From: Elusimicrobiaceae bacterium
Lineage (GTDB): Bacteria; Elusimicrobiota; Elusimicrobia; Elusimicrobiales; Elusimicrobiaceae
Length of the DNA stretch: 37,063 bases
Assembly: GCA_017520185.1 (NCBI GenBank)
Contig: JAFXGO010000018.1
Coordinates: forward strand, 1 to 37,063
Reading direction: 5' to 3'
In this document: in pieces, positions 1 to 37,063 of the stretch
How positions within the stretch are numbered: position 1 is the first letter of the stretch
Layout: each line of letters begins with the position of its first letter
Notes under the pieces: generated by a model
Told to the model about the DNA's origin: nothing
Database searches by the model: none
Seen by the model: only the letters and a program-made list of their open reading frames with translations
Translations under genes and position numbers: made by a program

Positions 1-915
1 ACCATCGCCGGGATAGTCCGTATGGATCGTCCCGCGTACACCAAACTGACCATTGGTTTTGCCAAATTCTCCCAAAATTTCATAAGACCCATCCCACGAC
101 GTACAAAAGCGAATCGGGTCATTATACCCTTTGCCCGTACCATCAGCGCGTTTAATACACGGGGTCTCTTCGCCGTTTTCAAAGTTGGAACCACAAAGCG
201 CAGCAGCAGTTCCTGCTAGTTTCCCGTCACTTAATTTATAACATTGCCCCCCTCTACATTCATACAATGGATTAGGACAAGTGGAAGTCTTTTCCCAATT
301 GGCTGAAGCACCATAACAGGTGTACGAAGCACACATAAATTGGGACAAATCAACCGTATTTGTAGGAGGAATAGCACTACCAGGATCAGCATCTGTGATA
401 TAGTTGTTTTGCAAACTCATGTCTATCGTGCGCACAGCCGGGCTCTTTTCCGGATTGCCGATATCGTTGGAAGCGTAATATTTGGCAATTTCAAAGCGTA
501 CGTTTTGAATAGGAAAGGCAACAGAGTACGTGGCAGAACCGTTGGGTTTGTTGGTACAGTATACATCCATACACAAACCTAAACAGTGGTTAGGATAACT
601 GTTATTTTCTGTCGGAGACGGATACGGCTGGTCATACTCAATCAAAGCAGAGGTTTGCCACGGGTCAGACGTGTTTTTACCGGCTACATTAACGATACCG
701 CCCTTATAATCGGCATCTGTTAAGTTTGCTGTTTTCCAGTTGCAATATACGTCGTTGATTCCAAAACCACTTGCCGTATTTTTATAATACACCCCCATGG
801 AGCGTACTTCGGCCGATTGGGCAAAGGCGGATTGCGCCGCCAAAAACAACACAGGCAAAAGCAGCACGGGGGCTACCTTGCCTAACCACGTTTTGAAAGA
901 GGAATGAAATGTCAT
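1..915 (-). CDS. Exported cysteine-rich protein, N-terminal part (runs off window)
   Basis: The frame is open from an ATG at 915 to the left window edge (305 codons, no stop), so the gene is partial. Residues 1-32 are a clear signal peptide: basic start, hydrophobic core APVLLLPVLFLAA, then an AFA|QS cleavage site. The mature part carries 12 cysteines in about 270 residues, often in close groups (HCLGLC near 'MDVYC'; 'CASYTC'; 'ECRGGQC'), plus many Asn, Gly, Ser and aromatic residues, which suggests a disulfide-bonded periplasmic or surface protein. No domain is recognised, and pilin-type N-terminal features are absent. The start is supported by an AGGAC Shine-Dalgarno about 10 nt upstream. 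A TTGACA promoter lies about 110 nt upstream, so the transcript starts independently of the GGDEF gene. Function unknown. Confidence 0.8.
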   Translation of the reverse strand, partial: MTFHSSFKTWLGKVAPVLLLPVLFLAAQSAFAQSAEVRSMGVYYKNTASGFGINDVYCNWKTANLTDADYKGGIVNVAGKNTSDPWQTSALIEYDQPYPSPTENNSYPNHCLGLCMDVYCTNKPNGSATYSVAFPIQNVRFEIAKYYASNDIGNPEKSPAVRTIDMSLQNNYITDADPGSAIPPTNTVDLSQFMCASYTCYGASANWEKTSTCPNPLYECRGGQCYKLSDGKLAGTAAALCGSNFENGEETPCIKRADGTGKGYNDPIRFCTSWDGSYEILGEFGKTNGQFGVRGTIHTDYPGDG

Positions 916-1026
916 GTTTTATGAGGTCCTGTTCGTCTGAATTTTAAAATCTTTATATGCCAACAAACCGCCGAGTCCTTTTATTTTTAATTATTTTAAA
1001 AAGACTCAAAACGGACTTACTCTTAA

Positions 1027-1055
1027 ATTCTTACAACTTTTGCACAACTTGTCAA
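1027..1055 (-). promoter_or_regulatory. Promoter of the exported Cys-rich protein gene
   Basis: On the minus strand a perfect -35 TTGACA (1050-1055) is followed after 17 nt by AAGAAT (1027-1032, 4/6 to TATAAT). Transcription would start near 1020, giving a leader of about 105 nt before the ATG at 915. That leader contains an imperfect inverted repeat (GAGTC at 973-977 against GACTC at 1003-1007) with an AT-rich loop and no U-tract. Confidence 0.55.
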
Positions 1056-1139
1056 CTGTTTTCTCTCTTTTTTTCGTCAAAAAAGATTTCTTACTTACCA
1101 AATTCTTGTCTTCACGCGCTTTTTGGGCTTTTATAAAAT

Positions 1140-2639
1140 CTATTGAGGCACTTGATCTGCCACTTCCCGATAGACGGCAAAAGTACCGCGACGACCATCT
1201 TTGACCCAATAGAGTGCCTTATCGGCCTTTTCAAACAACTGTTCTGCATTGGAACCGTCCTGCGGGAAAGAAGCAATCCCTTGACTAATACTTAAGGTGA
1301 CGCGTTGACCGTCGGTATATCTATCCGGAATGGCGATGGCATTGATGCGCTCTTTTAAGCGTTTGGCAATGATTTTGGCTTCTTCATCATTGGTGCGGGG
1401 CAGCATAATTACCATTTCGTCGCCGCCGTATCTGCACGGAAAATCCGTCTGACGCAGACTGGTGCGAATCACGCGGCTGACCTCTTTTAAAGCCCAGTCT
1501 CCTATTTGATGACCATAGGTATCGTTGATTTGTTTAAAAAGATCAATATCTAGCACAATTAAAGATAAAATCAAACCAAAACGTTTGGAGCGATAGATCT
1601 CCTCCGAAAATTTTTCGCTAAAGAAACGACGGACCGGCAGTTTGGTCAGTTCGTCATAGTTAGAGAGTTCTTGCACACGCTCAAACAGGGTGGCATTGTC
1701 TATCGACAGGGCAATTTGGCTAGAAAATTGCTTCAGCGAAATAAAATCCAAATAATCAATCCGCCGACGGGATAGCAAATTATCAAAAGTCAAAAAACCC
1801 ACTTTTTTGCGTTGCACTTTTAAGGGGATATATACAACATTATTGATAGAACGATAGGTAGCACCGCTGCTAAAAATTTCTTTTAACAAAGTACGTTCAT
1901 CTTCCGGCAGATCCTCCCCCACTTGACGGGAAACCGTCCCTGATATATCCACACCCAATATACTTTTGATTCTGGTACCGTCATAATTGGTTTGATACAA
2001 ACGCACACGATCAAAGCGAAAATATTTCTGCACACCTTGCAAAATCATTTCCAAACCGTCAGACAAACGTAAGGAAGATGCAAAAATGGTGGCCAAATCA
2101 TTTAAAGCCGTAGCGATGTTTAAACGTTGATTTTTGGATTGGTCTTCCTCCGTGTTGGTCAAATTATGAGAAATTTCAGCCGCTACGCTTTTGATAAGTT
2201 TTTTCTCAGGTTCCGTAAAATGACGGTTCCGACGGAAACGCTCTAAACGCAACACCCCCACGCTGTCTTTTCTGACGGTACGCACTTCTTCTCCGTCTAA
2301 AATCATATTGGGCTTTTTCCAACGGAGAAGCACATATACCGCCGGATAATTAAGTTCTGTAGAATCGGCTATTCCATCGCGCAACAGTGTTTTTAGAAAT
2401 TCTGGCTCCCCAAGCACAGAAATATCTTCTTGCATATCCATACAATACTCTTTTTTGCACATCAAGTTTAAAGAAAGCAACGCGCGCTCTTGTTGCCAAT
2501 TAAAAAAATAAACTCTGTCTAATTTAAATAAATCTCGCAGAGCCGGCAGCGCACAATCCAACAATTCGCGTTTGTTTTGAAAAGTTTGGTTTAATTTCTT
2601 GGCAAATTTAAATAGTGTAAATGCTTCTTTATCAAACAT
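1140..2639 (-). CDS. GAF-GAF-GGDEF diguanylate cyclase
   Basis: The 499-residue protein makes cyclic di-GMP from two GTP if active. The C-terminal GGDEF domain (about residues 335-490) has LDIDLFKQINDTYGH and the active-site loop RYGGDEM at 403-409. The last residue is Met instead of Phe, a tolerated variant. An RQTD allosteric I-site (396-399) sits five residues before GGDEM, so product inhibition is likely. The N-terminal part looks like two GAF-type sensor domains (about 10-150 and 165-315), judged by length and alternating pattern rather than by a strong motif. There is no membrane segment, so it is a cytoplasmic sensor-cyclase. It starts 3 nt after the stop of the solute-binding-fold gene, so the two are probably translationally coupled. 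It ends the long minus-strand operon, and no clear terminator follows. Confidence 0.92.
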   Translation of the reverse strand: MFDKEAFTLFKFAKKLNQTFQNKRELLDCALPALRDLFKLDRVYFFNWQQERALLSLNLMCKKEYCMDMQEDISVLGEPEFLKTLLRDGIADSTELNYPAVYVLLRWKKPNMILDGEEVRTVRKDSVGVLRLERFRRNRHFTEPEKKLIKSVAAEISHNLTNTEEDQSKNQRLNIATALNDLATIFASSLRLSDGLEMILQGVQKYFRFDRVRLYQTNYDGTRIKSILGVDISGTVSRQVGEDLPEDERTLLKEIFSSGATYRSINNVVYIPLKVQRKKVGFLTFDNLLSRRRIDYLDFISLKQFSSQIALSIDNATLFERVQELSNYDELTKLPVRRFFSEKFSEEIYRSKRFGLILSLIVLDIDLFKQINDTYGHQIGDWALKEVSRVIRTSLRQTDFPCRYGGDEMVIMLPRTNDEEAKIIAKRLKERINAIAIPDRYTDGQRVTLSISQGIASFPQDGSNAEQLFEKADKALYWVKDGRRGTFAVYREVADQVPQ

Positions 2640-2642
2640 GCT

Positions 2643-3848
2643 TTACCCCTCATACAAAGACAACAAATACTGGGTTTCTTTGGACACTTTATCAAGTTCT
2701 ATATCCAAACTTGCTTGAGTAAAACGTCCCTCTACGATTTGAGTGGCACTGACTGCTAAAATTTTATTCAACATTTCAATAACGGTGCCCGTAATGGTAA
2801 TATTGGGCAATGTGCGCGCCGAAGCCAAAATAGCGGCATAGGTTTGCAAGCGTTGAGAAGATGTAAAAATAAGTTGCTCAAAACTATCCTCAAAAGCGGG
2901 AAAAACTTCCATCGCAGAAGCATACTTAACCTGATTATCCGCCCGAGCCGACCATTTAATAAACTCAAGTGCGGTTTGCTTATCTTTTCCGGCCACATTA
3001 ATCATTAAGTTCATACCGGACAAATAAGCATAAGATTGATCCCCTGTACGAGGAACCGGCAAAGTCTTTACACGGGCACGACCTCGACCGTGAAAACTGA
3101 CGAGCCCTTGTTTACGAGATAAAAGCATGCTGGCTTTGCCTGATAGCATGGTCCCCAAACTGCCACGTTCCCTCAAAATAGGCATATAGTCTTTTAATGC
3201 CAAATTTATATAATCTTTCACACCTTGCTTAAAGGCAGCGCAATGAATTAAACTCTCGCGCAAATCAGGAGTAAACAAGTCAGCCCCATGCCCCCATATT
3301 TCCATAAAGGTACTGCGCGTAGATAAAGAGCCGCGCCAATCCCCATTTTGCATGGGATAATAGCCTTCCACTTCTTTAAAATAATCCTGCAAACGGGCAC
3401 ACACGTCTAACAAGCCGTCCCAAGTGGCTAATTCCTGCTCCGGATTTTTGGTGACAAATTTTAAATGATCTACCCGATAATGCAACGCGCTCATATCAAA
3501 CCACCACGGGTATGAATATAAATCTTTCGTACCGGGTTTGTAGCAATGCGCTCTGAGCGGAGCCAATGCCGTAGATAAGGAAAGGCCGGGATCTAATTTT
3601 GATAAATTTTCTGCCACACCGGCGCGGGTAAGAAGCGCCGTCCAATAATGCGGAATTTGAATTACGTCAGGGATCACCTCTCCGCTGGCAGGATATTTAA
3701 GGGTAAAAATTTTCTTCCATAATTGATTGCGCGTCAACACCTCCACCGTCACATCAGCGGCAGGGTGTTCTTTTTTAAAACGTTCCACCAATTTTTGATA
3801 ATCGGCTTTTGTATGCGCACCGGAGTCCGGCATAACCCACAAAATCAT
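2643..3848 (-). CDS. Solute-binding protein fold (family 1) lacking a signal peptide
   Basis: The 401 residues resemble the mature part of an ABC sugar-binding protein (extracellular solute-binding protein family 1, MalE-like). The protein begins with the usual first beta strand (ILWVMPD), then a helix (YQKLVERFKKEHP) and the VTVEV strand, with PDVIQIPHYW around residues 60-70 and the C-terminal hinge region (SGMNLMINVAGKDKQTALEFIKWSA). No signal peptide or lipobox is present. None can be added, because an in-frame TAG directly precedes the ATG at 3848 and tsaD ends 3 nt upstream. It therefore should stay in the cytoplasm. No ABC permease or ATPase lies nearby. The GGDEF cyclase follows 3 nt downstream, so a ligand-sensing role coupled to c-di-GMP is a reasonable inference but is not shown. 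Confidence 0.8.
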   Translation of the reverse strand: MILWVMPDSGAHTKADYQKLVERFKKEHPAADVTVEVLTRNQLWKKIFTLKYPASGEVIPDVIQIPHYWTALLTRAGVAENLSKLDPGLSLSTALAPLRAHCYKPGTKDLYSYPWWFDMSALHYRVDHLKFVTKNPEQELATWDGLLDVCARLQDYFKEVEGYYPMQNGDWRGSLSTRSTFMEIWGHGADLFTPDLRESLIHCAAFKQGVKDYINLALKDYMPILRERGSLGTMLSGKASMLLSRKQGLVSFHGRGRARVKTLPVPRTGDQSYAYLSGMNLMINVAGKDKQTALEFIKWSARADNQVKYASAMEVFPAFEDSFEQLIFTSSQRLQTYAAILASARTLPNITITGTVIEMLNKILAVSATQIVEGRFTQASLDIELDKVSKETQYLLSLYEG

Positions 3849-3851
3849 CTA

Positions 3852-4877
3852 TTATTGCTCCCAATTTTTAACCTTTAAGTTTGGATTAATATTGATTTTC
3901 CACTTTTTATCCAAAGCATTCGGACCGGCATATTCTAACTTTTTCCACGCAGCCAATGCAATCATGGCCGCATTATCCGAAGACATGGTGCGCGGAACAA
4001 AATGCGTTTGGATATTTCGTTTTTGAGCCTCTTTTTGCATCAACTCACGCAAAAGCGTATTGGCCGCCACACCACCGCCAACAGCGATATGATGCACTTT
4101 ATATTTGTCTGCTGCCAACATGGTTTTTTTGACCAAAGTCTCACAAACAGCTTGCTCAAAGCTGGCACAAACATCCGGAATATGAATTGGCTGATGATCA
4201 CGTAAATAATAACTGACAGAGGTTTTGATACCGCTGAAAGAAAATTCCCATGTACCTGGAAGCAAAGGGCGCGGGAAATCTATAGCATCACGTCTACCCT
4301 TTAAAGCCTGCGCAGAAACTTGCGGGCCTCCCGGATATGGCAAACCCAATAATTTGGCCACTTTGTCAAAAGCCTCTCCGGCTGCATCATCACGCGTGCG
4401 ACCCAACACTTTATATTGGCCGTATCCTTTGACATACCAAAGTTCGGTATGACCGCCCGACACAATAAGGGCAATCAACGGAAAACTTAACGGATTTTTA
4501 ACTTCATTATCCTCAAATTCGCAAGCAAACAAATGCCCTTCCAAATGATTCACTCCGATCAACGGCACTTGTTTAAAATGAGCCAGTGTCTCCGCCGCCA
4601 CGCGCCCCACCATCAGACCGCCGGGTAAGCCGGGCCCATGCGCAAAAGCCACACAATCAATTTCTCTGCCACCTAACGCCTGCTCAATAACAGTGGCAAT
4701 TTTGGCTGCGTGCGCGCGGCTGGCCAGCTCCGGCACTACGCCGTGATATTTTTTATGTTCTTCTATTTGAGAATAAATTACATTGCTCACCAATGTTTTA
4801 CCTCCTACCAAGACGGCGGCGGAAGTTTCATCACAGGTGCTTTCAATGCCTAAAACAGTAAAGTCTTTTTTCATCAT
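3852..4877 (-). CDS. tsaD: tRNA N6-adenosine threonylcarbamoyltransferase TsaD
   Basis: TsaD transfers the threonylcarbamoyl group to A37 of ANN-decoding tRNAs, giving t6A, in a complex with TsaB and TsaE. The 341-residue length is typical. The start LGIESTCDET is diagnostic. The metal-binding pair is visible as H111 and H115 in NHLEGH, with a further conserved Asp in SSDNAAM near residue 305. The Gly-rich nucleotide loops (VSGGHTELW, GGGVAANTLL) are intact. MM at the start allows either Met. It lies in the minus-strand operon, 3 nt before the solute-binding-fold gene and 3 nt after ctpA. Its partners tsaE and tsaB are in the plus-strand operon at 31870-33014. Confidence 0.97.
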   Translation of the reverse strand: MMKKDFTVLGIESTCDETSAAVLVGGKTLVSNVIYSQIEEHKKYHGVVPELASRAHAAKIATVIEQALGGREIDCVAFAHGPGLPGGLMVGRVAAETLAHFKQVPLIGVNHLEGHLFACEFEDNEVKNPLSFPLIALIVSGGHTELWYVKGYGQYKVLGRTRDDAAGEAFDKVAKLLGLPYPGGPQVSAQALKGRRDAIDFPRPLLPGTWEFSFSGIKTSVSYYLRDHQPIHIPDVCASFEQAVCETLVKKTMLAADKYKVHHIAVGGGVAANTLLRELMQKEAQKRNIQTHFVPRTMSSDNAAMIALAAWKKLEYAGPNALDKKWKININPNLKVKNWEQ

Positions 4878-4880
4878 AGT

Positions 4881-6224
4881 TTATTGGGCGCTTTCTTTTT
4901 CTTCCGGTTGTTGCACTGATTGATCTTGCGCTTTTTCAGATTTTTTTGCCAATATTTTTTCAGGACCTTCTTTCAAAATCTCAACGGCTTTATCCAAGAC
5001 CGGATCCTTTTCTTTAAATTCCATTTTCGGTTTTTCTCGGCCCGGAGTATATACTATATTATTATACTGCATAAAAATATTCACTTCTTCTTTGGGGTCT
5101 ACCTTTACCTCCACATCCGGAAAAATGCCACCTTCATTCTCTTTGCTCTTATCGCGATAATCGCGATGAATCAAACGACCTTTAGGCGTATAGTATTTGG
5201 CAATCGTCAGACGCAAGCCGGCACCGCCCTCTAGCGGAAGAAGTTGCTGTACGCTGGCTTTACCAAAACTGCGTTGCCCCACGATGACGGCTCTGTCATT
5301 ATCCTGCAAAGCACCGGAAACGATTTCACTGGCAGAAGCAGAGCCCTGATTAATCAATACCACCATCGGAATATCCGGATATGGGGCATGAGCACCGGTT
5401 TTAAATTCTTGGTAATATTCCTGCTTACGCCCTTGTGTATACACAATCATTTGATGATTACCCATAAACATTTTGGCAATATCGGCCGCACCGTTTAATA
5501 GACCGCCCGGATTGAAACGCAAGTCCAAAACCAACCCTTTCATGCCTTGTTTACTTAACTCTTTTAAAGCCTTTTCCATTTCTTCACCGCTATGGCCGGA
5601 AAAATCCACCAAATAAATATAACCGATTTTGTCTTCCAACATACGGAAGTAAACCACTTCCGGCACAATTTTTTGGCGTTTAAAATGAAAATCCGGCAAA
5701 TTTTTATATTCACCGCTTTTTTCATCTTTGCGGCTAATGGTAATTTTTACTTTTGTCCCCACCGGTCCACGCATCAAATCCACTGCACTATCGAGTTCCA
5801 TCCCCGTCACATCTTTATCGTCCACAAACAAAATACGGTCACCCGGCATCACTCCCGCTTCAAAAGCAGGCGTGTTGGGCATAGGACTCATGACCGTCAC
5901 AAATCCGTCCACTTTAGATAAACGAATCCCCAAACCGCCAAAATCTCCCCGGGTATCATTTTTCAATGCTTTATAATCTTTAGGTTCTAAATATTGGGAA
6001 AAATCGTCCAATTCGTCCACCACTCCGCGAATGGCACCGGTAATTAATGTATCGCTATCGGTCGGCTCCACATAATTTTCTTTTACATATTCCAACACCG
6101 TCACAAAAGTGCGCAACTGTTTTAAACCATTATCCACCGCTGCGTAGGCATACGGGAACAAAGTCCCCACAAAAAAGATAACGGCCAGCCAAGAGGCTAT
6201 TTTTATTGATTTTTTATTTTCCAT
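4881..6224 (-). CDS. ctpA: C-terminal processing peptidase (S41) with PDZ domain
   Basis: This is a periplasmic serine protease of the CtpA/Prc family. From the ATG at 6224 the 447-residue protein has a signal anchor at about 8-28 (ASWLAVIFFVGTLFPYAYA) and a PDZ domain at about 95-165 (FGGLGIRLSK, then PAFEAGVMPGDRIL). The S41 core follows, with the catalytic dyad S297 (in GSASASE) and K322 (in SFGKAS), 25 residues apart as in E. coli Prc. The C-terminus is charged and low-complexity (EEKESAQ). The start at 6224 is preferred over one nine codons upstream because GGAGGA lies 7 nt before it. The gene follows envC by about 30 nt, so the protease is likely co-expressed with the ftsX-envC murein-remodelling genes. 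Confidence 0.95.
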   Translation of the reverse strand: MENKKSIKIASWLAVIFFVGTLFPYAYAAVDNGLKQLRTFVTVLEYVKENYVEPTDSDTLITGAIRGVVDELDDFSQYLEPKDYKALKNDTRGDFGGLGIRLSKVDGFVTVMSPMPNTPAFEAGVMPGDRILFVDDKDVTGMELDSAVDLMRGPVGTKVKITISRKDEKSGEYKNLPDFHFKRQKIVPEVVYFRMLEDKIGYIYLVDFSGHSGEEMEKALKELSKQGMKGLVLDLRFNPGGLLNGAADIAKMFMGNHQMIVYTQGRKQEYYQEFKTGAHAPYPDIPMVVLINQGSASASEIVSGALQDNDRAVIVGQRSFGKASVQQLLPLEGGAGLRLTIAKYYTPKGRLIHRDYRDKSKENEGGIFPDVEVKVDPKEEVNIFMQYNNIVYTPGREKPKMEFKEKDPVLDKAVEILKEGPEKILAKKSEKAQDQSVQQPEEKESAQ

Positions 6225-6254
6225 AACTATCCTCCGCGTTTTTACACGCATTCT

Positions 6255-7460
6255 TCAAATCTTTTTTTCCAACCAATCCATCGGGTTTACAGCCGTAGCC
6301 CCCTGACGGGTTTCAAAATAAACGGCATAACGGCCCGTACCGGATTTTTGTTGCGTATCCAAGCCGGCCGTTCCCAAAATACCGCCCTGTGGCAATTTTT
6401 CACCAACGGTTGCCTGTATCTGACTTAAAAATCCATAAATACTAAAGAAACCTTTTCCGTGATCAACAATAACTACATTTCCGTAAGAGCGGAACGGACC
6501 GGCATAAATGACGTCTCCCTGTGCCACCGTTTTTACGGATTCTCCGGCTTGAGCAGAAATCTTAATACCATCTCGGAAAATCCATGTGTTCAGGTCCTTT
6601 CTATATTCTTTGCCAAACTTGCTGATTATCTTTCCTTCCACCGGCCAAGGCAATGAATTTTTGGGCAAATCGATTTTAGCAATGGAAGAAATGGTTTCTT
6701 CTTTTTTACCGGTTTTAGCAGCCTGCTCTTTGGCTTGCGCTTGCTTTTTGGCAGCTTCGGCCTTACGTTGCCGTTCAAATTTAGCCAACAAATCGTCCAA
6801 TGCTTTGGCTGATTTATTCAGTTCGTTAATTTCTTGACGGATAGCATCGGCTTTCTTCTTGGTTAATTTTAAATCTTGTTGTTTTTTTAAAAAATTAGTG
6901 GTGATGATTTTTTCTTTTTGCTCAATTTGGGAACTCTGCGCCATTAATTTTTGATTGCGTTTTTCAAAGTCATAAATTTTTTGTTTGGCGGCCTTATTTT
7001 CATTTTGCAAAGAAACGGCAAATTCTGCTTTGTGGGTTAGGTTTCTTTCCAGCAAAACTTCTTGCACCAAGTCCAATTCTCCGGGACAAATTTCACAAAC
7101 CGGCAACAAATAATGCTCTGCAATCTCTTGAGTCAACAGGTGCCGCCACAATGGCATACTCCTCTCCAAGGCCTCCCGCTTATCTTCGGTGGAAAGGATC
7201 GTTTTTTCTACATAACTGATGTCAGAAGCCAACTTGTCTTTTTGACGTTTGGTCTCTTCCTGACGGTTTTTAAGAGTAGAAATTTCCTTAGAGATGGCTT
7301 GCTCTTGGTCTTTGTATTTTTTTAATTCTTGTTGTTTTTGAGCGGCTTGTTTTTTCAGACGGTCTAACTCTTGTTTGCGCGCAACCTCAGAATCGGCTTG
7401 TGCAAACAAAGCCGGCATCAGAAAAAAAGAAGTCATAAAAAATACTAAAATTTTTGCCAT
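6255..7460 (-). CDS. envC: EnvC-like murein hydrolase activator (coiled coil + degenerate LytM)
   Basis: This is an exported 401-residue protein. A signal peptide at about 1-21 (FFLMPALFAQA) is followed by a long Lys/Gln/Glu-rich coiled coil (about 25-100 and 150-240) and a C-terminal M23/LytM domain (about 270-400). The LytM domain keeps the fold signature (GNVVIVDHGKGFFSIYGFLS) but has lost metal ligands: the usual HxH is YGF, and the terminal HFE is YFE. It is therefore probably an activator of amidases rather than an enzyme, as in E. coli EnvC. Its start codon overlaps the end of ftsX by 16 nt. The EnvC-FtsX pairing in known systems couples division to septal murein splitting. Confidence 0.88.
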   Translation of the reverse strand: MAKILVFFMTSFFLMPALFAQADSEVARKQELDRLKKQAAQKQQELKKYKDQEQAISKEISTLKNRQEETKRQKDKLASDISYVEKTILSTEDKREALERSMPLWRHLLTQEIAEHYLLPVCEICPGELDLVQEVLLERNLTHKAEFAVSLQNENKAAKQKIYDFEKRNQKLMAQSSQIEQKEKIITTNFLKKQQDLKLTKKKADAIRQEINELNKSAKALDDLLAKFERQRKAEAAKKQAQAKEQAAKTGKKEETISSIAKIDLPKNSLPWPVEGKIISKFGKEYRKDLNTWIFRDGIKISAQAGESVKTVAQGDVIYAGPFRSYGNVVIVDHGKGFFSIYGFLSQIQATVGEKLPQGGILGTAGLDTQQKSGTGRYAVYFETRQGATAVNPMDWLEKKI

Positions 7461-8230
7461 TTACTCAAAGTCCAACCTAATAGTCCGCAAAAAACCAATA
7501 AAAACAATTGTCTTTCTACAGAAGTAAAATTATGTAAAGCCGGCACCAATAAGCCCGTAGGATAAACCAGCGCCACAAACACACCCAGAGACAAAAGTCC
7601 CGCTCCTATGGCAGAAACAACCGCACCGCCTACATGAGTTTTGCCTCTTAATGGATAGGCCTCTACCATAAACATAAAGACCAAAAACAAAATAAAAGCC
7701 AATAAGCAGGCTATATTTAAAATGTGCAAACACAAACCGCTATAATAGGTCATATCAGCCTGCGCTTGGGAATATTTGACGGATAATTGCGGATATTCCG
7801 CCGCCAAGTTCTGCGCAAAAGAGCGTACGTTGCTGATGGCCCTGTCGGCCAAGGTTAACTCAAAATAAGCAGGCATCGGTTCATGACCTAAAAGTACCAT
7901 AGATTGGGTTAATCTTGGATTCTTTTTCTTTAAAGCGGCCAAAGCATCTTGCGGTGAAAACAGTTTAACGTTTAGAATATCTTCCTTTGCGTTCAGACTT
8001 TCTCCCAAAGAGGCCAAAGCATCATTTTTAGCTTCTTGGGAAACCGCCAAAATGACTTTAAAATCACGTACCAGCTGCGCATGATAAGCGGAAAGTTGCT
8101 TTTGCAAAAAACTTACTGCCTGCCACAAAACGGCTATCGCCAACACCAATACAAAAAGCCGGCGATATCCGCGAAATACAACCGCAGCATGTTTTCTCTT
8201 TTTTGGTTTTTCTTGTAAAAAATCGTCCAT
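7445..8230 (-). CDS. ftsX: FtsX-like division permease
   Basis: The 261-residue membrane protein has FtsX topology. A basic cytoplasmic N-terminus (KPKKRK) precedes TM1 at about 24-44, then an extracytoplasmic domain (about 45-165), then three TM segments at about 168-190, 206-228 and 240-256. The ABC half FtsE is not found next to it, unlike the usual ftsEX order. The gene directly overlaps envC, whose product is the known extracytoplasmic partner of FtsX, which strengthens the call. Sequence identity to classical FtsX is low by eye, so the assignment rests on topology, length and gene context. Confidence 0.8.
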   Translation of the reverse strand: MDDFLQEKPKKRKHAAVVFRGYRRLFVLVLAIAVLWQAVSFLQKQLSAYHAQLVRDFKVILAVSQEAKNDALASLGESLNAKEDILNVKLFSPQDALAALKKKNPRLTQSMVLLGHEPMPAYFELTLADRAISNVRSFAQNLAAEYPQLSVKYSQAQADMTYYSGLCLHILNIACLLAFILFLVFMFMVEAYPLRGKTHVGGAVVSAIGAGLLSLGVFVALVYPTGLLVPALHNFTSVERQLFLLVFCGLLGWTLSKWQKF

Positions 8231-8239
8231 ACCTTTCCT

Positions 8240-9598
8240 TTACAAAGCGAGGATTTTTTTAAATTTTTCCTTTATATCCGTATTATGATAAACCCCTTTA
8301 AATTCTTCAGCTCCCGGTCCGTATGCCACTCCTAAAATCATTCCGGAAGAATGATTGGGGGTAGACCACACTAAACCATAAGCCTCGTTTACTTTTTTAA
8401 GCAAACCTCCATAATCGGGCACATGATGTAAATGCAAATCTATTTTTTCTCCTAAAAATTCTTGAGTCATTTTTTGTAATTTTCCGGTCGTTTGCATAAT
8501 TCGGGGCAGTTTTTTAAATTCGGGATACATAAAATACAACATTCTTTTATGTTTAAATAATTTTTGATAGTACGGATAGTTAATGTAATCTACGTTTCCG
8601 CTATATAATTTTTCACCCTGTGCGGTTTTGTCGGCCATTTGTTCTGCAGAAACATGATGATAATGAAAAGAAGGGACACCTGTTTCATGATCGGCATTAA
8701 CATAGACCAGCGTATCTTTTTTTTCTTTTGCCCAGTTCCACACATAATCCAATGTTTCATCAAAATTAATCATTTCCCACAAAGCAGGCCCCGCCTCATT
8801 ATCATGCAAGGCCCAATCTATTTTACCGGCTTCCACCATCAGCACAAAACCCTTTTCATTTTGGCTTAAAATCTCTATCGCTTTTTGGGTCATTTCCTTT
8901 AAAGTAGGCACGCTGGGGTGATTTTCTTTTTCGCCGTAAAAGGGCAATCCTTCTTCAGAAAAAAGCCCTAAAATGCGCCCCTGTTTTACCCCTTGCATTT
9001 CTTTAGCAGTTTCTACTACTTGCCAACCTTGTTGTTTTGCTTGGGACAAGAGGTCATGATTATTTCCAGTGATAAAATATTTTAATCCACCGCCTAATAC
9101 TACTTGTGCTTGGCTTTCCACCAATTGGCGAGAAATCAGATGTTTTTGTCCGCGATTATTCGCATGTGCTAAAAATCCGGCCGGAGTAGCATCGGAGACA
9201 TAACTATCTGTAATGACCCCTACCGATTTGCCAGCCTTAATGGCATCTTCTAAAATGCTAGTCACTTTTTGACCTCGCTCATCTACCCCAATAGCTCCCG
9301 GTGTTGATTTTACACCACAGGCCATCTGCGTAGCCGCGCAGGCAGAGTCAGTGACGACACTGTCATGCGTATGCGTAAAAAACATACCCGTTTCAGAAGC
9401 ATTGATAAATTTTTCTAGGGTAGAAGTTTTATCAGGATATTGGGGCAGGTCTGCCAATTTAACCCCTTGCATAAACATACCCACAATACTGCTGCCCATA
9501 CCGTCACCAATAATCCAAACGGCATTCTTTGCCGTTTGGCCGCATACGGGCAAAGCCAATAAAAAAAATAATGTTATTTCTGTCAATATTTTTTTCGT
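8240..9598 (-). CDS. phoA: Alkaline phosphatase (PhoA family), possible ACG start
   Basis: This is a periplasmic phosphomonoesterase. All active-site landmarks of the family are present: IGDGMG (metal Asp), TDSACAAT (nucleophile Ser), SDATPAGF, the E/D/H cluster in VEAGKIDWALHDNEAG, NADHETG, and a final metal His in PNHSSGM. The start is unusual. A GAGGGA Shine-Dalgarno (9605-9610) sits 6 nt before an ACG at 9598, and reading from there gives a perfect signal peptide (KKILTEITLFFLLALPVCGQ). No ATG or GTG is in a comparable place. The alternatives are a TTG at 9640 inside glgA, which puts WHKEGKF before the signal, or a TTG at 9586, which is 18 nt from the Shine-Dalgarno. It follows glgA in the operon. 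Confidence 0.9.
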   Translation of the reverse strand, partial: TKKILTEITLFFLLALPVCGQTAKNAVWIIGDGMGSSIVGMFMQGVKLADLPQYPDKTSTLEKFINASETGMFFTHTHDSVVTDSACAATQMACGVKSTPGAIGVDERGQKVTSILEDAIKAGKSVGVITDSYVSDATPAGFLAHANNRGQKHLISRQLVESQAQVVLGGGLKYFITGNNHDLLSQAKQQGWQVVETAKEMQGVKQGRILGLFSEEGLPFYGEKENHPSVPTLKEMTQKAIEILSQNEKGFVLMVEAGKIDWALHDNEAGPALWEMINFDETLDYVWNWAKEKKDTLVYVNADHETGVPSFHYHHVSAEQMADKTAQGEKLYSGNVDYINYPYYQKLFKHKRMLYFMYPEFKKLPRIMQTTGKLQKMTQEFLGEKIDLHLHHVPDYGGLLKKVNEAYGLVWSTPNHSSGMILGVAYGPGAEEFKGVYHNTDIKEKFKKILAL

Positions 9599-9611
9599 AA
9601 ATTTTCCCTCT

Positions 9612-11063
9612 TTATGCCATCGTTTTTTTATACAAGGCAATGTAATCTTGGGCAGATTTATCCCAAGAGTTATCCTTAATCATGGCATTTTTGACCAGTT
9701 TATTCCACGTCTTTTTATCTTCATAAACCTTCAATGCCTGCTGCAAAGTGGCATAGATGCCGTCTTCACTGAAGTTTTGAATAAAGAAACCCGTAGCGGC
9801 CGCATTCGTGCTGTTTTCTTTATAACCAACAACGGTGTCGGCCAAACCGCCCACCTTGCTCACTACCGGCAAAGTACCGTATTTCATGGAAATCATTTGA
9901 GACAAGCCGCAGGGTTCAAAACGAGACGGCATTAAAAATAAGTCCGCACCGGCATAAATATGGTGTGCCAACTCTTCGTCCAATCTGTCCACATAAGCAA
10001 TATCGTGTGGATATTTTTTAGCCAATTGACGATATTGCTTTTCCATAACGGGGTCACCCATACCCAGCACCACAAACTGCACTTTATCATGCAATCTTTC
10101 CATCACGCCGTAAGCAATATCCAACCCTTTTTGATAATCTAAGCGAGAAACCACCCCGATTAACGGTTTGTTAGGGTCTTCTTTTAAATTAGTTTGTTGT
10201 TGTAAAAGTTGCTTGGAAACAGGTTTATTTTTAGAAAAAGTCACCGCGTCATAACCAATAGGCAATAAGGTATCAATTTCGGGATCCCAAATTTCCGTAT
10301 CAATTCCATTAACAATACCGAAGAAATTTTTATTGCGGTATTTTAACAATCCTTCTAGACCAAAACCCATAGACGGATCATTCTGCACTTCTTTGGCATA
10401 GTTGGGACTGACGGTGTTGACATTATCAGCAAAGACGATACCGCTCTTTAAAAAACTGATACCGCCATAATATTCAAATTTGTCGGCTGTAAAATCTACC
10501 GGATGAAAACCGGCTTTTTCATAACTGGAATAAGAGTAATGCCCTTGATAGGCGATATTGTGAATAGTGAGTAAACTGCGAGTACGCGTAAAGAAAGCGT
10601 CCAATTTATAAACAGTTTTCAAATAAGCGGGAATTAAGGCCGTTTGCCAATCGTGACAATGAATAATATCCGGGCGGAAACCTACAAATTTACAACCTTC
10701 CAATACGGCACGAGAGAACAAAATAAAACGTTCATCATTATCCAAAAAATCTCCCATTTTGGTACGATACAAATCCGGACGATCAAAATATTTGCGGTTT
10801 CCTACGAAAAAGACCAACACATTTCCCCAATTAATATAAGAAAGTGATACCTGCTCTACCTTTCCCCCCACCGGAATCAAGAAAGCACCCGGCACCACTT
10901 TTAACGAAGAAACGCGGCGAATATTACGATAGTGCGGCAGGAATAAAAGCACTTTATTTCCTTTGCGTCCGGCCAATTGCTGACTTAAAGCACCTACAAC
11001 ATCGGCCAAACCTCCTGTTTTACAAAACGGAAAAGCTTCACTGGCTGCCATTACAATATTCAT
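9612..11063 (-). CDS. glgA: Glycogen synthase (GT5)
   Basis: GlgA transfers glucose from ADP-glucose (usual donor) to the growing alpha-1,4-glucan. The 483 residues span the whole GT5 family. The N-terminal donor-binding loop KTGGLADVVGAL (about 15-26), HDWQTALIP near residue 145, and the C-terminal Rossmann half with GVVSRLDYQKGLD and PSRFEPCGLSQM (E/CGL catalytic region near residue 375) are all intact. AGGAGG lies 7 nt before the ATG at 11063, and the gene overlaps scpB by 4 nt (ATGA). With the CBM48 protein at 31415 it suggests glycogen metabolism, but no glgB, glgC or glgP is in view. Confidence 0.97.
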   Translation of the reverse strand: MNIVMAASEAFPFCKTGGLADVVGALSQQLAGRKGNKVLLFLPHYRNIRRVSSLKVVPGAFLIPVGGKVEQVSLSYINWGNVLVFFVGNRKYFDRPDLYRTKMGDFLDNDERFILFSRAVLEGCKFVGFRPDIIHCHDWQTALIPAYLKTVYKLDAFFTRTRSLLTIHNIAYQGHYSYSSYEKAGFHPVDFTADKFEYYGGISFLKSGIVFADNVNTVSPNYAKEVQNDPSMGFGLEGLLKYRNKNFFGIVNGIDTEIWDPEIDTLLPIGYDAVTFSKNKPVSKQLLQQQTNLKEDPNKPLIGVVSRLDYQKGLDIAYGVMERLHDKVQFVVLGMGDPVMEKQYRQLAKKYPHDIAYVDRLDEELAHHIYAGADLFLMPSRFEPCGLSQMISMKYGTLPVVSKVGGLADTVVGYKENSTNAAATGFFIQNFSEDGIYATLQQALKVYEDKKTWNKLVKNAMIKDNSWDKSAQDYIALYKKTMA

Positions 11064-11962
11064 TTTGATTCCTCCTGAGATTTTTCTTCTTGGTTTGCTA
11101 CGGGTAAAGCCTCTGAGTCCTGCTCACAAGGCTCTTGATCGGCGGCGGAAGCCGCAGGCAAATCTGTTGTGCCTACCGGCACCGTTTGCTCTTGCGCTGA
11201 GGGTTGTTCTTGTGTGCTGATTTCGGAAGGCATTTCTTCTTCAAACATATCTTTAGGACGTTTAAAGAAAGCATCTGCCGGCACAGAGGTTTCATCTTCC
11301 AATGACAAAATAGCCGGACTACCTAAAGGCGGCAGTTTTTCATCAAAAGGCAAGTCTTCTTGTTTTTCTTGCAACTGTTTAGCCGCAAATTCTTGTAAAT
11401 CCGGCAATTCCGAAATTTTATTCAACCCAAATAAGCGTAAAAATTCATCTGTTGTTCCGTATACCATAGGACGTCCGATGGTATCTCTTTTTCCCAATAC
11501 ACGCACCAAACCGCGCTCCAGCAAACGATCTAACGGGGCAGCCACATCCACACCGCGAATCATTTCCATTTCGGCACGAGTGACCGGTTGTTTATAAGCA
11601 ATAATGGCCAATGTTTCCAACGCGGCATTAGAGAGGCGAGTCGTCATTTTCTCATTATATAAACGGCGTACCCAACGGCCATATTCGGGTTTGGTACACA
11701 TTTGATACCCTCCCCCTATCTCCAATATGCGGATAGAACGACCCGTTGTTTCATATTCTTTAGTCAATTCCTCAATCAACTCCAAGACACGTTTGGCATT
11801 AATCGTTTCCACCACTTCAGCGATACGTGAAGGCTTAAGAGGACGGTCCGTAATAAAAAGTAAATTTTCCACAATTTGTTTGGCATCATCGGTTTGCAAC
11901 AGCTCCGCCATTTCTTTGACGGCGTCTTGCTGCGAGGATTGTGAATTTAAATTTTCTTCCAT
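11060..11962 (-). CDS. scpB: Segregation and condensation protein B
   Basis: ScpB is a winged-helix subunit of the SMC-ScpAB condensin that compacts and segregates chromosomes. The conserved core lies at about residues 28-190 (ENLLFITDRPLKPSRIAEV, GGYQMCTKPEYGRWV, ETLAIIAYKQPVTRAEME, GRPMVYGTTDEFLRLFGL). The remaining ~100 residues are an acidic, Gln/Glu/Ser/Pro-rich tail typical of disordered ScpB C-termini, here longer than usual (300 residues in all). It lies 10 nt downstream of scpA and overlaps glgA by 4 nt. Confidence 0.97.
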   Translation of the reverse strand: MEENLNSQSSQQDAVKEMAELLQTDDAKQIVENLLFITDRPLKPSRIAEVVETINAKRVLELIEELTKEYETTGRSIRILEIGGGYQMCTKPEYGRWVRRLYNEKMTTRLSNAALETLAIIAYKQPVTRAEMEMIRGVDVAAPLDRLLERGLVRVLGKRDTIGRPMVYGTTDEFLRLFGLNKISELPDLQEFAAKQLQEKQEDLPFDEKLPPLGSPAILSLEDETSVPADAFFKRPKDMFEEEMPSEISTQEQPSAQEQTVPVGTTDLPAASAADQEPCEQDSEALPVANQEEKSQEESK

Positions 11963-11972
11963 ATACTCTCCG

Positions 11973-12734
11973 TTAAGCCGCGCCTGAATGCATCAGTTCG
12001 CGGAAGTCTTTGTCTTGGTTATCAGGGTTCAAATAAATACGGATTTGTCCGTCTTGCTCATCTTGTCGCGCGAGCAGCTTTTTAATTTTCATCAACTCCA
12101 ATACCGCCATAAAGCAGGTAATAATGCCGCGCTTTTTGGTCTCTCCCACAAAAATATCATCCAACAACACCCACTGACGGGTTTTAAGCATAGTCACCAC
12201 TTTTTCCATTTTGTTTTCAATAGGGAATTCTTCTATTTTCAGCAGTTCAATACGTTTTCTTTCATCTAAACGGTCAAAGGCGCGTTTTACGGCAGCAAGC
12301 AAATCAAACAACTGCAAGTTGAGCACTTTTTCCCCATTATCAAAAATAGGAGCAGACTTATAAAAATTATCTTTATTTTCTTCGAGTTTTTCTTCCAAAA
12401 ACTTGCCGGCTTCTTTGTATTTCTGATATTCCAGCAACTTGGCAATCAACTCTTTGGCAGGGTCCGGCCCCTCGTTTTCTGAAGTAGGCACCTGAGAAGG
12501 CAGCAAACTCTTGGCCTTAATTTGCATAAGTGTGCTGGCCATCACCAAAAAATCCCCCGCTATTTCCAAGTTTAACTCTTTCATTACATTAAGATATTCC
12601 AAATACTGCTTGGTAATTTCGGATACGTTCACTTCCGCCACATCAAGGTTATCTTTCTTGATGAGGTGTAAAAGCAGGTCCATCGGACCTTCAAATACAT
12701 TCAAGTGAACGTTAATGGGTTTTTGTTTCATCAT
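11973..12734 (-). CDS. scpA: Segregation and condensation protein A
   Basis: ScpA is the kleisin that bridges the SMC heads. The N-terminal signature VFEGPMDLLLHLIKKDNLDVAEVNVSEIT (two parts, about residues 13-41) is clear, followed by the helical region LEIAGDFLVMASTLMQIKAKSLLP. A C-terminal winged-helix region ends around residue 240. At 253 residues the length is normal. The start ATGATGA overlaps the trpS stop, so translation is probably coupled. The scpA-scpB order is conserved in many bacteria. Confidence 0.97.
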   Translation of the reverse strand: MMKQKPINVHLNVFEGPMDLLLHLIKKDNLDVAEVNVSEITKQYLEYLNVMKELNLEIAGDFLVMASTLMQIKAKSLLPSQVPTSENEGPDPAKELIAKLLEYQKYKEAGKFLEEKLEENKDNFYKSAPIFDNGEKVLNLQLFDLLAAVKRAFDRLDERKRIELLKIEEFPIENKMEKVVTMLKTRQWVLLDDIFVGETKKRGIITCFMAVLELMKIKKLLARQDEQDGQIRIYLNPDNQDKDFRELMHSGAA

Positions 12735-13792
12735 TTAACTATTTTCATAGCCCGTTTTACTTCTTGTAAAGTCTTGGCCGCGGAGTAGCGGGCCGCTTCG
12801 GCACCTTGTTTTAAAATGGTTTGCAATTGGGCTTTATCGTTTTCAAACATTTTTCTTCTGTCTAAAAATTCCTTCAATTCAGGCTCCATCAAGGCATACA
12901 ACTCTTTTTTACAGGCCACACAACCTAAGGCACCGGCTTTGCATTCTTCACAACGTTTGGCACAATCCGGATTATAAATTTTATGGAAAGCATACACCAC
13001 ACAATGTTGCGGATCGGCCGGATCATTGGCTTTTTTCTTATTAGGATCGGTAAACATGGACATAATTTTTTTGCGGGCCGGCTCCAATTCTTCCCCCAAA
13101 TCCAACGTATTATGATAGGACTTAGACATTTTATGTCCGTCTAATCCCGGTACTTTGGTTTCTTTGGTAAATAACGGTTTCGGCTCTACAAAAACATTAT
13201 CCACTCCATAAATCTCGTTAAAACGACGCACCAAATCACGTGCTATTTCTACATGGGCGGTTTGGTCTTCCCCTACCGGCACATAGGCGGCTTTATGAAT
13301 TAAAATATCCGTAGCCATCAGCACCGGATAGCCCAAAAACCCATATACAGAAATATCTTCATCCGCCAACCCTTTTACCCGTTCTGCAAGAGGCGTGTTT
13401 TCATCTCCTTTCAGTTGACCGGCATATTTACGGGCCAAGAGTTCGTTTACTTGGTCTTTATACGTCGGGTTTCTAAGCAACCATCCCAACGGTGTAATCA
13501 TGCCTAACAATGTATTAAGTTCACTGATTTCGGGCACATCGGATTGCACAAAAATATTGCATTTTTTAGGATCCAAACCGGCAGAAAGCCAATCAATTAA
13601 CATACGCTCACTGTTAGCGGCTAAGTCTTCGGTTTGTTTGTAAGAAGTAGTTAAGGCATGCAAATCTGCGATAAAGAAAAAGCATTTATATTTTTCTTGC
13701 AAAGAAAGCCAATTTTTGAGCGCTCCATGATAGTTGCCCAAATGCATTTTGCCCGTAGGGCGCATACCGGATACAATAATTTCTTCGCTCAT
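12731..13792 (-). CDS. trpS: Tryptophanyl-tRNA synthetase, possible Fe-S type
   Basis: This class I synthetase charges tRNA-Trp. The HIGH-type motif MHLGNYHG (about 14-21) and a perfect KMSKS are present. ATG 13792 is chosen because AAAGGAG lies 5 nt upstream; a TTG seven codons earlier is not supported. Between the KMSKS loop and the C-terminus is a cysteine cluster: C264, C277, C281, C284, C291 and C294. C284-x6-C291-x2-C294 matches the last part of the [4Fe-4S] motif described in Thermotoga maritima TrpRS, with C264 19 residues ahead of C284 where Thermotoga has 22. A cluster near the anticodon-binding region is therefore plausible but unproven. Confidence 0.96.
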   Translation of the reverse strand: MSEEIIVSGMRPTGKMHLGNYHGALKNWLSLQEKYKCFFFIADLHALTTSYKQTEDLAANSERMLIDWLSAGLDPKKCNIFVQSDVPEISELNTLLGMITPLGWLLRNPTYKDQVNELLARKYAGQLKGDENTPLAERVKGLADEDISVYGFLGYPVLMATDILIHKAAYVPVGEDQTAHVEIARDLVRRFNEIYGVDNVFVEPKPLFTKETKVPGLDGHKMSKSYHNTLDLGEELEPARKKIMSMFTDPNKKKANDPADPQHCVVYAFHKIYNPDCAKRCEECKAGALGCVACKKELYALMEPELKEFLDRRKMFENDKAQLQTILKQGAEAARYSAAKTLQEVKRAMKIVK

Positions 13793-13802
13793 AAAATCTC
13801 CT

Positions 13803-14438
13803 TTATAATCCAAAAATTCGACTTAAAATATTAACAATCAAATACATGGGCGGATATAAAATATATCTAAAAGCCCCCGTCAAAATCAGACCCAAAACAA
13901 TATAATTGCCAAAACGGCCCATAAAAACAGAATAAGCAATAGCCGCCTTCACCGGAAGAAGCGCAATCAAAATATGCCCTCCATCTAACGGCAAAATAGG
14001 CATCAAATTAAAAACGGCCAAAAGCACATTGATTTGCAAACCATACACCAAGCAGAAAATTGCTTTTTCCGCACTTTGCCCATTTAACCAGCCTGATACC
14101 AAAATCACTTTGATTAGCAAAGCACAAATAATGGCTAAAATCAAATTGGCGGAAGGGCCGGCCAAAGACACCTTTCCCATGCTTTTGCGTGGATCCGGCA
14201 ATCGCAGACCGTTTACCGGCACCGGCTTGGCCCAACCAAACATCGGGGTACCAAATAAATAACAAACAGCAGGCACCAATATCGTACCTACCAAATCTAT
14301 ATGCGCCAAAGGGTTTAAGGTTAAACGGCCCATCAAATAGGCGGTGTCATCTCCCATTTTGTACGCGGCATAACCATGTGCAAACTCATGCAGCACAATG
14401 GAAAAAAATAAAATCGGCAAAATGATAAACAATTCCAT
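13803..14438 (-). CDS. Site-2 protease family (M50) membrane protein
   Basis: This is a 211-residue intramembrane zinc metalloprotease-like protein with about five TM segments. The zinc motif HEFAH (H17, E18, H21) lies in the first TM. The third ligand motif is PLDGGH (D152). No PDZ domain is present, so it belongs to the short M50 group (Bacillus YwhC/Thermotoga type) rather than RseP. It is the first gene of the long minus-strand operon. It has no Shine-Dalgarno, and a TAAAAT -10-like hexamer lies exactly 6 nt before the ATG, suggesting a leaderless start. TrpS follows 10 nt later. Confidence 0.92.
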   Translation of the reverse strand: MELFIILPILFFSIVLHEFAHGYAAYKMGDDTAYLMGRLTLNPLAHIDLVGTILVPAVCYLFGTPMFGWAKPVPVNGLRLPDPRKSMGKVSLAGPSANLILAIICALLIKVILVSGWLNGQSAEKAIFCLVYGLQINVLLAVFNLMPILPLDGGHILIALLPVKAAIAYSVFMGRFGNYIVLGLILTGAFRYILYPPMYLIVNILSRIFGL

Positions 14439-14444
14439 AATGCT

Positions 14445-14474
14445 ATTTTACCAAATACACGCGCGTTCGGGCAA
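14445..14474 (-). promoter_or_regulatory. Promoter of the long minus-strand operon (leaderless geometry)
   Basis: The minus strand reads TTGCCC (14469-14474), an 18-nt spacer, then TAAAAT (14445-14450), six nucleotides, and the ATG of the M50 protease. Transcription from this -10 should begin at or next to the A of ATG, and no ribosome-binding site is present between them. It overlaps the flank of the pnuC terminator. Confidence 0.55.
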
Positions 14475-14480
14475 AGAAAA

Positions 14481-14505
14481 GAAAAGGGGATTTTCTCCCC
14501 TTTTC
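14481..14505 (-). terminator. Terminator of the lysA-lysC-pnuC operon
   Basis: A perfect 10-bp stem (GAAAAGGGGA/TCCCCTTTTC) with a 5-nt loop sits 5 nt after the pnuC stop. On the minus strand it continues into TTTTCTTT, as expected of an intrinsic terminator. Confidence 0.85.
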
Positions 14506-14510
14506 AATCA

Positions 14511-15251
14511 TTACTCATTGGATATATTTCTCTGCTGTTGCAAGCGGCTCCAATTAATCCAGCCTATAACAGCCATAATCAGGTAAATGGTTCTTTTGGT
14601 CAGATAAACGGCATCGAAATGAGCAATATACATACCCACCGATATAATATCGGTAATAATCCACCAAATATACTGCTCCCGATAGCGCAGCAAACCCAGT
14701 ATCGTAGCCACAATGCCAATCGTCAGCGTAAAGGCATCAAACCAGGGCACTTCTCCACCCATTTTGACCAATACTTCATGGCAGCCGTATCCGATCAGCA
14801 CTACTGCCACGCTGATAGCCACATTTTGCCACATTTTCAATTTTTTTGCTTTGGTTTTACGGGAAATTTGGCTATCTCTGTGCTTGGCCCAAAAATACCA
14901 AGACATAATATTCATGGGAATATAAAAAAATATTTCCAAAGCAGCCGTTCCCCAAATTTTCCAATATACCAAATAAATGGCATAAACGATGGTATTAACC
15001 AAAGCAAAAATAAAGGTACTGATGTTAGCCTTAGCACTAAAGAAAATACAGATTACGCCACAAACGGCACTGATAAAATTTACCACCGTCAACCACGCGG
15101 GGTTTCCGTCGGCAGAGCCGGAGGTAAAACCTTTTACCATCGCCCAGCCGGCTATCAGCACCATCACAGCACCCATCAGGTATTCATACCACGTCAAATC
15201 CTGAAAACTTTTTTTAATATTTTCTAATTTTAAATCACTGCAAACAGTCAT
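14511..15251 (-). CDS. pnuC: PnuC-family vitamin transporter
   Basis: The 246-residue integral membrane protein has about seven TM segments and the PnuC signature in its second half (QYIWWIITDIISVGMYI, then the terminal IYLIMAVIGWINW). Family members import nicotinamide riboside by facilitated diffusion. Relatives carry thiamine or riboflavin, so the substrate is not certain. No nadR, thiamine riboswitch or FMN riboswitch is seen nearby. AGAGGA lies 7 nt before the ATG. It is 10 nt downstream of lysC and is followed by a strong terminator, so it is the last gene of the lysine operon. Its link to lysine synthesis is not obvious. Confidence 0.9.
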   Translation of the reverse strand: MTVCSDLKLENIKKSFQDLTWYEYLMGAVMVLIAGWAMVKGFTSGSADGNPAWLTVVNFISAVCGVICIFFSAKANISTFIFALVNTIVYAIYLVYWKIWGTAALEIFFYIPMNIMSWYFWAKHRDSQISRKTKAKKLKMWQNVAISVAVVLIGYGCHEVLVKMGGEVPWFDAFTLTIGIVATILGLLRYREQYIWWIITDIISVGMYIAHFDAVYLTKRTIYLIMAVIGWINWSRLQQQRNISNE

Positions 15252-15261
15252 TTTTTTCCTC

Positions 15262-15990
15262 TTATTTAATCACCGTACCCGTTTGACCGGTTTGATAGTG
15301 TACAATGCGGATTTCAATTCCTTTTTCTTTGGCTAAACGTACAGCATCCGGATGCAAAACATTGGCTCCGTTTAAAGCCAGTTTATACATTTCATCAAAA
15401 TCCAATATTTCATACTTTTGCGCCTGCAGGTCTTTGTTGGGATCGGCGCTATACACACCATCTACGTCTTTGACCATTTCCACATGGTCAGCCCCCAATT
15501 GGCTGGCCAAAAATACGGCCGAAACATCCGAACCGCCACGTTTGAGTGTGGTGATTTCTTTATTTTCGCCAATTCCCTGAAACCCCGCCACAATAGGCAC
15601 ATGTCCTTCTTGCAATTCTTTGGGCAAACGGTCCCCTTTCAAAGACAAAATATCCGCCCCCGTATGCGCACAAGTGGTAATTAACCCTATTTGGCTGCCG
15701 GTCAAAGAAACAGACGGCACTCCTATTTCTCTAAGAGCAATAGACAACAAAGCCACACTCACGCGCTCGCCGGTGGTAATCAGCATGTCCAACTCGCGTT
15801 TATCAGGATTGCGGCTAATACTGTAAGCGTGGTCCAAAAGAACATCTGTCAAATTGCCATTGGCAGAAGCCACGACAACGGGCAAGTATCCTTCTTGATA
15901 ACGGGACTTAATTAAATCTGCCGCCATTAAAAGTTTTTGTTTATTGGCCAGTGTATTACCGCCAAATTTCATGATGCAAATTTTTCTCAT
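15262..15990 (-). CDS. lysC: Aspartate kinase lacking ACT domains
   Basis: Aspartokinase phosphorylates aspartate in the first step of lysine, threonine and methionine synthesis. The kinase domain is complete: KFGGN at the start, VVVASANGNLTD, TTGERVS, GFQGIGENKEITTLKRGGSD and VDGVYSADP. The protein ends at about 242 residues, immediately after the kinase fold (TGTVIK), so the usual ~150-residue C-terminal ACT regulatory region is missing. No ACT-like ORF follows; pnuC begins 10 nt later. Lysine feedback inhibition in the usual way is therefore unlikely. The third-codon ATG (15990) is preferred because AGGAA lies 6 nt upstream. The stop of lysA is 9 nt upstream. Confidence 0.92.
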   Translation of the reverse strand: MRKICIMKFGGNTLANKQKLLMAADLIKSRYQEGYLPVVVASANGNLTDVLLDHAYSISRNPDKRELDMLITTGERVSVALLSIALREIGVPSVSLTGSQIGLITTCAHTGADILSLKGDRLPKELQEGHVPIVAGFQGIGENKEITTLKRGGSDVSAVFLASQLGADHVEMVKDVDGVYSADPNKDLQAQKYEILDFDEMYKLALNGANVLHPDAVRLAKEKGIEIRIVHYQTGQTGTVIK

Positions 15991-15999
15991 AATCATTTC

Positions 16000-17250
16000 C
16001 TATAACCACGGAGCCAATGTATATTGCTCCAACATTTCCTCATAAGAAGGGCGTTTACGCACAACGGCAAACTCGCTTCCTTTTACTAATACTTCCGGCA
16101 CCAACGGGCGGAAATTATAGGCAGAGGCCATTGAAGCACCATACGCTCCGGCACACATTATAGCAAGTAGGCCTCCCTCCTGAATAGGCTCGATAATACG
16201 CGCATGGGCAAAAACGTCTCCGGATTCACAGATAGGGCCCACAATATCAGCAATGATAGGGGGTATGCCTTTTTTATGAACGGGCAAAATGGTATGCCAG
16301 GCATCGTATAAGGCAGGGCGAATCAAATCATTCATACCGGCATCTACTACGATAAAGTTCTTTTCTCCGTTTGTTTTGGTATAGGTCACTTCCGTCACCA
16401 AAATACCGGCATTACCCACAATGGAACGGCCCGGCTCAATGATAATATGTTTATTTAAATGGCCCAACGTTTCATGAATCACTTGCGCATAGGCCTGACA
16501 AGTAGGGGGCAACTCTACGTTGTAATTAATACCCATACCGCCGCCCAAGTCAATATTTTGTATTTCAATTCCTTCAGCCGCCAATTCCTGCACCATAGAA
16601 GCAATTTTGGTAAAAGCCAGGCGGAACGGCTCTACATCTAACAATTGAGATCCGATGTGCACCGCAATACCGGCCACTTCGATTCCGTCCATTTTCGCCG
16701 CTTTGCGATAGAGAGCCAACCCTTCTTCCCACGCTACGCCGAATTTATTTTCTTTTTTGCCGGTGGTAATTTTGACGTGGGTCAAAGCATCTACGTCAGG
16801 ATTAATGCGTAAAGCAATACGGGCTTTTTTACCCTGCGCCAAGGCCACTTGATTGACGCTTTCCAACTCTACGGCAGATTCCACATTAATTTGCAAAATA
16901 TCCAAGCGCACTGCTTCTTCCAACTCTTTACGCGTTTTACCCACGCCGGAAAAAACTATTTTATTGGCCGCAATACCGGCGCGCAAAGCAACGTACATCT
17001 CCCCTACGGACACCACATCGGCTCCGCTGCCCATCTGTGCCAAAGAGGCCACTACACTTAAATTGGGGTTGGCTTTGACAGAATAACAAATCGTAGCATT
17101 CAGGCCCGATAAAGCCTCATGATAGTCTTGATAGTTTTGGGTAATTTTATTGCAAGAATAACAATAAAAGGGTGTTCCCACCTCTTGAGCAATTTTGGCA
17201 ATTTGAGTATCTTCTGCAAACAATTCTGCATTTTTATATTGAAAACTCAT
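16000..17250 (-). CDS. lysA: Diaminopimelate decarboxylase
   Basis: LysA makes lysine from meso-diaminopimelate using PLP. The PLP lysine is K59 in CYSVKANPN. Other family marks are HIGSQ, the Gly loop DLGGGMGINY, EPGRSIVGNAG and the subunit-bridging CESGD with GAYGASMAS. Length is 416 residues from ATG 17250, chosen because AAGGAG lies 6 nt upstream; a start twelve codons earlier is unsupported. It is first in an operon with lysC and pnuC. The upstream region carries a lysine-rich short ORF and a terminator that look like an attenuator. Confidence 0.97.
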   Translation of the reverse strand: MSFQYKNAELFAEDTQIAKIAQEVGTPFYCYSCNKITQNYQDYHEALSGLNATICYSVKANPNLSVVASLAQMGSGADVVSVGEMYVALRAGIAANKIVFSGVGKTRKELEEAVRLDILQINVESAVELESVNQVALAQGKKARIALRINPDVDALTHVKITTGKKENKFGVAWEEGLALYRKAAKMDGIEVAGIAVHIGSQLLDVEPFRLAFTKIASMVQELAAEGIEIQNIDLGGGMGINYNVELPPTCQAYAQVIHETLGHLNKHIIIEPGRSIVGNAGILVTEVTYTKTNGEKNFIVVDAGMNDLIRPALYDAWHTILPVHKKGIPPIIADIVGPICESGDVFAHARIIEPIQEGGLLAIMCAGAYGASMASAYNFRPLVPEVLVKGSEFAVVRKRPSYEEMLEQYTLAPWL

Positions 17251-17279
17251 ACAATTCTCCTTGTCTTTATAAAAAATTT

Positions 17280-17303
17280 CCCCCACTTACAATTAAGCGG
17301 GGG
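17280..17303 (-). terminator. Candidate lysine-attenuator terminator in the lysA leader
   Basis: As minus-strand RNA this forms a 10-bp stem (CCCCCGCUUA/UAAGUGGGGG) with an AUUG loop, followed by AAAUUUUUU. One pair is G-U in the minus-strand RNA but would be an A-C mismatch on the plus strand, so the structure fits minus-strand transcription. It lies 28 nt after the short leader ORF and 20 nt before the lysA Shine-Dalgarno. Nucleotides 17285-17300 can instead pair with 17335-17350 at the end of the leader ORF (14 of 16 positions), giving an antiterminator. Confidence 0.7.
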
Positions 17304-17330
17304 TTAAAACTAATTCAAATCAAACATTCT

Positions 17331-17420
17331 TTATCCGCGAAATTGTAAGCAAGCAGGCAAGGCACGTTTTTTGGCCTTGTTGTGTTTGCTGACGCGTTTG
17401 ATAAAGAAATACTGTTTCAT
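17331..17420 (-). CDS. Putative lysine-rich leader peptide of the lysA operon
   Basis: A 29-codon ORF starts at ATG 17420 and ends in TAA. It has six lysines (positions 2, 8, 12, 15, 17, 18), including adjacent AAA AAA codons at 17-18 and three more just before. No Shine-Dalgarno is present; a TATACT -10 ends 6 nt before the ATG. The last seven codons overlap the segment (17335-17350) that can pair with the terminator hairpin. A ribosome held at codons 17-18 would cover up to about codon 23 and leave this segment free, while one reaching the stop would cover it. This is the arrangement of a classical amino-acid attenuator. The alternative is a genuine small basic protein; no family is recognised. 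Confidence 0.6.
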   Translation of the reverse strand: MKQYFFIKRVSKHNKAKKRALPACLQFRG

Positions 17421-17426
17421 ACTTAG

Positions 17427-17456
17427 AGTATAATAAAATCCCTTACCGCTTGGCAA
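17427..17456 (-). promoter_or_regulatory. Promoter of the lysA leader/operon
   Basis: The minus strand reads TTGCCA (17451-17456), 18 nt, TATACT (17427-17432), six nucleotides, then the ATG of the leader ORF. Both hexamers are 5/6 to consensus. Transcription should start at or next to the ATG. Confidence 0.75.
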
Positions 17457-17527
17457 GAAAAAAATAATATTTTTTTTCATCTTCTTTTTGAACACATAAA
17501 AATTAAGATAATAAAAAGGGGGTAGTT

Positions 17528-18274
17528 ATGAAGAAAATTATTTTACTAAGACATGGCCAAAGCACCTGGAATCAAGAAAATCGTTTTACCGGCTGGACCG
17601 ATGTGCCTTTATCCGAGCAAGGCCGCCAAGAGGCGCGCCAAGCAGGGCGCATACTAAAAGAGCAAGGTTTGATATTCAGCAAGGCTTTTACTTCTTATTT
17701 AAGCCGCGCGGTTCAAACCTTAAACTTAGTCTTGCAAGAAATGCAGCAAGAGTGGATACCCGTACAAAAAACGTGGAGACTGAATGAAAAGCACTACGGC
17801 ATTTTACAGGGGCTTAATAAAACCCAAACCGCTCAAAAATACGGTTTGGAACAAGTAAAACGCTGGCGCAGAAGTTATGACGTGGCTCCGCCAGCCTTAG
17901 AACCCGATGATCCGCGCAACCCATTTTTTGACGTGCGTTATCAAAACGTACCGTTGGCGTATTTACCCAGAACGGAATCCCTGCAGGATACGATAGCGCG
18001 CACTTTGCCCTATTGGCAGGAGCAAATTTTCCCTTTGTTGGAGCGGGAGCAAAATTTGCTGGTGGTGGCACATGGCAATAGTTTGCGCGGCATTATTAAA
18101 CACGTCAAAAATATATCTGACGAAGAAATCGTAGATTTAAATTTACCCACTGCCATTGCCTATGTTTTGGAGTTTGACAACACACTCTATCTGACGCGGG
18201 ATTATTTTTTGGCAGACGAAAAAGATTTAAAAACCCGCATGGACGCGGTGGCCCGCCAAGCCGAACAAAAATAA
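17528..18274 (+). CDS. gpmA: 2,3-bisphosphoglycerate-dependent phosphoglycerate mutase
   Basis: GpmA interconverts 3- and 2-phosphoglycerate in glycolysis. The phosphohistidine motif LRHGQSTWN (H9) and [16 protein letters not shown] are typical, with [12 protein letters not shown] in the middle and the second catalytic His in VAHGNSLRG. The 248-residue length matches the family. A run of G (17518-17522) 5 nt before the ATG serves as ribosome-binding site. A possible GATAAT -10 lies at 17507-17512, without a convincing -35. It is transcribed divergently from the lysA operon as a single gene and faces the pilin gene at 18324. Confidence 0.97.
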
Positions 18275-18286
18275 TCCGACAAAAAA

Positions 18287-18305
18287 CCCCGCCTTTCAGG
18301 CGGGG
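18287..18305 (-). terminator. Terminator of pilin-like gene 1
   Basis: A 7-bp GC stem (CCCCGCC/GGCGGGG) with a 5-nt loop continues on the minus strand into TTTTTT. It lies between the convergent gpmA and pilin genes. The U-tract only fits minus-strand transcription, though the stem may also slow plus-strand transcripts. Confidence 0.8.
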
Positions 18306-18323
18306 TGTACGGATAAAATATAT

Positions 18324-18905
18324 TTATTCTTCGGCTAGGGCCTCTATGGTGGCAATCACTTCCTCACCGGAGGGGTCATACTCGTCTAACCCCAAAAAAT
18401 CAGCGCAGGCACGTTGGTCATTTTCGGTATGTTCGTCTCCGGCGGCGCAATAAACGGTGTCTTTATCTTCATATAAACGGGCCAATTTATAACCATAATT
18501 TTTGCTATTTACACGCTCTGCCACCACACCTTCGCCCCGTCCTCCAAACTCTGTGGAGTAAAGGACAATCTTAAAGCCTTTTGATACGCAGTTGCCGTCT
18601 TCGGGCTGTTCGGAATCTTTACTGCAATAGGTGGTATAACCTAAACCGGCAGGACCATACAATGCAGGAGGTGCAGAGTCCAGCTGACCCCAATGGCGGG
18701 CATAACGCCCCCCCATACGCAGTTTATAGCGCTCTTGAGAGCGGGAGGTATTGCCCATCAGCATGTCCGCTTCTGCCATTTGCATTCTTTCTACGGCCAA
18801 CAAATATGACGGCACCGCAAAGGCGGACAAAACGGCAATAATGATAATCACAATGATCATCTCCATCAACGTAAAGCCTGATTTTTTTGATAAAAACATA
18901 CGCAC
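18324..18905 (-). CDS. Type IV pilin-like protein 1
   Basis: The start carries the prepilin motif KKSG|FTLMEM (leader cut after Gly, Glu at +5) and a single hydrophobic helix (MIIVIIIIAVLSAFAVPSYL), then a soluble domain of about 140 residues with six cysteines and an acidic tail. It belongs with the pilin/pseudopilin family exported and assembled by type IV pilus or type II secretion machines; no assembly genes are in view. GTG 18905 fits GAGGG 7 nt upstream, and ATG 18899 is the alternative. It resembles the next pilin at 19025 after the helix (ER-x3-AEAD-x-LMG then Q-x-RY), suggesting duplication. It has its own terminator. Confidence 0.88.
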   Translation of the reverse strand: MRMFLSKKSGFTLMEMIIVIIIIAVLSAFAVPSYLLAVERMQMAEADMLMGNTSRSQERYKLRMGGRYARHWGQLDSAPPALYGPAGLGYTTYCSKDSEQPEDGNCVSKGFKIVLYSTEFGGRGEGVVAERVNSKNYGYKLARLYEDKDTVYCAAGDEHTENDQRACADFLGLDEYDPSGEEVIATIEALAEE

Positions 18906-18984
18906 TGTCAAACCCTCTAAAACAAAATAAAAACAGGGATCAATTCCCTAGTTTCATTTTAGCATAAACTAAGCAAAAAAAATA

Positions 18985-19003
18985 CCCCGCCTTTGGGGCG
19001 GGG
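18985..19003 (-). terminator. Terminator of pilin-like gene 2
   Basis: A CCCCGCC/GGCGGGG stem with a 5-nt loop, followed on the minus strand by TATTTTTTTT, lies 21 nt after the pilin stop. Its stem is the same as that of the next pilin terminator at 18287, consistent with duplication of the gene together with its terminator. Confidence 0.88.
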
Positions 19004-19024
19004 TAAAATCCTACAAATTAGGAA

Positions 19025-19555
19025 TTAGTGGGTGATGGTGCAGGATCCATCCACAGAGTCCACACCGCAGTATTCGGCGCAGATAGCAGCATCACTTTCA
19101 GCTTGAGCACCTACGGTGCAGGTCACGGTCGTAGATTGATACGGACGAGACAAGGTGTAGGTATATTGGCTGCTGCCTACGCGAGCAGCGGTCACAGTAC
19201 CGTCAGCAAATTTGTCACTTCCGGTATTGGCTTGGTCCAATATGATAGCAAAGCCGTTAGTCGTACAATCAGTTTTGGCAGTTTTGCCAGCAGCTGTGCC
19301 ACCTTTCGTGCAGAACACACCGGTAGCAATGTTGGTGGGGGACACGTCTAAGCCGGAGAACATTTTGGCATAGCTGTTGTTTTTCATGTAGCGGCGTTGT
19401 TGAGCTTGAGCTACAGAACCCATCAAGGTGTCAGCTTCCGCGATGCGAGAGCGTTCAACCGACTTGAAGTAAGCCGGCATGGCCATAGCGGCCAAGATAC
19501 CGATGATCAATACGACCACCAATAATTCAACCAGGGTAAAACCCTTCTTATTCAT
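19025..19555 (-). CDS. Type IV pilin-like protein 2
   Basis: The 176-residue prepilin has a very short leader (MNKKG|FTLVELL), Glu at +5 and the helix VVVLIIGILAAMAMPAYF. A Ser/Thr/Ala-rich globular domain with C-terminal cysteines follows (CTVG, ICAEYCGVD, GSC). A perfect AGGAGG Shine-Dalgarno and a good promoter suggest strong expression, so this may be the most abundant of the three pilins in the window. Its helix-proximal part (ERSRIAEADTLMGSVAQAQQRRY) parallels pilin 1. The C-terminal disulfide region is different. Confidence 0.92.
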   Translation of the reverse strand: MNKKGFTLVELLVVVLIIGILAAMAMPAYFKSVERSRIAEADTLMGSVAQAQQRRYMKNNSYAKMFSGLDVSPTNIATGVFCTKGGTAAGKTAKTDCTTNGFAIILDQANTGSDKFADGTVTAARVGSSQYTYTLSRPYQSTTVTCTVGAQAESDAAICAEYCGVDSVDGSCTITH

Positions 19556-19616
19556 AAAACCTCCTACAGTTTTACTTTTTGAATTTTAATTTCATAGCCT
19601 AAAGGGCTACAAATCT

Positions 19617-19645
19617 AGTTTAACATTAAGCCGTTAAAAAATCAA
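19617..19645 (-). promoter_or_regulatory. Promoter of pilin-like gene 2
   Basis: The minus strand reads TTGATT (19640-19645), a 17-nt spacer, then TAAACT (19617-19622). A leader of about 55 nt follows with a small hairpin (TAGCC/GGCTA around 19594-19609) and an AGGAGG site. Confidence 0.6.
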
Positions 19646-19753
19646 GTCTTTTTAATTTTTTTGTATTTATCGACGAGAAAATGAAAATAAAAAGATTTTT
19701 CTTTCTTTGTCTTTTTCAAAATTTAATTATTTCTCTGCTCTACTTTACGCACT

Positions 19754-19783
19754 AAAAATCCGCGTCTTTAAACGCGGATTTTT
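19754..19783 (-). terminator. Terminator after the thioredoxin-CcdA gene
   Basis: A perfect 12-bp stem (AAAAATCCGCGT/ACGCGGATTTTT) with a 6-nt loop begins 3 nt after the stop. Because both flanks are A/T tracts it could work in both directions, but only the minus-strand gene ends here. Confidence 0.85.
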
Positions 19784-19786
19784 GTA

Positions 19787-20911
19787 TTAAATATTGCTTG
19801 CCAACAGCAGGAATAACCCCAAAAACACCAAGCACAAAAGTATTTTGGTCAGGCCCAAGTGTTTCTTTAAAAACTCATTGAAGCCTTTGGACTCACACCC
19901 TGCCAATGCCAGCACAAATACGGCAATAAGCGGCACGACAAACATAAAGTTATAAATCAATAAATACGCAATCGCTTTTACGCGGAAGGCAGGGTCCTGC
20001 ATAATCAGCACCACCGTAGGCACATACACTTGCCCCGTACACACCGCCTCCAACAAAGACACCACAAAACCCACCGCCAATGCGGCAAACATCAGCCGCC
20101 ACAGGCTGTCTTTCTTTTCACGCAAGAAAAAGCCCATAATTTTATGAATGCGCACTTTTTGGTTTTGCGAAAGTTGCAAAAGCATCTTTTCGGATTTTTT
20201 GGTTTTTTGATAAATCACAAAATCGTACAAACTTAGCACAAAAAACACCAAACATAACAAGGCAGAAATACAATAGAAGGCTTTAATCACCCAATAAAAG
20301 CCTCTCATGGCATATAAAAATTGGAAAAGCCCCAACCCGATTAACACATACGCAACAAATACCGCCGCACAATACGCACTGCCCACTACCAAAATTTCAC
20401 GACGGGTATATTTATATACGGTTAAGAAAGAGATAAAAAACACAATCACCGCAAAGGCGCAAGGGTTAATCCCGTCCACCAAGCCAGCTCCGATAATGGC
20501 CCAAAAAGTAATTTTGGAAAAGGCAGTTTGCGTGTCTTCGGTATGGGTGGCCAGTTTGGTTTCTAAAGAAAGCATTTTGGCCTTTTCAATGGCACTTTCG
20601 GCATAGGTTTTAATCTCGTGCGGATAGCCCATCATATACGTATCGCCCACAATGGCGGTGGGAAAGGCGGCCTCTTTGCCATAGGCTTTGGCCGTATCAC
20701 GCAAAAGCAGATTATTGTTGTCTTTGGAAATATCGTAGATCAGGAAGTTTACTTCTTCTTTATACTTTTCCTGCAAGACGGGCAAATATTCATTTTCAAA
20801 ATGCTTACAATGGATACACGTGGGGCTGACAAAAACAGCAAAGTCCACCTTTTCAGCCGCGCACAACGGTAAAGCCAAAAAAAGCGCGCAAGCAAACAAC
20901 CACTTCTTCAT
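19787..20911 (-). CDS. Thioredoxin-fold/CcdA fusion thiol-disulfide transporter
   Basis: This is a 374-residue envelope protein. A signal peptide (1-18) is followed by a periplasmic thioredoxin-like domain (about 20-115) with the redox motif C32-I-H-C35. A DsbD/CcdA-type membrane domain (about 135-370, six to eight TM) carries the paired cysteines C151 (in GINPCAF) and C291 (in EAVCTGQ). Such proteins carry electrons from cytoplasmic thioredoxin through the membrane to periplasmic disulfides. The thioredoxin domain is N-terminal here, whereas in DsbD it is C-terminal. The gene begins 2 nt after the MarC-family gene in the same operon. Possible clients are the many cysteine-containing exported proteins nearby. 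Confidence 0.9.
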   Translation of the reverse strand: MKKWLFACALFLALPLCAAEKVDFAVFVSPTCIHCKHFENEYLPVLQEKYKEEVNFLIYDISKDNNNLLLRDTAKAYGKEAAFPTAIVGDTYMMGYPHEIKTYAESAIEKAKMLSLETKLATHTEDTQTAFSKITFWAIIGAGLVDGINPCAFAVIVFFISFLTVYKYTRREILVVGSAYCAAVFVAYVLIGLGLFQFLYAMRGFYWVIKAFYCISALLCLVFFVLSLYDFVIYQKTKKSEKMLLQLSQNQKVRIHKIMGFFLREKKDSLWRLMFAALAVGFVVSLLEAVCTGQVYVPTVVLIMQDPAFRVKAIAYLLIYNFMFVVPLIAVFVLALAGCESKGFNEFLKKHLGLTKILLCLVFLGLFLLLASNI

Positions 20912-20913
20912 GC

Positions 20914-21507
20914 TTACAGCCCCCCTTTCATAAACTCGGCAATACCGCTCATAATCATATTTACAGACATCAACACCAACATCATACCCATCAACCGCTC
21001 AATAGCAATCAAACCGCGCTTACCCAACAGGTTGCTAATCGGGAAAGAAAGCATCAGTACCGCCAAGTTGATAGCAGAGGCAATAACTACCGCCGCCACC
21101 GTCAGCCACTTGTTAGGTTGCTGGGCAGACATAATCATCACAATAGACAAAGCCGCAGGACCGGCCACCAACGGAATAGCCAACGGCACGATAAACGGCT
21201 CTTCTTCCTTCGGGTCAGACTTGGAGTTGTCATCTCCGCCAAACACCAATTTGATAGAAATGATAAATAAAATAATGCCGCCGGCAATGTTCATGGAAAA
21301 CTGCTGTATGCCAAAGGCACGCAAGAACCATTTACCCAAAAACAAAAAGCCAATCATCAAGGCCAACGCTATCACCATTTCACGCACTAATACAATGGTG
21401 CGGCGCTCCGGAGCCACTTTTCTAAGGGCAGAACTAAACAAAGGAATGTTCCCAAACGGGTCCATGATTAAACACAAAGTGATGACGGAAGAAATCAGAA
21501 AGTCCAT
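20914..21507 (-). CDS. MarC/UPF0056-family membrane protein
   Basis: The 197-residue protein has six predicted TM segments and the MarC-family signature near the start (LIMDPFGNIPLF) with a second conserved stretch (PLAIPLVAGPAAL). The biochemical role of the family is unresolved; the older link to multiple antibiotic resistance has not held up. AAAGGAG lies 5 nt before the ATG. It is the first gene of a two-gene operon with the thioredoxin-CcdA fusion, with a strong promoter 50 nt upstream. Confidence 0.93.
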   Translation of the reverse strand: MDFLISSVITLCLIMDPFGNIPLFSSALRKVAPERRTIVLVREMVIALALMIGFLFLGKWFLRAFGIQQFSMNIAGGIILFIISIKLVFGGDDNSKSDPKEEEPFIVPLAIPLVAGPAALSIVMIMSAQQPNKWLTVAAVVIASAINLAVLMLSFPISNLLGKRGLIAIERLMGMMLVLMSVNMIMSGIAEFMKGGL

Positions 21508-21559
21508 AAAAACTCCTTTTTAAACAATGGCAGTTTACAAAACAGACCGCCTTGTATAT

Positions 21560-21588
21560 AGTATAGCATTTATAAAAAAGGGCGGCAA
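21560..21588 (-). promoter_or_regulatory. Promoter of the marC-ccdA operon
   Basis: The minus strand reads TTGCCG (21583-21588), a 17-nt spacer, then TATACT (21560-21565). The start site would lie near 21553, giving a 45-nt leader with a Shine-Dalgarno. Confidence 0.7.
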
Positions 21589-21639
21589 AAACACCGCTTT
21601 GTAATACAAAAAAACAAGTGCAAAGCAAAGGCTATTTAG

Positions 21640-21645
21640 TAAAAT
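21640..21645 (+). promoter_or_regulatory. -10 element for the ClC gene (leaderless geometry)
   Basis: TAAAAT is followed by exactly six nucleotides and the ATG at 21652, and no Shine-Dalgarno is present. No good -35 is seen at the expected distance, so on its own this is weak. It gains weight from the same spacing at four other genes in the window. Confidence 0.4.
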
Positions 21646-21651
21646 ATTTAT

Positions 21652-23013
21652 ATGTTTAAAAGTAATGAAAACAGTTTTTTAAATATTGTGAAATGGTTTT
21701 TTCTGGCCACGTTTATCGGTGCGGCAGTGGGCGTGGTGGATGCGGCCTTTTTAAAAGCCTTAGACAAAGCCATCGCTTGGAGAAACCAATATTTCTTTTT
21801 TTACTTCAGCTTGCCCTTTTCTTTATATATCGTGTGGTTGCTGGCGCACAAAGCAGCCCCCAAATCTCAAGACCATTCCACTGATGCGGTGATTGAAAAA
21901 ATCAATTCTTACCGTCCGGTGGATATTATTTCTGCCGTTAAATCTTTGGTACTTTCCATTTTTACCATGACAATCGGCGGTTCCGCCGGTAAAGAAGCCC
22001 CTTGCGCCGATGCCGGAGCAGGGGTGGCCTCTTTGTTTGCGCGGTTCTTCCGCATGAATTTGGCAGACCAACGCAAAATGATGATTTGCGGTGTCAGTGC
22101 CGGTTTTGCCGGTGTGTTTGGAGTGCCGATATCAGGTGCTTTATTCGGGTTGGAAGTTTTGTGGGTGGGGCATATTTTTTATGAAGTGATGTTCCCTGCA
22201 TTTATTGCCGGAATTACCGCGTTCCAAGTGACAACCTACTTAGGAGTAGATTACCTTTATCACCCCATGAATTTTGCCCCCGTCTTTGCCGAAAAATTCT
22301 TTTTAAAAGTAGTCGTGGCCGGATTGTTTTTTGGGTTTATCTCTATCTTATTTACCGAAATTCAAAAGTTTGTCAAAATTATCTTCCGCTTCATCGCCTT
22401 GCGCACCTCCCCTTTTTGGCGCAGTTTTATCGGGGGAGTAATTTTGGTAATTATCGGGTTGTGGATTTCTCCCCTCTATTTAGGTTTGGGTTTGGACGGC
22501 TTTGAAAAAGTATTGGCAGGCGCAGCACTGGAAAACCCGTTCGGCTTTTTAATCAAATCTTTTACTACCGCCGTCACTTTTGCCGCAGGCGGTGTGGGCG
22601 GTATCGTGACGCCGATTTTCTTTGTGGGGGCACAAGCAGGGGCTACCATTGCAGGATTTTTGGGTATAGACACCGCTACGATGGCGGCTTTGGGTTTGGT
22701 AGCTGTTTTGGCCGGCACCGCCAATACACCGCTTTCAGCCAGCATTATGGCTATTGAACTTTTCGGTGCGGAAATTGCCCCGTACGCCGCCGTCACCTGT
22801 GTAATCAGTTTCCTTTTAAGCGGACGCCAAAGTGTATACGGCAGTCAACGTGTCTCTTTGGACAAAAAAAGAGAAACTGCTATTTCCAAACTAGACTATT
22901 CCAACCCGCAAAAAGCCAAAAGAGCCGCACGCAAAGGAATGGTGTTAAAAACGTTAAAACAAATGTCCAAACACTTAATTCCGGACCCGAAAGGATTTGA
23001 TGATGAAAAATAA
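21652..23013 (+). CDS. ClC-family chloride channel or H+/Cl- antiporter
   Basis: The 453-residue membrane protein has the ClC fold. GGSAGKEAPCADAGAG (about 109-124) is the GREGP-type filter loop with the gating glutamate kept (E115). FGVPISGALFGLEV follows, and GGVGGIVTPIFFVGAQAGA is the GxFxP-type loop of the second half, with Ile instead of Phe. The retained E115 fits either a gated channel or an exchanger. No C-terminal CBS domains are present, only a short basic tail. Start ATG 21652 lacks a ribosome-binding site. It is transcribed divergently from marC and ends in a strong terminator, so it is a single gene. Confidence 0.95.
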   Translation: MFKSNENSFLNIVKWFFLATFIGAAVGVVDAAFLKALDKAIAWRNQYFFFYFSLPFSLYIVWLLAHKAAPKSQDHSTDAVIEKINSYRPVDIISAVKSLVLSIFTMTIGGSAGKEAPCADAGAGVASLFARFFRMNLADQRKMMICGVSAGFAGVFGVPISGALFGLEVLWVGHIFYEVMFPAFIAGITAFQVTTYLGVDYLYHPMNFAPVFAEKFFLKVVVAGLFFGFISILFTEIQKFVKIIFRFIALRTSPFWRSFIGGVILVIIGLWISPLYLGLGLDGFEKVLAGAALENPFGFLIKSFTTAVTFAAGGVGGIVTPIFFVGAQAGATIAGFLGIDTATMAALGLVAVLAGTANTPLSASIMAIELFGAEIAPYAAVTCVISFLLSGRQSVYGSQRVSLDKKRETAISKLDYSNPQKAKRAARKGMVLKTLKQMSKHLIPDPKGFDDEK

Positions 23014-23038
23014 AAGCCGCTTTAAAAAAAGCGGCTTT
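23013..23038 (+). terminator. Terminator of the ClC gene
   Basis: An 11-bp stem (AAAGCCGCTTT/AAAGCGGCTTT) with an AAAA loop overlaps the end of the stop codon. The U-tract is short and is part of the stem. It lies between convergent genes and could act on both strands. Confidence 0.75.
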
Positions 23039-23058
23039 ATATTAGGTTTGTTTTACTA

Positions 23059-23547
23059 TTAATCTTCAAAGTCTGTTTCTTCGGCTTCTAGTTGACGGGC
23101 AAAATCCCCCCACGCTTCACGGGTAGCCTCCAACCTTAAGCAAAGCCCCGTATCAGAATATTGCGCATACGGCTTATCAGCCAAGATATTTTGGTCGATT
23201 TTGACTTCCATAAAAAAAGGTGTCTGAGAGGGAAGCTCCCCTCTGCAAGCACATCCCATTACGGACTTAGGGGCCATAAAAATAGAAACTTTCGGCTCCA
23301 GCATAATCCAATTATCCGCTTCCCCATTGGCCAAGACGTTTAAAATAAAAGTGGACAAGTGAGCATCTTGCGCCCCTTTCAAAGCCACTATCTTTTCTGC
23401 AAACTCATCAGAAAACAGGGGAATATCATTATAATACAGCCCTATTTCATATTCCAAACAAGGCTCCTGCTCCCCCTCATCAAACCAACGAGAAATAGGA
23501 GTCATGTCTAATTCAAGTCCTTTTTTCCCATTACGAATGTGTGCCAT
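23059..23547 (-). CDS. Unknown acidic cytoplasmic protein
   Basis: The 162-residue protein has no signal peptide or membrane helix. It is acidic, ending in EAEETDFED, and has the look of a small beta-rich fold (YEIGLYYNDIPLF, WIMLEPKVSIFMAP, TPFFMEVKIDQNIL). Two close cysteines lie at GCACRG. GGAG lies 6 nt before the ATG, so it is a real gene. It follows the DUF2207 gene by 23 nt and is probably co-transcribed. No family is recognised. A distant similarity in size and style to immunity-type proteins was considered but not supported by any motif or nearby toxin. Confidence 0.8.
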   Translation of the reverse strand: MAHIRNGKKGLELDMTPISRWFDEGEQEPCLEYEIGLYYNDIPLFSDEFAEKIVALKGAQDAHLSTFILNVLANGEADNWIMLEPKVSIFMAPKSVMGCACRGELPSQTPFFMEVKIDQNILADKPYAQYSDTGLCLRLEATREAWGDFARQLEAEETDFED

Positions 23548-23570
23548 ACGATTCTCCTACATAATCAAAA

Positions 23571-25334
23571 CTACCGGCCGCCGCCGCCACCGCCACCGCT
23601 GCCACCACCACTGCAACCGCCGCCACCACTACCGCTACCGCCGGAAGAACGCGGATGAGTGCAGGAACTGCTGACGGAAGATGACATGCAAGAAAGCGCA
23701 GAAGTTATAGAAACAGTTGATACAAAACCGCGTGATTGGAGGGTTTCTTTCATTTCCGCTTCGGATAATATCTGCTCAAAAGACTCCACCCATTTATTTT
23801 CTACTTCCAATGCTACTGCATATGGCAAGTAATCGCAAAAGATTTTTCGACTATCGGTTGGGTCTGACACTTTCACACGTCCTTTCTCCCCAATGGTCAA
23901 ATACTCTTTAAAACCCTCCACTTCATTCATAATGGCGCGCCCCTTTTGGGTATAGGCTTTCATAATATGGGTAAAAAAGACAGACACAGCCATCAGCAGA
24001 AAGGCGACAAACAACAATTCTTTATTTCCGATTACCGTATAAAAAAAGATTAAAATGACAAGGATATTTATAATGAGAATAAATTTCGACAACAAGGATT
24101 TCATTTTTAAAAACATATTACCAATTGAGCATAATAATATAGCAAACAAAATCATTGCCCCAAAGACTTGAGGATCCATTTGATATAAGAATAACCACCA
24201 TCCAAAATATAAAAAGGATATCAGATAAAGAGGCCACACCCACAATTGATTTTTAGAAAAATATTCTTTGCCGGTTTGCTCTTTTAAGTTTTTCTTCAAA
24301 CTTTTAGACAAGGACAAAATTTCTGGGTCATACTTACCCGTAATGGTCTTTTGCGAAGGCAACCCCTCATAAACCACTTGTTCTTCTGCACTTAATTGTT
24401 CAAGAGAAAAGGCATTTTTGATAAGTGTCAAATCTCGATTGCTATCCTGCCGGGCAGTTAACGCACCTTTCATGATCAAAGATATCAACGTTGTAGAAAA
24501 CGTATTTATATCATACTCCATCTTGCTTAAATATTGGACAAATGCCGCAGACACACCTGCTGGAGGATCAAAACGGCGAACAATCCGAGCAGCGGGGTCT
24601 TTGCCCACATAGATCCAGACTAAATAGCCGTATGTTCCCATAAGCATCAAGACCAAAAATAGCAGCAAAACAGAATGGTTATAACAAAAAGAAATAAATT
24701 GTTGCCATCGAGAAAATTGGACATGCCCCTTTTCAAACGGAATGGCCAACGTCATACCTTGATGAGGTTGCAAAGGTTTATTCCTCCAGAACCAAAGGCC
24801 CCCTCTTTTGACATCACTTTCTTTAGAACCGTAAATACCGGTATAAACGGAAATCTTATCCTCAAGTGCTTTGACTCCTTGTGGCAAAAACACTTCCGCC
24901 ACAGCCTGGTCTATGCTAAAATCCCAATCATTACCGGTGGCATTCCAATACAATTCATCGTATTTCCCAAAAGGCTTTATCATGCCTTTTATCTTGTAAG
25001 AAAAACGATACAAATGCTGGCCTTTTTCAATAAGGTTATCATTTCCAAAATTAATGCGAAGACCATTGGGAATATGTTCTTTAAAATATGGATGTTTCTT
25101 CCAATCCATTTCCAACCCTTGCACCTCTATACCTTCCCCTCTTTTCAAAGGAATATCCCTATACAAACCGCGACGAATTTTTTGGTGCTCGGCATTAATG
25201 ACGATTTCTTCTATAATATCAACACTTCCGTCCAAGCGCACATGCGCCTGCGACTTCATAAAAACAATTCTCTCTTGAGCGAACAACCCCGAAGAAAGCA
25301 ATAACAAAAGAAGGAATAAAATAATTTTTTTCAT
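23571..25334 (-). CDS. DUF2207 membrane protein with glycine-rich tail
   Basis: The 587-residue protein starts with a signal peptide (1-19, SSGLFAQ). The N-terminal extracytoplasmic domain (about 20-205) has the DUF2207 pattern (VRLDGSVDIIEEI, then RRGLYRDIP and YWNATGNDWDF). A TM at about 222-240, a cytoplasmic segment (RRFDPPAGVSAAFVQYL), two to four further TM segments (about 365-450) and a cytoplasmic domain with EVEGFKEYL follow. The C-terminus is a Ser-rich then almost pure Gly tail, common in this family. The function of DUF2207 proteins is unknown. The gene has no Shine-Dalgarno: an extended -10 (TGCTATAAT) ends 6 nt before the ATG. Confidence 0.9.
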   Translation of the reverse strand: MKKIILFLLLLLLSSGLFAQERIVFMKSQAHVRLDGSVDIIEEIVINAEHQKIRRGLYRDIPLKRGEGIEVQGLEMDWKKHPYFKEHIPNGLRINFGNDNLIEKGQHLYRFSYKIKGMIKPFGKYDELYWNATGNDWDFSIDQAVAEVFLPQGVKALEDKISVYTGIYGSKESDVKRGGLWFWRNKPLQPHQGMTLAIPFEKGHVQFSRWQQFISFCYNHSVLLLFLVLMLMGTYGYLVWIYVGKDPAARIVRRFDPPAGVSAAFVQYLSKMEYDINTFSTTLISLIMKGALTARQDSNRDLTLIKNAFSLEQLSAEEQVVYEGLPSQKTITGKYDPEILSLSKSLKKNLKEQTGKEYFSKNQLWVWPLYLISFLYFGWWLFLYQMDPQVFGAMILFAILLCSIGNMFLKMKSLLSKFILIINILVILIFFYTVIGNKELLFVAFLLMAVSVFFTHIMKAYTQKGRAIMNEVEGFKEYLTIGEKGRVKVSDPTDSRKIFCDYLPYAVALEVENKWVESFEQILSEAEMKETLQSRGFVSTVSITSALSCMSSSVSSSCTHPRSSGGSGSGGGGCSGGGSGGGGGGGR

Positions 25335-25340
25335 AAGTTC

Positions 25341-25349
25341 ATTATAGCA
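25341..25349 (-). promoter_or_regulatory. Extended -10 promoter of the DUF2207 gene (leaderless geometry)
   Basis: The minus strand reads TGC-TATAAT (25341-25349) with a perfect -10 hexamer, six nucleotides, then ATG at 25334. No -35 is recognisable, which is usual for extended -10 promoters. Confidence 0.65.
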
Positions 25350-25396
25350 AGTTTAATTCCTCTGTATAAAAAAAAGATTCTCCGGCAAAGATTTAC

Positions 25397-25402
25397 TATA
25401 AT
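25397..25402 (+). promoter_or_regulatory. -10 element of the ppa promoter
   Basis: A perfect TATAAT sits 32 nt upstream of the ppa ATG. No good -35 is visible 16-18 nt upstream. The start site would be near 25409, leaving a 26-nt leader with a GAGG ribosome-binding site. It is divergent from the DUF2207 promoter. Confidence 0.55.
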
Positions 25403-25434
25403 AGTGGTACATATTATTTTTGCACGAGGTAATA

Positions 25435-26013
25435 ATGTATACAAATTTTAACCCATGGCATCACGTTTCACCCGGCAATAAAGAAACTTTGCCCAGCATT
25501 GTTAACGGTATTATTGAAATCCCCAAAGGCACGCGCGCCAAATATGAATTAGATAAAGAAAGCGGTCTTTTACGTTTAGACCGCGTGCTTTATTCTTCTG
25601 TTTATTATCCGGCCAATTATGGTTTTATTCCGCGCACTTACGGTGAAGACAAAGATCCTTTGGATATTTTGATTCTTTCCCAAACTGAAATGGTGCCCAT
25701 GTGTATCGTACCTGCGCGTATCATTGGCGTAATGCGCATGTTAGACAATGGTGAAGCAGACGACAAAATTATCGCCGTTGCGCAAGGTGACCCCAACGTC
25801 AGCCATTATAAGGGAATTGAAGAACTGCCGGAGCATTTGTTGGTAGAAATTATGAGTTTCTTTGAGGATTATAAAAAATTGGAAAACAAAAGCGTAGTAG
25901 TAGAGAAAATTTTTGACAAAGAAACCGCTATCAAAATCTTACAGGAAGCATTCGTAGCCTATGAAGAAAAATTCGTAAAGTACAGCAATTTTTCTCATTA
26001 CTGCGGACAATAA
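25435..26013 (+). CDS. ppa: Inorganic pyrophosphatase (family I)
   Basis: Ppa hydrolyses pyrophosphate released by biosynthetic reactions. The active-site block [12 protein letters not shown] carries the metal-binding aspartates, preceded by [14 protein letters not shown] third conserved Asp-Lys region ([12 protein letters not shown]) and the EDYKKLE motif follow. The protein has 192 residues from ATG 25435, slightly longer than the usual 175. The start is chosen because GAGG lies 5 nt upstream; the TTG five codons earlier is not supported. It is a single gene with promoter and terminator. Confidence 0.97.
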
Positions 26014-26020
26014 AAATTTT

Positions 26021-26047
26021 AAACCCCCGACCAAACATCGGGGGTTT
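26021..26047 (+). terminator. Terminator of ppa
   Basis: A 10-bp stem (AAACCCCCGA/TCGGGGGTTT) with a 7-nt loop is followed by TTATT. The 140 bases from here to 26188 hold no gene, repeat or other signal that I can see. Confidence 0.85.
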
Positions 26048-26188
26048 TTATTATCTTGTAAAACTATTTTTGATATTCAAAAGAACCTGCCCTCTGCATC
26101 ACCAACAAGTCAAACAATCCTTCTTATGTGCTCTTTTATATACGCAGGCAATACAAGTATTAAACAAGGCAATAGGTTCCCAAAACTG

Positions 26189-27037
26189 TTAGAAATACTT
26201 CTGAAAAAAATGGGTTATTTTATCCATGTAAGCCGCTTCGTCTATTTTATAACAAGACAAATGGCCGGCTTGTGGAACTACCCATAGTTCTTTGGGACCG
26301 GTAAGCAAATTATATGTTTTCTGGGCTTTTGAAACGGGGGTCAGCTTGTCCTTCCCCCCCTGTATCAGCAGAACGGGACAAGTAATTTTAGAGGCAGTTT
26401 GTTGCAAAGCAAAACTTTCTACCTTTTGTCCCAATTGGTGTTCTTTCCAAGAAATCATAGAAGAAACCACCGGAAAATATGGCACTTTGGCGTGTTTCCA
26501 CATCCAGCGTTTGGCTACATTTTTGAAAGAAAAATAAGAAGATTCTAACACCAAGCATTTAATACCGCCATAGGTGGCCGTATAGTGCGAAACCGCCGCA
26601 GATCCCATGCTAATACCGTATAGTGCAATTTCTTGAGATAAATCCGGATGTGTTTTTTGGAGATATTCAACGGCGGCTTGAATATCTTTGCTTTCTTGTA
26701 ATCCCACTTCGCTACGTCCGGTGCTTTCTCCGGCTCCGCGACAATCCAAGTAAAACAAATTGTAATATTTAGCCAAAAAATAAGTGCGTTTTAAGACCTC
26801 ACCTTTATTCATACCAAAGCCATGCACCAAAATGATTGTTTTATTGCTGTTGGAAGCTTTAATAAACCAACTTTCCAAGTTAACATGATCTGAAGTGGTC
26901 AAAGAAACGGTTTGAGATTTCAATTGGTAGTCTTGGGGGGTATAACGAATTTCTGTTTTATAACCCTTAGAAATTCTGGCGGTCCAATATATTACAAGTA
27001 GCAAAATGGCTACAATAAAGAAAATGGTTATGATCAT
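26189..27037 (-). CDS. Membrane-anchored alpha/beta hydrolase
   Basis: This 282-residue serine hydrolase is anchored by an N-terminal TM (about 2-19, IITIFFIVAILLLVIYW), with the catalytic domain probably in the periplasm. The oxyanion motif HGFGMNKG (72-79), nucleophile elbow GISMGS (S143), Asp (D230 in GGKDKLT) and His (H259 in AGHLS) form a complete triad. It resembles the BEM46/YqkD-type group. The substrate is unknown. ATG 27037 is preferred over ATG 27058 because an extended -10 (TGCTATGAT) ends exactly 6 nt before it; neither start has a Shine-Dalgarno. Confidence 0.88.
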   Translation of the reverse strand: MIITIFFIVAILLLVIYWTARISKGYKTEIRYTPQDYQLKSQTVSLTTSDHVNLESWFIKASNSNKTIILVHGFGMNKGEVLKRTYFLAKYYNLFYLDCRGAGESTGRSEVGLQESKDIQAAVEYLQKTHPDLSQEIALYGISMGSAAVSHYTATYGGIKCLVLESSYFSFKNVAKRWMWKHAKVPYFPVVSSMISWKEHQLGQKVESFALQQTASKITCPVLLIQGGKDKLTPVSKAQKTYNLLTGPKELWVVPQAGHLSCYKIDEAAYMDKITHFFQKYF

Positions 27038-27043
27038 ATATAT

Positions 27044-27052
27044 ATCATAGCA
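27044..27052 (-). promoter_or_regulatory. Extended -10 promoter of the alpha/beta hydrolase (leaderless geometry)
   Basis: The minus strand reads TGC-TATGAT (27044-27052), six nucleotides, then ATG at 27037. No -35 is clear. The spacing is identical to that at 14445, 17427, 21640 and 25341. Confidence 0.5.
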
Positions 27053-27179
27053 AAACATACTTATAGAAATAAATGATACTCTGCAATTATTATTTCAGCA
27101 TATCAATTAAATTATTATTTGAGATAATTTTTGTACAAAAAAACTCGCCAGAAATCCTATACCCCAAGTACTGTATTTA

Positions 27180-27214
27180 AAATCCCCGTCGGAAGTTAAT
27201 TCTAACGGGGATTT
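27180..27214 (-). terminator. Hairpin downstream of the tRNA-Ser duplication
   Basis: A 10-bp stem (AAATCCCCGT/ACGGGGATTT) with a 15-nt loop lies just beyond the partial tRNA-Ser copy. On the minus strand only TTTAAAT follows, so its strength as an intrinsic terminator is doubtful. The bases 27059-27179 between it and the hydrolase gene hold nothing else recognisable. Confidence 0.45.
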
Positions 27215-27237
27215 ATGCTATAAACTCAAAACTAAAA

Positions 27238-27256
27238 TACGGAAAGGGAGGGATTC
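27238..27256 (-). repeat. Partial duplicate of the tRNA-Ser 3' end
   Basis: These 19 bases are identical to 27437-27455, the 3' end of tRNA-Ser (T-arm distal strand plus acceptor strand and two flanking bases). The copies are 199 bp apart in direct orientation. The rest of the tRNA is not present at this copy. Together with 27310-27353 it defines a ~200-bp unit between the partial and the intact tRNA end. Confidence 0.85.
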
Positions 27257-27436
27257 TCCTTCCGGTAAAATTTCTGACGAAATTTTCCTGCAGGCCGGGC
27301 TCGCGGTATTCGCCTTTGCCTTCAGCAAAACTCATACAATGCTCCGCCTTTCGAAACCCTACGCAACGCAAAGCAGTTTGCGTTGCTCCATACCTTAATA
27401 TAATTAAAAAGTCCCACAAGGGGACTATTTAAATTA
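27257..27436. repeat. tRNA-associated ~200-bp unit, copy 1 (tRNA-Ser)
   Basis: This is the segment between the two tRNA-Ser 3' ends. It contains a ~20-nt box at 27310-27329 (CTTTGCCTTCAGCAAA core), a second box at 27343-27353 (TCCGCCTTTCG) and a perfect 10-bp hairpin at 27363-27386 (GCAACGCAAA/TTTGCGTTGC, GCAG loop). Both boxes recur in the unit beside tRNA-Glu (36736-36755 and 36814-36826). A short frame on the minus strand crosses the unit but has no ribosome-binding site and runs into the tRNA fragment, so I do not call it a gene. Confidence 0.65.
27410..27426 (-). terminator. Terminator of tRNA-Ser
   Basis: On the minus strand AGTCCC/GGGACT with a 5-nt loop is followed by TTTTAATT, 12 nt beyond the tRNA 3' end. 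Confidence 0.8.
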
Positions 27437-27438
27437 TA

Positions 27439-27525
27439 CGGAAAGGGAGGGATTCGAACCCTCGGTAGAGTTGCCCCTACATCAGTTTTCAAGACTGACG
27501 CCTTAAACCACTCGGCCACCTTTCC
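27439..27525 (-). tRNA. tRNA-Ser (anticodon UGA)
   Basis: The minus strand folds as a class II tRNA. The acceptor stem is GGAAAGG/CCTTTCC with discriminator G (27439). A D-arm (GGCCGAGTGGTTTAAGGC), an anticodon stem-loop CAGT-CTTGAAA-ACTG with UGA, a long variable arm (TAGGGGCAACTCTA) and a T-arm with GGTTCGAATCC follow. CCA is not encoded. It lies about 55 nt after the GT-C glycosyltransferase gene. TTGGCA and TAAAAT-like hexamers in the gap could be its promoter, but their spacing is ambiguous. Confidence 0.96.
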
Positions 27526-27581
27526 ATTACTTCTATTTTACTATTTTAAAACATCTTTTTGCCAACAGACAATTAAAACTC

Positions 27582-29228
27582 TTATTCTGCGGAAGATTTG
27601 AGTTTACCGACTTTACACAATTTCCAACCTGCTGAGTATAAATTAATATTGGCATTAAAAGCAGTACATTCTTCTTTGTCAGCCTGCAGACCATACGGGG
27701 CCAATGTAATAGGGGAAAGCATCATCTCCCATGGAACGGCCATAACATAAATCGGCCCTTGATGAGCAGATATGGCCTGTTTGATTTTATCGTTCATTCG
27801 GTATTTATAGTACATCGGGGGCAGAGAATTACGTTGTTTGGCCTTCTTTTGATTTTCCGCAGGGTACTTATCTACAGGGAAAATAATCCCCCCCACAAAA
27901 CGACAGTCTTTAGGAAAGAACATAGACATAAAAGACATCGGTTGCCCAAAATACACCACCATTGCATTATCTTCCACTTTCGGTAAAGGTTCTATAAACA
28001 CTGCCTTTTCAGAAAAAGCGTCTCTGCCCCAATTAGGGGCTTGGGTTGTGTACCAAAGGTTCAAAGCAATCAACGTCCCCATCAAAGCTGCCACACGATA
28101 TTGAGCAAAGTTGCGTATAGCCGCTATGATTAAAATACCACACAAAACTTCTATTGTCACAACATATCGTAAAATGGAAAATGTAGGCAACCAGACCAAA
28201 TACCCCACTCCCAGATACACCAATAAAGAGAGAATTTTCCGTCTATTGTAGCGAAGCGGAATTCTTTTAAAAGACAGGGCAAACAGCAAAACAAAAAAGG
28301 CTATATAACCCAGTGCCATACGTCCGTCTGACATTTCTATTTCGCTCACAATCCATCGGCTTTCAAAAATCCAATAAAACGGGTAAAACAACCACTGCGC
28401 CATATTGCGTGGGAAAAAGCGTTCATCGGCAAAATTAATATTTTCAAAATAAGGAGAATGAAAAATCTCATTATAGAAAGGGAAAACAGGATTTTGGTAT
28501 TCACTCCACAAACGCCACAGGAAATAGCCGTCCGTCACCAAAAAGCCCAAAATACCGGCTCCGGCAAAAATCAAAAAAGATTTCCAGCGTTTTTCCGTCC
28601 AATATAAATTGACAAAAAACACCGCCGTCAAAGCAATCACGAAAGGAAAACCCGTATATTTTAGCCCGCCGGCAGCTCCGGCAATAAAAGCAGAACAAAA
28701 CAATAAAACAAAGGAGCGAGAAGATGAGGAAAAGAAAAACTTCATCAACAAATAAAATGAACTCACCAGCAAAATCGCCATCGGGATTTCATTCGTTGCC
28801 AACCCTATTTGCGAAAGGGTCATGCTGCCCGTCAGCCCTATCACCGCAGCCAAACCGGCCTGCATTTTACCCTCTTTTTCCTGCAAAAAGAGCAAACAGG
28901 TTTTATAAACGATCCAAATTAAAACTCCTCCCCAGCAGCCTTGCAGAAATGCAATAAGTTTTGGATAGTTGTTTAAATACAATACCATCCAATAATACGG
29001 CACATCTAACAGGGGATTTAAAAACGTATGAATGCCGGCCGGCATCACGTCTGTTAAAAATCGTCCGTTCAAAAAAGCATAAGGGATATACAAATGATAG
29101 TTTAAAATGTCCCAATTTACGTCTTGACCGGCCCACAAACTATACATTGCACAGCAAATTGTAAAAAACAACAAAAATAATGTGTCTTTAACGCGTAAAG
29201 GTAAGCGATTTAAAAAAGCAGTCATCAT
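27582..29228 (-). CDS. Multi-TM GT-C-type glycosyltransferase-like protein
   Basis: The 548-residue integral membrane protein has about ten TM segments and a soluble C-terminal part (about 400-548). The first periplasmic loop has an Asp-containing pattern (DVNWDILNYHLYIPYAFLNGR, in two parts) of the kind that holds the catalytic Asp in GT-C enzymes using lipid-linked sugars. The call is based on topology and this loop; no exact family is assigned. Its ATG overlaps the stop of the GT2 gene (ATGA). A GT2 enzyme that charges a lipid carrier paired with a GT-C transferase is a common arrangement. No terminator is seen before tRNA-Ser. Confidence 0.72.
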   Translation of the reverse strand: MMTAFLNRLPLRVKDTLFLLFFTICCAMYSLWAGQDVNWDILNYHLYIPYAFLNGRFLTDVMPAGIHTFLNPLLDVPYYWMVLYLNNYPKLIAFLQGCWGGVLIWIVYKTCLLFLQEKEGKMQAGLAAVIGLTGSMTLSQIGLATNEIPMAILLVSSFYLLMKFFFSSSSRSFVLLFCSAFIAGAAGGLKYTGFPFVIALTAVFFVNLYWTEKRWKSFLIFAGAGILGFLVTDGYFLWRLWSEYQNPVFPFYNEIFHSPYFENINFADERFFPRNMAQWLFYPFYWIFESRWIVSEIEMSDGRMALGYIAFFVLLFALSFKRIPLRYNRRKILSLLVYLGVGYLVWLPTFSILRYVVTIEVLCGILIIAAIRNFAQYRVAALMGTLIALNLWYTTQAPNWGRDAFSEKAVFIEPLPKVEDNAMVVYFGQPMSFMSMFFPKDCRFVGGIIFPVDKYPAENQKKAKQRNSLPPMYYKYRMNDKIKQAISAHQGPIYVMAVPWEMMLSPITLAPYGLQADKEECTAFNANINLYSAGWKLCKVGKLKSSAE

Positions 29229-29938
29229 TCGTATTTTTTAAACTTCCCCAAAACAATGGCTTTTAAATGCCTCCAGCCGTCTCTCCAACGGCGCAAATGA
29301 GGCACGTGCGCGGCATGGGCACAACGCAAGCCAATGGGGATCTCCATATATTTTAGTCCCACTTGTCCGGCGCGAATCAGCATTTCGCTGGCATACTCCA
29401 TTCCCGGTTGACGAAGTTTTAAACGGGGATATTCACTCTTACGCAAAGCACGCATACCGCCATTGCAATCATACACTTTAATAGGATAGAGCAGACGTAT
29501 CATAAAAGAAAGAGCCGGTGTGCCGAAATAACGGTTCAAAAAGGGCATGGCCCCTTCTTCAATAAATCCGTCTAAACGGTTGCCCAGCACCATATCTGCT
29601 TGTCCTGCTTGCACCGGTTGGATAAGTTGAGGAATTTTGGAAAAGGGATAAGAGCAGTCTGAATCGGCAAACACCACAATCTCGCCTCGTGCTGCCAAAA
29701 TACCGCCGTTTACGGCAGAGCCATAGCCTCTTTTTTCAATATGGGCCACACGCGCGCCGGCTTTTTCGGCCAGTTCTGCACTTTTATCGGTAGAGCCGTT
29801 ATCGGCCACCACAATTTCATAATTCAATCCCGCCTTATCACAGATTTCTTTGATTTCTTCAATACAAGAAACGATAGACTTTTCTTCATTTAAACAAGGC
29901 AAAACAACACTGAGATCTACTTTTTGAGTTTCTTTCAT
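29225..29938 (-). CDS. GT2 glycosyltransferase (polyprenyl-phosphate sugar synthase-like)
   Basis: The 237-residue GT-A enzyme has a typical start (LSVVLPCLNEEKSI) and nucleotide-binding VADNGSTD (44-51). The metal-binding DSD is at 92-94 and a distal acceptor region (GMRALRKSEYP) follows. It lacks C-terminal TM segments. The closest pattern is dolichyl/undecaprenyl-phosphate mannosyl- or glucosyltransferase, so the product may be a lipid-linked sugar for the neighbouring GT-C protein. The sugar cannot be read from the sequence. ATG 29938 is chosen because GGGAGGG lies 5 nt upstream. Confidence 0.9.
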   Translation of the reverse strand: MKETQKVDLSVVLPCLNEEKSIVSCIEEIKEICDKAGLNYEIVVADNGSTDKSAELAEKAGARVAHIEKRGYGSAVNGGILAARGEIVVFADSDCSYPFSKIPQLIQPVQAGQADMVLGNRLDGFIEEGAMPFLNRYFGTPALSFMIRLLYPIKVYDCNGGMRALRKSEYPRLKLRQPGMEYASEMLIRAGQVGLKYMEIPIGLRCAHAAHVPHLRRWRDGWRHLKAIVLGKFKKYE

Positions 29939-29990
29939 AAAAGTCCCTCCCATTCGACGGGATTTAGGATAAATTTAAATACTTGCTCTT

Positions 29991-30019
29991 AGTATATCAG
30001 AGAAAAAGGGCAAAATCAA
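29991..30019 (-). promoter_or_regulatory. Promoter of the glycosyltransferase operon
   Basis: The minus strand reads TTGATT (30014-30019), a 17-nt spacer, then TATACT (29991-29996). The leader is about 45 nt and ends in a strong Shine-Dalgarno. Confidence 0.7.
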
Positions 30020-30082
30020 GTAAAAGGACTTCATTTTTCTGTCAAACAATTATTGCTTTGTCCAACAGATGGATTTTTAACA

Positions 30083-30110
30083 AAAAACACCCTTTTTCAA
30101 GGGTGTTTTT
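30083..30110 (-). terminator. Terminator of pilin-like gene 3
   Basis: A 12-bp stem (AAAAACACCCTT/AAGGGTGTTTTT) with a 4-nt loop continues into a T-run on the minus strand, 20 nt after the pilin stop. Confidence 0.88.
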
Positions 30111-30129
30111 AAATAGTTTGGCAGAGAAT

Positions 30130-30642
30130 TTATTCTGCATAACAAAGGGAACCAACACTTCCGCTGGACAAACAATTTGCCGCCGTTTTGCCAAATCCTA
30201 AAAATTTACAGTCGGCTCCGGATTTATTATCTCCGCATTGAAAGCCCGTTTCAGGACAATACGAAACTTCGTATACATAGTTAGAATTTAATCGATGCGC
30301 TCTAGTAGAGTGGGTTTTCCCATCAGGACACCAACCGCCATACAAGGTGAACGAAAAATTTTTAGTATTTAACACACCCGAATTTCCACCACCGGACTCA
30401 GCAGGAAAATCCAAATCCAACTGATCAAAAGTAAAACTAGAGGAATCATCGGCCATATGGGCAATCTGCAAAGCAGAATTCATTGATTTCAGTGTTGTTT
30501 TTGCTTCTGCTAAACGGCTTTTTTCCACTGCCTTTGTATATTGCGGCAAAGCCACCGCAGACAAAATACCGATAATCAATACTACCACCAACAATTCAAT
30601 CAGCGTAAAACCTCTGGCATTACGTTTAAATGAAGTTTTCAT
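30130..30642 (-). CDS. Type IV pilin-like protein 3
   Basis: The 170-residue prepilin has leader MKTSFKRNARG|FTLIELL, Glu at +5 and helix VVVLIIGILSAVALPQYTKAVEKSRLAEA. Its globular part is shorter and includes GWCPDG, SYCPETGFQCGD and a C-terminal CYAE, giving several likely disulfides. ATG 30642 is chosen because GGAGG lies 6 nt upstream. The soluble domain differs from the two pilins at 18-19 kb. It has its own terminator and no neighbouring assembly genes. It may be a minor pilin or pseudopilin. Confidence 0.9.
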   Translation of the reverse strand: MKTSFKRNARGFTLIELLVVVLIIGILSAVALPQYTKAVEKSRLAEAKTTLKSMNSALQIAHMADDSSSFTFDQLDLDFPAESGGGNSGVLNTKNFSFTLYGGWCPDGKTHSTRAHRLNSNYVYEVSYCPETGFQCGDNKSGADCKFLGFGKTAANCLSSGSVGSLCYAE

Positions 30643-30764
30643 AATCAGCCTCCTTTTTGGGTCATCTTTCTCCTGACAATTAAAATTTATCAAAAAAAGA
30701 ACCCAAATCAACAAATTAAATTTCCTTTCCCCAATTCACTGCTGGCTTTGATAACCAAGCGAAA

Positions 30765-30773
30765 TGCTATAAT
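30765..30773 (+). promoter_or_regulatory. Extended -10 promoter of the rSAM-tsaE-tsaB operon
   Basis: TGC-TATAAT lies 18 nt upstream of the ATG at 30792, with TTGATA 14 nt further upstream. Unlike the leaderless sites, an AGAGG ribosome-binding site lies between the -10 and the start. Confidence 0.65.
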
Positions 30774-30791
30774 AAATAAAAGAGGTGTTTT

Positions 30792-31418
30792 ATGTCTGAA
30801 AGAACTATTGTGTACCGTTTTAAAAATGGAATTTATATCAATTTAACCAACCGCTGCCCAAACTTATGCACTTTTTGCATCAAAACCAAGTGGGCCATGC
30901 GTTTTGACGGACACAATTTGGACCTTGCCGGAATAGAGCCTTCTGCTGAGGAAATATTGAATTTACTTGAGAAAGAATTGGCCCAAGCCCCTGCGCAGGA
31001 AATTGTTTTCTGCGGATATGGAGAGCCGACCATGCGCCTAGACATCGTGCTTAGCGTTGGTCGTGCCCTTAAAAAACACCCTGCTTATCCTTCTTTTAAA
31101 ATCCGCTTAAACACCAACGGTTTAGGTAATTTAATTAACAGAAGAAACATTGTGCCGGAGTTAAAAACGGCGGTGGATATCGTCTATATAAGTCTAAACG
31201 CAGAAAATGAAACCCTGTGGAAACAGCTTCTCCGTCCGGCGCCTGAATATGAAAACGGATATGCTTCTGTCAAAGATTTTATCCAATCTTGCGCCCAAGC
31301 CGGTTTTGACAGAGTGGCTGCCAGCTGTGTGGAAAACACCGGTGCAGATCCGCAAGCGGTGAAAGAGGTGGCCTTATCTTTGGGGGCAGATTTTAATGAT
31401 CGGGAGTACTTAAAATGA
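30792..31418 (+). CDS. Radical SAM protein, TatD-associated type
   Basis: The 208-residue protein has the radical SAM cluster motif C22-x3-C26-x2-C29 directly after YINLTNRCPN. GYGEP (SAM-binding GGE-like motif) and LNTNGLGN follow. The short length and the start resemble the TatD-linked radical SAM family, whose substrate is unknown. No tatD gene is in view. It is the first gene of the plus-strand operon and its last four bases overlap the CBM48 gene. A role in tRNA or cofactor modification is possible but only inferred from the neighbouring t6A genes. Confidence 0.88.
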   Translation: MSERTIVYRFKNGIYINLTNRCPNLCTFCIKTKWAMRFDGHNLDLAGIEPSAEEILNLLEKELAQAPAQEIVFCGYGEPTMRLDIVLSVGRALKKHPAYPSFKIRLNTNGLGNLINRRNIVPELKTAVDIVYISLNAENETLWKQLLRPAPEYENGYASVKDFIQSCAQAGFDRVAASCVENTGADPQAVKEVALSLGADFNDREYLK

Positions 31419-31870
31419 GCAGCAAAAAACCGGGCCAACTATTTGTATTTTTTTTACTGCTTTTGAGTGCGGCACTGACTGCCTTTTTTGTAGTGGCGGA
31501 AGACTTCTACGTTTATACGGCAGATTCCATTGATACGGCTGCACAATCGGCCACTTTAGACAAAGATGATTTAAAAACTTTAGCTGCCACACCGGGTGAA
31601 ACCTTAAATACAGATATCAGATTTAGAAATTTCTTTATCACCGATACGCGCGCCAAACGGGTTGAGTTGCACGCTGATTTTAATAATTGGGGAGAAAACC
31701 CTATTGTTTTAAAACCTTATTCGCGCGGATATTTTGAAATTTCTTTAGCCTTACCTGTAGGGGAGTATCAATATGTTTTTCATATTGACGGAAAAGACGT
31801 ATTAGACCCTAATAATTTAGACCGTACAGACATCAACGGACGTACCGTCTGTATCAAAACGATAAAATAA
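31415..31870 (+). CDS. Membrane-anchored CBM48/AMPK-type glycogen-binding domain protein
   Basis: The 151-residue protein has one N-terminal TM (about 9-29), a linker, and a C-terminal immunoglobulin-like domain (about 65-150) with the glycogen-binding pattern VELHADFNNWGENP, then YFEISLALPVGEYQYVFHIDGK and DPNN. This is the CBM48/AMPK-beta fold, which binds alpha-glucans. No catalytic domain is attached. The topology places the domain outside the cytoplasm, so the ligand may be an external or periplasmic glucan rather than stored glycogen. It overlaps the radical SAM gene by 4 nt and tsaE by 1 nt. Confidence 0.85.
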   Translation: MSSKKPGQLFVFFLLLLSAALTAFFVVAEDFYVYTADSIDTAAQSATLDKDDLKTLAATPGETLNTDIRFRNFFITDTRAKRVELHADFNNWGENPIVLKPYSRGYFEISLALPVGEYQYVFHIDGKDVLDPNNLDRTDINGRTVCIKTIK

Positions 31871-32346
31871 TGATAGAAAAAACCATTTACACTTCTTCTA
31901 CAGAAGAAACTTTATCTTTGGCTCATCACTGCGCCCAAATGCTCAAAGGCGGAGAAATCATTTTTTTACGCGGGCCCATCGGGGCTGGAAAAACGGTATT
32001 TGTAAAAGGGATTGCTAAATCCTTAGGACTTAAAAGTTCCCCCACCAGTGCTAGTTTTAGCCTGATGAAAAAATACCACAACAAAAAACATACCTTGTTT
32101 CATATTGATTTATTCCGTCTTTGCGAAGGAGAAGTATTTAATCTGGGATTTGAGGAAATGTTGGAAGACGAAAAAGCCATTATCTTGGCTGAATGGCCGG
32201 ACCCGATTGCCCAAATGATGCCCAAAGACCGTTTGGAAATGGATTTTGTACTGCAAGCAGATGACAAAAGAGCCATTACTATGCGTTCTTTTGGACGGGT
32301 CTCAACAACACTGGCGGAGGAATTATGCAAGATAAACGCAAAATAA
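31870..32346 (+). CDS. tsaE: tRNA t6A synthesis ATPase TsaE
   Basis: TsaE is the P-loop ATPase that resets the TsaBD complex during t6A formation. The Walker A is GPIGAGKT (K41, T42). The FSLMKKY and HIDLFRL motifs and the later EWPD element are typical. The 158-residue length is normal. It overlaps both neighbours, so translation is coupled with tsaB, its functional partner. Confidence 0.96.
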   Translation: MIEKTIYTSSTEETLSLAHHCAQMLKGGEIIFLRGPIGAGKTVFVKGIAKSLGLKSSPTSASFSLMKKYHNKKHTLFHIDLFRLCEGEVFNLGFEEMLEDEKAIILAEWPDPIAQMMPKDRLEMDFVLQADDKRAITMRSFGRVSTTLAEELCKINAK

Positions 32347-33014
32347 TACTAGGGTTAGACAGTTCCGGCCCGACATTGATGATTTGCTTAAATGACGGTG
32401 AAAAAACCTATTCTTTCCGTCATACCCATATAAAACAGGAGCAATTTCTTATCCCGCTTCTCTCACGTGTTTTGGCAAAGGCTCACGCCTCTTTGGCAGA
32501 TGTAAACAAAGTTTTTTTCGTACGCGGACCGGGCCGTTTTACCGGCATACGTATTTCTCTCACTTTTGCCTCTATGCTCAAAGAATTAAACGGTGCAGAA
32601 GTAGGCAGTGCCACTCTTTTTGATATTATCCGCAGGCAAGCAGAGCAGTCCCGCTCTTTCTTAACATGGAAAAACAATAATGAAGAAGGCATTTTGGCAG
32701 TGATATTACATGCCTTTAGAGAGGAATATTTCCTTCAGTTTTTTGACGGCTCGGAGCAAGGCCCTATGTGGCTGAGCAAAGAAGATCTTTTGCTTAAGTT
32801 AGCCGAAAGAAAAGAGCCCTTGTATTGCGCAGGTGTGGATAAAGACTCCACTGCTTTGACACAGATGTTGGGTGATAAATACCGTTTGGCTCCGTTGGCC
32901 GATTGCCGCGTACGTCCGCAAACGTTAATAGAAATGGCTCATAACCCCATACACGATAAAAATGCGCTAGAACCACTATACCTAAAACCGGCACGGTTTG
33001 AGTTGGGCAAATGA
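32325..33014 (+). CDS. tsaB: tRNA t6A synthesis protein TsaB
   Basis: TsaB is the inactive paralogue of TsaD that scaffolds the t6A complex. The start (ILGLDSSGPTLMICL) and FVRGPGRFTGIRISLTFA are family marks. It has 229 residues. It overlaps tsaE by 22 nt and rimI by 4 nt. tsaE-tsaB-rimI is a widely conserved order. Confidence 0.94.
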   Translation: MQDKRKIILGLDSSGPTLMICLNDGEKTYSFRHTHIKQEQFLIPLLSRVLAKAHASLADVNKVFFVRGPGRFTGIRISLTFASMLKELNGAEVGSATLFDIIRRQAEQSRSFLTWKNNNEEGILAVILHAFREEYFLQFFDGSEQGPMWLSKEDLLLKLAERKEPLYCAGVDKDSTALTQMLGDKYRLAPLADCRVRPQTLIEMAHNPIHDKNALEPLYLKPARFELGK

Positions 33015-33442
33015 TTATCTTGGCCCAAGCGCATCATGCGGCAGATTTGGCAGAGATAGAAGCCCAGCAACCAAATGCCGCCGGCTGGAAAAGACAGGGG
33101 TTTGAAGGAGAGTTAGCACAATCTTGCTCCCAAATTTATTGTGCGTGTTCAAATCATAAAATAATTGGTTTTTTGGCATTGCGCAGCGCAGGCGGATTTG
33201 CTGAAATTTTAAATGTAGCGGTAGAGATAAATTTTACAAGGCAAGGAGTCGGGTTTAGCCTGTTAAGTTATGCTTTAGACCGCTTAAAAGAACAAGCCGT
33301 TAACCAAGTGACATTGGAAGTGGCTCAAGACAATAAACCGGCCGTTTCTTTATACAAAAAAGCCGGATTGCAAATTTTAGGTCAAAGAAAAGACTTTTAC
33401 GGCGCTGGAAAAAATGCTTTTATTATGGGACTTAATTTATGA
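33011..33442 (+). CDS. rimI: RimI-like GNAT acetyltransferase
   Basis: The 143-residue GNAT protein carries the acetyl-CoA-binding motif A (EINFTRQGVGFSLL, a variant of RGxGxG/A) and the C-terminal VSLYKKAGLQILGQRKDFY typical of RimI. RimI acetylates the N-terminus of ribosomal protein S18. The gene sits directly after tsaB, its usual neighbour. The N-terminal region is somewhat divergent, so another amino-terminal substrate is possible. Confidence 0.9.
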   Translation: MIILAQAHHAADLAEIEAQQPNAAGWKRQGFEGELAQSCSQIYCACSNHKIIGFLALRSAGGFAEILNVAVEINFTRQGVGFSLLSYALDRLKEQAVNQVTLEVAQDNKPAVSLYKKAGLQILGQRKDFYGAGKNAFIMGLNL

Positions 33443-35007
33443 GAAAAATCTTTCTTTTACTTTTTTTATCTGTCGCGCTACTGGAGGCTGCCCCACTAAA
33501 ATTAAGTCCGCAAGGGCAAAATCAGGCCCAATTGTATTTGGATTTTTTGCAAGGCGCTATATTAGAAGATAAAGATTTTAAACAATCTTGTCTCCACTAT
33601 CAAAAAGCATTCCAACTAGCACCCACCAGCAAATATTTACGACAACTTTTAATGATGTGCGCCTTGTCCGAAAAAGACATGAAAAAGGCCGATTTGTATG
33701 CAGATTATATTGACATGGGCGAAAATGATGAAACGGACCTGTCTATTTACGCGTTTTACAAATGGAGAAAAGGCGAAATATCCCAAGCCAAGAAATACTA
33801 TGAATTATCTTTGGAGAAAAATCCGGACGATTTACGCACCCTATACCAATATCTGTTGCTATTAAGTTATATCGACGTTGACCAAGCGGCCCAAAAACTA
33901 GAAGAACGCAAGGATAGTTATCCTGGTTTAACGCACGTCATCTATTATGAAATCGGTAATATCTACTATCACAAAAAACAATTCACCAAAGCCTTAGACT
34001 ATTACAACAAATCCACTCAAGAAAAGCCGGAGTACCCTCAACCCTATTTGGCGCGGGCCGAAATGTATGAAAGGGCTTCTCAATTTTTTCTCATGCTGCG
34101 TGAGTTGGAACAAGTGGAAAAATTAGGCTATGAAGATGCCTCTGTGTTTTCGCGCATGGGATCTGTGTTTATTATTGTAAATGATACTGCCAAAGCAAAA
34201 CATTATTTTCAAAAAGCAAAGGCTTTGTATAATGCGGATATTCCGGCAGGGTACTTTTTGGCTCTGTTGGCGGAAGAAGAAGGGGATTTTGCCTCCGCCA
34301 TCAGTTATCTGCAAGAAACGGCCGACTATGAAAAAGATGCCGGCAAATGGCTGCAAGTATCTTTTTACCAAGAACAATTAAAAGATGAAAAAGCCGCTTT
34401 AAAAACCTTAAAAACCGCTCATCAAAAATTTGCAGACAATATAGAAATTGCCTACTTTTATGCTTTGATGCTCCAACAACTAGAACAACATAAAAAAGCC
34501 ACCGCTATATTTAAAAAAATCTTATCTACCAATCCCCAATATGAAAACGCCAGATTAGCGTTGGCCTTTTCTTTGGAATCCTTGAAAAAATATAATGAAA
34601 TGGAACAAGAAATCCTCTTGATTTTACAGCAAAATCCCGAGAATGCCGCCGCCTATAATTTGTGGGGATATAGTTTGACGCAAAGAAATCTTGACTTAGA
34701 CAAAGCCCAAGAATTAATTACAAAAGCATTGTCCCTTTCTCCCAAAGACAAATCTTTTATCGATTCTTTGGGTTGGGTGTATTATCAAAAGCAAAATTAC
34801 ACCGCCGCCTTGGATATCTGGAATGGACTAGATATGGAGTTTATCCAAAAAAATCCGGAAGTGTCCTATCACGTGGGTGCCACCTACTATCAGTTAAAAC
34901 AATGGGATCAAGCTCAAAAATATTTGAAAATGGCTGCTCCCACTCTAAAACCTGCCAAAAAACTGCTAAAAAAGTTAAAGAAACAGTCCTTGCAGGATAA
35001 AAATTAG
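33439..35007 (+). CDS. Exported TPR-repeat protein
   Basis: The 522-residue protein has a signal peptide (1-17, FLLLFLSVALLEA) and then TPR repeats through almost the whole length. Clear units include KAYFELAPTSKY-like helices, YYELSLEKNPDDLRTLY, ALDYYNKSTQEKPEYPQPYLARAEMY (two parts) and ELITKALSLSPKDKSFIDSLGWVYY. The last repeat ends in a Lys-rich tail. It probably acts as a periplasmic or envelope scaffold for protein complexes. It overlaps rimI by 4 nt, so it is in the operon. No partner can be named. Confidence 0.9.
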   Translation: MRKIFLLLFLSVALLEAAPLKLSPQGQNQAQLYLDFLQGAILEDKDFKQSCLHYQKAFQLAPTSKYLRQLLMMCALSEKDMKKADLYADYIDMGENDETDLSIYAFYKWRKGEISQAKKYYELSLEKNPDDLRTLYQYLLLLSYIDVDQAAQKLEERKDSYPGLTHVIYYEIGNIYYHKKQFTKALDYYNKSTQEKPEYPQPYLARAEMYERASQFFLMLRELEQVEKLGYEDASVFSRMGSVFIIVNDTAKAKHYFQKAKALYNADIPAGYFLALLAEEEGDFASAISYLQETADYEKDAGKWLQVSFYQEQLKDEKAALKTLKTAHQKFADNIEIAYFYALMLQQLEQHKKATAIFKKILSTNPQYENARLALAFSLESLKKYNEMEQEILLILQQNPENAAAYNLWGYSLTQRNLDLDKAQELITKALSLSPKDKSFIDSLGWVYYQKQNYTAALDIWNGLDMEFIQKNPEVSYHVGATYYQLKQWDQAQKYLKMAAPTLKPAKKLLKKLKKQSLQDKN

Positions 35008-35031
35008 ATTTGCTAAGATAAAATTTGGATT

Positions 35032-35496
35032 ATGTTAGAGAAAAAAAATCAATTAATGGCTTTACTTCCTTCAGAAAACATTCTTATTTTGAAGGATGCC
35101 ACTTCAAAAACAGATGTCATCAGCCAGCTAACTCAGTTGGTTTGTCAAGGGGAAAATTCCCTAGATTATACTGATGTCTTTACGCAGATTTTAAAAAGAG
35201 AGGAATCTCTTTCCACTACGTTAGATACCGGGCTCAGCATTCCTCATGCCCGTTTGGAAGAATTAACCAAAATTAAAGCCGCTTTGGCTATTTTGCCGCA
35301 TGGTCTTAAAGATCCGGCTAAGTCCGTATCCATCAAAGCGATGTTTTTATTTTTATCTCCGGCACAGCCGATATTCTTCCAACAACACTTACAACTTTTA
35401 GCCTCTTTGGCCGAAACATTTAAAATAGATTTTATAACAGATTTGGCCCATTGCCAAACCTCACAAGAAGCAGCAAATAAATTTATAGAAAAATAA
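35032..35496 (+). CDS. ptsN: PTS EIIA protein (Ntr/fructose type)
   Basis: The 154-residue protein carries the EIIA-Ntr/Fru phosphorylation motif GLSIPHARL (active-site His H72) and the usual helical pattern. Such proteins take a phosphate from HPr/NPr and regulate rather than transport when, as here, no sugar permease domain is attached. No EIIB or EIIC is nearby. There is no good Shine-Dalgarno; a TAAAAT hexamer (35019-35024) lies 7 nt before the ATG, a weaker version of the leaderless pattern. Confidence 0.9.
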   Translation: MLEKKNQLMALLPSENILILKDATSKTDVISQLTQLVCQGENSLDYTDVFTQILKREESLSTTLDTGLSIPHARLEELTKIKAALAILPHGLKDPAKSVSIKAMFLFLSPAQPIFFQQHLQLLASLAETFKIDFITDLAHCQTSQEAANKFIEK

Positions 35497-35507
35497 GAGA
35501 TTATAAT

Positions 35508-36032
35508 ATGGCTATACGCAAAATCGTAAAATACGGAGACCCTATCCTACGCAAAAAACTAAAACCGGTCAATTTTGAGCAATTAGCCCCTCAGTTGCCG
35601 GAGTTGTTAAAAGATATGGAAGAAACCTGTCTTTCTGTAAATGGAGTGGGTTTGGCGGCCAATCAAATCGGCCTTGATATGCGTTTAGCACTTATTTTAA
35701 TCCCACAATCCGACAAAAAAGATGCTCCGCTTAAGCGTTTTGTCATCATTAATCCGGAATTTGTAGAGAAAACGGGTGAGGTAATAGAAGAAGAAGGCTG
35801 CCTTTCCCTGCCTGGTTTATGGGTGGAAGTACCGCGCGCTACCGAAGTGACCATTCAATTTTTAAATGAAAAAGGTGAAAAAGTAAAAGTACGCGCACGC
35901 GGCCTTTTGGCCAAAGCCTTCCAACACGAGATGGACCACTTAGACGGAAATTTATTTATAGACCATGCAGACCCCACATTAAAACCGGCTATTAAAAAAG
36001 AACTGAAAAAACTTCGCCCTACCTGGCAATAA
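35508..36032 (+). CDS. def: Peptide deformylase
   Basis: Def removes the formyl group from nascent proteins. All three motifs are intact: GVGLAANQIG (46-55), EEGCLS (metal ligand C98) and QHEMDHLDG (H140, E141, H144). The 174-residue length is normal. It is 11 nt after ptsN and 20 nt before msrA. Confidence 0.97.
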   Translation: MAIRKIVKYGDPILRKKLKPVNFEQLAPQLPELLKDMEETCLSVNGVGLAANQIGLDMRLALILIPQSDKKDAPLKRFVIINPEFVEKTGEVIEEEGCLSLPGLWVEVPRATEVTIQFLNEKGEKVKVRARGLLAKAFQHEMDHLDGNLFIDHADPTLKPAIKKELKKLRPTWQ

Positions 36033-36052
36033 TACTAGAGGAAAAACTTTTC

Positions 36053-36577
36053 ATGAACTTAATATCACCGCAAGAACATAACTCACCATCCCCCCTCTCT
36101 CAAACGGCTGTTTTTGCCGGTGGGTGCTTTTGGGGCGTAGAACACCTGATGAAAGAAGTAAAGGGCGTTTTGGCTACGCAATGTGGATATACCGGCGGAG
36201 ATTTATCTAATCCTTTATATGAAGACGTATGCACCGGCCAAACAGGACATTTTGAAGCGGTGCGTATTGTTTTTGACCCTCAAATAGTCTCTTATGAAGA
36301 TTTAGCCAAATTGTTTTTTGAAATTCATGACCCTACTCAGACCAATGGGCAAGGGCCCGATATCGGACAACAGTATTATTCTGCCGTCTTTTATAGCAAT
36401 GAAGAACAAAAACAAACTATTGAAAAATTGGTAAGTATTTTAAAAAATAAAGGATACCGAGTGGCTACACAACTATTACCGCTAAAGATCTTTTGGCCGG
36501 CAGAAGATTACCATCAGCAATATTATCAAAAAAAAGGCACACAACCTTACTGCCATCAAAGAATTAAAAAATTTTAA
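36053..36577 (+). CDS. msrA: Peptide methionine sulfoxide reductase MsrA
   Basis: MsrA repairs S-methionine sulfoxide. The catalytic motif GGCFWG (C25) follows a short N-terminal extension. GYTGG and HFEAVRI and the end region PAEDYHQQYY are typical. GAGGA lies 9 nt before the ATG. It is the last gene of the plus-strand operon and is followed 4 nt later by a strong terminator. No MsrB domain is fused. Confidence 0.96.
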   Translation: MNLISPQEHNSPSPLSQTAVFAGGCFWGVEHLMKEVKGVLATQCGYTGGDLSNPLYEDVCTGQTGHFEAVRIVFDPQIVSYEDLAKLFFEIHDPTQTNGQGPDIGQQYYSAVFYSNEEQKQTIEKLVSILKNKGYRVATQLLPLKIFWPAEDYHQQYYQKKGTQPYCHQRIKKF

Positions 36578-36581
36578 TGCG

Positions 36582-36614
36582 AAAAAGACTCTTTAAAAAT
36601 AAAAGAGTCTTTTT
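36582..36614 (+). terminator. Terminator of the plus-strand operon
   Basis: A 13-bp stem (AAAAAGACTCTTT/AAAGAGTCTTTTT) with a 7-nt loop is followed by further T residues, directly after msrA. Confidence 0.88.
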
Positions 36615-36680
36615 TAATTTTTCTAAACCACGTCTCTTTACTGGATTAATTCTCTATAGAGATGCGTTCCAAAAACCAAA

Positions 36681-36733
36681 CAAAAAACCCGTCTGCTTTT
36701 GGCAAACGGGTTTCAAATGGCGCCCTCTAGGAC
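36681..36733 (-). repeat. Duplicate of the tRNA-Glu 3' end plus terminator (outer copy)
   Basis: These 53 bases match 36889-36941 with two substitutions at most, around the terminator-tRNA junction (TTTCAAATGG against TTTTAAATGG). They include the last 14 bases of the tRNA-Glu gene, the encoded CCA and the full intrinsic terminator hairpin (AAACCCGT/ACGGGTTT at 36685-36713). The two copies are 208 bp apart in direct orientation. The rest of the tRNA is missing here. Confidence 0.88.
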
Positions 36734-36888
36734 TATCGTCTTTGCCTCCAGCAAATCCGGCAAAACCATTTTGCGCGACTTCGCGCAATACTGCTTTTGG
36801 TTTTGCTCTTTATTCCGCCTCTTTCGCTTACGCTCTCTCGCGGGTTAGGAGTTCGATTCTTTCCTAGAGATCACGCTACTATGAAAAA
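36734..36888. repeat. tRNA-associated ~200-bp unit, copy 2 (tRNA-Glu)
   Basis: This segment lies between the two tRNA-Glu 3' ends. It contains the ~20-nt box at 36736-36755 and the second box at 36814-36826 that also occur beside tRNA-Ser. A nested hairpin lies between them (outer stem GCAAAACC/GGTTTTGC, inner stem TTGCGCG/CGCGCAA). At 36847-36869 is an inverted, imperfect copy of the tRNA-Glu T-arm and acceptor strand (AGGAGTTCGATTCT then CCTAGAG). Two short frames cross it but have no ribosome-binding site, so no gene is called in 36578-36925. Confidence 0.65.
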
Positions 36889-36892
36889 CAAA

Positions 36893-36921
36893 AAACCCGT
36901 CTGCTTTTGGCAAACGGGTTT
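36893..36921 (-). terminator. Terminator of the tRNA-Lys/tRNA-Glu transcript
   Basis: On the minus strand AAACCCGT/ACGGGTTT with an inner GC-containing loop continues into TTTTTTGTTTTT, 5 nt after the tRNA-Glu CCA. An almost identical hairpin is at 36685-36713. Confidence 0.88.
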
Positions 36922-36925
36922 TAAA

Positions 36926-37000
36926 TGGCGCCCTCTAGGAGAATCGAACTCCTCTTTTCGGATTGAAAATCCGACGTCCTAACCGATAGACGAAGAGGGC
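36926..37000 (-). tRNA. tRNA-Glu (anticodon UUC)
   Basis: The acceptor stem is GCCCTCT/AGAGGGC with discriminator G. The anticodon arm is TCGGA-TTTTCAA-TCCGA with UUC, and the T-arm is GGAGTTCGATTCTCC. CCA is encoded (36926-36928), unlike in tRNA-Ser. It lies 14 nt downstream of tRNA-Lys and is probably co-transcribed with it. Confidence 0.96.
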
Positions 37001-37014
37001 AAAAATTTTAATTA

Positions 37015-37063
37015 TGCGCCCGGTGAGACTTGAACTCACGGCCCCCCGCTTAAAAGGCGGATG
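37015..37063 (-). tRNA. tRNA-Lys (anticodon UUU), 3' part only
   Basis: The window edge cuts the gene. Visible are the anticodon loop CTTTTAA (UUU), the variable region, the T-arm GTGAG-TTCAAGT-CTCAC and the 3' acceptor strand CGGGCGC with discriminator A (37015). CCA is not encoded. The 5' half lies beyond 37063. Confidence 0.93.

What the first reader, a model, noticed from the sequence alone, without database searches (positions are those of the whole stretch)
17270..17456. Candidate ribosome-mediated lysine attenuator upstream of lysA-lysC-pnuC
Seen: a good promoter, a 29-codon ORF with six Lys (including AAA AAA at 17-18), an intrinsic terminator hairpin (17280-17303) and the lysA ribosome-binding site. 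The 16-nt segment ending the ORF (17335-17350, GCTTACAATTTCGCGG in RNA sense) can pair with 16 nt of the terminator (17285-17300) at 14 positions, counting one G-U. Known: in trp/his/leu-type attenuation, stalling at the cognate codons frees such a segment and prevents termination. The Lys 17-18 codons are placed so that a stalled ribosome would leave the segment exposed, while one at the stop codon would cover it. The terminator stem is fully paired only as minus-strand RNA. Lysine operons are mostly known to use the L-box riboswitch; I see no L-box here. A leaderless leader peptide would also be unusual.
Basis: partly seen in the sequence, partly recalled or inferred. Interest (0 to 1): 0.88.

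Follow-up and report, generated by a model that had tools for sequence, protein, structure and literature searches.

The report
Leaderless lysine attenuator before lysA
In front of its lysine-making genes this bacterium (family Elusimicrobiaceae) carries a small RNA switch that reads lysine supply by whether a ribosome stalls on lysine codons; switches of this type are known for other amino acids, but I found no report of one for lysine, and here the short reading frame appears to start at the very first base of the RNA.

Summary
The finding holds up. Upstream of lysA-lysC, on the minus strand, lie a promoter, a Lys-rich 29-codon ORF, an antiterminator segment at the ORF's end, and an intrinsic terminator; all coordinates given were correct. 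The element is present in all 34 genomes of the genus that have lysA with its upstream region assembled, and in none of the 31 lacking lysA. It recurs with different sequence but the same plan in two genomes of another genus and in cultured Elusimicrobium minutum. Five Lys codons vary only as AAA/AAG; the last is 15-16 nt before the antiterminator; three alternatively paired positions changed together at least twice (A-A-U/G-G-C). The -10 hexamer ends 6 (rarely 7) nt before the AUG, so the leader ORF is probably leaderless. No genome of the family has an L-box. E. minutum also has leaderless Met-rich and Thr-rich leaders before metY and hom. Best reading: trp/his-type ribosome-mediated attenuation responding to lysyl-tRNA; a new variant of a known kind. 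There is no experimental evidence.

The parts
17427..17456 (-). Promoter: -35 TTGCCA (17456-17451), 18-nt spacer, -10 TATACT (17432-17427)
   Evidence: -10 hexamer at 6 nt (32 of 35 loci) or 7 nt (3 of 35) before the leader ATG in relatives
17331..17420 (-). Leaderless leader-peptide ORF, 29 codons, MKQYFFIKRVSKHNKAKKRALPACLQFRG, stop TAA 17333-17331
   Evidence: conserved in 34 genomes of the genus, Lys codons varying only AAA/AAG
17367..17372 (-). Control codons Lys17-Lys18 (AAA AAA), in the loop of hairpin 1:2; last Lys codon ends 16 nt before segment 2 (15 nt in nearly all relatives)
17348..17390 (-). Competing (1:2, protector) hairpin: segment 1 = 17390-17373, 3' arm 17365-17348, overlapping the start of segment 2
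   Evidence: Minimum-free-energy fold; conserved with base-pair changes and replaced by an unrelated GGGC...GCCC hairpin with the KK codons in its loop in L065/L066
17335..17350 (-). Segment 2 (antiterminator 5' strand), GCTTACAATTTCGCGG
   Evidence: Pairs with 17300-17285 at 14 positions; 0 of 500 shuffles as good
17280..17303 (-). Terminator hairpin (3:4); its 5' arm, loop and part of the 3' arm are the partner of segment 2
   Evidence: 100% of cells paired in 13 relatives
17271..17279 (-). AAATTTTTT tract after the terminator
17257..17262 (-). lysA ribosome-binding site AAGGAG
   Evidence: conserved in relatives
16000..17250 (-). lysA, diaminopimelate decarboxylase (416 aa)
   Evidence: NCBIfam TIGR01048, 488 bits, above cut-off
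15262..15996 (-). lysC, aspartate kinase of 244 aa: kinase domain only, no ACT (feedback) domains; the only aspartate kinase found in the genome
   Evidence: Pfam finds AA_kinase only; the only other hit in the genome is a 30%-identity distant kinase
14511..15251 (-). pnuC, nicotinamide riboside transporter; third gene here, not next to lysC in the relatives inspected
   Evidence: TIGR01528

Best explanation
This is a classical (trp/his-type) ribosome-mediated transcription attenuator whose signal is lysine, that is lysyl-tRNA supply. Transcription starts at or next to the A of the leader AUG, so the nascent RNA has no 5' UTR and the ribosome begins on the first codon (inferred). If lysine is short, the ribosome stalls on Lys 17-18 (or 12/15), covers segment 1, and leaves segment 2 free; segment 2 pairs with the 5' arm and loop of the terminator as it emerges, the terminator cannot form, and lysA-lysC are transcribed. 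If lysine is plentiful, the ribosome runs to the stop codon 2-9 nt past segment 2, covers it, and the terminator forms. If the leader is not translated, hairpin 1:2 sequesters the start of segment 2 and the terminator forms. Shown by sequence: the parts, their pairing, spacing and conservation. Inferred: translation, start site, stalling and lysine response.
For: All 14 first relatives had the whole set. A covariance model built from 13 of them found the fourteenth at 88 bits and gives 59-170 bits in 34 of 66 genomes of the genus against 37 bits or less for background. Every one of those 34 is a lysA genome; the only other lysA genome has its upstream cut by a contig end; the 31 genomes without lysA have none. 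Lys codons at five positions in 28 distinct ORFs are only AAA or AAG (K8 20/8, K12 28/0, K15 26/2, K17 19/9, K18 21/7); 167 Lys codons in frame against 55 and 76 in the other frames. Last Lys codon to segment 2 is 15 nt (16 in the window) and the stop is 2-9 nt past it in 26 of the 27 loci listed; the 27th, L079, was misassigned by the pattern. Antiterminator cells paired 95.9% against 31-42% when slid; terminator and 1:2 cells together 92% against 34-47%. Alignment columns 75, 139 and 144, which pair alternatively in antiterminator and terminator, switch jointly between A-A-U and G-G-C, at least twice on the lysA tree. Segment-terminator duplexes beat nearly all shuffles in the lysA-linked loci of the two genera tested there, and in E. 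minutum with unrelated sequence (longest pairing run 13, 0 of 2000 shuffles). The orphan copy without lysA (L064) has lost the pairing (139 of 500 shuffles as good). No L-box in 90 genomes, with controls positive.
Against: No transcript, ribosome-profiling or reporter data. Thermodynamically the terminator is about as stable as the antiterminator, so in about half the loci the minimum-energy fold of the 'stalled' RNA is still the terminator; the model needs co-transcriptional folding, as trp does. The window has a one-base insertion after the Lys codons that changes the C-terminal frame, though segment 2 and a stop just behind it are kept. Lys codons lie in an A-rich loop, so part of the Lys richness could come from base composition, although the AAA/AAG pattern and the frame bias argue against that. 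The number of antiterminator pairs changed on both sides is not above column shuffles (1 pair), because few columns vary inside the main clade.
Confidence: 0.9

Rival explanations
1. Same attenuation logic, but the leader ORF is not leaderless: an upstream promoter gives a 5' UTR and the 6-nt spacing is incidental.
For: A second, weaker promoter-like match lies at 17492-17464 in the window.
Against: A -10 hexamer 6 nt (three times 7) before the ATG in all 35 lysA-linked loci measured, over otherwise divergent upstream sequence; no Shine-Dalgarno in front of the leader while lysA has a conserved one; the same 6-nt spacing before Met and Thr leaders.
Confidence: 0.08
2. Nascent-peptide arrest: the peptide senses free lysine (or another ligand) in the ribosome tunnel, as TnaC or SpeFL sense tryptophan or ornithine.
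For: The KR.SKQNKSKK stretch is conserved as protein within the genus.
Against: The C-terminal half differs in frame in the window and in sequence elsewhere; E. minutum and the other genus have unrelated peptides that share only Lys; stop and Lys positions fit starvation stalling.
Confidence: 0.03
3. A lysine-binding riboswitch or T-box that happens to contain an ORF.
For: Deep, conserved secondary structure in the leader.
Against: No Rfam match to the L-box or T-box, even at E up to 5; no L-box in 90 family genomes; the conserved structures are only the three mutually exclusive hairpins of attenuation; in-frame AAA/AAG pattern.
Confidence: 0.02
4. The terminator belongs to a small-protein or sRNA gene and lysA is read by constitutive read-through; the ORF encodes a Lys-rich small protein with its own function.
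For: Terminated leaders can act in trans: rnTrpL/peTrpL of S. meliloti (PMC7298713). One orphan leader without lysA exists (L064).
Against: Antiterminator complementarity and its joint changes have no role in this reading; presence tracks lysA almost exactly; peptide sequence is not conserved between genera.
Confidence: 0.03

Closest known systems
trp, his, thr, leu, ilv and pheA operon attenuators of enterobacteria (ribosome-mediated attenuation; PMC1183508)
   Same: Short ORF with cognate codons, 1:2 / 2:3 / 3:4 alternative hairpins, stall position that exposes segment 2, stop position that covers it
   Different: Signal is lysine; leader ORF probably starts at the RNA 5' end; different phylum; no detectable sequence relation
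Sinorhizobium meliloti trpL / rnTrpL (PMC7298713, PMC10117765)
   Same: Leader peptide whose AUG is the 5' end of the transcript, translated according to ribosome profiling, in front of an attenuator terminator
   Different: Trp codons, trpE; Alphaproteobacteria
Leaderless Cys-rich upstream ORFs of mycobacteria (PMC4633059)
   Same: Leaderless uORF enriched in the amino acid of the downstream operon
   Different: Cysteine; no terminator/antiterminator pair in the passages read
Lysine riboswitch (L-box, RF00168)
   Same: Controls lysine genes from the mRNA leader in other bacteria
   Different: Senses free lysine by an aptamer; absent here

Membership tests
Ribosome-mediated transcription attenuator | Short leader ORF rich in codons of the amino acid made by the downstream genes | tested here: met
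   6 Lys of 29 before lysA-lysC; Lys conserved with AAA/AAG changes only
Ribosome-mediated transcription attenuator | Intrinsic terminator between leader ORF and first gene | tested here: met
   17303-17280 plus T tract; 100% of cells paired in relatives
Ribosome-mediated transcription attenuator | Mutually exclusive antiterminator (2:3) | tested here: met
   14 pairs in window; 95.9% of cells paired; joint A-A-U/G-G-C changes
Ribosome-mediated transcription attenuator | Protector hairpin 1:2 containing or next to the control codons | tested here: met
   17390-17348 with Lys17-18 in the loop; structure kept with changed sequence in L065/L066
Ribosome-mediated transcription attenuator | Stall at control codons exposes segment 2; stop codon position covers it | tested here: met
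   15-16 nt from last Lys codon to segment 2; stop 2-9 nt past it
Ribosome-mediated transcription attenuator | Read-through rises when the amino acid or its charged tRNA is limiting | not testable with these tools
   Needs a reporter or RNA-seq experiment
Leaderless mRNA | Transcription start at or within 1-2 nt of the start codon, no Shine-Dalgarno | tested here: inconclusive
   -10 hexamer 6-7 nt before ATG in 35 of 35 lysA-linked loci, no SD seen; no start-site mapping available
Lysine riboswitch (L-box, RF00168) | Match to the covariance model | tested here: not met
   No match in window or in 90 family genomes; controls positive
T-box | Match to the Rfam T-box model | tested here: not met
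   No T-box match among all 4227 families, even at E up to 5

The most novel reading that the evidence does not exclude
Elusimicrobiaceae control the branches of the aspartate family (lysine, methionine, and in E. minutum threonine) by a set of leaderless-leader-peptide attenuators built on one plan: promoter, AUG at the RNA 5' end, cognate codons, alternative hairpins. This would include the first lysine-specific and methionine-specific ribosome-mediated attenuators that I know of, with an AUG at nucleotide 1 as a design feature that ties ribosome and polymerase together from the start.
Probability: 0.7. Interest if true: 0.8.

Novelty: new variant of a known kind. Interest (0 to 1): 0.74.

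Why it matters
Textbook lysine regulation at the RNA level is the L-box; a paper that lists ribosome-mediated attenuators names trp, his, leu, thr, ilv and pheA operons (PMC1183508), and a survey of Actinobacteria found RNA elements for Trp, Cys and branched-chain amino acids and none for Lys (PMC1262725). A lysine attenuator in Elusimicrobiota widens both the signal range and the taxonomic range. It also puts leaderless initiation at the centre of a regulatory switch, in a lineage where LysC has lost its feedback domains, so that transcription control may be the main brake. Because E. minutum is cultured and carries the element, the prediction is directly testable.

Tried and rejected
The covariance model did not find the E. 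minutum element, which was found by reading upstream of lysA. Weak model hits (37 bits or less) were treated as background; G114 (48.6 bits, a genome without lysA) shares only a terminator-like hairpin and has no Lys-rich leader. A Lys-rich ORF before an unusual lysA in G113 (L096) also shows terminator complementarity, but its ATG is far from the promoter; not counted. Nascent-peptide arrest and riboswitch readings were considered and ranked low. Literature searches covered open-access papers only; the main comparative survey of attenuators (Vitreschak et al. 2004, from memory, with no lysine case that I recall) is not in the library, so 'unreported' is provisional.

Full report
What was checked. 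Every item of the finding is in the sequence at the coordinates given. On the minus strand there is a sigma-70-like promoter (17456-17427), a 29-codon ORF (17420-17331) with six Lys codons, a terminator hairpin (17303-17280) with a T tract, and a ribosome-binding site before lysA, whose ATG is at 17250. The segment 17350-17335 pairs with 17300-17285 at 14 positions. The leader folds much better than shuffled sequence (z = -4.1), and its segment/terminator duplex beats all 500 shuffles.

The minimum-free-energy fold contains a hairpin from 17390 to 17348 whose loop holds the codons Lys17-Lys18 and whose 3' arm overlaps segment 2. With it the element has the three alternative hairpins of a classical attenuator: 1:2 (protector), 2:3 (antiterminator), 3:4 (terminator).

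Conservation in the genus. Fourteen loci (the window and 13 relatives) with lysA had the same arrangement. A covariance model built on 13 of them recovered the held-out fourteenth (G005) at 88 bits, and scored 59-170 bits in 34 of 66 genomes of the genus, while everything else there stayed at 37 bits or below. Comparing with a lysA search, all 34 are lysA genomes; the thirty-fifth lysA genome (G083) has its gene cut at a contig end; none of the 31 genomes without lysA has the element. One genome (G075) has, besides the lysA copy, an orphan leader with no lysA behind it (L064), which has lost the complementarity to its terminator (139 of 500 shuffles as good). Order-level relatives and 80 mostly alphaproteobacterial lysA loci have none.

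Evidence for translation and for lysine as the signal. In 28 distinct ORFs of the main type, five Lys codons never change to another amino acid but vary between AAA and AAG. Summed over 31 ORFs there are 167 Lys codons in the reading frame and 55 and 76 in the other two. The distance from the last Lys codon to segment 2 is 15 nt (16 in the window), and the stop codon lies 2-9 nt past segment 2, in 26 of the 27 loci listed; the 27th, L079, was misassigned by the search pattern. In the window a one-base insertion after the Lys codons shifts the C-terminal frame, yet segment 2 and a stop just behind it are kept: the RNA is conserved where RNA should matter, and the codons where codons should matter.

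Evidence for the alternative pairings. On the 13-row alignment 95.9% of antiterminator cells and 92% of the 1:2 plus terminator cells pair, against 31-47% when the partner is slid by 1-3 columns. Columns 75, 139 and 144, of which 144 pairs with 75 in the antiterminator and with 139 in the terminator, change together between A-A-U and G-G-C; the lysA tree needs at least two such switches. Caveat: inside the main clade few antiterminator columns vary, and the count of pairs changed on both sides is not above shuffles. The stronger evidence is that other lineages replace the sequence and keep the pairing: GCTTGTGCTTT/AAAGTACAAGC in the G005/G082 group; different stems in G085 and G089; and in G115/G116, of another genus, a new GGGC...GCCC hairpin with the Lys-Lys codons again in its loop.

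Elusimicrobium minutum. G102 is a single contig of 1,643,562 bp, the published size of the E. minutum genome (CP001055; PMC2613244), so the family is Elusimicrobiaceae. Upstream of its lysA is MLKNAKKTDSVKKGSKKTLGA, 7 Lys in 21 codons, with TATTAT 6 nt before the ATG, a segment TGTAATTTTGCGA just behind the stop, and a terminator containing TCGTAAAATTACA; such a pairing run was reached by 0 of 2000 shuffles. The plan is kept without recognisable sequence similarity.

Leaderless start. In the 35 lysA-linked loci measured, a -10 hexamer lies 6 nt (32 loci) or 7 nt (3 loci) before the ATG, which would put the start of transcription at or next to the A of the AUG, and no Shine-Dalgarno precedes the leader, while lysA has one. 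This is inference from spacing; no start sites are mapped. A leader peptide starting at the transcript's 5' end is known for S. meliloti trpL (PMC7298713, PMC10117765) and has been proposed for Cys-rich ORFs in mycobacteria (PMC4633059).

A wider system. A scan of 1.6 Mb of E. minutum for leaderless short ORFs before terminators and genes found two further matched cases: MQKNLSNKAMMMSMSAMMSMMRMHSFAFRINF (9 Met after the start) before an O-acetylhomoserine sulfhydrylase gene, and MKLIRTASTTVTTTTTMDKLLAVFVLN (8 Thr) before homoserine dehydrogenase. The Met leader recurs before metY in G115, G101 and G103, each with TATAAT exactly 6 nt before the ATG, and in part in G112. The window's genus has neither hom nor a true metY, so its aspartate pathway seems to serve lysine and diaminopimelate only. 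Its LysC is a bare kinase domain without ACT domains and the only aspartate kinase found, so enzyme-level feedback on that step is probably missing.

Comparison with the known. It works like, and by every sequence criterion tested is, a ribosome-mediated transcription attenuator. The L-box was tested and is absent from all 90 family genomes while found in four control genomes; no Rfam family matches the leader above its threshold. Open-access searches found no lysine case; the Actinobacteria survey states none for lysine (PMC1262725), and the list in PMC1183508 has none. Subscription papers could not be searched.

Verdict. Observation confirmed, interpretation supported with one extra part and a much wider distribution. 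New variant of a known kind: a new amino acid signal, a probable leaderless leader ORF, and a phylum for which I found no report of such a system. Function rests on comparative evidence only.

Noticed in passing
L194 (E. minutum, G102:C1, leader ATG at genome position 306417, minus strand); L268, L269, L270, L271: Met-rich leader ORFs (up to 9 internal Met) with TATAAT/TATTAT 6 nt before the ATG and a segment complementary to the following terminator, before metY: a candidate methionine-specific attenuator in up to five genomes.
   Followed up: partly
L226 (E. minutum, G102:C1, leader ATG at 951066, minus strand): Thr-rich leader ORF MKLIRTASTTVTTTTTMDKLLAVFVLN, TATAAT 6 nt before the ATG, before homoserine dehydrogenase: candidate threonine attenuator, seen in this genome only.
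   Followed up: partly
window 15262-15996: Aspartate kinase LysC of only 244 aa without ACT domains; similar length in the relatives inspected (L062, L072, L073, L080).
   Followed up: partly
L064 (G075:C23:12279-12417): Orphan leader peptide MVSLFFVKRVSKQSKSKKRFCVPACGN with degraded -10 and no lysA behind it; the complementarity to the terminator is lost. It may be a relic, in an assembly with 6% contamination.
   Followed up: partly
L096 (G113:C109, first 570 bases): Lys-rich ORF MNTNIKPFAKQLKDKSSIKRLDFLRS followed by a terminator with a complementary segment, before a 674-aa open frame that begins as lysA; not leaderless. Possibly an independent lysine attenuator.
   Followed up: no
L066/L260/L267 (G116:C92): The Lys element is followed by lysA, then metY and hom in one direction, so the lysine switch may govern methionine genes as well there.
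   Followed up: no
L099-L178 versus L017-L030: LysA of this family is closer to alphaproteobacterial LysA (48-55% identity) than to that of its own order (38-46%), which suggests horizontal acquisition; no tree across phyla was made.
   Followed up: no

Follow-up and report, generated by a model that had tools for sequence, protein, structure and literature searches.

A tRNA-linked repeat behind tRNA-Glu in an Elusimicrobiaceae bacterium, with relatives behind many tRNA genes

Why should a tRNA gene be followed, some 200 bp on, by a second copy of its own 3' end and terminator? The question arises near one end of the window, by which we mean the whole 37,063-nucleotide stretch of DNA analysed, one contig of the 1.4-Mb genome of an Elusimicrobiaceae bacterium (GCA_017520185.1; G000). 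The resident tRNA-Glu(TTC), intact at 36926-37000 according to ARAGORN and Rfam, is on the minus strand, so that the duplicated "downstream" part lies at lower coordinates. Read in the direction of the tRNA, and all on the minus strand, there follow upon the tRNA end a terminator hairpin T1 (36893-36922), an inverted copy of the T-arm and acceptor, a set of hairpins, a direct copy of the tRNA end including the CCA (36718-36738), and a second terminator copy, T2 (36684-36713); T1, T2 and the direct copy were located by repeat search. The direct repeat runs for 61 nt at 95% identity (36678-36738 and 36886-36946, 208 from start to start), which bears out the near-perfect repeat of tRNA end, CCA and terminator described in the first-pass annotation. 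The second end copy agrees with the tRNA at 19 of 21 nt, with two mismatches in the T stem (CGATAGTCC for CGATTCTCC); its last 14 nt are exact, and it is exact across the acceptor, the CCA and the terminator hairpin.

The inverted copy has two boxes. Box 2, at 36848-36859 (GAATCGAACTCC), copies the T-arm and was found by repeat search within an inverted repeat of 14 fully complementary nt (36847-36860 and 36940-36953); box 1, at 36863-36872 (GATCTCTAGG), is by sequence reading a decayed copy of the acceptor 3' strand, and three variable nucleotides (36860-36862) stand between them. The inverted T-arm/acceptor copy that had been pointed out earlier is thus present and reaches to 36872. Beyond it, covariation defines helix P4 with a nested hairpin (GCAAAACCA ... 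TGGTTTTGC; 36760-36806) and helix P5 (TTTGCTGGAGGCAAA; 36741-36755). The nested hairpins, also noted before, are upheld by folding: for 36681-36941 z is -6.9 as RNA and -7.0 as DNA, and none of 200 shuffles was equally stable. The whole element, which we call type-E, occupies 36719-36876 (match to covariance model R1, E 1.4e-12). An assembly artefact or a chance repeat was considered and is excluded, as the unit is present in other species; in one of these, G024, it recurs at 99% identity (positions 119-504 of the BLAST query) while the neighbouring genes are 75% identical.

How widespread is this arrangement? We compared 36560-37063 by BLAST with 66 genomes of the same genus and inspected the sequence behind the tRNA. 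Several species share the plan behind tRNA-Glu, frequently with a partial further unit. The covariance model R1, built from five type-E elements, matches at E ≤ 0.1 in 17 of the 66 genomes, with one copy in each except for two in tandem in G055; the expectation that relatives would vary in carrying the unit was right, by BLAST and by model. Across the phylum 18 of 340 genomes have an R1 match, the eighteenth being marginal (E 0.057). A tRNA-Glu precedes the element on the same contig in 15 of the 17; the contig of the G029 tRNA-Glu breaks inside the unit, whose remainder is on a second contig, and the G017 contig stops short of the tRNA. Remnants of type-E occur in G005 and G003. Over the 17 aligned elements, 92.6% of the cells of the 47 pairs are paired and 18 pairs show double changes, against at most 48.9% pairing in slid controls, counts that are biased towards the model because five of the 17 rows built it. 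On the tRNA-sense strand, pairs of the G.T kind outnumber A.C pairs, 25 to 12. The gene content behind tRNA-Glu (L138-L195) differs by species, often with an msrA-like gene and otherwise with other genes.

A second model, R2, comprises the central hairpins alone. One weak extra match of R2, in G032, proved to be an equivalent build behind a serine-type tRNA end, with three units in a row, and it led to a related multicopy type, type-S, in which an extra hairpin, H1 (loop CTGC), lies between the halves of the inverted arm. Among 20 regions with weak R2 matches away from tRNA-Glu, all scanned for tRNAs, three had a tRNA context (L287, L297 and L302); the matches L286 and L288-L293 were rejected as elements, since they looked coding or like A/T-rich chance matches. 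The window itself holds a second tRNA-linked repeat, of type-S, at 27181-27526, also on the minus strand. Behind tRNA-Ser(TGA) (27438-27526, ARAGORN) come a terminator hairpin (27404-27432), H1 (..AAACTGCTTT..; 27363-27386), an inverted copy of the tRNA-Ser T-arm (GGGTTTCGAA; 27350-27359, by arm scoring), a direct copy of the tRNA-Ser 3' end, 16 nt exact (AATCCCTCCCTTTCCG; 27240-27255), and a second terminator hairpin (27181-27213). The features for which no other source is named were read from the sequence; the element from H1 to core, 27256-27387, matches the type-S model R3 at E 9.1e-31.

Type-S elements are numerous. R3 finds 4 matches in the genome of the window, besides its one type-E element, 25 in G004, 15 in G011, 10 in G061 and 16 in G005, and in the phylum it finds type-S in at least 110 of 340 genomes and at least 21 of 100 genera, lower bounds set by stricter filters. 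For the 30 best type-S loci, a few of which share tandem arrays, a tRNA gene lies within 300 nt upstream on the same strand in 27. Some loci have tandem copies, or one and a half units. In 68 distinct rows 96.6% of the cells are paired and 26 of 33 pairs are doubly changed, where slid controls reach at most 51.2%. The tRNA-sense strand has 110 G.T pairs, 71 of them from one invariant T.G position and 39 from others, versus 9 A.C pairs. This asymmetry favours a fold of the tRNA-sense strand, as would occur in RNA, with the qualification that the rows are related and that the models score G.U pairs. H1 varies quickly and yet is Watson-Crick in 662 of 670 cells, with G.T in 2 of 670.

Could such units be no more than local tandem duplications, made by slippage or unequal crossing over and homogenised by gene conversion, with neither function nor spread? 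The two terminators of a unit, like the tRNA ends, are nearly identical within most genomes and different between genomes, and second copies are partial, all of which a local origin would give. It would explain neither the homology of cores among many genomes and many different tRNAs, nor the covarying helices, nor the wobble pairs distributed asymmetrically between the strands. The shared core largely refutes the idea, and we consider it very unlikely. The terminators of G015 are a case of their own: they are unlike each other, and the sister G003 has the first and the sister G031 the second. Such a pattern would follow from recombination between the direct copies with loss of one part or the other, or from insertion of the unit at a tRNA end.

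About 20 tRNA types have this build behind them, the ends matching in each case the tRNA concerned, and the loci examined are nearly all at tRNA 3' ends and carry local tRNA sequence. How closely do the copies follow the local tRNA? Behind tRNA-Glu, a clade with acceptor GCCTTC/GAAGGC and no CCA has the change mirrored in both the inverted arm and the end copy. The CCA is absent from tRNA and end copy alike in G045, and G036 has CCC in both. For type-S we held out 37 loci that had no part in R3; 17 belong to other genera of the family. A tRNA was detected upstream of 31 of the 37, at a median distance of 46 nt; 27 loci, with 15 tRNA types, were scored, leaving aside 6 without a detected tRNA and 4 without the exact H1 motif. 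The total match to the locus's own tRNA averaged 22.2 of 29, against 16.9 (sd 0.45) when tRNAs were permuted, and none of 10,000 permutations was as high. Taken singly, the inverted acceptor arm (4.67 of 7 versus 3.81), the inverted T-arm (8.11 of 10 versus 6.48) and the direct end (9.41 of 12 versus 6.56) each had a mean that none of the 10,000 permutations reached. The direct end was complete, at 12 of 12 nt, in 8 of the 27 loci, and several end copies were truncated. The first set had given much the same picture, 22.5 of 29 for own and 16.5 for foreign tRNAs, in 25 scored loci of 13 types, some of them used for R3; 25 of the 27 loci with a tRNA were scored there, two without the H1 motif being left out. 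Both sets together cover 19 anticodon types besides Glu. When the nine loci without a detected tRNA were re-read (three in the first set, six in the second), an end copy was seen 54-68 nt upstream in four, so that some loci are separated from their tRNA or stand behind one that ARAGORN missed.

Matching of this kind invites another reading, in which the unit is a vertically inherited, cis-acting RNA that governs how its own tRNA matures, perhaps by pairing with the T-arm, and that has been lost repeatedly without ever moving. Complementarity of the arms to the local tRNA extends to T-loop bases (AACTCC) for which the end copy offers no partner, and changes in the acceptor are compensated; both speak for such a regulator. 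Vertical descent, on the other hand, fits poorly with the rpoB tree, on which type-E presence is patchy among sister species, and with a Spearman correlation of 0.08 between type-E core identity and rpoB identity (78 non-independent pairs). The type-E cores of the window's genome and G024 are 100% identical over 113 columns, in a setting where the downstream genes are 75% identical (5,038 bp) and the upstream genes 83-93%. Near-identical cores are also found at different tRNAs: in G011, cores up to 97.8% identical lie behind tRNA-Cys and tRNA-Ser, with different arms. We therefore regard a purely vertical regulator as improbable. As a separate observation, two sisters at 95% rpoB identity differ at the tRNA gene itself, G005 (L148) having tRNA-Glu GCCCTC with CCA and G025 (L185/L248) GCCTTC without it; the difference suggests that the end of the tRNA gene was replaced through recombination.

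What of integration? The first-pass annotation had likened the outcome to integration at a tRNA gene on a very small scale. The likeness in outcome stands: the intact gene has a restored tRNA end and terminator next to it, and a duplicate of both lies downstream. It does not extend to the agent: no integrase is encoded in or beside the unit, in which no gene fits. Integrative elements and islands at tRNA 3' ends likewise restore the tRNA end and leave a downstream duplicate, whereas the present unit is geneless, about 200 bp long, has ends tailored to many tRNAs and an inverted arm, and lacks an integrase. One could still picture a minimal, attP-like element mobilised by an integrase in the manner of a MITE, with the inverted and direct tRNA ends as recombinase core sites and the folded strand as attachment site; folded attachment sites are known from integron cassettes and CTX-type phages. 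The unit does sit exactly at the T-arm/acceptor end of the tRNA, duplicates that end, occurs in tandem and is variably present, and the folded type-E unit has its boxes paired and the spacer between them unpaired. That spacer, though, may also be a 24-nt hairpin, and the ends change with the tRNA, of which about 20 types are involved, as no single recombinase site would do. Five carriers (G029, G032, G044, G045 and G055) have only two Phage_integrase matches each, probably XerC and XerD; a recombinase of another family, or one encoded in missing sequence, might yet serve. Nor was any copy of the element found in the plasmid, phage and viral collections, where the plasmid matches shown covered the tRNA part alone. 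Because the ends differ from tRNA to tRNA and those five carriers have so few candidates, integrase-driven integration becomes less likely; its classical form is only partly supported, and we hold mobilisation of an attP-like unit to be unlikely.

Two other candidates were rejected. One is the scar of a large island: among the matches listed, in 57 of 66 genomes, the end CGATTCTCCTAGARGGC occurs only at tRNA-Glu or 146-216 bp behind it, the few others being at contig ends. The other takes the inverted arm for a tRNA primer-binding site, but the CCA end is not where this arm begins.

To what known kind of sequence, then, does the element belong? The tRNA-linked repeats (TLRs) of E. coli have reportedly been known since 1978, through work by Egan and Landy in 1978, by Rudd in 1999, and by Bosl and Kersten. 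They include the RtT repeats of tyrT and tyrV, lysV, argQZYV, and RrA, RrB and RrF in the rrn operons. Like the present element they lie directly behind a tRNA or rRNA gene, their last 18-19 bp repeat the end of the upstream gene, and they come in one to several tandem copies, some of them between two terminators; in the tyrT/V, lysV and argV units, as here, the closing part is an inverted piece of the tRNA end. The window's units lie directly downstream of their tRNAs (36719-36876 for Glu, 27256-27387 for Ser), have end identities comparable to the 18-19 bp of TLRs, and belong to a set with one to several copies per locus and several loci per genome. Since an equivalent build stands at about 20 tRNA types, with ends matching each, we group the element with TLRs and not with islands or scars, an assignment that is well supported. 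It differs in coming from another phylum, with a core that aligns weakly, and in its type-S form, with the extra H1 splitting the inverted arm and as many as 25 model matches in one genome. Palindromic repeats of bacteria, REP/BIME among them, are also small, structured, dispersed and non-coding; the present units, unlike those, stand at tRNA 3' ends and carry local tRNA sequence. A limited literature search found no earlier report of TLRs in Elusimicrobiota.

We examined 38 tRNA and 5S genes in nine regions of E. coli K-12. A near-exact copy of the 18-nt end lies downstream of six, argQ, argZ, argV, lysV, tyrV and tyrT. An inverted tRNA-end word inside the unit is better than shuffled sequence for tyrV (GGGGAAGGAT, P 0.003), lysV (GATTCGAAC, 0.007) and argV (GGGAGGAT, 0.017), is borderline for tyrT (P 0.05), and is no better than chance for argQ and argZ (P 0.87). 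In the folded tyrV unit the inverted word and the end copy come together to close a stem. Is there common sequence as well? The three best R2 matches in the tyrT locus are the three RtT units, at E 0.011-0.015 (best 0.011 for 1,901 bases), and words of 12 or 13 nt are common to the present element and E. coli TLRs at shuffle P 0.002-0.008; homology with the E. coli TLRs is possible on these figures, and unproven. The RtT RNA family of Rfam is likewise a folded, tandem unit behind tRNA-Tyr with the tRNA 3' end. In an Rfam search of the present element the tRNA alone matched at the gathering threshold, and no other family reached its threshold even at lax E-values. Of 5,426 E. coli genomes 4,680 have a match, with RtT at 1 to 9 places in each, and "RtT sRNA" is a RefSeq annotation at the E. 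coli locus.

TLRs are described as without known function in PMC8144298, which also gives RrA, RrB and RrF of E. coli as expressed and as binding Hfq and CsrA, and the RrB 3' end as lying 3 nt past the repeated sequence, with RNase E proposed. Those are expressed RNAs, whereas the Elusimicrobiota units are known here from sequence. The same paper gives an 18-bp repeat overlapping the 5S end for rrfB; our K-12 regions hold no 18-nt end copy for rrfB at one mismatch, the probe being the annotated gene end and an overlapping repeat being outside its reach. We noticed no mention in the passages of PMC8144298 consulted of the inverted tRNA-end pieces of lysV (L408) and argV (L407). For the rtT RNA of Salmonella, a 175-bp variable-number change is listed in PMC2658671.

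What evolutionary and molecular steps might account for these elements? In build they are non-coding sequences of about 150-200 bp, set between a tRNA gene and a second copy of its 3' end, usually flanked by terminators, and they show conserved structure, covarying helices and arms and end copies that match the local tRNA at many tRNA types. We think it rather likely that a TLR is two things: a structured RNA encoded between two terminators as the 3' trailer of a tRNA, and a non-autonomous repeat that spreads between tRNA genes, its arms coming to match each tRNA. RNA function, mobility and the rewriting of arms are inferred. The RNA would arise by read-through of T1; its inverted arm would pair with the end copy and so close the fold, and trimming would take place at the tRNA-like end. 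Spread from one tRNA gene to another might be aided by the T-arm sequence that tRNAs have in common, and also by DNA passing between species. Once an element had landed, its arms would be converted to the sequence of the new tRNA. The likeliest routes are template switching and gene conversion between the inverted copy and the direct one, with the shared T-arm sequence as the nucleating point; template switching would be the most economical process. Tandem units would be gained and lost by recombination between direct repeats. The near-identical G011 cores with different arms suggest that matching arises faster than cores diverge.

Several points count against the trailer-and-spread account. 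One would think that T1 should halt most transcription ahead of the unit. In the window's own type-E member box 1 is decayed and the end copy mutated, and end copies are truncated in several elements. No mobilising protein was identified, and homologous recombination of the ordinary sort, anchored in conserved tRNAs, can also account for what species share. The sequence likeness to E. coli TLRs is weak. Finally, H1 has almost no G.T pairs, and such near-pure Watson-Crick pairing could also be produced by correction of a hairpin at the DNA level.

The TLR kind itself is known from E. coli, though poorly understood; what is new is the size of the family and the finding that an inverted arm matching the tRNA is general to it. 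Comparisons for which E. coli did not suffice become possible with a second phylum, where copies are many and about 20 tRNA types are involved. The family displays conserved covarying structure, an inverted arm that tracks the local tRNA, and natural instances of gain, of loss and of tandem arrays. With such data two questions become testable. What RNA do TLRs make? How does the repeat come to match the local tRNA? A more speculative suggestion, which we offer tentatively, is that TLRs form a class of RNA elements, selfish or semi-domesticated, that extends across phyla; its members would move from one tRNA gene to another and on landing rewrite their inverted and direct arms to match the new tRNA, as a tRNA-tailored bacterial counterpart of SINE-like elements, possibly copied via RNA or by template switching in replication.

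Two minor observations may be added. At L345 (G000:C9:31446-31594 with flanks), L394 and L401, type-S follows a bare tRNA end or unrelated sequence, with no tRNA detected, as if another insertion at the tRNA had displaced the old end together with its repeat. And the last 118 bases of the window, with tRNA-Glu and tRNA-Lys, recur exactly at the start of contig C19 of the same genome, so that C19 and the window's contig, C18, probably adjoin.
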